Program-made: the position numbers and the translations under genes
From: Hysterangium stoloniferum
Lineage: Eukaryota; Basidiomycota; Agaricomycetes; Hysterangiales; Hysterangiaceae
NCBI GenBank assembly: GCA_015178975.1
Contig: WHVD01000034.1
Coordinates: forward strand, 310,001-374,000
Length of the DNA: 64,000 nt
Direction of reading: 5' to 3'
Notes under the pieces: model-generated
The model's input: the letters and a program-made list of their open reading frames with translations, nothing else
Database searches by the model: none
Told to the model about the DNA's origin: nothing
In this document: piece after piece, positions 1 to 64,000 of the stretch
Numbering within the stretch: position 1 is the stretch's first letter
How the letters are laid out: every line of letters starts with the position of its first letter

Positions 1-533
1 TCGCTTAAACGCCACCTGGATCATAGACTTTATAGTGTATGACTGGCCATTAACCTAATCGATGAACTCTCTTGGTTTTTTCGGGAATTCTTTGACATAA
101 GTTATGTGAAATATTGTAATTAGACACCACTGCTGTAATTACCAGCGTTGGATGTGGTCCTTGCCACGTGCTTACAGGTGACAACTTGAATGGGACGATG
201 GCAAGGGTGAAGATATCTGATACCCTGTAGTTCGGTTACTGTTAGAAGATGAATTTGACACCGGAAGGTTTTTCTTATTATTTTCATAATATGCTAATGC
301 AGTACAAAGAACTTTCTTTGATTGCGGAACACGGCCAAGAACGACCGTTTCAGGAAAGCCTGCAAGATTGACTTAACAGCATAATTACCATCTATGTAAC
401 AGCAGCCCATCCAACCCCTATCCATAGATCGCTACGAGATCTGAAGTGTCAAGTAAATAATAAGTGTTTCTGGATTGTAAGTGACACCAGAGTGAGAACA
501 TCTATAATCAAGAACTCTGCTTTCTATAGGCTT
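1..533 (-). repeat. Copy of kinase 3' flank (inverted)
   Basis: This stretch is a reverse-complement, diverged copy of about 62155-61640, the sequence downstream of the kinase gene in the right-hand part of the window. A second copy of much of it lies at 1546-1991, so the Tigger remnant between them is flanked by direct duplicates. No reading frame is supported. Confidence 0.7.
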
Positions 534-1309
534 GTACATACCCTAACACAAGACCACGGTCAGGTGGTGCACTACAAATGAAAATTAGACGACTGCTGCC
601 CATGAAATGCATTGACTTACAAAGCAAACAGACTTGTTTCATCAAAATTGAAGCAATCCCTTGAAGAGTACTTAGCCAAGACACCCCTGAGGCAGACTCT
701 CTCAGCTTCCACAGCAGCCAAATCAACAGATCCAGCCTCGCCATATCTATGATACTCCTTGATACCATAGGCCTTCTTAAATTTTGGAATCCAGCCATCA
801 CCCTTCAACTGCTCTTCCTCGGGGACACCAAAGTCATTCTCGAACTTTGCTCGCTTGGCTATAAGCATAGGGCCATTAACTGTCTCTCGCTTCTCCTCTA
901 TATGCTTGACCCATAGGAACAGGGGACGCTCCACATCTGGTCGTGTGACAATGCACTGCCGCTTCATTGATAATGCATTTGGATACTCGTGAATGCGAGC
1001 CTCAGGATTCTGCCTATCCCGAAGTTTGCGGGAAAGTGTTGACTGATCAAACATAAGGGCGCCCTCAGGGCAAGTCTTGAAATGCTGGATGACAGCATCT
1101 TGTGAAATGCCTGGGTGGGCATCAATATATGCAAAGACTGACATCCAGTCATGCAAGGTAAGGTTTCTGTGCCTTTGTGATGAAGCAGTTTGGGTGGAGC
1201 TCTTGGGAGAATTCTTGTTTATGACTTGATGGGCTTTACGAGGCTTATAGGGAGGATGCTCAGTGTGGGGCTTCCGTTTAAGCTGTGAGACATCTTGTAT
1301 GACAGGCAT
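533..1309 (-). pseudogene. Tigger/pogo-type transposase, 3'-truncated
   Basis: The translation has the layout of fungal pogo/Tigger transposases: an N-terminal helix-turn-helix and CENP-B-like DNA-binding half (about residues 50-200, including ALSMKR, VTRPDVER and GWIPKFKKAYGI) followed by the start of the DDE domain at NFDETSLFA, which holds the first catalytic aspartate. The best ATG is at 1309. A 49-bp intron at 620-572 (GTAAGT...TAG) restores the conserved join to APPDRGL, which argues that the intron is genuine. The frame is cut off near 533, so the second and third catalytic acids are missing. In cells the intact enzyme would cut and paste its own TIR-bounded element; this copy cannot. 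No terminal repeats were found. It sits inside a duplicated kinase 3' flank. Confidence 0.75.
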
Positions 1310-1545
1310 GGGTACAGAACTTGGCACTAGGGAAAGATTCTCAGAAGCACTGTTGCTTAGATAATGTGACCCAAATATGGAAATGCCTAATCTGACAATG
1401 CATAATTGTACACAAATTTAGATGCATTATGTGATATGCAAACCCCAGTACTAAGTCACTACTAACCAATGTGCTTTCAGATGAAATCTGATGCAACATT
1501 AGAATCATGCATGGTGAGGTCATGCATTGTGAGAACATCTATTGT

Positions 1546-1991
1546 AGAAATTGGGTGCCTGAGATTTGAATTTACTTGTAACCAAACTGTCATTGAATCC
1601 AAATTCCCGGTATTATCAAGCACCATCTCATCTCATTAACGCCACCTATGTATATCATAGACTTCATAATGTATGGCCAGCCATCAACTTAATCAATGAC
1701 GCTCTCTTGCTTTTTTCGGAACAGTCTTTTGACCTAAGTCATGTAACATATTGTAATCAGACACTAATATAATTGCCAACATTAAATCGTGGTCCTTGCC
1801 ACAGGTGACAACTTGAATATGACCATAGCAAGTGTGAAGATGCTTGATACCTTGTATTTTGTTAATTGTTAGAAGATATGTTTAACACCGGAACGTGTTA
1901 ATTATTACATTTCTCTTGAACTGCCAATGTAGTACAAAGAACTTTTCTTGATCACAGAACATGGCCAAGGGCGTCCGCTTCAAGAAAGGGG
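1546..1991 (-). repeat. Second copy of kinase 3' flank
   Basis: This is the reverse complement of about 62262-61810, and positions 1620-1985 also repeat positions 1-357 directly. It continues after the solo LTR at 2852-2960 and, beyond the DNA transposon, at about 6365, so it was one continuous block before those insertions. Confidence 0.7.
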
Positions 1992-2851
1992 TGTTAAGAG
2001 CAGAAACTGACGGATGTCGGCAGACCGACGGGGACCGAACGGAAGGACTTAGCTTCAGCTTATGTGCTGCGCCCTCGCAAGTTACTGTCAGGTGTCCTTA
2101 AATTTCGGGCGGGCGAAAACTAGTCCTGTCAAGTAAACCTCTCAGTAAACTACCGATCGGAAACCGAAGGATAAGTTGAGGGTTGGGTTGAGGGGTCGGA
2201 GACTGAGAGAGTCGGAGACTGAGAGTTGGAGACTGAGAGTGTCGGGGACTGAGAGTCAGAGATTAGAGGTTGAAGTCGTAAATGTAGGTTGAATCGTAAA
2301 TCGGATGGAGTCGGAATGTGGTGGTCGTGAATAGATAATGGAGTCGGAAATTAGAGGGTATCTAAGTCGATCTAAGTCGATATTCTAAGTCGATATTCTG
2401 ATTGTCTAATAACTACATTTACAGTGGGTTTATATATGAGTTATCGGCGTCTAGAAACTACTAACTAAGGGAAGAGTGGAAACACTATTTGACGAATAGA
2501 CTTGACTAGAAACCAGAAAGTTACGATAAGATCAGAAGCCGAGATTTAGCCGAGAGCGGAATTACGAGAAAAGGGAATAGTCCACGGGCTACAGGTATAT
2601 ATGGGCATATGTGAAACATAGAGTAAAACAGATCATCATAATGAAAGGGGACGTATCAAAGCATAACCAGATGGTAGAGTATATTTTGACAGGGGCGTAA
2701 ATGGGGTTTGATCGCCGTGAAGGTATACGTCAGCGTCGGTGTTCTGAAGTTTGCCGAAATGATGACTTGATCAATAACTTGGAACATCGATAGACTGTAG
2801 TATTCTCGGAGACCATCGGGTTGCGACATGGGTTACGACACGGTCGTAACA
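1992..2851 (-). mobile_element. Solo LTR, family A (long subtype)
   Basis: The LTR begins TGTTAAGAG and ends CGTAACA on the plus strand. It is flanked by a perfect 5-bp target duplication AGGGG (1987-1991 and 2852-2856). No internal retroelement sequence is attached, so this is a recombined solo LTR of a Ty3/Gypsy family. Orientation is minus, judged from the family member that still has polypurine tract and internal sequence (13497-16035). It carries a degenerate short tandem repeat (about 2190-2260) that is greatly expanded in the copy at 17263-18304. Confidence 0.88.
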
Positions 2852-3063
2852 AGGGGCCAGCATTACTGACTCAACACAATAATGACCATATATGTGATAG
2901 AAGCCCCTCTAACCCTTATCCGTCGATAGCCACCCATATAAGTGGGATTGAAATATATCGGGCATCCAGGTGATCCACCAACAGATCTAGAGAAGCCCCG
3001 GGGAAGTCAGAAATAGCTCTGCATATCGAACACTGCCACCCCACGTAATCATGGAATACTGTA

Positions 3064-6000
3064 AGGTAGGCATCACTTTAGTTCAGCACCTGTTTATGTA
3101 AGCAAAAAAGTGACCTACTCGCACTCCTTTCTGTGCTTCCACAACATAGATAATCTGTAATTAAAGCCCAGGGAAGTGGAGTTGGGATCCATTCCTCCAG
3201 TTCTCAAGTTTAAAACTTGAAAAATAATTCACCCTTGCCAAGTAGTAGGACTTACAAATTTTAACTTTTTTTTTGAGTCTCTGAATGCTTAAAAACTCAT
3301 TTCCATGTGATTCTGAGATTTTCAAAATTTTGCAAGTGTCAGTATTGGCCACTTACATAATCATCACGTGATATATTGGGCAGCCTTGTTTTAAGGGCCT
3401 AAAATTGGGAAAGAAAACTATATTAAATTCAAATATATGTACTTATCTTACTTACATAAAAATTCTCCTAAGAAAAAGAGGGTATAGCTGCACATGTACT
3501 TGTGCAGTAAGCTGTGTACTTGATCACAGGCCACATTACATAAGCAGCGCAGTGGCAAATGCACAGTTGCACAGTTCTACTACCATGCCTCAGAAGTCTA
3601 AAGCTGCACAATCTCGCATCAAAAACCTTGGATCCAAGGCACAACAAAAGCCCTCAGTGACAATCAAGGATGTCCCAGATGATGATGACTTCAATTGCAA
3701 ACCAGTTTCTCTCAATCTAGATCAAAGCAATGAAAGAATGTATGAGGAAGCATTTATTGTGGATGAAGAAGATGGATCTCTCACCTTGGTAGGCTTTCTT
3801 GATGACTTTGAGGAAGAACCTCTACTAGATCTTGCTCATGATTTGGACTTGGATGATGAAAATGATGAAAATCCTAGAGATAATTACCCAGAGATTCAAG
3901 AACTCTCTGACCTGGAACAGTTCTCAAGGATACTTGCTGAGGCACAGAGGATAGCAGTTGAGGCTGAAGATGAGAGGTTAAAGGAAAACAGGCGACCAAA
4001 GAAATATCTCAAAAACTCTGCATGAACAAAATGAAGGCATAAACAGATTGGAAAGGACCTAGAGAAGCAAGGTTACCTTTCCATTAGGACATGGTTTGCA
4101 AAAGCCAATGCTGCAGAGAGTGAGGTTAATGAGGTTGCTAGGGGGCAGAATTCTGAGTCAGATGTGGAAATGGCCACCCTTGACAAAGATCAAGAGAACA
4201 TATCTGCTGGAAAAAGCGACTCAGTGAGTTTGATCTTATGGACTGCTGTGGTTATTGTTCTACTGACCAAATATTATGAGTCAATTGAAGAAATTGAAAG
4301 ACAGGTTAACACTGAAATATATCCACCTTCCAAAGCTCATGAAAAGATTGAAGAACTCCTTCAGGCACTACGAGAAGGCCAAAAACCTGGGGACAACACT
4401 CTATCCACAGAATCTGATATCATACTGGATCAATTAAATTACAAGGACTTACCAAAGCTTTGGAAAGCCTGTGCAGCACTGACTGTGAAGAGCAAAGATA
4501 AGAAAATTGATGTTCTCTTTTGAGGATGGCTTACTGGGATGGTTGGGACATTGAACCTTTATCTTGACCCACAGCTCTCATATACCTGGCGCGAGGCTTC
4601 TCTTATTGCATCAAAATCACAAAGCCATGGAGTTAGCCATGCACGCAATCTGCAAATATGGATACATCAGTTCCTGGGTTCTGGAAAATTACCTCTTCAC
4701 AGATATGGAAAGCTACGGGGTACCCTTCTTGATGATGAGGACTTTTCACAAGCAATACAGATTCACCTGTCTGGAATTGCCAGGAACAACTATATCCAAG
4801 CTCAGGATATTGTTGACTTCATGCAGACACCAGAAATGCAAGAAAGGCTTGAGGAGATTGGTTCCAAGAAAAAGAAGATATCAATACGTACCACACAACG
4901 GTGGCTCCACAGGATGGGATGGCGATATGGGAGGAAAAGGAATGGTATGTATGTTGATGGCCATGAGAGGGAAGATGTTGTCAAATACCGGATGGAATTT
5001 ATTGAACAGTGGAAAGTCTATGACAAGCGGACGTATTCATATGATAATGATGGAAACTGTGAAGGTGAACTCACTGGATTCCCTGTCCCACCTGGCCAAC
5101 GTTTCCAGCTCATTCTTATCACCCATGATGAATCAACATTTTATGAGACTGACCGTCAGAAAACCATGTGGGCCCATCAATCAGATAAAGCAGTCCCATT
5201 AAAGAAGGGGGAAGGTGTTTCTCTCATGGTCTCAGATTTTTTGACCATTGAATGGGGAAGATTGCAAAGTGAGGATGGCATGGAGTGAGTTAATCTTGCA
5301 CTCTAAATTTAGAATTACTATTTAATCTATGAAATGCAGGTCAGCACGCATTGTCTTCAAAGCAGGAAAAAATCGTGATGGCTACTTCTCATCTGATGAC
5401 TTGATCACACAAGTTGACACAGCCATCGATATTTTTGAAGGATGGACAAATGGGTTTGCAACAGGTCTGTTCATTTTTGATAATGCACCGAGCCATCAGA
5501 AGTGTGCAGATGATGCACTTTCTGCAAGAAAGATGCCAAAGTATCCATCTGCAACCTGGGTTCATCGCAAAGGAGGCTCTCGCATGCGAAATACTGTGTT
5601 ATCAAATGGAGACACCCAGTCCTTTTATTTTGAAGAGGACCACCCTACAATGCCTGGATGGTTTAAAGGGATGGAACAAATCATCCGGGAACGAGGCCTA
5701 TGGAGGGAAAGTGGCTTACTTGCACAATGTGAAGGTTTTAAATGTGTACAAGGAAAAACTGACTGTTGCTGCCATCGCCTTCTTTTTACCCAACCAGACT
5801 TTGTGGCACAAAAATCTCAACTTGAAGAGTTCATCACATTGCGGGGTCACATCTGTGACTTCTACCCAAAATATCACTGCAAGCTTAATTTTATTGAGCA
5901 GTATTGGGGTGCAGCAAAGTTCCATTACTGAAACACCCCCAAAACCAATAACATTGTTGAGATGGAAAAGAATATGCTTACATGCTTGGATGATATCCCT

Positions 6001-6357
6001 TTGCTTCAAATCAGAAGGTATTTCTCTTATCCTTCTGCCCACTATCTGATCTCATTGTTTTCCCATGCTAGATATGCAAATAGGTCTGCCCGGTTCATAT
6101 CAGGTTATGATCTCAGACTGTCAGGAGTGGAGACTGCATGGGTCAACAAAAGATACCATGGCCATTGTACATTACCTCCAATCATGCTTGCACAAGTACG
6201 GCAAGCTCAAATTAATATGCCTGTACCATTATAGTGACTCCAATTCATTTTTTGACTTCATAATAAATTTTTCAAAAAATTTGATTTGCAAATTTGGCCG
6301 CTCTTGGCACTTAGTAATATGATTACATAAGGTGCTGAATTAAAGTGATGCCTACCT
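3064..6357 (+). mobile_element. IS630/Tc1-superfamily DNA transposon, about 3.3 kb
   Basis: Terminal inverted repeats of 27 bp lie at 3064-3090 and 6331-6357 and differ at one position. Both ends abut a TA dinucleotide (3062-3063 and 6358-6359), the target duplication expected of the IS630-Tc1-mariner superfamily. The outermost bases are AGGTAGG. The only gene inside is a decayed transposase in the plus direction. The element interrupts the duplicated kinase 3' flank, which resumes on both sides. Confidence 0.9.
3585..6234 (+). pseudogene. DDE transposase of the 3.3 kb element
   Basis: The protein belongs to a transposase group common in agaricomycetes. From the ATG at 3585 (MPQKSKAAQSR) come an acidic N-terminus, a helical DNA-binding middle (WREASLIASKSQ, RTTQRWLHRMGW), then the catalytic core: THDESTF with the first D near 5130, FIFDNAPSHQK with the second D near 5485, and LNFIEQYWGAAK with the E near 5900. 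Two introns fit well: 5285-5339 (55 bp) and 6018-6071 (54 bp), the latter rejoining LQIRR to YANRSARFI. Four in-frame stops interrupt it (4023, 4032, near 4521 and near 5929) and all are TGA. Upstream in-frame codons before 3585 lack an ATG. The element is therefore not autonomous. Confidence 0.85.
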
Positions 6358-7379
6358 TATCCTAAAATTTGTGGAATTAATTCGAGCTATAAAGTCTCCC
6401 ACAAATAAGTGCTGTTCTTGGATTGTAGGTGACACCAGAGGCGGGCGAGAAAATCTATTTTTAAGAATCTTGCTCTCTATATCCTTGGTGGCTCAACTTC
6501 CACATGTGGCCATCAAACTGATCTAGTGTCTTGGGACCATCAGGCCTTTGGATAGGCAATTAATGAAGATCATGGCGAAACGGAAAGCTGAAGAAAGTCT
6601 AAGTGGGAGTACATCTAATACAGAGTGTAGGATGAGTGGCACGGCCCGGTCACTGACTTGCAGTCGCAAGTTCACTCAGGGCTTAGCAAATAGGTTTTAA
6701 AAAAAGTATGAGGATACACAAGCTATTAATGGTGTGATAGCAGAGCTAAATCACATTGTGTGCTACGAGGTATCTAGATTATCCAAAAACATGTATAGAA
6801 TAATCCTTAGCCATACAGACATGCGTAAACGGATTTGCTTCCTCAGAGGGAAACCATTCCGAATACTGACCGCGCCATGCACCATGGCATGTTATATCCT
6901 AAGAGCCAATAAATGGCAGGTGTTCTTGGAGTGTATGCCACCCCCGGGTAGAAATTGGAGGACGAGGGGTTTTGGATGTAACAACTCCTCTTTAGATCAT
7001 TTTGACTCAACTTCGACACTTGGGCCTCAAGCTGATCTAGTGCTTGAGCAGCGCTAGGCCTCTGCATTGGGTTATTTTGCATCATGGCCAAGGCTAAGGG
7101 TTTGAGAAAGTCTAAGTCATAACATTGGTAACAATAATGGAAGATTGAGATTTATTTGAAGGAATATGATGGTGGACAAAAGTGACCTCAATCAAATATC
7201 TGATTAATCTCCAACTTGGTATATATCGACCTTGAAGTGATCATAAGGCATTATCAATGAAAGCTTCGGGACAGTTTCATTTTTAACAGCTATTCCCGTA
7301 ACTAAATAACAGGTGTCTCGAGTTGCAAACCAAGTAGAAAGGCCAAAATGGATCTCCTAATAATTCACAGGAGCAACAG

Positions 7380-7621
7380 TGTAAGCCTGGCACCCCAGTC
7401 TTACGCATTTTCCTTTTGTTCCATTCTTATTGTTCCGTCCTTATTGTTCCGTCCTTTTTGTTCGTAGCACATATATATAGTCTAGGTAGTTTTCCATCTC
7501 TTTAGACTTACTGTATGCTGCCTGCCATGTATACTGCCCGCTAGTTCATCGAGCAATACACCATGGTCCTATCAACCCATGTGACCCGGACCCAGTGATC
7601 CCATTTGACGACGGGATTACA
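7380..7621. mobile_element. Solo LTR, family D
   Basis: Starts TGTAAGCC and ends GGATTACA, about 242 bp. The flanks AACAG/GACAG are a target duplication with one mismatch. Comparison with 60735-60760 in the intact kinase shows that the surrounding sequence is continuous without it. It has an internal TATATATA stretch near 7471, plausibly the LTR promoter. Confidence 0.75.
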
Positions 7622-7650
7622 GACAGCCATGCGAGTATGACAGTGAAATG

Positions 7651-7961
7651 TGTTAAAAATTGCAACTAATATTGTCTCAGTCTCGTATTAGGGTATAACG
7701 GACTAAATGTATATACCTAATATTGTCTAATACAGACTGTCAATACGACAATAAGGAATATTATCTAAAGCAAACTCACCTCAGTCTTGTATTAGGGTAT
7801 AATGGACTGAGGTGTAAATGGCGTGGCCATATAGTTTAAATACCGTGCAATGAATATGTGGAACAAAGGGGTGACGTGTCCTTTCATGTGTCTTTGATCG
7901 CGTGTTCTAAAAATAGATGCCAATCGTCGAAACCATTGTTTGTGGTGTATACATTCCAACA
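7651..7961. mobile_element. Solo LTR, Copia-like (family E)
   Basis: On the minus strand this reads TGTTGGAATG...TTTTTAACA, the usual look of Copia LTR ends. A perfect AAATG target duplication sits at 7646-7650 and 7962-7966. The equivalent place in the intact kinase (about 60732) has the single unduplicated sequence. It contains two similar blocks (about 7676-7710 and 7790-7830). Confidence 0.8.
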
Positions 7962-8587
7962 AAATGGTGCAGACAGATGCATTCCAGTATGTGAATTATC
8001 TATGATAGGATTAAATGCATTTGGGATTAGTTTGTTTGCATGAACCATAAAGTTGCATCTCTGCAGAAAATTGTAAGCCCTAAAAATAAGAAGTCACGAG
8101 ATCATATACCATATGGACTACATGCTGTTCATGCATAATTCCAAGCTCTAAGCAAGTCAGATGAATAATCCACATTAGAATGGAACGGGTTATCATGACC
8201 ATCTGGCGAATAGCCTCTATATACTCCATTCTAAATTCAAATTGCGGTCGATCGAACCTCCTCAGAACGGGATGACAAGCAAGGCATAATCGTCACTATC
8301 AGATAATAGAATTACAATACCAGAAATGTGTTGTTTCTAGCATTAGACTGTAGGCTTGATGATGAGAGATGCATGGCAATTGATGCACACCACAATGTCG
8401 TCCGAGATTCACCTAGCATCAACTAGGTGATAAAACTGTATCTAGATCAATATGGGAGTATTTAATTTAATTATATATCATATGATTTACGCACTGGATT
8501 GAAAAAATAATCTTCACATCTCCCTGACTCTTTACCATTGTTTGTCCACGATGCAACTCAATCGGGGTGATATGTATCTACGGTGAA

Positions 8588-8936
8588 TGAAAGGCTGTTG
8601 TTATCAGCCTCACTCGGTCAACACGGACAGGACTAAGTTTTCTTTATTTTAATAGCAGTATGATACAAGATGAATGTGAAGTTCCCTAGGGAAGAGTGAG
8701 AAGGGATTTCATGGTCAAAAATATTGTTCTCTTATCACTGTGGAATGTATACTTATATATCTGCTTGGAACAATAGGATTGTGGTAACAAAAGGTGCCTG
8801 AAGACAAGGAATATGTGGCAGGAAATGGAGAACAATGGTCAAGGTTGATTGAGTGGCGACACAAGGAATGCTTGATTAGTCGAACAGGGGAGTGGTAGGG
8901 AATGGTGGCGTATGTGGTAAGGTGGCCAGGCTTACA
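8588..8936 (-). mobile_element. Solo LTR, family C, in kinase pseudogene
   Basis: The LTR reads TGTAAGCCTGG...GCCTTTCA on the minus strand, 349 bp. Flanks GTGAA/GCGAA are a target duplication with one mismatch. It splits the kinase coding sequence immediately after the GYMLR motif. Closely similar LTRs lie at 9746-10091 and 27723-28081. Confidence 0.82.
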
Positions 8937-9049
8937 GCGAAGCATATAACCCCGAGATTGTAGGAATGGTTGTTTATGTCTCCATACATATTCTTGCTTG
9001 TATAAAATAGTAGGATGCTCCATGTGGTTTTTGGATGGCAGCGTCACTC

Positions 9050-10141
9050 TCCTCTGGAAATGCGAGATGCTCTCACAGAGTTTCATATGCATATTAATAT
9101 TCCCAGTCTTCCCATTGCGAAATTTCCTGCAGATGTAATTTCTCCAGAGGTACAATATGTAAACCAATGTGCATCGGGTGTCTGTAAACTAAACCACAAC
9201 AGGCAATAAATTTCTTGCTTGGACAGTCAAAAGGGGGGGTGGCTGATTTTATGAGAGAATACCCTGCCAGGCTGGCTCACTCAGCCATATCATTGCTGTG
9301 AGTACTTGTGCTCCCTGTTCAGGTAGGGATCCGTCGATTGAGGTGATGTAGTCCCTATTGGAAAAATATATAATATAAAACCCCAGATGAGATACTGGTG
9401 AGTGTTCCACGATGTGACTGAGAGAGAAATAGTTTCTAATGATTGATGTTAGCTTATTCAACTGATAGAGAAAATCTACTGGATATTATGCAAATCACTC
9501 CAGACAAGGAACTCAGGTGAGAATTGGGTCTGTTAGTGAAAGCACAAACAGATCCTTGGGGTATCTACCTGCCTTAATATGTGATTCCTGGTTGCTGCTA
9601 TCCTGTACTCTCTTATACTCACTCTCATCTCATCTCATGAGTCTGCACAAATCTGATGAAACTTCATATGTCTTGTATGACAGTCTTTATACCAAACAAT
9701 TCTGATACTTGATTTACCAATTACTTGTGATAATGGTACCCACAATGTAAGGTTGTGGTGTCAACCTCACTCAGTCAATAAATAACAGAGGGGACAAGAT
9801 TGTCTTTGTTACAGATTGTAGAATGTAAATATTTACAGTGGAACTCAATGGAAGTATAAAGGGTAGATACTCTAAAGGTGAAATTAGTCTAGGCTGTCTT
9901 TATAGGGAGTCCAGAACAATGATGTGGGACCAGAACAATGGGGATCAAAATGGCATTTCAGAACAAAAGGGTAGTAAGGGAATTGGGTTGATCGGGGTGG
10001 AGAGACAACAGTTGAGTAAAGGTTTGGTGCCCCAATGTGCAGACAAGGGAACAATGGATGATGTGTCTGTGGTAAAGTGACCAGGATTACACACAATGTT
10101 ACATAGCTGCAAACTCACATCATTGTATTCTTGTATATTAA
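9050..10141 (+). pseudogene. Gene Y, decayed second copy
   Basis: Translation of 9060-9180 (RDALTEFHMHINI...VISPEVQYVN) matches the first exon of gene Y at 59263-59069. The segment at 9236-9370 (VADFMRE, CAPCSGRDPSIEVM) matches its second exon. The segment at 9517-9740 (KSDETSYVLYDSLYTKQ) matches the block at 56522-56822. Stops interrupt all three, the serine-rich middle of the right-hand copy is absent, and a solo LTR follows at 9746. It is divergent from the kinase pseudogene, the same arrangement as at 59 kb, but with only about 30 bp between the two starts. Confidence 0.65.
9746..10091 (-). mobile_element. Solo LTR, family C
   Basis: Starts TGTAAGG and ends GGATTACA on the plus strand, 346 bp, with a perfect CACAA target duplication at 9741-9745 and 10092-10096. 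The end containing CTCACTCAGTCAATA resembles the 3' end of the copies at 8588-8936 and 27723-28081. Confidence 0.82.
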
Positions 10142-10144
10142 ATA

Positions 10145-11735
10145 CAGTGAGTCACAAAATGTATCCAATGTTTTGCAGTTTCAACTTACATACCTTATAC
10201 CTCAGTAGATAAAATAGTAGAAATCATCAAAATGTTTGTCAACATACTCTATCATGTATAGCTTGATATGACATAATGACATTGTGTAATCTCCATATAT
10301 GGTAACAATATGAATATTTTCATATAGAAGGTTCATTGGAGACCTTTTGTTGCTGACAGGCTCTTGTATGTATGAAAATCATGCACTATCTTGATTGTTT
10401 GCACTTGTTTATGTTTTGTCAACATGTTATGTGATCATGTCATGCTAAAGTATAAGTCAAAGGGCTCTCACAACTAAGATTCTCCTAATTCCAACTATGC
10501 ATTCCCTTTCTCCTGCTGCCCAGTATGAGATCCTTTCTCTACTTGATGTTGGCTATTCTGCCAAACACATTTCACTTTCTACTGGCTATGGCTTTGCTAC
10601 TAACTCTAAACTTCACTCTGAATATGATTTCCACCTTTCTAAGGTGTCTGATGGTCACCCTTCCAAACTCTCTACAGCCAACATCTGTTTTGCATGATGC
10701 CTTATCAGCTCTGGGAAGGCTGACACAGCTGTAGATGCAACAAAGGCACATTGAACTATCACCAATCAGTCACTCCATCCTCAAACAGTGCATTGTAGAC
10801 TCAAAGCAGCTGGGATGAAGCCTGTGGTAAAGAAGAAAAGGCTTCTTCTTTCTAAGAAGCATAGGAAGGAGAGGATGGACTTTGCTTGGCACATCAGAAT
10901 TGCACTGTGGAGGACTGGAAAAAGGTGGTGTGGTCTGATGAGACAAAAATCTATAGGCTGAGATCAGATGGTAGGAAGTAGGTGAGGAAAAAGGTAGGGG
11001 AGGGCTTGAGTGACAGGCTGGTTGAGGGAACCCTGAAGGTTGGTGGTGGATCTTTGATGGTATGGGGGTGTATGCTGTGAGGGGGCTTGGGTATGCATGC
11101 AAGATTGATGGAAGGATGGATGGGGATTTCTACATACAGATTCTGGAGGATGACCTGCAAGCCAGCCTAATGACTATGAGATCTGCAGCTTCCAGCAGGA
11201 TAATGCCCCCAAGTACACCTGCAAGAAGGTCCAGAATTGGTTCCAATAAATGGTTTCAGGGTTCTTTCATGGCCAGCACAGTCTCCTGACTTGAATCCCA
11301 TTGAACACTTATGGAATCACCTGAAGAGGAGGTTGGCAGGGTATGTGAATGCACTCCATGGGATGGAAGAGTTTTGGGAGGAGGTGGTGAAGGAATGGAA
11401 CAAGATTGATGCAAAGGTGTGTCAGGATTTGATTGCAAATATGCATAGGAAATTTTCAGATACATTAAAGGCAAAGGGTGGCTATACCAAACACTAAATA
11501 CAAGTAATTTCCCACTGAACCCTGTCAGCAACAAAAAGTATCCAATGAACCTTCTCTATTAAAATATTCATATTGTTACCATATCTGGGGATTACATAAT
11601 GTAATTATACCATATCAAACTATACATGATAGAGCATGTTGACAAATATTCTGGTGATTTATACTATTTTATCTACTGAGGTATAAGGTATATAAGTTGA
11701 AACTGCAAAACATTGGATACATTTGTGAGTCACTG
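10145..11735 (+). mobile_element. Tc1-like transposon with long TIRs
   Basis: Both ends read CAGTGAGTCACAAA (outermost bases; the right end differs slightly) and abut TA (10143-10144 and 11736-11737). The inverted repeats extend imperfectly for about 220 bp inward (10145-10360 against 11519-11735), much longer than the usual short Tc1 ends. One transposase gene lies between them. Confidence 0.88.
10497..11497 (+). pseudogene. Tc1-like DDE transposase
   Basis: From the ATG at 10497 there is an N-terminal helix-turn-helix (YEILSLLDVGYSAKHIS, SDGHPSKLS). The DDE domain follows in pieces: VWSDETK near 10930 (first D), QQDNAPKYTCKK near 11195 (second D), and SPDLNPIEHLWNHLKRRL near 11285-11340 with the catalytic E. 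The spacing between the second and third acids fits the DD34E type of Tc1. The gene is broken into at least four frames by frameshifts and stops (for example after FHLSKVSDGHPSKL, within the first catalytic block, and at NWFQ before the last block). The C-terminus to the stop at 11497 is open. Confidence 0.85.
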
Positions 11736-11867
11736 TACAACATATTCTGATGAATCCTTCAAGAACTTTCCAAATTGAATTCTATAACATGTGGCAGCCT
11801 TATCAATACTGGATCCCTTGCAACATTCATTTCATGATTTCTACATTACATCAAGTCAATTCATCAC

Positions 11868-12590
11868 TGTTAAGAACTGAAAACTGACTAATGTCGGTGG
11901 CCGACAGGGACCGATCAGAAGGACTTGGCTTCAGCTTATGTGCTGCGCCCTCGCAAATATCCGTAGGATGTCCTTAAATTTCGGGTGGGCGAAGACTAAT
12001 CCTAATGAGTACCTTTCGGCGTGATACCGATCGGAATCGAAGGACAAGTCGAGTGTCGGGCCAAGGGGTCGGGGCCAGGAGTGGGCGAGCGCACGTGAAA
12101 GCGGATGGGGGGATTCTTAGTATGAGACTGATACAGGCGTATGAGGGTATTCTGAGTCGATATTCTGATTGCCTAGTGACTACAACTACAGCGGGTTCAT
12201 ATACAAGTAACAGGCGTCTGGAAAATACTAATGGGGAGAAGGGCGGAACACAGTATTAACAATAAGCTTGACTAGGAACGGGAAGTTTATGATTAGTTCG
12301 GAGGCCGATGATAACCGAGAGCGGGATTACGATAAAAGGAAATAGTTCAAGGACTACAAATATAGATAGACATATACGAAACATAAGATTGGACAGATCA
12401 ACATAATAAAGGGGACGTATCAAAGTGTGACCAGACAATACGAGTTATTTTGACGTGGGCGTAAATGGAGTTTGATCTTCGCGAAAACATTCGTCAGCTT
12501 CGGGGCCGATGGTTTCCGAGAGGATGACTTGAAAATGTTGACAAGTGGCGATAACCTCGGGACCGATAGGGTTGCGACACGGTCGTAACA
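11868..12590 (-). mobile_element. Solo LTR, family A (short subtype)
   Basis: TGTTAAGAACTG...GGTCGTAACA, 723 bp, with a perfect ATCAC target duplication at 11863-11867 and 12591-12595. It is very similar to 19031-19753 (same strand) and to the reverse of 16530-17253. Confidence 0.9.
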
Positions 12591-12645
12591 ATCACACATC
12601 TCTGGACTTAATGTCGGCTTGTCACCAAATGATACCCCTGTTGCT

Positions 12646-13488
12646 TGTTAAGGGTGCATACACGGAGGGTTTCCGGAGAAACCTGTGGGAAATCCAGTAG
12701 GACTTGGCTTCAGCTTATAGGCTGCACTCTCGTGAGATTGTGTTGTCCAATTTCAAACAGGTGGACAGGAATCCCAGGGAGTTTGGGTGGAGTTCATAGG
12801 TCGAGGGGTTGTGGGGCGAGAGGTCAGGGAGTCGAGATAGATAAGTTGGAGGTTAAGTGATAGATGTGTCAGAACCCGCGGGCTCCGACTAGTGAGAGCA
12901 GTGTAATTCAAAGAGGAGTTTAGAGCGGAAAATGTACTAGATTACTGGGGAGAATCTAAGCTGATTTTCTGACTGGATTGTATGTACAACATCTACCAGA
13001 CTATATAGACTGTGGAATAAATAACATACCAAATCCAGTAATAATGAAAATGAAACTAGCAAACATAAAATGAGACAAGTAAACACGAAACTTGGTGTTA
13101 GGAATGGGATGGGACAGAGCGGAGTCCAAATCATGACAGGTCATAAAACCATAATGGGAATGGAGTGGGAGTGGAGTCTGAATTGTGACAGGTCATTGAC
13201 TATAACAGGAATGGGGCTCAGTTAGAGGGATGACAGGTTTTCCGAGCAGGGTCCAGTGACTGATGTGTGGGACGGGGTCGGACATAGACAAGGACGGGGT
13301 CGGACATAGACAAGGACGGAGTCTGGCAGGTATTCTGATGACTGATACACGAAGTAATGAAGTCGAATGTGGACAAGTCTGACGTACAGAGTCTGGTGGG
13401 AATTCCAGTAAACTGACAATTTGTGCACATAAGGTGCAGGTGCATATAAGTTAGCACCTGGAGTCCGGCGGGAATTCTGGTCGTAACA
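12646..13488 (-). mobile_element. LTR, family B
   Basis: This is the reverse complement of the complete family-B LTR at 43696-44519 over its full length (TGTTAAGGG...GTCGTAACA). The flanking 5-mers do not match. A purine-rich GAGGGTAC precedes it on the minus strand, which suggests the 3' LTR of a minus-strand element whose interior was lost or displaced by the adjacent family-A element. A 22-bp unit with GGACATAGACAAG is tandemly repeated near 13270-13320. Confidence 0.75.
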
Positions 13489-13496
13489 GTACCCTC

Positions 13497-16035
13497 TGTT
13501 AAGAACTGAAAACTGACTAATGTCAGTAGGCCGATGGGGACTGATCAGAAGGACTTGGCTTCAGCTTATGTGCTGCACCCTCGCAACTATCCATCGGGTG
13601 TCCTTAAATTTCAGATGGGCGAAGACTAGTCCTAACGAGTACCTCTCGGCAAACTACCGATCGGAACTGAAGGACAAGTCAAGTGTCGGGCCAAGGGGTC
13701 GGGAACTGAAAGTGGGTGAGCGCATGTAAAGGTGGATAGCAGAGTACTTAGTATGAGACTTCTAGAGGTGTAAGAGGGTATTCTGAGTTGATATTCTGAT
13801 TGCCTGGTAACTACACCTACAGCGGGTTTATATACAAATATCCAGCATCTAGAAAATACTAACTAGGAGAAGAGCGGAAAACATTATTGACAAATCAGCT
13901 TGACTAGGAACGGGAAGGTTACGATTAGTTCAGAGGCCGTGAAATAACCGAGAGTGGGATTATGAGAAAAGGAAATAGTCTGAGGTTACAAGTATATATA
14001 GACATATGTGAAACATAGAGTAGAACAGATCATCATAATAAAAAGGGATGTATCAGAGTTTAACCAGATAGTACAAGTATATTTTGATGGGGGTGTAAAT
14101 GGAGTTTGATCACCATGAAAGTACACATCAGTGTCAGGAGACTGAGTCGGGTTGCAACACAGTCATAACAGTATCCCCCCATTTGGCCGAAATCCCAAGG
14201 AAGCCAAAAATCTAGATTCTGTACGTAAAAACTTGTCGGGTACAGTTGGTGTGTCAAAACATCATGTGACTCAGCAAAAATTTACATATAAAAATTTGAG
14301 GGGTTCTGGCACTTGATTTTTCACTTCTCTTCCCTTGACCACCATGACCATTGGTTCGGGGTTGAAGCCATTCCTGGTTCAGTTAACTGTCACTCCCATG
14401 TCAGTCCCAAGTGGACCATCTAGTGTGCAAGAACGTCAATGTCTGCTCGAGGAAAAAAGGAGGGCATGCAAAGAGGAGGAACGGAAGGAGACGGAGGAGC
14501 TGGCAGCCATAGAGGCCGGGGAAAAGAAACTGGCAGCGGAAGAGTCTGTGCACAAGCACTGGGATGCAGTGCATGCGAAGAAGAGGCAGCAGGAGGCCGA
14601 TCGGGTGCAAAAAGCAGCAAAAAAGAAACAAGAGGGAAAGGTATGTAAGTCGGTTCCTGTTTCCTTCATGAGCTTTGCTGATTTTTTTTTTCAGTGCAAG
14701 GCCACGATGCCTTTGGAATGATGAAGAGGAAGAGGAGGATGAGGAGGATGTCCGGGGCCGTCGAGCCCCAAGGTGGGTTCGGATTCCTAACCCCCAAGGT
14801 GGGGCCCGAAAATGACCCAAAGTGCAACCGGTACACTAAATGGGGTCGGACTTGCCATCCTTGGGCAAGTGGTCAGGGCCGTACCTGTCAAGAGTGCGCC
14901 AACCAAAAACTTGGATGTGTATTCCTAGATGCCGACGGCAATGGGTCCTATCAAGAATGGCAGGCCGATGCTCTGGAAGGGCAGAACCGCCTTATGCACA
15001 CCTACTTCTTGGAGATGACACAGTTCCAATTCGAGACACTGCGACAACAAGGTCTAATGACCGAGCAGTTGCGACTTTTGGGTGTCAGGCTGGAGAAACA
15101 AACCAGTGCTATAGAGTCCCTTGGAGGGCAACTTGAGCAGTATTTAGAGGTATCGAGTTGCAATGGAGTTGGGCCCAGGGTTGGTGTATCAGAAAAGGTT
15201 GGCAGAGAGGTGTTGGTGGCTGTCAGTGAGGGGGAAGGTTCGGAAGCCGGAGAAGAAGGGGAGGTTGTAGAGGAAACCTTTAGATAATAGAAATATAATG
15301 ATTTTAAAACAAACAAACAAAGCGTGAAAACCTTAAGGCATAGTCAGAAAAAGGTCGGGTACCGCGTGAAATGACTTATAAAGAATTTAGAGGACCAGGT
15401 TTATTCGGATAAGCTTGATGAAACCCTAAAACGATTTCCGAGGCATTGCCAAGCTCTGTAGCTAGGATCCATGAAGTCTCTTCATCTGTACCTTCATAGC
15501 CAGCCCATTTAACCAAATAAAGTAATTTGCATGAGCGTCAGTGATTGTCGACTTTTGAGTCTAGGATCTCTGATATCTCGAATTCGGGTTCTCCATCAAT
15601 GATCATGGGTGGAGGGGGTGGTTGTATGTGATAGTATATTGTTAGCAACACATGGTTCTAACATAGATACGTGAAATACTGGGTGCACTGCACGCATGTT
15701 GTCGGGAAGCCGAAGTGTCCATGAAAGCATGCCAGCTTGTGCTATAACTTCGAAAGGACCTAAATATTTTTCAGAGAGCTTCTTAGAGGGTCTAGTAGTT
15801 AGGAAAAACTCAGCTTTAATGAATACTCGGTCTCTGATCTTGAAATCAGGAGGTGGAAGTCGATTTTTATCTGCAGACCATTGGTATCATTCTTGGGCCA
15901 TTGCAATAGTTTTATGAAGTTCTTGATGTAGCTCGTTGAGGTTTGTAATGAAGTCTTGAGCATGGGTGGATGCGAGATCACGTTCCGGCTTGTAGTTGGG
16001 ACAGGTGGCCAAGGTCGCTCTGTCCCCAAGCTTTC
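13497..16035 (-). mobile_element. Truncated chromodomain Ty3/Gypsy element
   Basis: A family-A LTR at 13497-14170 is preceded, on the minus strand, by a polypurine tract (14171-14181). Upstream of that, at about 16020-15340 on the minus strand, is the integrase C-terminal region followed by a chromodomain (YLVKWAGYEGTDEETSW), diagnostic of the chromovirus branch of Ty3/Gypsy. Gag, protease, reverse transcriptase, RNase H, most of integrase and the 5' LTR are absent. The element ends abruptly against kinase sequence at about 16036-16042. It is a broken fossil, moderately old judging by the difference between its LTR and the other family-A copies. This fragment sets the orientation of family A. 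Confidence 0.85.
14344..15287 (+). other. Antisense open frames inside the Gypsy fossil
   Basis: Two plus-strand frames (14344-14721 and 14694-15287) lie between the chromodomain and the 3' LTR of a minus-strand Gypsy element, so they run antisense to it. The first encodes a highly charged, glutamate/lysine-rich coiled-coil-like segment. The second holds a cysteine cluster (CNRYTKWGRTC...CQECANQKLGC) that recalls small zinc-binding modules, then an amphipathic helical stretch (QLRLLGVRLEKQ) and an acidic tail. An intron-like GTATGT...TTTTTTTTCAG lies at 14642-14693. I do not recognise the protein. It may be a cargo or regulatory frame of the element, or chance openness opposite non-coding sequence. 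Confidence 0.5.
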
Positions 16036-16041
16036 CAGCAC

Positions 16042-16430
16042 CATGCCGTATGATCCTTTTTCGGTTGATATTTATCAGATTGGCAGTGTAATAATGGAAT
16101 TAGTTGAATTGAACTGAATCTTGTCACTTTTCAAACTCTTTTCTCATTATCTTTAGATATACTATGGTCTGAAGGTATTCTGTCCCTTAGTGATGGCGAT
16201 GATACAAAAGGATCCTGCATTGCGTCCAGCTGCTTCCACGTCTCTCCTTCAGTTTGAATATATTGTGTCGAAGATGAGCAAACATAAGCTCAACGGTCAC
16301 GTGTATTGTCTCCAACGTTCATTTTGGGGTAATATACTGCAGGCTATAGAGGACCGCATATCTACCATTTTGGTTAGTCTCAATTGTATTATGTATCTAA
16401 TATTTGAAGCTTTATACAGGGAATAATGTG
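16042..16430 (+). pseudogene. Kinase C-lobe fragment (third copy)
   Basis: PYDPFSVDIYQIGSVIMELVE at 16042-16104 matches the PYDPFKVDIYQVG block of the kinase at 60870-60935. After a probable intron (to about 16155) follows LVMAMIQKDPALRP...LQFEYIVSKM, equivalent to the last exon at 61010-61130. The N-terminal lobe and catalytic loop are missing; the fragment begins where the Gypsy fossil stops. Confidence 0.7.
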
Positions 16431-16529
16431 AGTATAATATTGCACTGGGTCATAAACAACAGACAGGAATGAGCCGGTAGGACCCCATAGTCTGTACATT
16501 TCACTTGGTGTAATCACCCACAGAGCTCC

Positions 16530-17253
16530 TGTTACGACCGTGTCGCAACCCGATCGGTCCTGAGGTTATCGCCACTTATCAACATTTCAAGTCACCATCT
16601 CGGAAACCATTGGCCCCAAAGCTGACGTATGCTTTCGCGAAGATCAAACTCCGTTTACGCCCATGTCAAAATAACTTGTATTGTCTGGTCAAACTTTTGA
16701 TATGTCCCCTTTATTATGTTGATCCATTCAACCTTATGTTTCACATATGTCTATCTATATTTGTAGTCCTTGAACTATTTCCTTTTATCGTAATCCCGCT
16801 CTCGGTTATCATCGGCCTCCGAACTTATCATAAACTTCCCGTTCCTAGTCAAGCTTATTGTTAATACCATTTTCCGCCCTTCTCCCCATTAGTATTTTCT
16901 AGACGCCTGTTACTTGTATATGAACCCGCTGTAGTTGTAGTTACTAGGCAATCAGAATATCGACTCAGAATACCCTCATATGCCTATAATAGTCTCATAC
17001 TAAGAATCCCCCCATCCGCCTCCACGTGCGCTCGCCCACTCTCGGCCCCGACCCCTTGGCCCAACGCTCGACTTGTCCTTTGGTTCCGATCGGTAACTCA
17101 CCGAAAAGAGCTCTTTAGGATTAAGTCTTCACCCGCCCGAAATCTAAGGACACCCTACAGATATTTGCGAGGGCGCAGCACATAAGCTGAAGCCAAGTCC
17201 TTCTGATTGGTCCCTGTTGGCCACTGACATTAGTCAGTTTTCAGTTCTTAACA
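16530..17253 (+). mobile_element. Solo LTR, family A (short subtype)
   Basis: TGTTACGACC...GTTCTTAACA, 724 bp, perfect GCTCC target duplication at 16525-16529 and 17254-17258. Only 9 bp separate it from the next family-A LTR. Confidence 0.9.
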
Positions 17254-17262
17254 GCTCCCTCA

Positions 17263-18304
17263 TGTTACGACCGTGTCGTAACCCATGTCGCAACCCGATG
17301 GTCCCCGAGAATACTGCAGTCTTTCAATGTTCCAAGTTATTAATCAAGTCATCATTTTGGCAACCTTCGGAACACCAACGCTGACGTATACCTTCACGGC
17401 GATCAAACCCCATTTACGCCCCTGTCAAAATATACTCTACCATCTGGTTATGCTTTGATACGTCCCCTTTCATTATGATGAACTGTTTTACTTGATGTTT
17501 CACATATGCCTGTATATACCTGTAGCCTGTGGACTATTCCCTTTTCTCGTAATCCCACTCTTGGCTAAATCTCGGCTTCTGATCTTATCGTAACCTTCCG
17601 GTTTCTAGTCAAGTCTATTCGTCAAATAGTGTTTCCGCTCTTCCCTTAGTTAGTAGTTTCTAGACGCTGATAACTCATATATAAACCCACTGTAAATGTA
17701 GTTATTAGACAATCAGAATATCGACTTAGATCAACTTAGATACCCCTCTAATTTCCGACTCCATTATCTATTCACGACCACCACATTCCGACTCCCTCCG
17801 ATTTACGATTCAACCTACATTTACAACCACAACCTCTAATCTCCGACTCTCTTAGTCTCCGACTCTCTTAGTCTCCAACTGTCTCAGTCTCCAACTGTCT
17901 CAGTCTCCCACTGTCTCAGTCTCCAACTGTCTCAGTCTCCAACTGTCTCAGTCTCCCACTGTCTCAGTTTCCAACTGTCTCAGTCTCCGACTCTCTCAGT
18001 CTCCGACTCTCTCAGTCTCCGACTCTCTCAGTCTCCGACTCTCTCAGTCTCCGACTCTCTCAGTCTCCGACTCTCTCAGTCTCCGACTCTTGGTCTCCAA
18101 CCCCTCAGCCCAACCCTTGACTTATCCTTCGGTTTCCGATCGGTAGTTTACCAAGAGGTTTACTTAACAGGACTAGTTTTCGCCCGCCTGAAATTTAAGG
18201 ACACCTGACGGTAACTTGTGAGGGCACAGCACATAAGCTGAAGCCAAGTCCTTCCGTTCAGTCCCTGTCGGCCAGCCGACATCAGTCAGTTTCTGCTCTT
18301 AACA
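17263..18304 (+). mobile_element. Solo LTR, family A (long subtype)
   Basis: TGTTACGACC...GCTCTTAACA, 1042 bp. The flanks CCTCA/CCTCG are a target duplication with one mismatch. It is the same subtype as 1992-2851 but about 180 bp longer because of an expanded internal minisatellite (17841-18090). Confidence 0.85.
17841..18090 (+). repeat. 16-bp minisatellite inside LTR
   Basis: About 15 copies of a 16-bp unit of the form CTCCGACTCTCTCAGT, with two main variants (CCGACTCTCTC and CCAACTGTCTC) arranged in runs. The homologous part of the LTR at 1992-2851 has only about four copies. Confidence 0.9.
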
Positions 18305-18419
18305 CCTCGTCACATGCCTGTCTTATTTCATTGGATGTATCTACTCATACAACAATGTCGGTGAACTACATAGAAGTTCCTTTTTGATGAAAGTGACAAG
18401 ACATGCACTTAAAAACACA

Positions 18420-18700
18420 AGTTATAGTTTTCCATCAGTGTTCAAATCCACATTGTGCAGACATGCTTTCCTTCGTCTAGAGTGATGGGCATTTTCGGCT
18501 ATCAATTCATTCCAGTTCTCTGGTGACTGGTATATGAATGAACAAAAGGCTTCCCAGGCCTTTCTGGGGTGAATGTTCACTTCATTTTTATTTAAGGAGC
18601 ATATTTCCTGGGTATAATGAATAGAGCAGTTTTTTGCATGGAAGGATGGAGCAGATGGGTTCTATCATTTTATTCATATTCTCCTAGATTATGTCATGGA
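18420..18700 (-). pseudogene. Gene family U fragment
   Basis: On the minus strand this stretch aligns with 27180-27430 and 21470-21700: the shared landmarks are the block around ATTCATTCCAGTTCTCTGG and the one around GGTTCTATCATTTTATTCAT. Insertions and stops break the frame. The remaining sequence to 19030 shows nothing I can name. Confidence 0.5.
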
Positions 18701-19030
18701 TTCAAACCATCTGTAACAGGCTTCTCGAAGGCTCATTTGAATCCATGGATTGCCTGCATCTTCTTGTGCTAATTTTGTCTTTATGGTTCGCCAAGATGGT
18801 GTGTCTTCCTCATTGGGAGATGGATGCCATGGCTGTAAGGATATTGTTCTCTGTACTGCGGGTGCTTTTTCCTAGTATAAAACTTTATCATCTATTCCCT
18901 AGTCTATCACCCTCTTGTCACTCACTGGCATTAACTTGACATTGAAGTTTGGTGATTCAAATCTACACACCAACAACAGCTGTAACTACATTCAGCCCAT
19001 CGGGATGTCTGTCCTGCCAATAATCATACC

Positions 19031-19753
19031 TGTTAAGAACTGAAAACTGACTAATGTCAGTGGCCGACAGGGACCGATCAGAAGGACTTGGCTTCAGCTT
19101 ATGTGCTGCACCCTCGCAAATATCTGTAGGGTGTCCTTTGATTTCGGGCGGGTGAAGACTAATCCTAAAGAGTTCTTTTCGGCGAGATACCGATCGGAAC
19201 CGAAGGACAAGTCGAGCGTCGGGCCAAGGGGTCGGGGACGGGAGTGGGTGAGCGCACGCGGAGGCGGATGGGGGGATTCTTAGTATGAGACTATTACAGG
19301 CGTATGAGGGTATTCTGAGTCGATATTCTGATTGCCTAGTAACTACAACTACAGCGGGTTCATATACAAGTAACAGGCGTCTAGAAAATACTAATGGGGA
19401 GAAGGGCAGAAAACAGTATTAACAATAAGCTTGACTAGGAACGGGAAGTTTATGATTAGTTCGGAGGCCAATGATAACCGAGAGCGGGATTACGATAAAA
19501 GGAAATAGTTCAAGGACTACAAATATAGATAGACATATGTGAAACATAGGATTGAACAGATCAACATAATAAAAGGGGACATATCAAAGTTTGACCAGAC
19601 AATACGAGTTATTTTGAAGTGGGCGTAAACTGAGTTTGATCTTCGCGAAAACATTCGTCAGCTTCGGGGCCAATGTTTTCCGAGATGGTGACTTGAAATG
19701 TTGATAAGTGGCGATAACCTCGGGACCGATAGGGTTGCGACACGGTCGTAACA
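19031..19753 (-). mobile_element. Solo LTR, family A (short subtype)
   Basis: TGTTAAGAACTG...GGTCGTAACA, 723 bp, perfect ATACC target duplication at 19026-19030 and 19754-19758. Confidence 0.9.
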
Positions 19754-19782
19754 ATACCATACTCTAAGGATAAGCTTCCTCC

Positions 19783-20094
19783 AGCCAAAAACAGGATATG
19801 TCGAAGAAGGGAATATTTCATGAGTCTATTCCTCTGCCAAGCCTCTGTGGGAGTGCAAGTCAGTTGCATCATAGGCTTGATATAGAGCCTCTGTGTCATT
19901 GTCCTTTTGTTCCACCCCTTTGTTCCATTCTTGTGTTCTACCACATGATCACAGCATATAAAGCCTAGGTGGTTTTCCTTCTCTTTCCTTAATGTATGCT
20001 GCACTTGCCTGCATCCTGTTCTGTTCTGGACAATACACTGTGGTCCTGTCAACTTGTGTGACTGCCAGTGATCCCAATTGACAATGGGATTACA
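19783..20094. mobile_element. LTR, family D (boundaries uncertain)
   Basis: From about 19890 to 20094 it matches the solo LTR at 7380-7621 (CCTTTTGTTCCA, ATACACTGTGGTCCTGTCAAC, GACAATGGGATTACA). The 3' end at 20094 is clear. The 5' end is not, and no target duplication was found. The TATAAAGCC at about 19956 is a plausible TATA element. Confidence 0.55.
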
Positions 20095-20570
20095 CTCTGG
20101 TTAATGCGCTGCATGATATACTTCAGAATGTGGTCTTCCAGAACATTGCTGGTAGAGAATAGGAAGGCATATCTGGAATGCTCATTATTAATAAGGACCT
20201 CCTGCACTTACACCAGGGGAACAATCCATATAGCCATGGGTATTGAGTATCGCACTTGGGAATAAAAAATAAACAGAAATCAGCCAGCTGTGGGGGTTCA
20301 TGTTCCATACAGAAAGTATTTTGAGGTGTCCCATAACCTTATCAGCACTTCCATCACATGGCTGAGACTATCACATCATTGAATATACCTAGTCATACAA
20401 TGGAGTTGATGGACTGTATCACAGTTAAAAAGTCCCTTCTCAATAGAAAAAAAATGCAGTTAGATTTATGGAGGGAACACCATGAAGGAAAATTGTAGCC
20501 ATCAGTGTTCACATCCATGTCACTGCCAAGGGTCACTTGTACACCATATGCAAGGTTGATCTGGTGCATG

Positions 20571-20882
20571 ATGTTGGAAACCACTAAGCCAACGTTGGCT
20601 TAGTGGTTTCCAACATAAAGTAAACTCTGATACTCTGAAGACCCCACTTGGTTGTGAGTTCAATCCCCACCCATACCAATAGTTTGAAGCCCAAAATAAG
20701 TGGCCAAATAACTTGTATTTGGCATTAAGAGGGATAATAATTACTTAATATCTAGTTGGCCCACACACAACATTGGCTACCGGCTTTTAACAGGTCATAG
20801 GGGAGGCACTACTGACCTTTGGGTTGGAGTTTACTTTATGTTGGAAACCACAAAGCCAATGTTGGCTTAGTGGTTCCCAACA
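20571..20882. repeat. Fold-back repeat bounded by two palindromes
   Basis: Positions 20571-20616 form a perfect 46-bp palindrome centred on 20593/20594. Positions 20840-20882 form a second, imperfect palindrome of the same sequence. The inner arms (about 20594-20626 and 20828-20860) are inverted repeats of each other. The arm sequence TGGCTTAGTGG resembles a pol III A box, and AGTTCAATCCCC at about 20669 resembles a B box, so this may be a tRNA-derived SINE or MITE that has duplicated its head in inverted form. Confidence 0.7.
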
Positions 20883-20894
20883 CACAAGGCATCT

Positions 20895-21880
20895 TTGAGT
20901 GAATCCTATTTGAGATGAGGGATGTGGAACCCATCAGGATGGAAGGACTAAACAACATCAGGGGTTTGGGAATTTCTACACCTATTATGTAGACTCCCTA
21001 GATGCATAGTAAGCTTTATACTGACTAGTAAATAGGGCTCTCGTGAAGGTAGTGTGTCTAGCCAAGCTAGCCAGCTCTCTGTTAGATTGAGTAATGCTAG
21101 CAGTGCTTCCCAGGGTCAGGTGGTGTAATGGTTAACACCCCTGCTATATATGCAGAAGCCCTGTGTTCAATCCCCAGTCTGGCCATTCATTTTCTACACT
21201 TTTAACACTCTCCTAGATGGCTCTAGACAATATAGACGGCATACTTACTGATCTTCCCACTTTCCCGTTGAAGGGAGGACAAGTGCAAATGCCCAGCAGC
21301 ACACCACAGTTTCACGACTTGGGTTCGAACTTGGGTTCAACTTTGAGTTTGTCCCCCTCAATGGCAACGAAGTGATATAATTTATGGGATGAAAAGACAA
21401 TATTACATGTCTGAGCAACAGTGAGCTTTTACACGTCATAGACTCCTCCTATCGCCTAGATTGACGAACCTTGTTGGTGATTAATTGATTCCAGTTCTCT
21501 GGTACATGAAGATATGGACCGTTTATGAATGGACGTAGGTGGTTTCCGAGTCTTGGTAAAGTATTGACTTCGCTTCTAACTACGTCAAGAGCGCATCTCC
21601 AAGTAGAATGAATAGAGCTATTTGTTACATGCAAAGAGGAAAATATGGATCCTATCATTTTATTCATATTTTCCTGGATCTTGACATGAACCGTCTGCGT
21701 GTCGAGATGGCTAAGTTGACCTTTTGAAACCATAGCGTACATAAACACCACATTGATACCATCACCCTGAACAATTAAACGTATCTCAGAGCCAAGCTCA
21801 TTACCAACTCTCGTTCCATCTCTGTAGAGTAAGATTGTAAAATAAAATTTACGAATGGGGGATAATCAAGAAGATTCCCT
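20895..21880 (-). pseudogene. Gene family U, copy 1 (decayed)
   Basis: The region is a diverged paralogue of 26715-27590. Landmarks on the minus strand are the frame FMYAMVSKGQL...LHVPENWNQLITNKVRQS (21751-21449) and the C-terminal exon KLTVAQTCNIVFSSHK...IEGDKLKVEPKFEPKS. In copy 2 that exon is open, while here it has a stop just upstream of KLTV. The ATG of the downstream small frame of copy 2 is also lost here. A tRNA-like SINE sits at 21081-21207. I do not recognise the protein family. Confidence 0.6.
21081..21207 (+). mobile_element. tRNA-derived SINE copy
   Basis: Positions 21114-21184 look like a 71-nt tRNA. The 7-bp acceptor arms GGTCAGG/TCTGGCC pair with wobbles. There is an A box (TGGTGTAATGG), a near-complete anticodon arm with a 7-nt loop lacking the invariant U33, and a B box (GTTCAATCCCC). 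The paralogous locus near 26908 lacks this segment. The flanking CTCT(C) on both sides is a candidate short target duplication. A related tRNA-like unit with the same ATTCATTTTCTAC tail lies at 63587. Confidence 0.7.
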
Positions 21881-22059
21881 ATTTATTCAACATTGGTGGA
21901 ATTTCTGTGTGACTGAGCACACCTTCCTTTCTCAGACACGTTGTACAATGAGGTAATAGTATTGGAACAACCACTTGCACTTTCTTTCAAGGGTTTAAAT
22001 CAGGAACTTCTCCGAATAAATGGAACATGGTGGTGCAAAAGTAAACTATATAGGAGAGC

Positions 22060-22535
22060 GAGGCGACACCAAACCAAGCGCCCAAGTTGACCAAAGACGG
22101 CTCATTCCTCGCCTTCCGCCAGCTGCAGCAGTTCGACCCGGAATTCAACCAATTCTTGGACCAGAACGCCCTCGCATGCGCCGACTCACCCACGAGCAAG
22201 GTGCTGCTCTTCTCGGCGCGCGTATGTTCGGGCAGTTTAAGAGTGTAGGTTGCCCTTTCTTGTTTCGTCTCTCACTTTTGCTCGTCCTGACACTTTGTAA
22301 CGTTAACTATAGGGCGCGCCGATCGACCTGACTCCGCGTTTTGACGACCCCGCACTGGGTGCCGACCCCACTCGCAACAACGACTTCAAATTCATGCACC
22401 CTGGCATGAACGTCATTTTAGACCAGACACGATGCCCGTTCTCTGCGCATATCCGGAAGACAAACCCCGTGGCGATATCACCCCACGAAACACCGCCAAC
22501 CAGATCATGCGGTCGAGCATCCCTTCTGGTCCCCT
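22060..22535 (+). pseudogene. DyP-type peroxidase fragment
   Basis: The translation matches the central and C-terminal part of fungal dye-decolorizing peroxidases, haem enzymes that are usually secreted. It reads KDGSFLAFRQLQQFDPEFNQF, then EQGAALLGARMFGQFKS, then a 67-bp intron (22245-22311), then GAPIDLTPRFDDPALGADPTRNN and CPFSAHIRKTNPRGD. The last motif contains the proximal haem histidine and the conserved NPR. A single-nucleotide frame change falls between the first two blocks (about 22165-22185). Sequence stops at SSIPSGP near 22535, followed by unrelated AT-rich DNA, so the N-terminus and the final part are gone. Confidence 0.85.
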
Positions 22536-23406
22536 GCAATTTTAACAATAATGAAAATTCGTCAGGGTGAATTCTATTAATTCTATTCATATCCATCCAC
22601 GAGACAGTAATAGGATCGAATAACAATAGTCTGACAATGTAGAAACAAGCGCCCACCAGGCTCCAGAATGAGGGAGAAAACAATAATTGATTCTGTCAGT
22701 ATTTTTTTCATTTCCATGGCTTATCATTTCTCTTATCATATCTCACGGTTTCCAAGGCTCTGTGGATTTACAAACCATGGATTTGCTCAATAATGTGACC
22801 ATCTCTGTATGTGGACGTGTACTTCTTCGAGAAATATTAACATCTCTGTTTTGTGCGTAAGTTCACAATAGGCTATGGGCCCCGGCCCCCAGTAGACCCT
22901 GTGTATTATCACTCGTCGCTCTTTTTTCGACTTGGGCTACATGACATCATCGGCGTGATCACGCCTTAATTGTTTGGGAAGGTTTCCCACGATATACACA
23001 TGCATATACATGAACAAGCAAGTCACAGATCCTCGGTTCCCACGTTTTTGCAACAAATTATCATTCGGTGCTATCAGCGCATAAAAATCGCATTATAATT
23101 CATTCTCGTGTTATCAGCACGTTAAAAATTCGAGACGCCATCAGTGTATAAATTCGGGACGCCATCAGCATACAATTAGCTTTTTTGGATATTCGGAGGT
23201 CTGCAGATATATGCAGCTGTGTGCTCTGCTGGTAGTTGATGCTTGGATGCTCCTACGCCATTTCTGTGCTCATCATTTTTTAGGTTAACAATTTTTCCTT
23301 TGGGTTTTATTCCCTGGTTATATTTCTTGATTTCATATTCCATGTCATGATTCTTTTTCACATTTATTACTGGATTATGTCTTTGAATGCTCAGTTTGAA
23401 GGGGAG
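22536..23406. other. Interval, Copia-like remnants
   Basis: No gene is supported. Repeated phrases of the type CATCAGCG/CATCAGTG (23070-23170) and a purine-rich GAAGGGGAG at 23398-23406, directly before an LTR-like start, suggest the ends of an eroded Copia-type element. Nothing coding for reverse transcriptase or integrase was seen. Confidence 0.35.
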
Positions 23407-23600
23407 TGTTGGTAATCAACCTGACATCCCTAGAATATTATAGAATAACTTGGAATCTACTTAACATAGCTTTAGTAATATCTCTGTCATCCCTTCCAGA
23501 ACCTTCTTCCCCATAGATATATATAATCCCCAGTAATTTACTCATAGATTCAATCCAAGTTATATTCTAATATCTACTGTGGTCTGCATACCATCCTGCA
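23407..23600 (+). mobile_element. Possible Copia-type LTR
   Basis: Starts TGTTGGTAATC immediately after a purine tract and ends near CATCCTGCA, with a TATATATAAT stretch near 23518. No matching partner LTR or target duplication was found in the window, so the far end is a guess. From 23601 to 24132 I see no supported feature. Confidence 0.4.
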
Positions 23601-24132
23601 GGGCCACTTGGTAAATACGTTGAAACAATTATGGTTGGAGGAGTCATTTTTCATATTACACAACATTCAGCCCAGGAGGGATATCCAAAATTTCAGGTAA
23701 AGGTTCATTACAGAAAGTACGGAATATTTATTTTCCCTAAAATAGCTGAACACACGCTGTCACTTCTAACATTTGTGACGAAAATAAGGATTTTGATGGC
23801 CCAAGTTCTCCAATTTCGGTGTGGGTGACCTGAGATCTCTCCAGTTAGGCTACCATCATACTCCCGCTGCCATCTCGTCCCGAATGTCTCAGTAGTATAT
23901 TGAATTTCGATGAGTGTTAATGAGCAATGGGACTTTCAACTATTGATAGTCCGAAGTCCTAAGAGCAATCTAATAAAGGATTGACTTGTTGAAGTCGAGA
24001 GTAGTCGACATGACACTGAGACGTGACACACGCATTCAGCAGCCTAGATAGAGCCCACAAGGCCACATATCTCTTGTCTCTTTGTTCCCCCTTTCTTCTC
24101 CTTCCCTATTGTTCCACATTTACCATGTATAT

Positions 24133-24406
24133 AGTATTAAAAATAGTATGAGTTGACTCTATTGCAATACACAATATACAAGGGTTTAATAAGCTTGTAA
24201 TAAAAGTACTTTGTGTCTCAATATCTTGTGTCAGTTAGTGTAGCACCTCCTGACAATATAAGTTGGATGCTCTGGGAGGTGTATAGTGGTTCTGACACAC
24301 ATTAACCTCCAAATGCATGGTCCACAATTAGCATCTTCATATGAAAAGTTGCAATAATTGGTGGACTCCCCCTATAAAAAGGTGTGTTTCATCATCAAAT
24401 TTAACA
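24133..24406 (+). repeat. 274-bp near-identical duplicate
   Basis: This segment recurs at 62313-62586 in the same orientation with one difference that I can see (24261 A against 62441 G). The flanks are unrelated on both sides. It contains no long frame. Its 5' part, with ATACACAATATACAAGG, looks like the 3' end of an LTR. Confidence 0.85.
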
Positions 24407-24799
24407 TATAGTTCCTTCCTTCATCTCATGTCTTCTTTGTTAGAATTTGCGGGTTCGTAATACACGTGACTCAGTTTGGGTACAAAGAATGTGTTGCGAA
24501 CGTATGAAGTGTATAGTACAAGTACCTACCTACTGCCGGTAATACTATACTCGGTTACCCATCAATCACATGCTACATTGTTTGCAAACCCAAAAAATCT
24601 AATATTCTTCATCTTGCATAGCTCTTACAGCACCACTCATCCACGTGAGCTGTCAATTCTTAAATGATGTACCTACGACTGAGCAACCGGATGACGCAGT
24701 CTCATGTCCTCACTTGTTTAAGCAACTATGGTCTTGAGGAATCAGCAAACAGCTAAGTTGTCCTCGATTGCACCCACAAAGACTGTTGTCCAAACCGTG

Positions 24800-25318
24800 T
24801 TCAAACTCCTTCGCGGCTCAGCCGGTGGAGCATGACATCCCTCAAGCTTCACGTGCCCGAGTAATGCATCATCCGTCTTCTGCCGTCCAAGGAAAACACA
24901 GAGCGAAGAGACATGATGTAGTACGGTGCGTTTCACGGCACTGGATCGATCGATCAATAACGAAAGTAATAAGTCTTGAATGGATGATTGCAGGTCTTGT
25001 AGACTGGCAGATAAAGACGCATCTGAGCATCAAAAAGGACAGAAATACTATTTCTCTCACCTCGTGAAGTGCATCGTCATATTCGTCCGTATGAGCCAGT
25101 TTAAATGTCCCATGAGCCTTCATCGCCTGGCCCATTTCTAAATACCGGACGTTCGTATCGGACAACGGTGCAACGCATTGGGCCAGAGTACACCGAACGA
25201 AAACATCGGGATCTTCATACAGGTGTCGAATGTTTGGAAAACATACTCGGGAAAAATAGAAGCGTTGGGGGGAGTAATCGCTTTGATGAGAATTACCTAA
25301 AGGATCATGAGGGCACAA
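24800..25318 (-). pseudogene. VPS15: VPS15 (PI3-kinase regulatory subunit) fragment
   Basis: Vps15 is the kinase-like, HEAT- and WD-repeat regulatory subunit of the Vps34 phosphatidylinositol 3-kinase complex in autophagy and endosomal sorting. The minus strand encodes part of its HEAT region: FPNIRHLYEDPDVFVRCTLAQ, PLSDTNVRYLEMGQA and FKLAHTDEYDDALHE (25260-25070). After a roughly 60-bp intron (GTGAGA...GCCAG) follow LQDLQSSIQ and VKRTVLHHVSSLCVFLGRQKTDDALLGH (to about 24840). A one-base frame change just upstream (about 25265) separates an in-frame ITPPNASIFPEYVF. Only about 150 codons remain, with no kinase or WD part nearby, so this is a displaced gene fragment. Confidence 0.8.
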
Positions 25319-25437
25319 AACCTAGATAATAAATTAATAATACCCATACCATTTGCGTTAATGTTAGTAAGCCCGCATTTCCAACAGTATCACAGAGCAG
25401 ACAGAAACATCATTTGAACCACACTTGTTTAAAAGAT

Positions 25438-25615
25438 TGTAGCGGGTGGCAGTCAATCACATGGTCATGTGATTGAACCGCGTATCATGCTCTAGCTTTA
25501 CTTACTCTCATTTCCTTTCTTGAACTGTGTCTTACAACTTTCTTTCTTACCAACATGTCAACTCAATATGACTCAAGTTAATTCCGGGACTTTCAGGCCG
25601 GGCCGGGCCTTGACA
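25438..25615 (-). mobile_element. Gypsy-type terminal repeat with polypurine tract
   Basis: On the minus strand a G-rich tract (25626-25616) is followed by TGTCAAGGCC...ACCCGCTACA. That is the usual junction of an internal region and a 3' LTR. Flanking 5-mers do not match, as expected for a truncated copy. No internal genes remain. The interval 25627-26500 has only short frames that I do not support. Confidence 0.5.
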
Positions 25616-26527
25616 ATCACCCCCCATTGACCGCCACCCGCACAGCTCTCAATGCCCCAAAATAATAAGCTTGACGTTCTGTGAGTGCATGCATAAGATT
25701 AATATTTGAAATATTGTTTGAAATCCGCTGTTTTTTCTAGAGGTATCCTGTTGTAGCAATATCCACCAACTTGTCATTTCTCTTCATTCCACCACTCGTC
25801 CATTTTGGATGTATGATGCGTACATCTTAGTATTATAGGTGAATAATGAAATTATAAACCAAGCTCTGGTCTTCATTATTGATATTAGCCGGCATGTAGT
25901 GATCTCCTGCCACGTCTTGTGGTGTCTGCAGGCTGCAAGTCGTAATGTGAGTTCATGGCTTGCTAATATATCCCTAGTGAAGTGCTTGGTATCTCTACAC
26001 CGTTGGTAAGGGACCCATTTCATTTGTCTCGCTCTATTAACTGTTTAAATTCCGGACATTAATCTTGTACTTTGGCATAACTATGTTGAAGGCTGAATTG
26101 CATACACATAGGCGCCCAGGTGTTGACTTCCGTTGTCTACAATATGTTGAATGTTATACCGGCAAGTGGTGCGGGTGTGACTAGCGGCGTTGTAAGTGCT
26201 GGGTCTTTGACTGTGTCGCCGCTGTTAGAGCTGTTGATGGTGGTTTGAAGGGTGTGGTGGGAACAAGATGATTTGCGACGGTACGGTCATTCATGATGTC
26301 CATATATGTGCTACTATCTTATCTTACGTTATTCAAGGTTCGCGGTTATAGGCGATGAGATCGATTAGGTCAAACATCACTGTGGAAGTAAACATAAATA
26401 AGGTACTTATATCCTCTCTAGCTCCCCGCCTACCCATGTTGATCAGACATCGACCACTCAACATTCGGTGCTCTACCCGTACCCATTCAAGAACTTATTA
26501 TTACAAGTCCCAAAATCACGACGAATA

Positions 26528-26809
26528 TTATTCAATTTCTGGCCTCCAAGCAGCCATGGAGTCTATAGATTCGCCGGATCCTGTGTTGGGCTGTCCTCCC
26601 CGATAGTACCGGTTGGTCACTTCACATGGATTGGGCTCCATATCCAGCGCCTTGTTAATACGTATCATAAGCGTACGAACGCTATCTACAATAATGTCGC
26701 TGGTGCACGAAGCATCTTTGAGTGGGACCCCATTTGAGATGAGGGATGCGGAACCCGTCAGGATGGAAGGACTAAACAACATCAGGGATTTGGGAATTTC
26801 TACACTCAT
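26528..26809 (-). CDS. Hypothetical protein, U locus downstream frame
   Basis: A 93-codon frame starts at an ATG at 26809 (MSVEIPKSLMLFSPS) and ends PEIE. It may be a stand-alone small gene or an exon of the U gene. The equivalent ATG is destroyed in the paralogue near 20985. No domain, signal peptide or membrane segment is evident. Confidence 0.35.
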   Translation of the reverse strand: MSVEIPKSLMLFSPSILTGSASLISNGVPLKDASCTSDIIVDSVRTLMIRINKALDMEPNPCEVTNRYYRGGQPNTGSGESIDSMAAWRPEIE

Positions 26810-27013
26810 TATGTAGACTCCCTAGATCCATAGTAAGTTTTTATACCGACTAGTAAATAGGGATCTCGCGGAAGTAGTGTGTCTAGCCGAGTCTAGCCGA
26901 GCTAGCTAGCTCTCCTAGATTGCTCTAGACAATATAGACGGCATACTTACTGGTCTTCCCACTTTCCTGATGAAGGGAGGACAAGCGCAAATGCCCAGCA
27001 GCACACCACAGTT

Positions 27014-27541
27014 TCACGACTTAAGTTCGAACTTGGGTTCGACTTTGAGTTTGTCCCCCTCAATGGCAACGACGCGAGAGAATTTATGGCGTGAAAAGAC
27101 AATATTACATTTCTGAGAAACAGTGAGCTTTGACACGTCATAGACTCCTTCTATCGCCTAGATTGACGAACCTTGTTGGTTATTAATTCATTCCAGTTCT
27201 CTGGTACATGATGAGGAGATGGACCGTGTATAAATGGACACAAGGGGTTTCCGAGTCTTGTGAAAGCATTGACTTCGTTTCCAACTACGTCAAGAGCGCA
27301 TCTCCAAGTAGAATAAATAGAGCGATTTGTTACATGCAAAGAGGAAAATATGGATCCTATCATTTTATTCATATTCCCCTGGATTTTTACATGAACCGTA
27401 TGCGTGTCGAGATGGCCAAGTTGACCTTTTGAAACCATAGCGTACATAAACACCACACTGATACCATCACCCTGAAAAATTAAACGTATCTTAGAGCCAA
27501 AGTCATTACCCAACTCTCGTTCCATCTCTGTAGAGTAAGAT
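27014..27541 (-). CDS. Gene family U, copy 2 (partial model)
   Basis: The longest exon (about 27525-27160) follows a good acceptor (CTCTACAG near 27528) and encodes MERELGNDFGSKIRLIFQGD...VVFMYAMVSKGQL...KMIGSIFSSLH...VPENWNELITNK. After an acceptor at about 27153 a final exon reads AIEGVYDVSKLTVSQKCNIVF...IEGDKLKVEPKFELKS and stops at 27014. The 5' exons beyond 27541 were not found; the duplicated block itself ends near 27590. Related fragments lie at 18420, 20895 and 54830, so this is a dispersed family. I do not recognise it and cannot say whether it is host or element-borne. Confidence 0.45.
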
Positions 27542-27722
27542 TGTAAAATAATATTTACGAATGGGGGATAATCAAGAAGATTCCCTATTTATTCGAGGAG
27601 GGGTTGAACTGTGGTTTCCATATAATCATCTTACTAACTGGTCAATTATGCCCCCAAATGGGCCAAAATTTATTAAATTATATGCTAAATTGAGATGACG
27701 TGGCTTTTAATGCGTGATTATA

Positions 27723-28081
27723 TGTAATCCTGGCCGCCTTACCACATTGCATCACCACATCCATTCCCCTGTGTCACCAATCATACGATCCACCTTCAAG
27801 TCACCAACCCGATCTGCCGTGACCGATCCCTTTGTTGCCACTATCCACACAATAACCTCGGTCCCATTCCATTGTTACCACAATTCTATTGTTGCAATTA
27901 GAGAGATAAGTCACACCTTCTATTGTATAATGATTTTTATCTTCCTTCGACATTAATTCCTCTTCCCACTTTCCCTAGGGAATATTGCCTTCACCTACTG
28001 TATTACTTCTACTATGTACAAATAAAGAAAACTTAGTCCTGTCTGTTACCGACTGAGTGAGGCTATAACAACAGCCTTTCA
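27723..28081 (+). mobile_element. Solo LTR, family C
   Basis: TGTAATCCTGGCC...CAGCCTTTCA, 359 bp, perfect TTATA target duplication at 27718-27722 and 28082-28086. The 3' end includes ACTTAGTCCTGTC and GACTGAGTGAGG, as in the other family-C copies. Confidence 0.9.
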
Positions 28082-28439
28082 TTATAATAGATCAGAGGTG
28101 TAGTGTCAGTAAGCATTAAATTGTAAAATTTGAGATTAGAGGACAAAGCAGTATTCACCATCATGTATTTCAAAGTAAAATGGTTGGTTACAATATAAAT
28201 AATTCAGGTAGTTTTTTTTTAAACAGAATACATCACGGTGTTGCTTGGGAAATATTCATAATAATAATAATAAACTTGACATAACTGGTCAAATGAATTT
28301 GAATTTATTTTGGGGGTTGCATTTTTCCTTGTCAACTATGGCACTTATAAGTATGCAGTAATGTAGAAGATTCCTCAGTCAATTCCACTATGTCGTGACG
28401 ACTGAGTTATCTTTTGTTATAGTTGCAACAGGCTGGCAA

Positions 28440-29040
28440 CCAGTCAGAACACCAAGTGCGTCAGAGTTTGCAAGTGTACCCCAGACTGCACTTTGGAGTC
28501 CGAATTAATGTCCCCACCAAAAGCCAGAATCCCCGTCACATGCCACGGTTTAGTTAGAAGTTGTTGCGCAGGTAAAAGAGTCTTCCTGCAAAAATGTTTT
28601 TGAGCAACAATAAAAGGCCTGGGTTTCATCTGCAATTGATTTTGGGTCATGAGTGCAGCCACGCAAGATGTTGCTTGGTTTCGGTGTTATGCTGTTTGAG
28701 ATCGTGTTTGCGGGTGAATGTGATATTGCAATGCACAATTGCAATATCACATTCACGGGCAAACACGATCTAGACGGCATAACACCCAAACCAAGCAACA
28801 TTTTGCATCGCTGCATGCTCACGACTCAAATTCGACTGAGGTTAGCACCAAGGGCTTGTGTTGTTGCTCTTGGACGTTCTTGCGAGAATATTCCTTTAGG
28901 AGACATGTGTTGTGATGCGCTCCCTTCTTGTTCGTCCGCCTCCAATCCCATGAGCATCGTAAAGGGAATTGAGGGTGCCACACCCACTGTGCTCTTTGAT
29001 GACTCTGAACGACTATTCTCTGTGCTTGCTCTAAGAGAGT
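28440..29040. repeat. Large imperfect inverted duplication
   Basis: Arms of about 300 bp (28440-28735 and 28738-29040) face each other across a few bases. The inner 70 bp are most alike, and similarity falls outward. Both arms, read away from the centre, encode ITPKPSNIL followed by a short cysteine-rich stretch (FYCCSKTFLQEDSF on the minus arm; LCCCSWTFLREYSF on the plus arm). The arms are therefore probably a duplicated small gene in head-to-head form. I do not recognise the product. Confidence 0.65.
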
Positions 29041-30519
29041 GTTTAGGGAAAAAATAAATGAAGAGTAGTCAATTGTAACTCACTGCCAATTGCCCTTGTA
29101 AAGTTGACACCGCAGACCCACATCAAGGCTTGTTTGCTAATTCTTCTGCTTCCTGAGACCACTTTGCAGCAATGGCGCACATCTCCAGGTGAAGGCCAAC
29201 AAAAAGTCATATTCTCTTGAGTTTCACATCGTTCTTGGAAACGTAGCACCTGCCAGAACCCGTACATACTTCAGAGGCACTTCACGACTCAGCTGAATCA
29301 TTGTGGCTTGAAGAAAACTTGCCTGTCGTTTGAAGAAGAGTTTACGTGAGGAGAAGGAGATTCCACATGGATGAAAAGATATGACCGCGTGCGGTGTCGA
29401 TGACAGAATGTCTTATAATAAGATATCGAGGATCGCGATGCATTTGGGAACTGGTATAATAGTAGAGGAGGAAATCACAGAAGGTTGTGGCGGCGCCAAA
29501 TAGGGTAGATCGGCCATCCGGAACAATGGGTGGCGGTATATTGCTAGTCCACTGAAATGCAAATATGTACTAAAGATAGAGTACGACTGAACTTGTCAGA
29601 CAGGCACTGGCATAGAAAAGGTATAATGGGGGCATGATTCACAGCGATGCTAGCGAAGCAGAACAACAAGAGGCATCCTGTTGCTCTTCCCAGCGAGAAT
29701 CAGAGTCTCTGTATAGCTGTGCTAGCCCTGTGGCCGTCTGACAAGACCAGTAGTACTCACGTTCTATCAGATATTTGCCTTTTGGTCAGTCAACACGAAG
29801 TGGAAATGGAATGGGGTACGTTGGATCATACAGTGGGTTATAAGGGAAACCGACAACATATGAATGAGACATTGATAATAAAGTCAGTCAAATATTCTGA
29901 ATAAACGTGTGCAATATATGAATGAGACATTGATAATAAGGCTAGTCAAAAAAATAAACTTGTGAATCCACAATCACATGGTAGATCGATTTCATTTCCT
30001 CGCAAGTGTGTTGAGACACTTAGAAAAAGCCAGAAGAAAAGTGTGTTGGCCTCATCAGAAGGAATGCACGTCTGTTCGCCTTGAAATAAGCGTCAACGCG
30101 ACCTCCATGAGACAATAAGTGCAACACACCTTGCATGGTTGCGTGAGAATAACCCAGCCTCATCTTCGGCTCGAATTTCGCATTTTCATTGATTCAAGGT
30201 GAAACAGAAATAATACAACCGATCATTCTACAACTACAATTGGGATGGGACGACATTGCCTCATCATATTAATTCCATTGTTCTTGGCCCAACCTTTTTC
30301 GTATTATAACGATACATAACTATTGTTTGTGGAAGTTGTAGTGCACCCGCATACACCTAATGCGGACTTATTTATGTGCTGTGACCTTCCGTGTTGGGAT
30401 TTATTAGATTCAGACCATGGGTCATCGAGCCACATTGTTCATAGTTTCACGTTATTCCTTGATCACTTCTTTTTTTAAAGTCTGTGTATGGAACAAATTG
30501 AATAATTAAACACCAATAC
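29041..30519. other. Interval, no supported gene
   Basis: Only short frames occur, for example 29647-29904 on the plus strand, with no recognisable domain. A block with GAATGAGACATTGATAATAA is directly repeated at about 29864 and 29918. AT-rich, unremarkable. Confidence 0.4.
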
Positions 30520-30594
30520 AGATAGCAAGCTCAACTTAGTCCTGTCCGTGTTGACCGAGTGAGGCTGATAACAACAGCCTTTCATCACATGACA
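30520..30594 (+). mobile_element. 3' end of a family-C LTR
   Basis: CTTAGTCCTGTCCGTG and GATAACAACAGCCTTTCA match the last 60-70 bp of the family-C LTRs at 8588-8936 and 27723-28081. The upstream part is not recognisable, so the copy is truncated or strongly diverged. Confidence 0.6.
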
Positions 30595-30602
30595 CAAAAT
30601 CC

Positions 30603-31207
30603 TTGCAACAATCGGTGGTCCAACACGAAGCCACACACTTGGACAGCCTACACCTCAACATGAGCATCAATTTTCCTTATGATCGATGGGGAATTGACTT
30701 CCATGGCGATATCTCCTCTTCATATCCGACACTTCACATCAATGCTCTATCGGTCCCAATGACTGCATTCAGAAATAATGTGTGTCGCAGAGACGATGCA
30801 GAACAAGCTCAACGCTTTGATGTCATGTTCCAATTTGAAGTATTAAGACCTCTCAGTGGCAGCGCCTTAAGCATGCATCGCTGTGTAGTACCCGCGCTAA
30901 GGACACTAGAAAAAGATGTGACGCAACCGCAACGAGGAAAAGGTCTTAGGAGGGCGAGCACCCCGAGATGGAATTTTAGTGAATGTTCCTCGACGGTGCT
31001 GACTTATTTAATTCGAATTACGGATCTTTGGATGATATGATTAACGAGCAGTTATACGTTCGTAGTGTCAAGGATGCGGCGAAAAGTAGTAAGAGTGTAT
31101 GGAATATGTTGAACGCGTGTCTCCCTTCACCCTACTGCCATCACTACGCATATATCCAAGTGGAATGGTCTCATGTAGTGCCCCTTTCGTCGATAATAGT
31201 GACGTAG
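30603..31207 (+). other. Unrecognised open frames
   Basis: Two frames (30603-31040 and 30983-31207) overlap in different phases. Composition is ordinary, with no signal peptide, membrane segment or motif I can name. They could be exons of one decayed host gene. From 31208 to 33180 only short frames are present and nothing is supported. Confidence 0.25.
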
Positions 31208-33180
31208 TATATTTAAACAATCATTTTCCTAAATACTGACCGGCAACTACCAAAAGTAGGCGAACCACCTTGGTCACCCTTCTTTGACTCTCAGCTGCCC
31301 ACATTTCCCAATAAAGTCGCAGGACTTTTTGGTTACGGACGCGTCTTCCAGGCGACAACGGACCATCTCTCGGCATTTGGTATCACCAAAGTCCATCTAT
31401 ACCCATTCCATTGTTTCATGCCGAACCGATTCCCAGCACACCCGATTTCTCTACCTCCAATCACATCGTCGTGTCATGAGTCGCTTATATATAATCAGTG
31501 ATATTCTACTTGTTCCCCACCGCAAGAAAATACGAAGTTTTTGGAGCTCATAAACCCTACTTCAATGCTGGTTAACGCAACACGAGGTCCGGGATGTACG
31601 AGCACCAGGCCAACAACAGAACAACATATTTTTTGATGCTATCGAAGGCGGACCTTCCAATGAAAACGATAATTTATTATGCAAAAGACAGGAGTTTGTC
31701 ATTATCCAATCTGTCTATATGTACGTAAATAATACTGATGGCTAGATGTGTTATATTTTAGCACATCGGGGGCACAACCATCGAAATGCGAGAAGATACG
31801 GCATGTCTTGCTGCCCGAAACCTGTTGACGGATAGCTGGATGAAAAGCTTAACGCGGTGTTGACATATCGGAATCCAGAGATAAGATCTAAATGCCATGG
31901 CTTCCTCCTTCATGTGGAGGGCGATATTCATACGTGCATGTAACTAGATGGAACGTGTATTATTAATATTGCTTGTCCCTCTTGGATGGTGTTGTAGAAA
32001 GAAGTGAGCAGCCAGATGATAGACCGCACATTGGAGATGATCAAAAGGATCTTGGTCTTACATTTCTTATTGGTGTGTACGCGCACGTGTACCGATGATA
32101 AACTGCAGTCATTTGTGGATGAGATCTGGTGAGAAGCGGTTCAAAGGTATTCGGTTACGACAGCGTTATCTCATGCCGTTCATATGTAACATTGCCTAGG
32201 AATCTCGACAGCAAGTATAAACACCACCTACGATGTCCCTCACACCAAAAATCACCGAGAGCTACCCATGAGAGTCTCTGAAAGAAATAATGACTAAGCA
32301 ATGGATTCTCTACGGATTCTGGCCTTGCGACAGTCGCTTCGTGGAGAAGGAGTGATCAGATAAGTAGGAGCGGGCACTAGTTGAATCGACGAGGTTATTA
32401 ACAAGTTTCAACAATATTGTGGGAATCAGAACCCACATGTTTCCCGAGCCATGGCCTTGGTTCTGTCCGCCATGTAGTCGTCTGAGTTTGGTGACTAGTA
32501 TGCGTCTGTCTCTGGGAGCCACTAGGGCTTGTTCGCGATCCAGGTCGACTCACTCCACCCAACGTGTTCTATATTCATTCATCGGTCATGCAGCACAGCC
32601 GCTTTGCTGAAGCCGAAAAAGATGGTCTGAAACTGAAATATCCGGTTCGGGTTGGGAACTAGTGCTGTATTCAGGTACCGCTCTTCAGGAGAATAAAGAT
32701 GATTTCATGGCCTTTGCGACCCTCAAGCATATATCAGAAGAAAGGATAAATTCTTGCCCAGGTACCTTCGACAATCTAAGCCAGTCTTTTATCACTGACA
32801 ACCCTTCTTCCCTATGTAGAACTCGAACACAGAGTATATCGGAAGTGACGCTGGTCTGGTGAATGTCATAGAAAGAGATTCTGAATTCACGAATGAGGAG
32901 AAGAGAAAGAGGGGGAGCCTTTGGAAGGTTCTGACGGGGGTGGAGGAACCGATGTGGGTTTTTCATCCACCTGGGTTGGGAGTGCAGCGGCAACCACAGC
33001 AAGTTGCGCACCAAGTATAAGAACAGCAGCAACCGTCGTCCCAACCTCAACCATCAAAATATCTCCTTCCCGCATTTGTATTATTCAACTTCTTCAACAC
33101 GGCTCCGTCCTCCTACTCCTCCTCAAACGCACACACAAACACACACTCCGGAAGTGTTCTGACACCCTCTCCTCCCTTTC

Positions 33181-33417
33181 CAAAGCTTCTTTCACTACAC
33201 CAACTACTTACTTCTCATAACATGGACACCCCTCTAAATGATGAACACCCTCGTATCCGTGCTTCTCCTCGTTTCCCTCGTGAGCGGGTACTAACCGCAG
33301 AGGTTAGTACCCGCTCACGAGGGAAACGAGGAGAAGCACGGATACGAGGGTGTTCATCATTTAGAGGGGTGTCCATGTTATGAGAAGTAAGTAGTTGGTG
33401 TAGTGAAAGAAGCTTTG
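33181..33417. repeat. Perfect palindrome, 116-bp arms
   Basis: The left arm 33181-33296 and right arm 33302-33417 are exact reverse complements with a 5-bp spacer (GCAGA, 33297-33301). Pairing fails at the next base outward (33180/33418). The arms contain a short proline/serine-rich frame in both directions. Such a structure could extrude as a cruciform or be transcribed as a long hairpin. Confidence 0.95.
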
Positions 33418-34072
33418 ACGGTGTTGATGGTTTCAATCCCAGTGTCGAAAGCACACCCGGCGAGACGAGCGCGAGTGGTACGTTAGGCGGGCTTGTGAGG
33501 GTCGTTGTGGGGCGCGTTCTGATGGGGATAGCGCTAGGGAAGGGGAACGGTTTGCATGCCACGGCCCGTGACATTAGGATGTGGAGGTGCGCTGGTGAGG
33601 GGATTGTTTTAAGGGGTGAGTTATTTTTCTTCCTCTTCTTTTGCTCATCTGTGCCGTTCTGCACTCCGCCACATATAGTCTCTTATTCCAAGCTATTATT
33701 ATGCTCTACCCCCTGCTTTATATGACTTTCTGTTCTGCCCCGCTTTTTAATCCTATCTTAATATCAGCGTAAACACTGTTACTGACACGCATACGTTTAT
33801 CACCTAGTCCCTCCAAAACCATCGCTAATCCAACGTATTCAAACGTATCTTTCCTTCTCGGCTCCTGTTCGCGTGTGCGCCCCACCTTTACATCCACCTA
33901 AACGACATCCATCACCCGGTCCTCCGCTTCACCCTCGATCACGTCCCGTGCCTCAGACCAAACAACCCCTGCGCTCCTCGCCCTGCCCAGCTCCAGCAGC
34001 ACGGCCGAAAGACGATGAAACGAAGCTAGAAAAGTAGCTGATACCACAGCATTTGAGAAGTTAGTCCTTGGA

Positions 34073-35038
34073 ATGAGCGTAGAAGAGGCGGAGGAGGTCG
34101 TTAAGAGCTCTTATGGGCACTCGCAGCTGCTTCCGACCACGACCACGTCTGTATCTGTGCCTAAGCCTACCTCCACCCCTGCACAGAGGCAGTCTCCTGT
34201 ACAACATATCGCATCTTACACCGTTGGTTTGAGGACTAAGGAGATTGCTGCGAGACCGTTTGTAGAGTGTGTTAATATCGGGAGTGGGGCTGGGGTTGAG
34301 GCCGGTACGGGTGTGGGTGATGAAAAAGACCGAACCTAGACTCAAAATCAAAATCAAAGGCCCGCTGTTCAAGTCCAAGGGAACTCTGCAGATCAAACAC
34401 CACAAGCACATACGCGCGCACTATCTCATTCTCATTCTCAATGTTAAGCGGATGACATGACAGTCCTTCAAGCGGGCAAAGGGCTTGGGAGCAGTCTTGC
34501 GGATCTTACGCGCATGATTGAGAAATGCGCGGGGTCGATCGGTGTCGGCATAACTGGGGTCTCTGTTGCTTCAGGTGCAAGCCCTGGTTTAGGCATGAGC
34601 GCAACCGCTATTTCGCCATCAGCGTACCTCTACCTTTACGAGTTGACCGATATTCTGGAAGAGAGCGAAAGCGAGTGTAGTAGTGAGGCCGAGGAGGACG
34701 GCGTGACCGGCGTTGGCGTAGAAAGGGAAGAAGCCATGGTACGGGATGCGAAACCTATAATGATGACAACGATGTTCTATCGGTATATTATCACCGTGTC
34801 CGCTAACCACAACTACAACAGGACTACAGGGGCGCTCCCAGCCATAACCACCGCCAGAACTATACCCATCCCAGCCCCGTCGTGCCCCAAACCTCCCGCC
34901 GCGATGCTCCTTGCTTTACGACGCGTACTGGGTAGCATGGAGTTCAACTTCACGCCTGATATGGAGGATGCGAGGGACAGGATTGTTGATGTTTTAGCAG
35001 ATATGGGGAGGGATGCAGGGAGGGTGGGTGTTTGCTGA
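34073..35038 (+). CDS. Hypothetical gene (uncertain)
   Basis: Two ATG-initiated frames lie in line: 34073-34339 (MSVEEAEEVVKSSYGHSQ...) and 34457-35038 (MTVLQAGKGLGSSLADLTRMIEK...MEFNFTPDMEDARDRIVDVLADMGRD). The second has an acidic stretch (ESESECSSEAEEDG) and an amphipathic C-terminal segment. GC content and codon choice here are closer to gene-like sequence than the surroundings. No intron linking the two was settled and no family is recognised. Chance openness is possible. The interval 35100-38000 holds only unsupported frames. Confidence 0.3.
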
Positions 35039-38003
35039 GCTGAAAGTTGTGTTGACTTGGTTGAATATCCGTTTGGCGGTGAAGTGTACGTCAATCGTTC
35101 ATGATGGATGAAATCCGCTGTGCGTTCAACTAAAATGGTGATGTATTAGTGTCCGACGGATGGATAGTTGTCTTTTCACGTTAGACGATTCCTCGTTCGA
35201 TATCGGTACTCATTTCTTTTTCTTCATCCCATTTTTTGTTTCTTGTTACATATTCTTTTGAATTTAATTGGGCCCCGTCCCTGCCAACGTCGTACGCTAA
35301 GTGTTCTTTCCTGTGTCGTATAAACGTAAATATCTAATAGATATGTATTCGAAACTAAAACAAGTAAATCTGCCCAATACTCTAGCACGCACAAAAAAAC
35401 CACCAAAACAAATATTATTATTTAGCATGGACAAAAAAGTACAAATCCGGAAACTATTTTTTCATTTTGACGTCAGCGGAGTCACGATAATTCTGAATTA
35501 TTTATGGACAAAAATAATAGTTTTTATTTTTATTTTTATAGATCTAATCAAACCATATCGGCCGATGCCCTACACAACGCCACAGAAAGACCAGACGGTC
35601 AGGAAAGAATTCCGAAGCATCGATATTAAATTGATAAGGTCACGTGTGATGATCGATGAACGCGGCATCGTCCGTTTTAAGCTCGGAGCTCCTTGCCCGG
35701 AGATGCTTCTTGCCCTTTAATGGCGCTTAATCTGACATGGGTCTCTTGGCTAATGATAGGCAAGTCGCTACGTTTCGCACGGCTCAGCGTCGGTCATAGG
35801 AGGCCGTGGGCTGTGGAACATGATCCGTATATAGTACATTCTTTATTTGCCCCTGCTTTTTGAATTGTGGTTTTAGTATGGCGACATCGTCTCTATTCTT
35901 AGCTTGGCTTCTTTCTCAACAAGATGTATTGGAAGTGGTCACAATGGTCACAATCACACGAGGCTGGAGCATCCATTAATAGTGGAGGGCGCGCTGAAAC
36001 AGCCGGAATAAATGGCTCAAGTGAGGAGACTGTCTAATGACGACAAACATGTATTGGTGTTTATATCTTAGCCGTAGAAGGGACTGAGTAAATTCATTGA
36101 CGACCTACCCTCCTTCGTGACTGGCTTAGTCGTAGGGTCTATGTCATCAGTAGTGCATTGACTTGGTATACATGAAACCTGTCACACGACATCATGTGGG
36201 GCTAAAGATTGGCAGAAGTTGCACCCAACCAAAGGGGGATGAAATTGATGCGGGATAGCTTGGTGGGGGGTGATTCCGGCGGAACGCCTTCGTCAGGAGA
36301 TTACCGGATACATTAAAAATTTATATTCATCAAACATGCGCGCGATGACTGAGTATCCGCGGATTTGTTGGGTATGTGGGGTTTTCATATTAGTTGCGCA
36401 GATTATTTATAAGAAGGTAAAGTACACGCCCTTGGGAGGTCCTACCAGCATTATACATCTATATCGAGACGAGATAAGCAAGTATGTGCGAGAATGCGAA
36501 AGGGACAGGTAGGCGACGGGCGCTTGTTCTGACAGTTCAATTTTAAGCAACTCCGAAATGGATGGTGTATGACTCGTGACTTGTATTTCCATTCTTTGAT
36601 GATTTCTGGCCCGATTGAGAAGAATTTCTCGTTAAGGAACTAAATATTAAAAGGATAGAATAGAAGGGGGATCGGGGCACAGAATAGTGACCTTAGTGGA
36701 CAAATAGACCACCACTCGGACACAGACACAGAATGGTTAACAGAAGTAACCGAACTCAGACGACCGCATACTGGACAGAGTCACAGACGTGGATAGGGAC
36801 TATTATGGATACATGTGGGTACATAATGTTCTGAACCACAAATTCCAACACTAAAGCCCATGCTCGACGTAATTGGACGAAGCGATGGCATCAAATGACC
36901 CGGCGGCAACTTGGCACACGTTCCGAAACTCCGACTTAACTATTGTTTCAGTCAAAACCGGCCAAAATGCCAACTATTGGAACCGCCTTTTCTTTTTGAC
37001 GGGTTGCGCCCGCGTAGCTTCACTTAGTTTTAAACCCAAACATAAGCAAAATTCATGCGATCTCGTAGAAAATGCAAAAGAGAGCTACGCCACCCTCCCA
37101 GGCACAGGTCCACATTTGGAAATAAACCCAAGCGATCTTGCTCGTTCTTCAACCACAATTTCCTGAACAAACCGTCTTTTGCGGCATCTTTTACGTTGCA
37201 GCCGAATTTCGGCCCAATCGCCAAACGCCACAGTAGGCGCCCGTCGCCTACTGCTTATCTTGCCGACTGACGTCTCCCAAGCGATCGCGTGACGGTACAG
37301 CTTAAGCTTCCGCAGGTCACAGCGAAATTAAAGATGCGCCCCGCGCGTCGGGGCATCGTGGTATGCCAAAGTCCAGTTCCTCCCATCCGCTTGGCGTTCC
37401 CAGTGTTGAGTTGCCCAAGGATTTTACCTGACTTATCTCTAATGGGGCTCTTTGCACAGGTGATTCCATCTATTGCTCTAAATACCCAACAGATGTAACC
37501 AATCCGATAATACCGTGCGACAAACGAAGTTTACTTGTAAGCTTGTGACTTGAGGAGATAACCCAACTCCATCAACCATATTAATGATAAGTGTTCACGT
37601 GATGTAAAAAACTATGTATATATCCCCCTTGTATTCATTTAACTTCTCACTATTTGACTGGCGCCCTCCCTCTCTTTTGGGAACTATGGGGCGTTACTTG
37701 GTGGAGACACGACAAGATAAGCCACAAGATCATAACAACATCAAGCTCGTCGTTATACCTGAGAGCTCTGTCTGGGGCTCTAGATAGCGTATGAGTCTTC
37801 AGTGAATAATACGATGCATGTAATAATCAAACTATATGTGTGAGGAGCTGAGCTCCGCTTCTTTTCGAAGCCGAAATGATTTCTATAGGCACCTGCATTG
37901 CATTGGTAAGCAATGTATTATCAATTTTTTTTGGAGACAATAAAGACTACGAGTATTTTGACCGCCCACGCCATAAACCCACATGTTTCTGAAACTTATC
38001 GCT

Positions 38004-41000
38004 ATGGGCCTAAAAGCTTTTGCATACGACGTTGGAGCTATAGCTCACGTCGCTCTTCTTTTGATTGGAATTTGCTACGGAGTTGGACTGGCCATGGAAT
38101 ACCCAGTGTAAGCCGATCGTCCTCGTCTCCCCACGCCACGCTGACATGCCCCATGTAGCATTTCAGGCCTAATCCAGTACACCGTTAACATTGCCGTCCA
38201 CATTTTCGAGATCGCCCTTCTTGACCTTGGCAAATTTGGAAGCTACCTCCGCTCTCTCAGTGGCCCGTTGTCAATGAAGGCGAGCGGGGTTGTCTCCAAC
38301 AAGTTCATCGTTTTTCTGAAACCGCACAATCGGTTGGAGGCCCTGCGCCTCCTCTACTCTATCGCGACCAGGCTCCTCGAGCCATCACCCGCACCTGCCC
38401 ACGCCCCGCAAATTACTTGGGCTTCAAGATCCCTGGCGCTCTTCAAGGTCGTCACAGGAGCCAAGATCGACCGACACTACGCCGGTCTCATCATTAGTTG
38501 GTTGCCCGTTGGCGCCAGCTCCCATTTGGAATTGCGGACTTGCTATCGTCAAAGGTAAGTCAGCGACATTGGAATGACATGCTGTATTATCTGACCATTT
38601 TCACAGTCTTCCTCCGGTTCAGTACTCGCTCTCACAGACGATGTCCGTGATCCCAGCGATGCTGTTCCGAATTCCTATAACGGCAGATGTTATGGATCAA
38701 GCCGTCCGGATCTTGTATGGCGTTGAGGAGTACATCGATGCAGAGATTTGCCCCAAGGTCACGTCAAGGTATGTTTATTTTTTTCTTTATATGTCAACCA
38801 TTGACAAACCGCACGTACAGAATCGCCTCGACCGCCACGTGCATCATGGCGGTGCTCACGCTGCTCGTCCTTGAGCTCGCCTGCAGCCCTGTCCGGACTG
38901 GTTGCCGTCGCGTGTGTGGGGCACTCACAGGGCTTCTCTTGTATGCCATTCACTGGTTACTTGAAGCCCTGCCCACTATCCGACGTTTGATCCACAGGAT
39001 ATCGGCATACTCCTGTATGTCGGTATGCATGGTACTCAGGGCGGGGTATTTGACATGCACCTACTTTCTGAAAATTTGCATTACTGCAGTTGACTCCCCC
39101 TCTGCGACAATCCCACCTCCCATCGCTGCCCCCCCTGCGCCCGCAGTCGGGGTCGTCAATGAGGAGGCCGAGGTTGCCGACGATGCCAATGAAGACGAAG
39201 ACAACGACGACGTCTTCGTCTATCCCGCCAACGATGCCGACGAAGACGAAGACAACGACGACGTCTTCGTCTATCCCGCCAACGATGCCGACGAAGACAA
39301 AGACGACGACGACGTCTTCGTCTATCCCGCCAACGATGCCGACGAAGACGAAGACGACAACGACGTCTTCGTCTATCCCGCCAACGATGCCGACGAAGAC
39401 GAAGACGACAACGACGTCTTCGTCTATCCCGCCAACGATGCCGACGAAGACGAAGACGACAATGTCTTCATCTATCCCATGTCCGGCACCACAAAGAGGG
39501 AAGCGGAAAATGGTCAAGAAATACCTCCGAGTCGTAAGTCGTGATTTATATTAACACCACAAGAAATATAAGACTGACAGACAGGCTCTCCAACAGAGGG
39601 CAGTTCTAAGCCATACCAGGACAAAGCCGATCTCGTCGCCGTCCCCCCTGAGCCCGTGCCTGCCCAAATGGTAATCAATGGGGAGGCCAACGTTGCCAAG
39701 GATGCCGACGAAGACGACGACGACGACGACGTCTTCGTCTATCCCATGTCTGGCACCACAAAGAGGGAAGCAGCAAATGGTCAAGAAATACCTCCGAGTC
39801 GTAAGTCGTGATTTATATTAACACCACAAGAAATATAAGACTGACTGACAGGCTCTCCAACAGAGGGCAATTCTAAGCCTTACCAGGACAAAACCGATCT
39901 CGTCGCCGTCCCCCCTGAACCCGCGCCTGCCCAAACGGTCATCAACGAGGAGGCCAAGGTCACCAACGATGCCGACGAAGACGAAGACAATGATGTCTTC
40001 ATCTATCCCATGTCCGGCACCACAAAGAGGGAAGCGGAAAATGGTCAAGAAATACCTCCGAGTCGTAAGTCGTGATTTATATTCACACCACAAGAAGTAT
40101 AAGACTGACAGACAGGCTCTCTAACAGAGGGCAGTTCTAAGCCATACCAGGACAAAGCCGATCTCGTCGCCGTCCCCCCTGAGCCCGTGCCTGCCCAAAT
40201 GGTAATCAATGGGGAGGCCAACGTTGCCAAGGATGCCGACGAAGACGACGACGACGACGACGACGTCTTCGTCTATCCCATGTCTGGCACCACAAAGAGG
40301 GAAGCAGCAAATGGTCAAGAAATACCTCCGAGTCGTAAGTCGTGATTTATATTAACACCACAAGAAATATAAGACTGACTGACAGGCTCTCCAACAGAGG
40401 GCAATTCTAAGCCTTACCAGGACAAAACCGATCTCGTCGCCGTCCCCCCTGAACCTGCGCCTGCCCAAACGGTCATCAACGAGGAGGCCAAGGTCACCAA
40501 CGATGCCGACGAAGACGAAGACGATGATGTCTTCATCTATCCCATGTCCGGCACCACAAAGAGGGAAGCGGAAAATGGTCAAGAAATACCTCCGAGTCGT
40601 AAGTCGTGATTTATATTCACACCACAAGAAGTATAAGACTGACAGACAGGCTCTCCAACAGAGGGAAATTCTAAGCCATACCAGGACGAAGCCGATCTCG
40701 TCGCCGTCCCCCCTGAGCCCGCGCCTGCCCAAACAATCGTCAACGAGGAGGCCAACGTCACCAACGATGCCGACGAAGACGAGGACGGGGACGAGGACGA
40801 CGTCTTCGTCTACTGTCCCATGTCCGTCGCGAGTCCCCCTGCGCCCGCGCCTGCCCAAACGGTCGTCAACAAGGAGGCCAAGGTCGCTGACGATGCCGAC
40901 GATGAAGTGTTGGAGTTCGACGACTGTGCGCTGTCCCGCACCGCCCCTCCCGTCGCAGCCCTCCCGCCCATGGCAGCCACCCCTCCAGTCGCCCCCCCTC

Positions 41001-41194
41001 CAGTCGCTGCCGCCGCGATTTCCATGGCGAGACACCACTTGGGCCTGGACTCAAGGGGTGGCCCCCGGACTCGGAGGGTGGAGGTTAATACAGCGGCAAG
41101 GGCCAGCGGAGGACGAGAGACAATGGGGGACGAGAGGCAGCGGGGGACGAGAGGCAGCGGGGGACGAGAGGCAGCGGGGGACGAGAGGCAGTAG
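38004..41194 (+). CDS. Predicted membrane protein with acidic exon-repeat tail
   Basis: Nine exons join in one frame: 38004-38107, 38159-38554, 38607-38768, 38821-39533, 39597-39800, 39864-40064, 40128-40334, 40398-40598 and 40662-41194. They sum to 2721 nt (906 residues and a stop). All introns are GT-AG, 51-63 bp. The N-terminal third has hydrophobic segments (IAHVALLLIGICYGVGL in exon 1; MAVLTLLVLELAC, LTGLLLYAIHWLLEAL and SVCMVLRAGYL in exon 4). Exon 4 then carries six tandem 17-residue units around DADEDEDNDDVFVYP. Exons 5-8 are near-copies of one another, each with GxSKPYQDKxDLVAVPPEP, one acidic DVFxYP unit and MSGTTKREA. Exon 9 has one more unit, then a proline/alanine-rich and a glycine/arginine-rich end. 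I do not recognise the family. The long acidic tail probably faces the cytoplasm or wall side and is likely disordered; that is inference. Lack of stops across nine exons argues that the gene is functional. Confidence 0.8.
39183..39475 (+). repeat. 51-bp coding minisatellite, six units
   Basis: Six tandem units of 51 bp in frame, each encoding a 17-residue acidic motif ending VFVYPAN; the last unit is slightly shorter. Units differ by a few bases, mostly swaps of GAC and AAC codons. Confidence 0.92.
39534..40661 (+). repeat. Tandem intron-exon repeat, period about 265 bp
   Basis: Five introns of exactly 63 bp (39534-39596, 39801-39863, 40065-40127, 40335-40397, 40599-40661) alternate with exons of 204, 201, 207 and 201 nt. 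Exons 5 and 7 (AQMVINGEANVAKD) resemble each other more than exons 6 and 8 (AQTVINEEAKVTND), so the array is a duplicated dimer (A-B-A-B) followed by the longer last exon. Confidence 0.92.
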
Positions 41195-43695
41195 CAGCGG
41201 ATGAGAAGTAGGGGCAGCAGGGTATGGGCAGCAGGGACTGAGGCCAGATATACTGCTTTCTTTTCCAGTTTTTCTTTCTTCTTTTCTTTCTTCTTTTCTT
41301 CTTTCTTTCTTCTTTTCTTTCTTCTGGTATTTATTTTTTCTATTCGTTTCTCTGGTTTATGGGGTCGCTTGATTTTGACTCGTATATTTAAGAACAAGGT
41401 GCGCCGTTATTATCACCTTTCCTGATATATTTACTCATTGGTTGTCGTTAAGCTGTGTCTGTTTCGTGAGTATTGTGTCCTCGGAGTTTCCTAGGTCGAG
41501 TACTTGCTGTGCAAGCACTTGGGACGTCACCGAGGAGGTGCTGCATGTTGGACAATTAAACGTGCGTTCATTTATTAAAGCTTCTTAATCCTTTCTAACG
41601 TTGCCTTCCCTCTTTCTTCATCTTTCAGCGGCTTAGGTGCAACGGGGCATCCGCGCAAGGGCTTACCCCGGCAACTCCCGACTGCTGAAGTACATAACAT
41701 TCTCATTTATTTTGACCTCGTCTAACACACATTTTTTTTAGTACGTAACCGACTCAGGACTACCTGAGCATCCATCGCCCAGCAACTCCACAATGGTGAC
41801 ACTGAAGACCCACTGAGGGACGCAAGGCTGGACAGCGGACCCCCAGGAAATGGCCAAAATGACACCCAGTGAGTCCATCGTCCTATATATTGCGTAATTT
41901 AGGAACTAACACCACTACATACCTATACATTTGTTTGCAGGACGTCAAGACCGGGGAACTAACTCCGATTTCGTAAGGCTTTCCTGGTTTCGACCCCGGC
42001 TTCCTGCGATGAACTCTGTTAGCATCCTACCTCGGACTGTATCAGCTGGTACGGGTAAAATCCAATGATGGCCCTGCAACGATGCAACTGTAAGTTTCTC
42101 TTGCTCCCGTACAGTTAATTTTTTTCCTACTGAGCTCATCCGATCTCCAGCGGCCCCAAGTAACGGTTTGGCTGTCCATCGGCAGCACCCCTCTGTATCC
42201 CATATGGTCGGGCTACACTCTGCATCAGTCTCAGAGTGTAGCCCGGCTACGAGTCCGACAGAAATTCTGGTAAGCTTCCGTTCATGATAAATCTTTTGAT
42301 ACTGCATTCTGACATCTTGTTTAGATGACACATGAAGTACTAACAAACAGACCTTTAAATCCAGCGACGTTCTTAAATTTGACGAGTTAAACCAAGCCGG
42401 GTTTCACCTTTCCCAGACCAAATATTTTTATTCTTTTTGTTAACTTTTCTTTGATTGCATCATTTTTTGTTCTATTTCTTTTGGTTTTGTTAGTCTCATA
42501 AATAGCTTAATAAAATATAATACAAATAAATCTTGTTATAAAAAATTAAAATGTCTTAGGCAATCTAATGACTCATAGAATGTGAATGATTATTTGCTGA
42601 TGAGTTACTGTTTATGGTATATTTGGCATTTCTCTGTTATGGAAATACTAGATTCAACAAATGAATTACTATTGATATTACAGTATGTGTTTATTCTGAG
42701 GTGTTTTAACATGCATATGCATATCCCTCATGCTGAACAGGAGATTTGAGCTGTGTTGCTGACTAAGTGGTCTAGTATTTTTTTTCACTTGATACCATCC
42801 TCCATGGATGTTGTCTGACTTAGTATTGGCTAAAAATATTGACAATCTCAATTGACAAAGGTGATATGTACATACAGTATGTAGGACAGTATGTGTACTG
42901 TTTTATGATGAACTAATGGCTTTTTTCTTCTAACTTCCCATGTATTTTGTAAGGGGTTGGTGTCATGATGCTGAAGAGCTGAGTGGAGGAATCTGGACAA
43001 TTAAAGATACATGTTTGCCACTCTATACTGCTCTGGTGATTATAATTTTATTCAAGAGGAATGTTAGGAAGTCATTACAGGCTTGGTGGCATTGGTTTGA
43101 GTCAGTCACTACATGGAGATCTTTAGGTTATTGTGGAGATAAAGGTGAGATTGTACTATACATTTCATATTTGTGTTCTGGCTGATTTTCTTCATAATAT
43201 GCAAAAGAATTCTAAAAACCTTTTTTTTTTTGACCCAGAGTTTGATGAGGCATGAGAGTTTCCTTAGTGAGTACTTATTCTTTACTTTTTGTTTATCTCT
43301 TTCTAGCTTGCTTATCTAGTCCAATGTCACAAGGCTATGTCATTTATCCAGAGGGTATCCCTGCCTATCTAAACATGCAACACATCAAATTTGAGTGTTT
43401 TTGCACATTGTTGTTGCCTGTATTGCTATTTGTAGAGGTGGAGACCATTGCTGGACTAACCTGGACATTCTGCTCTGATTGTGGCTTAAATGGTAAGTTG
43501 GATGGTGCTTATATACTGTATCATGCATCGTTTGCTAAATCATGCCTAGTCATTATTGATGAGAAGTATGTGAGTCTCAACCTTCTGGCAGATTATCCCA
43601 CACAGGGTAGAGGTGGTGGTGTGTTGGAGATGTGTGTTTAATAGCCAGGGTGGCCTAGTGTCTTTACAGCTGTCTCACCAGTGTCTTCTACTCCA
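41195..43695. other. Interval, no supported gene
   Basis: A polypyrimidine tract (about 41256-41330) follows the repeat gene. A perfect hairpin with 14-bp arms (CGGGCTACACTCTG) and a 9-nt loop lies at about 42207-42243. Frames at 42940-43185 and 43252-43641 show no domain I can name; the phrase IDEKYVSLNLLADYPTQGRG near 43560 looks protein-like but is isolated. Confidence 0.35.
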
Positions 43696-44519
43696 TGTTA
43701 CGACTGGAATTCCTGCCGGACTCCGGGCACTAACTTATATGCACCCACGCCCTATATGCACTGATTGTCAGTTTACCGGAATACCCGCTGGACTCCGTAC
43801 ATCAGACTTGCCCACATTCGACTTTGTTACATCATGTATCAGTCACCGGAATACCCACTGGACTCCGTCCCTGTCTATGTCCAACCTCCTCCCACACGTC
43901 AGTCACTGACCCTGCTCAGAAAACCCGTCATCCCTCTAACAGAGCCCCGTTCCCATTTTAGTCAAATGACCTGTCACAATTTGGACTCTGCTCCCACTCC
44001 ATTTCCCGTTATGGTTTATGATTTGTCATGATTCAGACTCCGCTCCATTCTGTCCTGTTCCTAGCACCAAATTTGGTGTTTACTATTCTCATTTTATGTT
44101 TTGTTAGTTTCATTTCATCATTACTGGATTTGGTATGTTATTCATTCCACAGTCTATATAGTCTGGCAGATGTTGTACATACAATTCAGTCAGAAAATCG
44201 GCTTAGATTCCCCCCAGTAATCTAATACATTTTCTGCTCTAAACTCCTCCTTGAATTACACCGCTCGCACTAGTCTGAGCCCACAGGCTCCGACGCATCT
44301 ATCTCTCTTATTTATCTCAACTCCCTGACCTCTTGACCCATGACCTCTGACCTCTGACCGCTTGACCCATGAACCCCACCTGGACTCCCCAGGATTCCCA
44401 TCTGCCTGTCTGAAATTGGACAACACGATCTCACGAGGGTGCAGCCTATAAGCTGAAGCCAAGTCCTACCGGATATCCCACGGGTTTCTCTGGAAACCCG
44501 CTGTGTATGTACCCTAACA
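43696..44519 (+). mobile_element. Solo LTR, family B
   Basis: TGTTACGACTGG...TACCCTAACA, 824 bp, with a perfect CTCCA target duplication at 43691-43695 and 44520-44524. Full-length match, inverted, to 12646-13488. Confidence 0.9.
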
Positions 44520-44726
44520 CTCCATATCACCATATTCCACCTTGCACTCCTCTTTATAGGAGGGTACTTATAACACCTTGCAAGCAATCTTCTCTGGCAT
44601 ATGCAGTTAGTCATCCTGTGGTAGCTGGTGAGTACACTTGTAATTAATAGCTACCTTCAAATCTCACCAGCAATAGTATTGGTACCACCTGGTATTCAAG
44701 CAGCCTCATGATCCTGACTTCAACAT

Positions 44727-45047
44727 GTGGCCGGAACTCATGCCCTCACTCAGCAGCAGGAAGTAAATGCACCATGCTCACCCCTTTCTTCTACCCCCAC
44801 TTATTTTCGTTTGAGTCAGTCGAGCAGTTGTCCTATCAGCAGAATAGTCATTGGTCCAAATCACAGTTGTTGCTCAGCTCCCACTGTTGACAGGTCGAGT
44901 CATGATCATTTATCTCCTACCAGCAGCTTGGATGCCGATCGAGATGGAAGCCTCAATACACTTGAATTTTGTGATGAGTGTGCCACTTATTTCCCTCCCA
45001 AGGCATTCAAGGCTCATATTGCAGACTGTTGTGGCCATTGTGCATAA
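44727..45047 (+). CDS. Hypothetical short protein (uncertain)
   Basis: An open frame of about 100 codons ends with CDECATYFPPKAFKAHIADCCGHCA, which has C-x2-C and H-x4-C spacing of the sort seen in zinc fingers. The upstream half is low in complexity. It has no ATG at its 5' edge and may be an exon of a gene related to the decayed locus that follows. Confidence 0.3.
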   Translation: MAGTHALTQQQEVNAPCSPLSSTPTYFRLSQSSSCPISRIVIGPNHSCCSAPTVDRSSHDHLSPTSSLDADRDGSLNTLEFCDECATYFPPKAFKAHIADCCGHCA

Positions 45048-45366
45048 TGTCCTGCCGTGCAGCTTACCCTCCTATTCTCGTTTTTTATTATTGTTCTAAT
45101 TTTCTTTTAATAAGATTGTAAAGTACATATATTTCAATGCTACGAGATTGGGCTAGACTGTGCATATTTATAAGTGACTACATAGAATTACAAGCAACTT
45201 GAGATCTAGGCCTGCATTGTTTATTTGCAAGGACATATGTGAATGGTAACAATCGACCACCTATAACTCTGTTGATACAAGGCTGTGGCACGAATGGATG
45301 ACATCAGCATTGGCTGCATTCCAAGTCCATACTGTTTGAGCGCTATTGTTGATACTTCTCTCCACA

Positions 45367-48300
45367 ATGGACAATGATACCATGGAGGTTGACTCTCCTT
45401 CCTTACTGCCCCTTGCACAGGATGAACTGACTGCACTCAACAAGATGATGAATGGGTGCTCAATTGGCAATTGTTGGCAAGCACACATTGAGCTGGGGAC
45501 AACACATCCAAGTGGCGGAAGTTGTTCCTGACTGTTTTGCCCCTCACCATTGTATTGTCCACCACAGCTTTGAAGGCAAATTTTATCCAAATGCCGACCC
45601 ACAATGATACAGAACAGCTGATACAGAACTTGGATGACAATGAGTTCAAAGAATGGCAGGGTGGGGTGATGGCAGGTGTAGAGAAGGGCAATTGGGTGGA
45701 ATTTGCTGCACATCGTACATGTTAGGTTGCATCTGACGGTCTGGCACAATTTATCCCTTCCACAGCTAAACTTAGGATGTGTCGTTCTACCCTTGTCAGG
45801 CAGACATTTTGGAGCGCTGATCAATGGCATGCTTTTTTCTCTCCTTTACTCTAACCAGAATACTTACACATTGCAATTTTAGTCGTCACATTATTCAAAG
45901 TATAACAACCTTGGCTCCCATCATTGATGTTTGACAAATCTTTGGCAGGGCTCACAGTGGCCTACAAAACTCCCTTTATTGGAGATACTGCTACTAATTT
46001 TGTCGAATATCTTAAAAGGACCAATGAGGAGATTCAAACAAACAAACAAATAATCTACGCTAAGGCAATTCCCATGGTTCAAAGTTCCAGAACAGGCAAG
46101 TTGCACCTGCTTACAGAGGTGTGTTCGGAGTTCCATATTGTTACGCTATGCTAACAAGTCCCCACTAGGCCGGCAGACAGGTATTCACCCTTCCAATCTG
46201 CCTTTGCCAGGTGGGTGCTGCAGGTTATCCACCTTCTGATGTAGAGGTTGTCAAATACTTTGCTGGTTTCTCCAAGGATAATGACCTGAGTTTAACTTCA
46301 CACAATGTGTGAAGAGTGGTAGAAGTTCTAACCGTTCTATATACGAAGAATATCGACCGTTGAAGTACGATACCATGATGTATTGACTGTCTAAGTCTAA
46401 TACGGACCGAACGCATATTGACTACTTAGTTCAATACGGTAGAGAGAAGTAGCTATCTAAAGTAAGGTAGATAGCTAGAACGAATAAGCAGAATTGACTG
46501 GTTAAGTGTGATTTTGGACAACTGCTCGAGTGCAAGTAGAGTAGTTAGAGAGTCGAATAATAGAGTAGCGTGGATGTAGTCCACGCAAGTTGAGATAGGG
46601 ATTGAGTTTCGACTGATACAGTTCGAAACTCAGTTTGAATGAGTAGCTAAAGCCCGTCTGTGACGGTCGAGATGATACACCAATCACAACTTACAGGACA
46701 CTAATGGGTGTCTGGGTAAGTCGTGGTTGCGGTGTAAAAAGTGTCTGAGTTCTAAACTACGGGCGCTAGAATACATAAGTCTGCATGTGCACCCACAAGA
46801 GTCGATGTACCGCATACATAGGTCGTCGAACTAATTATAGATATAATAAAAGAGAGAAAATAGAAATAATAAAGGAGATATAGTAAGAGCTCATCCGACT
46901 ATATTTCCTGAGTGTATTTCGCCATACCTCTCACACAATGCCATCACCTGCTTTCTTGCTGCTGCACATACAATTATGCTCGACTGGCTGCAGACAGCCA
47001 AAAGTCAATACCAGTTTGACCACAGCTCCTTAAGCACTGGCATAAGCTTATGGAACCACAGGGAGCATGTGACAGCCATGACCGATTTTTTGTGGAAGTT
47101 GTGAAACGAGCAAATTATGCAAGTCATTATTTTTTCTCTGGCATTGTGCTCTCAGTATTTTAGGATTAAAAGGGAAGCACAGAGTCCCAAACAAGAGTCC
47201 TATAAGGCCACAGACAGGTAATCTGGAATCAAATGATCTCGACCCCTGTGACTTCAGTACCATATTTTATGCACCCATCGCTAAGGCCACCAAAAACCTT
47301 ATGGAATTTCTTTCCACCCTTCAGCCTCCCCAAGCTCTAAGCATAACATACTTTGATGAAGCCCACAAATTGGGGTTGTGTTTCTGGGCCCTCCTACACC
47401 TCTTGCAAGGTTCAGGCTCATTAACATGAATGTGGTATGTCTTCATGGGTACAAAATCCCATTTTGCTCTGTGTCCGACTGAATGTCAGTTTCCTTTATT
47501 AATTGTGGTCACCTGATTTATTTAAGAACACAGTGTTTTCTCTGAGACTTAAAAAGGAAATGGCTCGGCTCCTGCTGCCCTATGTCACTGTCAGCTTTGA
47601 TCAGAAAATGATTGCTAATGGTTGAGCACCGATGATCTCCCACATGGGCAGTTTCCGAGCCATCAAACATCTTTCTCAATATAGACGGCCTTTGTAGGTA
47701 GCTGTTGTCCTTCAGAGGCAGTTACTCATGTTTGAATCAGGTGGAGTGCACAGCTACCTGAACACCAAAGTGGCAAGATGATCAGCTTAGCTGCATTGAA
47801 GCTTACAAATGGGCAGCATTTCTTGCCAATGGACCAGCATCATGTCTTTCCTGTGCTATCACAGCGTCTCTATCTCAATCTGGTCCTCACCAATTCTGAA
47901 GCTGCTGAACTCGCAGATCGCAGTATCGCACATCACATGAGACTTCTCACCAGCTTCTCAGCTAATGGCGAAACATTCTACACACACTCCCATCAGAACC
48001 AATTCTTGCACTAGGCAGCGTTGATATATTGTACAACACAGTGGAGACGAATATGTAGGTTGGGGACTGTCCTATGCACTCTGAGCAATGACTTGTGTAG
48101 TGCAGGGCTAGTCAAAAAGGGAATTTTGGGTGAACTTGCTGCACGCACACTTCTCCTCGTTGCCTGTGTGACTTTGCCACTCCACTGAAGAACAATGTTC
48201 CAAATCTTTTGGAACCTGTTCACCTTCTGGATTTTCTCCTTACACTTTTTGGCAACAATGGATGGGCCGGTTCCAATGAAGCAAAATTCAAAACAGCCTT

Positions 48301-49230
48301 TGGTAATGTCCATGTAAATTTGACGCATTGGATGGTGACCAAGGACCCCATACCTGAGGTACTGGATTCGTGAGTAAAAAATAGCAAATGAGTTTTCTCA
48401 CATACACCCACTGAATCCTGGTTTAAATACTCTAAGACAGTTGCTTGCAAATTTATGGGCTCAGGGTGGAGCACTGCAATGCTGTTTCAATCAAGAAGGT
48501 ATTGATGTGCTAATCCCCACATATTTTGGTTCCATTGAGGTGGATGCAGTGTTTGATCCCACTCGCCTTTCTGTGACTCTTTACCAAGTCAAATTCAAAG
48601 TTGAATGGGACAAGAAGGCAGAATCTGCGGTACGTCCGATCAGTATCCCCCATGATCTTCATCAGCCTCTACCCTATATCATGATACTTATGGAACTTGG
48701 AAACGAGTCCAAGTACCAAGAGACTGGTTCAAAAGCAAAATCAACGGCCTGCAGCCCCATTGCCAATGGTGAATTCGAAGAACTATTGAGTTGATTTGCT
48801 GCAGCTGTGGGACCTCTTTGTTCAGGCCAGGACCAAGCAGGGCGGAAAAAAACTGGAAAGAAAAAAGAAAAAACCAAAAAAACTGCCCAAAACGATGGAT
48901 GAATTGAAAGATGATGTCAAAGAGAGCAAGCTGGTTATGGACTCGTACAACTGATACTCAATATCTGTCTGTGGTGCCTCCCGGGATGTGTACCAAATCT
49001 TACGCAAAGCTGATATTGTTAAAGAGTTTGCAACTTTGCTCAACATAACCATGCCATCACCCAGCAATCAAGATGATACCATACAGCACATGCAACCCCT
49101 TGAGCGACCTGCATCCAACCATACCTCTTGGATCTCGGAGTATGTTGTGTGTGATCAGGAAATGGAAATTCCAACCGCTAGCGCCTCTAGCCATAATAGC
49201 CAGCCTAGCGAGATTGTCTAACAATGCTAA
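45367..49230 (+). pseudogene. Decayed P-loop-type agaricomycete family gene
   Basis: Recognisable blocks run in order: MDNDTMEVDSPSLLPL (45367), TVAYKTPFIGDTATNFVEYLKRTNEE and AIPMVQSSRTGKLHLLTE (45950-46120), YPPSDVEVVKYFAGF (46225), HTIMLDWLQTAKSQYQFD (46965), FLPMDQHHVFPVLSQRLYLNLV and IAHHMRLLTSFSANG (47815-47970), LANLWAQGGALQCCFNQ...IPTYFGS (48444-48540), VKFKVEWDKKAESAVRP, and DLHQPLPYIMILMELGNESKYQETGSK (48655). From memory this is a large, functionally undefined family whose members carry SSGTGKSR, a Walker-A-like loop; here the loop reads SSRTGKLH and has lost the serine after lysine. Many stops and frame changes separate the blocks. A solo LTR (46308-46935) interrupts it and the Ngaro element starts just after its end. 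Confidence 0.6.
46308..46935. mobile_element. Solo LTR, family F
   Basis: Starts TGTGAAGAG and ends CCTCTCACA, so the tips are inverted repeats. It is 628 bp with a perfect CAATG target duplication at 46303-46307 and 46936-46940. The pseudogene frame reads through the empty site (SLTSHNA then ITCFLAAAHTI). Confidence 0.88.
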
Positions 49231-49236
49231 ATTAAC

Positions 49237-49528
49237 TGATTTGGACAAAAATAATTTGTCCACGTTCTCTGAAGGAGGCACGTGATATCGACAACAATGC
49301 TCGATCACTTTTTACGCCACTCATCGTTCTTTTGTTCCCTTTTCTCTTTGTTCTCTCTCATTGTTCTTTATCCTATATATCCCGCATTCCTAGTTCCACA
49401 CTCCCCATCTCGTCTCGTCTCAATTCCGCACTCGATAGGTACTTGTTTTCCCTTTCTCGCATCTCGTCTCGTCTCAATTCCGCACTCGATAGTCTTCAAA
49501 GACTTCGAGTTCTGCTTATATTTTCGCA
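49237..49528 (+). repeat. Ngaro A1 repeat
   Basis: 292 bp, from TGATTTGGAC to ATTTTCGCA, matching A2 at 53691-53982. It contains two further direct blocks with CTCGTCTCGTCTCAATTCC. A CTATATATCCC stretch at about 49374 could be the start of the promoter region. It ends 16 bp before the gag-like ATG. Confidence 0.92.
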
Positions 49529-49544
49529 GATTCCTCGGTAGTGC

Positions 49545-50777
49545 ATGTTTGGACGGAAACAGCTGGCTACTCCCAAACCACCTACCGCGCTTCTTCCATT
49601 GCAACCTAAAACTAGGGACAAACAGAAAGCCACCATACCTCCCTCTACTCGTGCGCTTCGCAGTCGACCTTTGCCTAGCACTTCCGCCGATATCGAGCCT
49701 GACCCATTCGCCGAGTCTGATTTTTCTGATTTCCTTTACACCCCTAGGTCGCAATCCACAATGTCTAATCCCATTCCCTTGGGCTCTGGCCCCCATCAGT
49801 GCTCCGACACAGCACACAATCCTGACGAGATTCGTGCCCCTCCCCCCATCCCATCTGCCGTGCAGCCCCCACCGACAAACTCAGAGCTTTTTGCCATCCT
49901 CCAGAACATGGCTTTGCAAATTGCATCTCTCCAGCAGCAACCTCAGCCTTCCGCCGCGCCACTCCAACCGCTTCCCCTTTCCCAGCCTGGCTCTGGTCCA
50001 CCGCTACCCCCTCCCACCCATGCCATCCCCCCGCAAGTCCCCTATGCTTTTCAACCCACCTCTCCGCCTTCAGCGATGGGCGGTTTCTTGCCTCCACCAG
50101 GGCATTCGAGCTCTGGTGCGTCATCTTCTTTGATCTCCCTTTTCCCCGATATCGAGGAGACGATGCTGCTGGCTATCATCCGGCATTCCTTCCGGCCCAA
50201 TCAACTTGCTAAGCTGGACACACGCATTCATACCAAGCCGAAAAAACCTACTTATGAGTTTCAGGATGGGGTATATGTGCAAGCAGAACGTGCATCAACA
50301 AAGGATTTTCCCAATTTTGAGTCCCTCTACTACCCTCTCTCACGTTACTTCGGCGTCCTCCACGCTCATGTGCTTTCGGGTCCCCCCTCTCCTTCGATAA
50401 CTGCCTTTATCCTTGGCACTTCCAGCTACCTCTCTTTGCTCTGCTCCTGGTATTTGGAGTATGACTGGATGGCACTATCAAACTACCATTTCGCTTTTCA
50501 CTCTAAGCGCTTGACCGAGATGGCTAGGGGCGATTTCTCCCACTGGGGAGAACTGGATGCTTACCTTCAGGGTCAGTATCTTCTCGGCCACCCCCGCATT
50601 CGGCCAGGAAAGTCTTCCACCCCTCGCGCTGCAAATGATACTTCGAAGTCTTCACCTTGCAGAGACTTCAATTACCGAAAGTGCCTTAGGGAGAAATGCT
50701 ATTGGGTCCACAAATGCCAACTTTGCGACAGTAGTGACCATGGGGCTTCCTCTTGCCCCTCTAAGAAGTCCACTTAG
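49545..50777 (+). CDS. Gag-like protein of Ngaro element
   Basis: 410 codons from an ATG at 49545. After a proline/serine/glutamine-rich, probably disordered N-terminal half (about residues 1-200) comes a helical region (SLISLFPDIEETMLLAIIRHSF, YLSLLCSWYLEYDWM). The C-terminus has a cysteine/histidine cluster (CRDFNYRKCLREKCYWVHKCQLC, then DHGASSC) resembling a nucleic-acid-binding knuckle. The likely role is packaging of the element RNA. The frame is open from end to end. Confidence 0.82.
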   Translation: MFGRKQLATPKPPTALLPLQPKTRDKQKATIPPSTRALRSRPLPSTSADIEPDPFAESDFSDFLYTPRSQSTMSNPIPLGSGPHQCSDTAHNPDEIRAPPPIPSAVQPPPTNSELFAILQNMALQIASLQQQPQPSAAPLQPLPLSQPGSGPPLPPPTHAIPPQVPYAFQPTSPPSAMGGFLPPPGHSSSGASSSLISLFPDIEETMLLAIIRHSFRPNQLAKLDTRIHTKPKKPTYEFQDGVYVQAERASTKDFPNFESLYYPLSRYFGVLHAHVLSGPPSPSITAFILGTSSYLSLLCSWYLEYDWMALSNYHFAFHSKRLTEMARGDFSHWGELDAYLQGQYLLGHPRIRPGKSSTPRAANDTSKSSPCRDFNYRKCLREKCYWVHKCQLCDSSDHGASSCPSKKST

Positions 50778-50789
50778 GGGTATGGCACG

Positions 50790-52913
50790 GTGGGGAAATT
50801 AACCTTGCCGTCTCCTCACCATAGCCTTCTTGGCACGTCAATTACCCAGTCACCGGCTCACTCGTCCCTGCATCCCCTCCCTTTTCCTGATCTGTTTACT
50901 CCGCATTGCCTTCCACCTCTCCGCCCCAACTCTGACCCCCGTTGCAATCTTGTACCCTCATCTCCCCCAATGCTCCCCACCATTTCCTCCCCACTAAATT
51001 TGCAAGCATGGGACTTCCATCTTCGGGACTACCCTGACCGCACATTTGTCACATCATTACTTCACATAATAAAACATGGTGCTCTTATTGGTTTTAATGG
51101 TGACGATCATGAGCAATATTGCAAAAACTTAGCATCGGCCTTTGAGCATCCGCAGGAAGTTTCTTCCTTTATTAACAAGCTTTTATTGAATTCGCATGCT
51201 GTGGGCCCGTTCCCCACTCATCCCCTACCCCACTTCCGCTGCTCTCCTCTAGGAATCGCTACGCGTAAACGCAGCTCTAAACTCCGGCTCATCAACCACC
51301 TTTCATGGCCTCCATCGTCATCGGTCAACCATGGGATTCCCGATTCTGAAGCCTCTATCACTTACGAATCCTTTGAAGCGGCACTTCAAGTCATTCGCCA
51401 ATTCGGTCCTGGGACCCTTTTAGCTAAACTCGACCTTAAAGAAGCATTCCATCATATTCCGGTCGCTCCATCGCAATGGCATCTCCTCGGTTTCCACTGG
51501 GAAGATCATTTCTATCACGCGATAGTTCTTATTTTCGGCCTGCGTTCGGCCCCTTATATATTCAACCTGTTTGCCGAAGCCTTACACTGGATCATTGTGC
51601 GCCACATTCCAGCTGCTCTTCGCCACTATCTCGACGATTTCCTGCCCATATTTCGTCCTGGCACATCCCTACCCATTGCTAATGCCGCCATCGATTGGTG
51701 CCAAGCGCTTGGCCACCAACTCGGCCTCTCATTTCAACATGAAAAAACTATCCGGCCATGTACAACACTAGAGTATCTAGGGTTAGAAATTGATACTATT
51801 GCCATGGAAGCACGTTTGCCCGCTACTAAACTGACCTATCTCCGCGAGATTCTCAGTGCTGCTATTATCGCCCCCACCTTTACATTGAAGCAAGTTCAGG
51901 AACTCATTGGGTTCCTCCAGTTCTCCGCGCAGGTTATCCCTCATGCTCGAGCATTCATCCGACGCCTTATCGACTTCTCTATGTCATTCACTTCTCCATT
52001 CTCGCGCCGCCACATACCGGCTTACGCTCGGAGTGATATTCGGTGGTGGCACACCTTCTCTCATGCCTGGAATGGCATTGCCATCATCCAACCATCCCTT
52101 CCAACACTGCATGTGTATACTGATGCCAGTGGTCGAAAAGGCATTGGTGGTATATTTGGCAACCAATGGTATTCTGCACGCATACCTCGTCGCTTTCGTG
52201 AGCGCGATATCCAATTCAAGGAGATATACGCAGTTCTCCAGGCCATTACACGCTGGGGTTATCTTTGGTCCGGCCATCACATTGTGTTCCATGTTGATAA
52301 CTCTGCCATTGTCGCTGCACTCACACAGGGGACCACCAGAGCACGCTTTGCCATGTCCATTGTCCGTGATATTGCCATGCTAGCATCGTTTCTGAGATTC
52401 TCCTTCTCTTCCTCTTGGCTTTCGTCCGAGACGAATGCCCTTGCTGACTCTGCCTCTCGCTTTCAATATGCACGCTTATTTACTCTTAACCCTTCTTTGT
52501 GCCCACAGAACTGCTCGAACAACCCCCGGCTCGTTGGTATCAGACGAACGCTCACCTCTCCCCACCGGTCGCCTTTTTCCTTTGGTATGGCCTCGCCAGC
52601 AGCACTAGACGAACATATACCACGGGGCAACGTTCATTCATTGACTTCATCACCCTCCGCCCTCATCTCCTCAACCAGGATCGATCCTTCCTCCCATCCA
52701 ACAAGAATGCTGTCGTTGAATGGGTTGCCCATCTCGGGCTCACCAGGCGACTCAAAGCATCGACGATCAAGTCATACCTCGGTCACCTCAAGTCTCTCCA
52801 CATCGACGCGGATCTCTCTTTCACAGCTGTCGAGGCTCCCCTCGTCCAGCGTGTCATCAGGGGCATCAAGCGCTATTTTGGCGAGTGTGCCCGTCATCCC
52901 GTTGCACCTATAA
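50790..52913 (+). CDS. Reverse transcriptase / RNase H of Ngaro element
   Basis: The frame begins 12 bp after the gag-like stop; the true start is uncertain because the first codon is not ATG. RT landmarks in order: LRLINHLSWPPSSSVN, AKLDLKEAFHHIPV (catalytic D), FGLRSAPYIF, and the YLDDF box near 51630. The RNase H part has TDASGRKGIGGIF (about 52115), FKEIYAVLQAI and HVDNSAIVAALTQG, ending near SSETNALADSASRF at 52470. Beyond that the frame overlaps the recombinase frame for about 415 bp in another phase. These elements are known to express RT and recombinase as parts of one polyprotein or by read-through. Confidence 0.88.
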   Translation: MGKLTLPSPHHSLLGTSITQSPAHSSLHPLPFPDLFTPHCLPPLRPNSDPRCNLVPSSPPMLPTISSPLNLQAWDFHLRDYPDRTFVTSLLHIIKHGALIGFNGDDHEQYCKNLASAFEHPQEVSSFINKLLLNSHAVGPFPTHPLPHFRCSPLGIATRKRSSKLRLINHLSWPPSSSVNHGIPDSEASITYESFEAALQVIRQFGPGTLLAKLDLKEAFHHIPVAPSQWHLLGFHWEDHFYHAIVLIFGLRSAPYIFNLFAEALHWIIVRHIPAALRHYLDDFLPIFRPGTSLPIANAAIDWCQALGHQLGLSFQHEKTIRPCTTLEYLGLEIDTIAMEARLPATKLTYLREILSAAIIAPTFTLKQVQELIGFLQFSAQVIPHARAFIRRLIDFSMSFTSPFSRRHIPAYARSDIRWWHTFSHAWNGIAIIQPSLPTLHVYTDASGRKGIGGIFGNQWYSARIPRRFRERDIQFKEIYAVLQAITRWGYLWSGHHIVFHVDNSAIVAALTQGTTRARFAMSIVRDIAMLASFLRFSFSSSWLSSETNALADSASRFQYARLFTLNPSLCPQNCSNNPRLVGIRRTLTSPHRSPFSFGMASPAALDEHIPRGNVHSLTSSPSALISSTRIDPSSHPTRMLSLNGLPISGSPGDSKHRRSSHTSVTSSLSTSTRISLSQLSRLPSSSVSSGASSAILASVPVIPLHL

Positions 52914-53584
52914 CCCTTCCTATTCTCCAACGCCTCATTAGGTTCTCCCTCCCACACTCGTCAATTCATGCTGCAACGATCGACGCAGCCATTAAACTGG
53001 CTTTCGCAGGTTTCTTACGCTGTGGCGAATTCACCGTGAAAGGGAGTAAATTTAAAACCTTTGATCCTTCTGCTCACTTGACCAGAAGCGCCATTTCTTT
53101 CTTGCCTACTTTCGAGAACCCCTCCCACATTACTATCACTTTCCCTGCCTCCAAAACTGACCCCTTTCGGAAGGGCATCACCACTTATGTTGCCACCGTG
53201 GCTGCCGCCACTTGTGCCGTGCATGCCCTCCGATACCTTTTTATTGCAGACCCACGCCCTCCTAATTCACCCCTATTTTGCAATGACGATGGATCCCCCC
53301 TTCAGTATTCTCTCTTCGTGTCTTCTCTCCGATCCCTCCTCCACACCGCTGGTTTCGATCCTACCGACTTCGCGGGTCACTCCTTTCGGAGGGGCGCAGC
53401 TTCTTCCGCTGCTGAAGCAGGGTTTACTGATTACGAAATTCAACTGATGGGGCGCTGGCGCAGTGACGCCTACAAACTTTACATTGAGTCCTCCTGCACA
53501 CGCATTCTTAACCTCTCTGCTAGGCTTCATTGGGCCGTTCCCACCGCTCAACCTCCCGGTCCGCTGGACCTTCGTCTCACTTAA
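52499..53584 (+). CDS. Tyrosine recombinase of Ngaro element
   Basis: About 360 codons. The N-terminal SAM-like half (STRRTYTTGQRSFIDF, KASTIKSYLGHLKSLH) is followed by the catalytic half. LRCGEF carries the first arginine, the box at 53375-53400 (AGHSFRRGAASSAA) has the histidine and second arginine, and QLMGRWRSDAYKLYI holds the tyrosine nucleophile. It would integrate a circular DNA copy without target duplication. The frame is open to the stop just before B1. Confidence 0.88.
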   Translation: MPTELLEQPPARWYQTNAHLSPPVAFFLWYGLASSTRRTYTTGQRSFIDFITLRPHLLNQDRSFLPSNKNAVVEWVAHLGLTRRLKASTIKSYLGHLKSLHIDADLSFTAVEAPLVQRVIRGIKRYFGECARHPVAPITLPILQRLIRFSLPHSSIHAATIDAAIKLAFAGFLRCGEFTVKGSKFKTFDPSAHLTRSAISFLPTFENPSHITITFPASKTDPFRKGITTYVATVAAATCAVHALRYLFIADPRPPNSPLFCNDDGSPLQYSLFVSSLRSLLHTAGFDPTDFAGHSFRRGAASSAAEAGFTDYEIQLMGRWRSDAYKLYIESSCTRILNLSARLHWAVPTAQPPGPLDLRLT

Positions 53585-53590
53585 CCATTT

Positions 53591-53690
53591 GGCTTGAGCA
53601 CGGCCCGATTTATTTCTGGTCGCGCAAAAGAGCGGTGGCGACGCAATAGACTCTATTTGCTCGCCCAAACTCACGAACGAACGCCAGAGA
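53591..53690 (+). repeat. Ngaro B1 repeat
   Basis: About 100 bp from GGCTTGAGCACGG to CGCCAGAGA, repeated as B2 at 54032-54131. It directly abuts A2. Confidence 0.9.
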
Positions 53691-53982
53691 TGATTTGGAC
53701 AAAAATAATTTGTCCACGTTCTCTGAAGGAGGCACGTGATATCGACAACAATGCTCGATCACTTTTTACGCCACTCATCGTTCTTTTGTTCCCTTTTCTC
53801 TTTGTTCTCTCTCATTGTTCTTTATCCTATATATCCCGCATTCCTAGTTCCACACTCCCCATCTCGTCTCGTCTCAATTCCGCACTCGATAGGTACTTGT
53901 TTTCCCTTTCTCGCATCTCGTCTCGTCTCAATTCCGCACTCGATAGTCTTCAAAGACTTCGAGTTCTGCTTATATTTTCGCA
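53691..53982 (+). repeat. Ngaro A2 repeat
   Basis: Second 292-bp A copy, with no difference from A1 (49237-49528) that I can see by eye. Confidence 0.92.
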
Positions 53983-54031
53983 CCCGCCCTTCCTCTTACC
54001 CTATTTACGCTGCATGTATTTCGCTTCCGCC

Positions 54032-54131
54032 GGCTTGAGCACGGCCCGATTTATTTCTGGTCGCGCAAAAGAGCGGTGGCGACGCAATAGACTCTATTTG
54101 CTCGCCCAAACTCACGAACGAACGCCAGAGA
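54032..54131 (+). repeat. Ngaro B2 repeat
   Basis: Second copy of the B repeat; it marks the 3' end of the element. The host sequence resumes at AGCTCATGCC. Confidence 0.9.
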
Positions 54132-54829
54132 TAGCTCATGCCATTGAGTCGGGCTATTCCAGTCCTTGAATTGATGGCGGACTTTAGCTCAGTTTGTCAC
54201 AATAACAGTAGATAAGACACGGAAGCTGATTCCAAGTTGTAAAGCTTATTAGACAGGCTACTTTATATATCATTAGTATGTCGACCTTATATCACGGCGG
54301 TAAGCCACAGGACTCTACATAAGCCAGAATAAGAATAAAGTCCGTAGGGACTTAAAAGATCTGTCAATAGCTAACGTTATCACCAAGTAAGCTGGCTTCT
54401 GAACCACTATTATAATGGAAGGTGCCATCAGTTTAACGGTTGCAAAAAACTTAATTATACAGAACCTAAATATTCCACTGGAGAACAGGCATGTCCATTT
54501 CTTCAGGCAATGCTGTTGAGGTAGGATATTACAATAGCCAAAGTAGGTTAGAGATAATACCTTGGTGCCAGTTAACATCTGTAGGTGCCAGCTAGTAGTG
54601 ACACGTTCTAGGTCGACTATATAGTTTAGCTAGTCTGGCTAGACAAGCTATCTGATTAATGTTTTTTTGGTAATAATCTTTAACAGCACTTCATATTACT
54701 ATTTATAACAAACATTTAAAGTAAAGATCATTGAATTATTTTTCGTTATCTACAAATAGAAATGACTAAAAATCTGAAATATCTGTTCCCTCCTCCTCTT
54801 CCCGAGCTCTAATGCTCATAATCCCTCTC

Positions 54830-55040
54830 ATCAGGAAAGTGGGAAGATCAGTAAGTATGCCGTCTATATTTGTCTAGAGTCATCTAGGAGCGCTAGCTCC
54901 GTTAGACTCGGCTAGACACACTACTTTCGCGAGACCCCTATTTACCAGCTGGTATAAAAGCTTACTATAGATCTAGGGAGGCTAGGGAGGCTAGGGAGTC
55001 TATATATTGGGTGTAGACATTCCCAAATCCCTGATGCGCT
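54830..55040 (-). repeat. Gene U locus fragment (third copy)
   Basis: Reverse-complement match to the segment shared by 20930-21245 and 26755-26950 (landmarks GGGAATTTCTAC-like, ATAGTAAGC, GTGTGTCTAGCCGA-like, TATAGACGGCATACTTACT). CTAGGGAGG is tandemly repeated three times at about 54974-55000. The rest of 54133-55080 has no supported gene. Confidence 0.6.
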
Positions 55041-55139
55041 GTCACAATTCCAGAAATCAAACAAAACCGACGGGTGGAATGACATACATCCTTGCAATTT
55101 TAAACTTAGTATAACCTGATACAGTCAAGTAGAAGCTAC

Positions 55140-55480
55140 TGAAGTCTCATCCTTTACAGTACATGGTCGCACTTGCGGAAGAGTTCATTCTGTCAAAATT
55201 CGGACCCGCGACCCTATAGAACATATGCATTGTCATTCTTGCAAAACCGAAGGAGATACTGGATCTGGTACGTATTTGATCAAAATCAATTTCTTGTAGC
55301 TTGCAGAATCCAGGATTCAGTGTGTGTAGACACCCCACGAGCTTTGGATCCGTTAGGACGAAGCGCAAAGCCACAACTTGAACTTCAGAAATGGGGTGGT
55401 TCATGGGGCATCCTATCGCTGAGAGATAGCCTAGAAGGAAAACTCGTGAGAATTCCAGAAAATTTGAAACAATAACAGCT
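55140..55480 (+). pseudogene. Unrecognised gene Z, copy 1
   Basis: Plus-strand phrases VALAEEFILSKFGPATL (about 55164), ICIVILAKPKEILDL and CVDTPRALDPLGRSAKPQL, ending KWGGSWGILSLRDSLEGKL, are shared with 62930-63300. Stops and phase changes separate them, though a 32-bp GTACGT...TGTAG segment near 55269 could be an intron. No function is recognised. Confidence 0.4.
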
Positions 55481-56141
55481 CAACGGCTATGGATGGCGAT
55501 TGGGCTACAGTACGTAACAGGGACAGGGGATGCCCTCCTACAACCTTGCTTATGAAAATTCAGGGATTTTAAGTAATGGGATTGGTTTGTAGTCTCTTCT
55601 AAATTTATCTCTCAGTTTCTACCAAATTAGATGTTTTAGTGTACAGTATACTTGAGATGGGGCGGCGTGCAGTGTGTCAGCTCTTCGTGTAGGGGACAAA
55701 GGGACGAACCTAGTTAATGATAATTACTTTCCTGATCGGAACTTTTCCTTCTGAGGCCAATGGCGTCAGAGAATATAGTCATGCGTAATTGTATCCTTTA
55801 GGACTTGTGTCCCTCATGGAGTTCAACGACAGGCACAAGTCCCATCTACCCGCGAGGCAACTGAGGCAAATGAGAAACCACATTTGTTTATGTGCATGAA
55901 TTCGGCAATTTCCAATTACCCTTGCGGAAAACAAAAAACAAAATACCAATGCAGCGGGACAGGATCATTGAAGGTTTGCCGAGGCGCAAGAGTGATCACA
56001 TAGAAAACCAAAGTCAAATCAGCATAATTTATAAAACGCTGGATTGCCTACAAATTATTGAATAACGATCTAAAAATAACACAGATATACAATACATATA
56101 TGCAGGTATAATTATTTGGGGCTTGACAGGAGATACTATAT

Positions 56142-56447
56142 TTAACATATGGTTAATAAAAATTCAAATGTTATGCAGCCTGCGGATTTAGCATGTTGAT
56201 CTTCAGTTGGATCGGTTGGTAAGTAGCACATAACTTCAACTGCCAGTGTTGCATATGACATTGTTATCAATGGAGTAGTAGCCCCAATCAATTTTTCACA
56301 TATCTCTTCAGTCTCATCATCGAGAGCGGGCGTTGCCAAAAAGCCACGAGTAGAAGCACCAGCTGCGGTTTCCAAAAGGCTTAAAGACAGACTTTCGGCA
56401 CAGTGGATGCCAAATGTATCTTGAGATATTGGAAGCACTTCAAGCAT
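56142..56447 (-). CDS. Hypothetical short protein
   Basis: A frame of about 100 codons, starting with a hydrophobic/acidic mix (LPISQDTFGIHCAESLSLSLLE) and containing DDETEEICEKLIGATTPLITMSYATLAVEVMC. It may be a helical exon of a gene downstream of Y. Nothing comparable occurs at the left-hand copy. The interval 55480-56140 shows nothing. Confidence 0.3.
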   Translation of the reverse strand: MLEVLPISQDTFGIHCAESLSLSLLETAAGASTRGFLATPALDDETEEICEKLIGATTPLITMSYATLAVEVMCYLPTDPTEDQHAKSAGCITFEFLLTIC

Positions 56448-56522
56448 CTCGCTAGTACAAAAATCTCAATAAAAAATGGTCACAGCATCTTGATCGGCTA
56501 AACTTTTACTATTTGTAATGAA

Positions 56523-59263
56523 CTAAAAGGATGTCTTAATATATGAGAATGCGACGGCGTAATTAAGTTTGCGGTTAACGTGGTGGGTACCATAACCACA
56601 AGTAATCGGTAAATCAAACATCAGAGTTGTTTGGCATATAAATTGTTCGTACAAGAAGACATATGAAGTTTCTTCGGATTTGTACAGGAGACAACAGTCG
56701 AGGAGTATCAGAGAGCATAGGCAGCAATCAGCAATCACATATTTGGGTAGTTGCCCGTTAACAGTACATTTGAGAAGAAGCGATGACTTATTCCTGACGA
56801 TGATATTGATTCCTATTCCCATATTTAGGCAATTTCATATTTATCAGATAAATATCTTACTCGTATCCTGGGTAACGAAGTCCTTTATATGACCCAGGTG
56901 CACTAGAAGGAGAAATGATAAATTCAAAAATTAACAGAATATTTATTACACACCTGCCACTCTGTTCACCATTACTGTTGCGGCTTACCTCTTCTTGGTA
57001 ATGAGGGTGGTTTCCCTGACCCTGAGAAATTTGATGCAACTGGGAAGACCACCTTATCCCTCGTCAGTTGCCAAATTATCACAATAAATTGTTAGGCAGG
57101 TAGATACCTCGAGGAAGATGACCTTTGTTGGTGCTTTCACTAATAGACTCGGTGCTCAGCTGACCAACTATGGAATTATGGCAGACATACCTGTTGCCCA
57201 GAGAAATGGAACGGGAAGCCGTAGTACTTCATGAATGAAGACATCTAGATTATTTTTTCCAAAATCTGTTGACGTATTAACTTACCTGGAATTGCGCGGG
57301 ACCAGGTTGGTCGCTGAGGACTCCGGGTGGTAAGCGTGACTAGATCACATTAGGCTTTGTTTAAAAGGAAGTAGATCGACTTTAAATACCTTCGATGTTC
57401 CCTATTATCCTCTTCCTGCATTGAAACCTTCGTAACACGGCTCAGCATTTTATGTGGTTGAAAAATAAATACATCAAACAGGGGAGAAGACTTACTGAGA
57501 CATTGATGGATAAATTTGAGGTTCCCATTGTCTATGGGAACTTGAAGAGGGAGTATGATTAAGACCTTGATGTCCGATTGTGGAAGAGGAATGTCCACTA
57601 GTTCGACTATCTGAGCGGGACCCCCTAACGAACTCTCTCAGTTGGAATAAAACACCAATAATAATATGGGGAACATGCCGTCCTCCAAATGTACCGGAGC
57701 TGTAGCAGTGGGAGGGTTCGGAAAGGTTAGCACTGCCCGTGCTACTGTTTGTTGTTAGAGATCTGTTAGATTCACCACTGTGACGATTTAATGCAGAATG
57801 CTCGACCAAACCAGGATTGTGTGTGGAGGAGGAATGCACACTAGTTCGACTATCTGAACGGGAGCCCCTACGAACACTGTTAATGGTATAAAACACGCAT
57901 GATAATATGGGAAACATACTGTAGTCCAAACGTACCCGTGCTATAGCGGTGTGAAGGCTCCGGAAGATCGGCATTGCCCCTGCTACTGGTTGATCTGTAT
58001 GACTCACTACTGTGACGATCGAATACAGTATTAGCATTGATGAAACCAGGATTGCGCGGTCGGGAAGTAGAAAGTCCAGGCTGTGGATACTGGCAGGCGG
58101 CATACAGTGGGGGAGGGGCGGCGCTACGCTGGGACTGAGGTTGAGGTTGAGGATGGGGCTGGGGCTGGGGCTAGGACTGGCTTTGTGGAACCGGTCGAGT
58201 ACCTCCATAACTTCTGTGGCGCCAATATGTCAGGATAGAGATATGACATTTTATGTTCTTCAACGAACTGGCTAGTATAGGAACTTTCGTAACTGCCTCT
58301 CCCAGGCTGCGCAAAATTCATCGAGGGAATTTCAGCAGACGTACTATTGATATTTAAGGGATAGTGTGAAGTAATTTAAATACATGGATAATGGTTATAC
58401 AAGGGAAGTGGGGCTTACATCGTGGACCTTGTATTCTTTGCGTGGCCAACCGTCTCACGACCCAGCGACATATCAGACTCTCGCCCCGCACTCCCACCTA
58501 ATATATATTTAAGGTCAAAATAAGTTGATAAATTAGCACAAAGTCGGTCGCACTGGGTGTTCGAGCCGAGATGTCGTATACTAGTGTCTCGCCGATTAGT
58601 CGCAAATTGAGGAGGATAGAGATAGACATTACAAACCTAAATAATTTCTTTTGCTATTACTCTCGTAATGCTGCATATTTACTTAGTCACACAATTTCCG
58701 CAGAAGATACTAAACATTACATTACTAGTTGAAAGGTTTCCTTGTTTCGCATAATATTCAGTAGATTTTCTCTACCAGTCGGATACAAATAATATAAATC
58801 ATTAGAAATTAGTTTGTCTCGGCCATATCGTGGAACACTCACCAGGATTTCATCTGGCGCTTTGTGTATTTTTGCCAGTAGAGACTGCATCGCCTCAATC
58901 GAAGGATCTCCACCGAGACAGGGAGCACAACTTGAACTTGCCACGGCAATCATACGGTTTAATGCGCCAGAATGTTCCCTAATAAAGTCGGCCACACTGC
59001 TTTTGACCATTTAAGTAAAAAGATTATCGACTGTCATGGTCCAATTTGCTGACAACAGACACATACCCGTTTATATTTTGTACCTCCGTAGAGATTACGA
59101 CCTGGGGGAATGACGCATTGGGAGACGCTGAGATAGTTGTAATGTGCCTGCGAAGCTCTGTAAGAGCATCTTTCACGTCCTGAGGCGCGGCAGGAGGGAT
59201 GTCGATCTGAGGTGGGGGTGGATAACTGGGTGGATAACTGGGGGGATAACGAGTGCTACTCAT
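56523..59263 (-). CDS. Gene Y, divergent partner of the kinase (partial model)
   Basis: Exon 1 starts at 59263 (MSSTRYPPSYPPSYPPPPQID, proline-rich) and continues DVKDALTELRRHITTI...STEVQNING. A phase-2 donor at about 59068 joins to SVADFIREHSGALNRMIAVASSSCAPCLGGDPSIEAMQSLLAKIHKAPDEI from about 59001. The middle (58208-57492) has repeated serine-rich exons around SRSDSRTSxHSSST and GSANLSEPSHCYSSGTFGG. The 3' part (56822-56523) has YVIADCC...LLYKSEETSYVFLYEQFICQ. It may be one gene or two. The first two exons and the last block also occur, broken, at 9050-9740. I do not recognise a domain. It lies head to head with the kinase across about 700 bp. Confidence 0.5.
57540..58080 (-). repeat. Tandem exon-intron units in gene Y, about 238 bp
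   Basis: At least two full units (about 57601-57838 and 57840-58075) and a partial third share GACTATCTGA.CGGGA, GATAATATGGG-like and CTGTGACGATT-like blocks in the same order. Each holds a serine-rich coding block and an intron-like segment. Confidence 0.7.
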
Positions 59264-59968
59264 AAGGAGACGTTGGGGTTGTATTTACGATATTGGTCTT
59301 ATGACATGGCTAAGTCCCCCTTAAATATTCCCCGGTGCCACTTGTGTTGAGTAGGAGACAAGAATTCGAAAGGATAGAGTCTGTTTGCGAAGCTCAGTGA
59401 GTGAGTGAGTAAACTTCACTATATATTATAGTACCTGTTTGCGAAGCTACAAGATGTTTAATAAGTAATAGAATGATAGTAAATGATTGTGCATATACCT
59501 CAGTGAGTGAGTGAGTAAACTTCACTGAGGTATATGGCGAAATATCGTGACTTTTTATTTTTATTTACTTTCTAATTATTTTAGGAGAGTTATTAGGGGA
59601 GTAAAAAAAAGAAAATTTATGATGCTCGAAGTTTCTAGTCGATTGCATCATTAAGGAGAAATTAGTCATTAGGAGTTACTTCCCCCCCTTAACGGCACTA
59701 CAATATATGCGCATATATGCGCATATACTCGTCATCGGATCCACATTTCGGTTTATGCGAAGACTTGATTACTAACAACTTGGCCTCATGCTTAACTGTA
59801 TTGACGATTCCATTCTGATCTGGAGTATCCAAAGGAACCCCGGGAAAATCCGTACTTATTGTTACGCCCCTTGGCGAGCTCCGCTGACAGCTGTGGCTGA
59901 GTACCGATGCCAGTAGCGCTCAAAAAGTTGCTTCCTCGTGACGACTGTCTAAATACAAAGAAAAACTC
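59264..59968. promoter_or_regulatory. Divergent intergenic region, gene Y / kinase
   Basis: About 705 bp separate the two divergent start codons. A unit with CAGTGAGTGAGTGAGTAAAC occurs at 59397 and 59502. The second copy forms a hairpin (arms ATACCTCAGTGA/TCACTGAGGTAT, about 59498-59536). A doubled TATGCGCATA sits at about 59706-59726. No TATA box can be assigned with confidence. The left-hand paralogous block lacks this region altogether. Confidence 0.4.
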
Positions 59969-61228
59969 ATGTTTCAGCACCCTACCGTTTTATACAAGCA
60001 CGAATACATATGGAGACGTTATCAACCATTCTTACAATTCAGGGGTTATATGCTTCGCCCTAGATATCACCCCGATTGGGTTGCATCGTGGACATACAAT
60101 GGTAAAGAGTCTTGGAAATGTGAAGATTGTCTGTTTAATGCAGTGCGGAAACATATAATACATAATTTCCTTCGCAGTCGCATCCTGATCTAAATACAGT
60201 TTTATAACTCAATTGATGCCAAGCGAATCTCGGACGACACTATGGTGTTCCTCAAGATGGTGGAGACAAAGAGAGAAGAATTACCAATTGCGATACATCT
60301 CTCATCACAAATCCTACGTTCTGATGCTAGAAACCGCACAGTTCCGATATTGGATGTAATTCCACTACCTGACAGTGACGATCACGCCGTCCTTGTCATG
60401 CCATTTCTCAGGAGGTTCGATCGACCCGAATTTGAATTCAGAATTGAGTGTATAGAGGCTATTCGCCACATGATTATGGTAATGGTAACCCATTTTTTCA
60501 AAGATTATAAACTTATCTAACTTACTTAGGGGTTGGAATTTATGCATGAACAGGGTGTAGCCCATAGGTAATAAGATCACGCGACTTCGCATTTCCAGGG
60601 ATTACAATTTTCTACAGAGATGCATGCCGGTTTAATTTTATGATGCATGCAAATAAACTAATCCCAAATGGATTTCATCCTATAATGTATGATTCACATA
60701 ACGGAGTGGATCTGTCTGCGCCATTTCACTGTCATACTCGGATGGCTGTCGCTCCTGTGGATTATTATTGGATCGATTTTGGCCTTTCCACTCAGTTTGC
60801 AGCTCGAGACACCTGTAAATTAGTCACGGGAATAGTTGGCCAAGACGAAACCGTCCCGGAGCTTTCCTTGACAGTGCCTTATGACCCATTCAAGGTCGAT
60901 ATATACCAAGTTGGAGGTTTAATTAAATATTTGATCGAGGTAACTTGGTCTATCACTATATTCTCTCAAGTGAATCTCAATATTCCATTATCGCTAGCGA
61001 TATTATGACTTAGACTTTCTTAAACCCTTGGCCTTGGCCATGATGCAAAATAACCCAATACAGAGGCCTAACGCCTCTGAGGCACTAGATCAGTTTGAGG
61101 GCCAAGTGTCAACGTTGAGTCACAATGATCTAAAGAGGAGAGTTGTTACATCCAGAACCTCTCGTCCTCCAATTTCTACCCGGCTGTGGCGTACACTCCG
61201 AGAGCACCTGCCATTTATTGGGTCTTAG
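59969..61228 (+). CDS. Protein-kinase-like gene, agaricomycete family
   Basis: Exons 59969-60142, 60200-60478, 60530-60567 and 60618-60939 join in frame, with introns of 50-57 bp. The product starts FQHPTVLYKHEYIWRR and GYMLRPRYHPDWVASW, the family's N-terminal signature. Kinase residues follow: lysine in MVFLKMV (beta-3), EFRIECIEAIRHM, EQGVAHRDA...NFMM (catalytic loop with HRD and N), YYWIDFGLST (DFG) and PYDPFKVDIYQVG. A last exon (about 61010-61228, LALAMMQNNPIQRPNASEALDQF) clearly belongs to it. However, the obvious donor at 60940 and acceptor at 61008 do not keep frame, and the same is true of the decayed copy, so the last splice is unresolved or the gene is mildly damaged. Probably a cytoplasmic kinase or pseudokinase; substrate unknown. 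Confidence 0.72.
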
Positions 61229-62262
61229 GATATAACATGCGATAGCGCATGGCGCGTTTTATATTCAGAATGGCTTCCCCCTGACGGCGCGAATCTGTCC
61301 ACGCATGTCCATGTGGCTAAGAATCACTCTATTTACTTCTTTGAATGATCTAGATACCTTATAGATCCCAATGTGATTCAGTTCCGGTATTACACCATTA
61401 ATAGCATCTGTATCCTAATACCTTCTTCATATATTTTTGCCGACCCCCGATTGAACCTATAGCTGTGTAGCCGCAAGTCGGCGGTCGGGCTGCGCCACTC
61501 ATCCTGGATTCTGCATGAGTTGTATTACCGTTTAGACTTTCTTCAACATTAAGCCCCTATGCCAAGACCCGACGGTTCCGACGCAATAGATTGTCTTGAG
61601 GGCCTCATGCGTGCGGAAGTTGAGTCACAAGCATATAGAAAGCAGAGTTCTTGATTATAGATTTTCTCACTCTGGTGTCACTTACAATCCAGAAACACCT
61701 ATTATTTACTTGACACTTCAGATATCGTAGCGAGCTATGGATAGGGGTCGGATGGGCTGTTATTATATAAATGGTCATTATGCTGTTAAGTCAATCTTGC
61801 AGGCTTTCCTGAAACGGTCGCCCTTGGCCGTGTTCCGCAATCAAAGAAAGTTCTTTGTACTGCATTAGCATATTAAAGGAAAATAATAAGAAAAGCCTTC
61901 CGGTGTCAAATTCATCTTCTAACAATAACCGAACTACAAGGTATCAGATATCTTCACCCTTGCCATCGTCCCATTCAAGTTGTCACCTGTCGTGGCAAGA
62001 ACGCTGGTAATTACAGCAGTGGTGTCTAATTACAATATTTCACATAACTTATGTCATGTCAAAGAATTCCCGAAAAAACCAAGAGAGTTCATCGATTAGG
62101 TTGACGGCCAGTCACATACTATAAGGTCTATGATCCAGGTGGCGTTTAAGCGACGAGATGAGCTGGCGCCTGATAACACCGGGAATTCGGACTCAATGAC
62201 CGAGGCTATGCATGGCGCAGTATCGGTTGCAAATCTCAGGCACCCAATTTCCATATAATAAC
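61229..62262 (+). repeat. Kinase 3' flank, reference copy
   Basis: Matches in reverse complement to 6390-6900, 2852-2960, 1546-1991 and 1-533. Around 61530-61620 a diverged second version of the kinase last exon occurs (TAGACTTTCTTC followed by a weak match to the C-lobe), suggesting an old tandem duplication of that exon. No gene is supported. Confidence 0.65.
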
Positions 62263-62312
62263 TATTTTGGGATCAAATACAGCCTGGTGACACGTGAGTT
62301 TCGCTATGGAAA

Positions 62313-62586
62313 AGTATTAAAAATAGTATGAGTTGACTCTATTGCAATACACAATATACAAGGGTTTAATAAGCTTGTAATAAAAGTACTTTGTGTCTCA
62401 ATATCTTGTGTCAGTTAGTGTAGCACCTCCTGACAATATAGGTTGGATGCTCTGGGAGGTGTATAGTGGTTCTGACACACATTAACCTCCAAATGCATGG
62501 TCCACAATTAGCATCTTCATATGAAAAGTTGCAATAATTGGTGGACTCCCCCTATAAAAAGGTGTGTTTCATCATCAAATTTAACA
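62313..62586 (+). repeat. 274-bp near-identical duplicate, second copy
   Basis: Same orientation as 24133-24406 and one visible difference; flanking sequences are unrelated. Confidence 0.85.
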
Positions 62587-62929
62587 AAAAGGTCGAATCC
62601 TTGGTTGATCAGCTGCTCCTAATATAGAAATTTTGAGATGGAAGCGCAGTTAAAAACATGTGAGTCCCTTGTGTTATATTTTCGGGTAAAACGAGCAGTC
62701 GGAGTCGTATAGTGACTGGGGTCATTATAACCCACATTCATTACCGCTCTCGTTTCTGAGTATATAACCTTGTAGTTACGCATGAGACTCCCCATGCGTT
62801 TATAACCAACAATATCACTCAGACAGTATTGCGCTCGTCCTCTATAGGTCTGGTCATATTTTCGCTGAAAAATTAACACCTCGGGCGGTTCCGGTCAGAG
62901 CCCTCCCGCATCGAGATCTAGTATTTGTA

Positions 62930-63300
62930 TTTTGAAAGGTTCATCCTTTATAGTAGATGGTCACACTTGTGGTAAAGTCCACGCTGTCGAAATTGGGACC
63001 TGAGCTTCTGTAGGACACGTGCATTATCATTCTTGCAAAGCCGAGGGAGATACTGGATTTAGTACATATTGAGTCAAAAATCACTTTCCTGCAGCCTGCC
63101 CAATGCAATATTCAGTGTGTAGACACTCCAGGATCTTCAGATCTGTTGGGAGGAAGCGCAAAGCCACAACTTCAGCAATGGGGTGGCATAATTTCATTCT
63201 CACAACTACCTTCAGTCACTTAAGACTTAGTCGAAGAAGGCAGAAACGCCCAATGCACGGTTTCAAAAAAAGCCCTGAGCCAGGGAATTGGCACAGCTGA
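62930..63300 (+). pseudogene. Unrecognised gene Z, copy 2
   Basis: Diverged duplicate of 55140-55480 (IIILAKPREILDL, CVDTPGSSDLLGGSAKPQLQQWGG) with stops between the blocks. The interval 63301-63586 shows nothing further. Confidence 0.4.
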
Positions 63301-63586
63301 TGCAAATCGATTTCGAGAGATCAACACCAGGAATTGATAGATGCCAGAGTGACACATTATAAGATCCCATGGCCCGATGTTTCTACATTTCTACCAATGA
63401 TGGTAGGTCTGTGGTACAACTCTCATGCAATTCACCAGCCATATTCGTGTTAGATTATATAATACCAACCATTGTTCCAACTGGGACCATATGGTGTACA
63501 GCTCTGAGTTCAGTGTGTATATGATCTAATAGGAATGGCACTTAGGGTTATATCCTTAAGTACAGTGTAAGACCAAACCTACCCAA

Positions 63587-63658
63587 GGTCAGATGGTGTA
63601 GTGGTTAACACCTTTGTTATGTAATTGAGAGATCCTGGGTTCAATCCCCAGTCTGGCT
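63587..63658 (+). mobile_element. tRNA-like SINE copy
   Basis: A 72-nt unit folds largely like a tRNA: acceptor arms GGTCAGA/TCTGGCT, A box TGGTGTAGTGG, perfect 5-bp T stem CTGGG/CCCAG around TTCAATC. The anticodon arm pairs poorly and the segment is followed by the same ATTCATTTTCTAC tail as the copy at 21114. It is therefore more likely a tRNA-derived SINE than a working tRNA gene. From 63672 to 64000 nothing is supported. Confidence 0.65.
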
Positions 63659-64000
63659 ATTCATTTTCTACATTACTTATGTTTTCTAACAATTTGTTTT
63701 ATCTATCATTGATGTCCCAGAAGGTAAATCTGTGAAGAATATCCTCGGCGATCGAGGGTTGATAAAGATCTTGATCCTGAAGCAAGACTTGATCAATTAT
63801 CGGATACTTTGAATAAGAGATATTCATCATGGAACTTCGATATGTTTATTCAAATAGGCTTGAGAAATCAAAAATATAGTACACCACAAGTGTCAACACG
63901 TAGGGCGATTATATAGGGTAGTAGTCAGATTAAAAACTATCGTAAGTATTCTTGGCGCCAGGAATAGGACTATGTCATTGAAGTCTTTTCCCGGTTTTGT

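Follow-up and report, generated by a model that had tools for sequence, protein, structure and literature searches.

The window, a 64,000-nt stretch of Hysterangium stoloniferum DNA, carries on its forward strand a predicted nine-exon gene (38004-41194), whose features are collected in Table 1. Once spliced, its exons join without internal stop into a single open frame of 2721 bp, encoding 906 amino acids plus a stop, with GT-AG introns throughout, in keeping with the nine exons proposed in a preliminary description made from the sequence. An in-frame ATG at 37983 offers a possible protein start 7 residues earlier. Introns 1, 2 and 3 measure 51, 52 and 52 nt, respectively. The introns that follow form a distinct set, each 63 nt long when read to a CAACAG acceptor and then with pairwise identities of 59 to 63 positions out of 63. 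This equal-length set had been described as introns 5-9; the equality in length stands but the numbering does not, as nine exons leave eight introns and the set comprises introns 4-8. Exons 5-8, of 204, 201, 207 and 201 bp, are all multiples of three and show the symmetric 1-1 phase attributed to them.

Table 1. Features of the nine-exon gene and of the adjoining DNA (window coordinates).
Feature	Position	Strand	Basis or remark
Upstream DNA, retained next to further copies of the unit	36850..37990	+	
Exons 1-4	38004-38107, 38159-38554, 38607-38768, 38821-39533	+	One open frame after splicing
Part encoded by exons 1-4: conserved N-terminus, likely to have membrane segments, followed by the first stretch of the acidic tail	38004..39533	+	
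Acidic array of six 51-bp units, in exon 4	39176..39478	+	TRF; particular to the window copy among those read
~264-bp tandem array, A-B-A-B, one whole intron per unit	39432..40787	+	TRF, substitution matrix
Exon 4 end identical to the end of paralogue exon 5 (fusion point)	39432..39533	+	102/102 bp
Exon 5 (type A)	39597..39800	+	Splice model and substitution matrix
Exon 6 (type B)	39864..40064	+	Splice model and substitution matrix
Exon 7 (type A)	40128..40334	+	Splice model and substitution matrix
Exon 8 (type B)	40398..40598	+	Splice model and substitution matrix
Exon 9: last motif DVFVYCP, degenerate relic, Pro-rich stretch, terminal 17-bp repeat	40662..41194	+	
Introns 4-8, near-identical set	39534-39596, 39801-39863, 40065-40127, 40335-40397, 40599-40661	+	
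Downstream DNA, kept beside other copies	41257..42489	+	

The acceptor of introns 4-8 is uncertain. An alternative one, GACAG, lies in frame 12 nt before CAACAG and would bring these introns to 51 nt, the size of introns 1-3. The shorter reading retains the residues RSPTEG in the protein, and two relatives have RSPTDG or RSPTDD at that place. In these relatives, L034 and L042, a homologous stretch is present with a GT donor, in phase 1 and with an earlier acceptor (59 and 65 nt as read); downstream of it the exon reads PKVTPSTRSPTDGHPRRPY or PKVTPRTRSPTDDHPRRPH, as compared with PPSRSPTEGSSKPYQD in the window gene with 51-nt introns. Because the exon start obtained in this way matches that of L034 and L042, the comparison favours an intron of 51 nt, which fits the relatives better than 63 nt. 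Note that L042 retains CAACAG as well, a point in favour of neither acceptor, and that the reading frame is preserved with both. Were an intron of this set retained, translation would end early (PPSRKS*).

TRF detected two overlapping arrays at the gene, 51 bp × 6.0 and 264 bp × 5.1, with the reservation that the copy numbers of assembled arrays may be wrong. The first bears out the six-fold 51-bp minisatellite previously described in exon 4. The second begins inside exon 4, finishes inside exon 9 and carries a whole phase-1 intron in each unit; it is 100% identical to C268:238543-239898, further upstream on the same contig. Substitutions between its exons amount to 0 for exons 5 and 7, which differ by one extra codon, to 2 for exons 6 and 8, and to 21 for every A-B pair, confirming 5/7 and 6/8 as the closest pairs. 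It had been proposed that a single exon was duplicated, diverged and was then duplicated as a dimer. The divergence of A and B and the copying of the dimer agree with our data, but the thing copied does not: the unit is not an exon but a DNA stretch whose breakpoints lie within exons. The 11 acidic DVFxYP units counted earlier comprise nine strict motifs and two variants, NVFIYP at the end of exon 4 and DVFVYCP in exon 9, where a degenerate relic lacking the DVF portion (NKEAKVADDADDE) comes after the last unit. A literature search for the DVFVYP motif found no mention of it.

A near paralogue with the same A-B-A-B units lies 111 kb upstream of the window gene on the same contig (C268:237083 onward, in L041). 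Its exon 4 contains a single acidic unit with an A-type end, and the gene continues with six of the near-identical introns, five inner exons arranged B-A-B-A-B, and the last exon. Letter for letter, exons 5-8 of the window gene are exons 6-9 of the paralogue, and introns 4-8 are its introns 5-9; the paralogue holds one more unit, and the window gene is without the paralogue's intron 4 and the exon ends surrounding it. Window exon 4 resembles paralogue exon 4 at its start and corresponds over its final 102 bp to the end of paralogue exon 5, with the other 51-bp units in between. The six-fold 51-bp array, particular to the window copy, sits precisely where exon 4 joins this paralogue-exon-5 end. 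The 102-bp identity, together with the one missing intron, makes a deletion removing the intron, followed by slippage, appear likelier than a separate 51-bp amplification inside an intact exon. Two mechanisms had been thought to multiply one motif; both arrays are indeed there, but an independent amplification of the shorter one is the less likely part of that proposal. The opposite direction, an intron gained by the paralogue instead of a deletion in the window copy, is possible, the comparison being one of two copies.

The identity between these two genes is uneven. Between 39600 and 41000 we counted no mismatch and one gap column, compared to 27 and 18 mismatches per 200 bp over the first 400 bp of the gene (exons 1-2), 3 to 13 mismatches per bin in the upstream stretch and 1 to 8 after 41000. 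From this unevenness we infer that the array and the 3′ part were probably shared between the paralogues more recently than the start of the gene, via gene conversion or a duplication that recombined; an effect of the assembly is also possible. A third fragment, with the 3′ part of the gene, is found at C268:243101.

The gene belongs to a large family. The N-terminal protein matches 75 places in the genome with E no higher than 0.01 (all 63 candidates scored), and joining matches over 2.5 kb gives 32 clusters on 22 contigs, an approximate family size in that some clusters contain two or more copies and a few adjacent ones may belong to a single gene. In copies matched by both exon 2 and exon 3, the break falls at the position of the window's intron 2. 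Relative to L041, the leading exons display a dN of 0.055 and a dS of 0.114 (ratio 0.48), and relative to the C72 copy (L043) a ratio of 0.38. Exon 3 is the most constrained, with dN/dS of 0.00 against L041, 0.14-0.24 in the C72, C181, C535, C179 and C520 copies, 0.33 in the C206 copy, which has a stop there, and 0.30-0.39 for the distant copies on C168 and C74. Exon 2 is looser (0.76 against L041), and short pieces give values near or above 1, namely 1.58 for an exon 2 piece of L045, 0.99 and 0.87 for exon 1 of L047, and 0.95 for an exon 1 piece of L044. Within the array, A and B differ by 9 synonymous changes over 43 sites and 12 non-synonymous changes over 155 (p 0.022, from rounded counts), and the same A-B comparison in the other two frames revealed no synonymous excess. 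Judged by dN/dS and by this excess, the nine-exon gene looks coding. The complete lack of a homologue with the motif, together with random divergence between units, had been named in advance as speaking against the preliminary description; the apparent coding character of the gene and the copy on C519, which contains the motif once, run counter to this objection.

Past the conserved part, the relatives end differently. The C72 tail consists of a 17-bp unit repeated 42.5 times, rich in Pro; that of C519, whose frames seem to be broken, of 4.4 copies of a 33-bp Pro-coding unit and, after them, its one motif, DDDDVFIYPMSGTTKREAVNGQEI; and C206 has no tandem array in its 10 kb. In L062, the donor is missing. 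Note that all three forward frames of the C72 minisatellite (L043 reverse strand, 3280-4010) are open over its whole length, so that translation would continue through a frame shift within it.

With regard to the protein itself, Pfam returned no match to 529 of its amino acids at E up to 1, and for a five-member N-terminal set it returned only DUF7182, in two of the five members, with a best E of 0.37 (member 1 scores 10.8 bits, the cut-off being 27). No PDB chain matched at E up to 1, with the single sequence or with a profile. In a 19-residue hydropathy scan, the mean reaches at least 1.6 in two regions, residues 3-36 and 220-247, and weaker regions appear at 1.2 (residues 35-62, 178-196, 252-274 and 286-308). 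By simple hydropathy, the N-terminal membrane segments suggested beforehand are thus likely. The 588 residues after position 318 bear a net charge of −109.

The DNA surrounding the gene is also present elsewhere in the genome. Window DNA from ~30.6 to 42.5 kb recurs wholly or partly on C268, C72, C181, C206, C5 and C83. The downstream stretch has at least 49 matches (40 of 175 candidates scored) and the upstream stretch at least 46 (40 of 275 scored); a 201-bp insertion at 36650-36850 alone accounts for 12 of the latter. In two places the gene between the flanks is lost or short. On C38 (L061, C38:199501-203500), they are kept around an imperfect palindrome of ~680 bp and 76% identity standing in the gene's place, and on C287 (L064), the upstream end and the downstream stretch flank ~1.6 kb without any tblastn match to this protein. 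The arms of the L061 palindrome (reverse strand, 2207-2885) are ~340 bp long and 76% alike, and their translation is, by eye only, faintly family-like. Relatives run on past 42489 and have no common right end, for which reason we read the flanks, with moderate confidence, as a segmental duplication with decay rather than as a defined element. A mobile element ending at 42489, where the downstream matches at first seemed to stop sharply, was rejected: the relatives continue beyond this position, which is a cut in the window copy.

Taken together, we consider it probable that the gene stands for a much-duplicated family with a likely membrane N-terminal part and a fast-changing acidic, probably disordered tail that was lengthened by intron-bearing repeats. 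The process may have started with similar short motifs on either side of one ancestral intron, whose misalignment would have allowed unequal crossing-over or slippage to copy an intron-bearing unit. Because the unit is of phase 1-1, the frame would be kept with each copy, and exons and introns would be added without any new splice site. One unit would have been duplicated and have diverged into A and B, after which the A-B pair would have been copied as a dimer. Later, in the window copy, an exchange between neighbouring acidic motifs would have removed one intron and placed two motifs adjacent to each other, and slippage would afterwards have raised these two to six. As to the tail, we suggest, only weakly, that it may be a flexible, acidic extension of a length that is not tuned but simply tolerated.

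Other explanations of the repeats deserve consideration. Near-identical introns can be introner elements inserted one by one, and the similarity of the five introns, together with a 59-bp stretch resembling exon end plus intron that occurs at 11 dispersed places with 78% identity, would suit such an origin. However, the surrounding exons were copied too, within the 264-bp unit, and when seven of the 11 dispersed places were compared, L034 matched the other six over long stretches, as well as L064, L062 and L042 of this family's unit. The exon parts having been copied with the introns, and the places read being relatives with no unrelated gene among them (seven of 11 compared), we rejected an introner origin as extremely improbable. 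The gene could also be the cargo, or the own gene, of a mobile element, with the array as a product of its decay. The recurrence of upstream and downstream DNA at many places speaks for it, as does the loss or shortness of the gene in L061 and L064; against it, the relatives pass 42489 without a common right end, and no transposase domain was detected by Pfam in the three open stretches examined from 30 to 46 kb (the scan of the window covered 20 of its 46 open stretches of at least 130 codons). We hold this explanation to be unlikely.

Docking or ion-binding had been put forward as a putative role of the motif. Selection is invoked by a further possibility, that each acidic DVFxYP unit is a putative binding or docking site and that the number of repeats is selected. 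The motif is retained in all 11 units, and the synonymous excess between A and B points the same way, but relatives have quite other repeats at that place (17-bp Pro-rich in C72, 33-bp Pro-coding in C519, none in C206) and recent copying alone keeps units alike. We hold a functional array to be unlikely. A bolder proposal is that the family is a generator of diversity, with conserved flanks between which a fast-changing coding cassette is swapped, converted and re-expanded from copy to copy. If true, the loci would share one membrane part but differ in the repetitive tail attached to it, like families of variable surface proteins, and the acidic DVFxYP array would be an instance of such a display that gene conversion has made common to two loci; we regard this as very unlikely. 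The lengthening of the tail by intron-bearing repeats is the reading we retain.

Expansions of this type have precedents. In the sections of Sharpton et al (2008; PMC2395259) devoted to it, the Cryptococcus neoformans gene CNN00420 is a single-copy gene whose introns 3, 4 and 5 are identical, with exonic repeats of ~39 nt and repeats of ~107 nt that include exon ends and the full intron; the evidence comprises ESTs, and the repeat number varies among strains. The authors knew one further example, TOUCH3. According to the relevant part of another article (PMC4974935), which cites Gao and Lynch (2009), internal duplication multiplies a pre-existing intron and makes none anew. The window gene resembles CNN00420, as far as those sections describe it, in its near-identical introns within one gene and in its two levels of repeat, one short and exonic, the other including the intron. 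It differs by the size of the repeats (51 and ~264 bp), by the A-B dimer order and by its membership of a gene family; while ESTs and strain variation back CNN00420, the window gene is known from the sequence of one genome, with a paralogue in place of strains. As in Arabidopsis TOUCH3, as these articles present it, an existing intron was multiplied along with the exon sequence on either side, but TOUCH3 is described as having undergone two tandem duplications, whereas the window gene and its paralogue have five and six such introns and a repeat of higher order. The coding repeats of the yeast FLO genes, as that text presents them (PMC2395259), similarly form a tail able to change by slippage, although the window repeats, unlike these, contain introns.

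Features expected of intron multiplication by repeat expansion are found together here: several near-identical introns in one gene (introns 4-8), a unit with exon ends and a whole intron (264 bp × 5.1), and relatives with fewer such introns, since L034 and L042 hold the intron-like stretch once, a single-intron state read from two copies that look decayed, as several relatives are broken. Intron gain through the expansion of intron-containing repeats is a known process that is seldom documented, and the window gene appears to be an unusually clear example of it. To the published cases it would add the ordering in A-B dimers, together with a paralogue that seems to capture a step of intron loss with the appearance of a short array. 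Within one genome, relatives have the intron-like stretch once, the paralogue has six of the introns and the window gene five, and the short array of the latter sits at the apparent site of an intron's removal, which would make this an unusually complete case of gain and loss by repeat expansion. For annotators, it is a warning that near-identical introns need not be introners.

Several other elements were observed in the window. The insertion upstream of the gene (36645-36850, about 201-206 bp), not present in the paralogue L041, has CTAAA on both sides and copies of 95-98% identity at no fewer than 12 listed places; its reverse strand starts with TGTTGGAATT, and from this start we take it to be solo-LTR-like. 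A near-perfect palindrome of ~237 bp, 99% identical to its own reverse strand, occupies 33181-33417, and the C72 and C181 relatives are alike at the same place. Two similar stretches, 28030-28080 and 30520-30586 (AACTTAGTCCTGTC...ACAACAGCC), are perhaps the ends of an inserted element; the genome has 52-bp copies of the second, 98-100% identical, at over 12 places. Open stretches at 49273-53581 encode a reverse transcriptase domain (PF00078, above cut-off) with an adjoining tyrosine-recombinase match (PF00589) just under its cut-off, an element that we assume to be perhaps DIRS-like. A Tc5-type transposase DNA-binding domain (PF03221, above cut-off) is encoded on the reverse strand at 620-1417, and a 16-bp minisatellite of 15.7 copies with 95% matches extends from 17840 to 18090.
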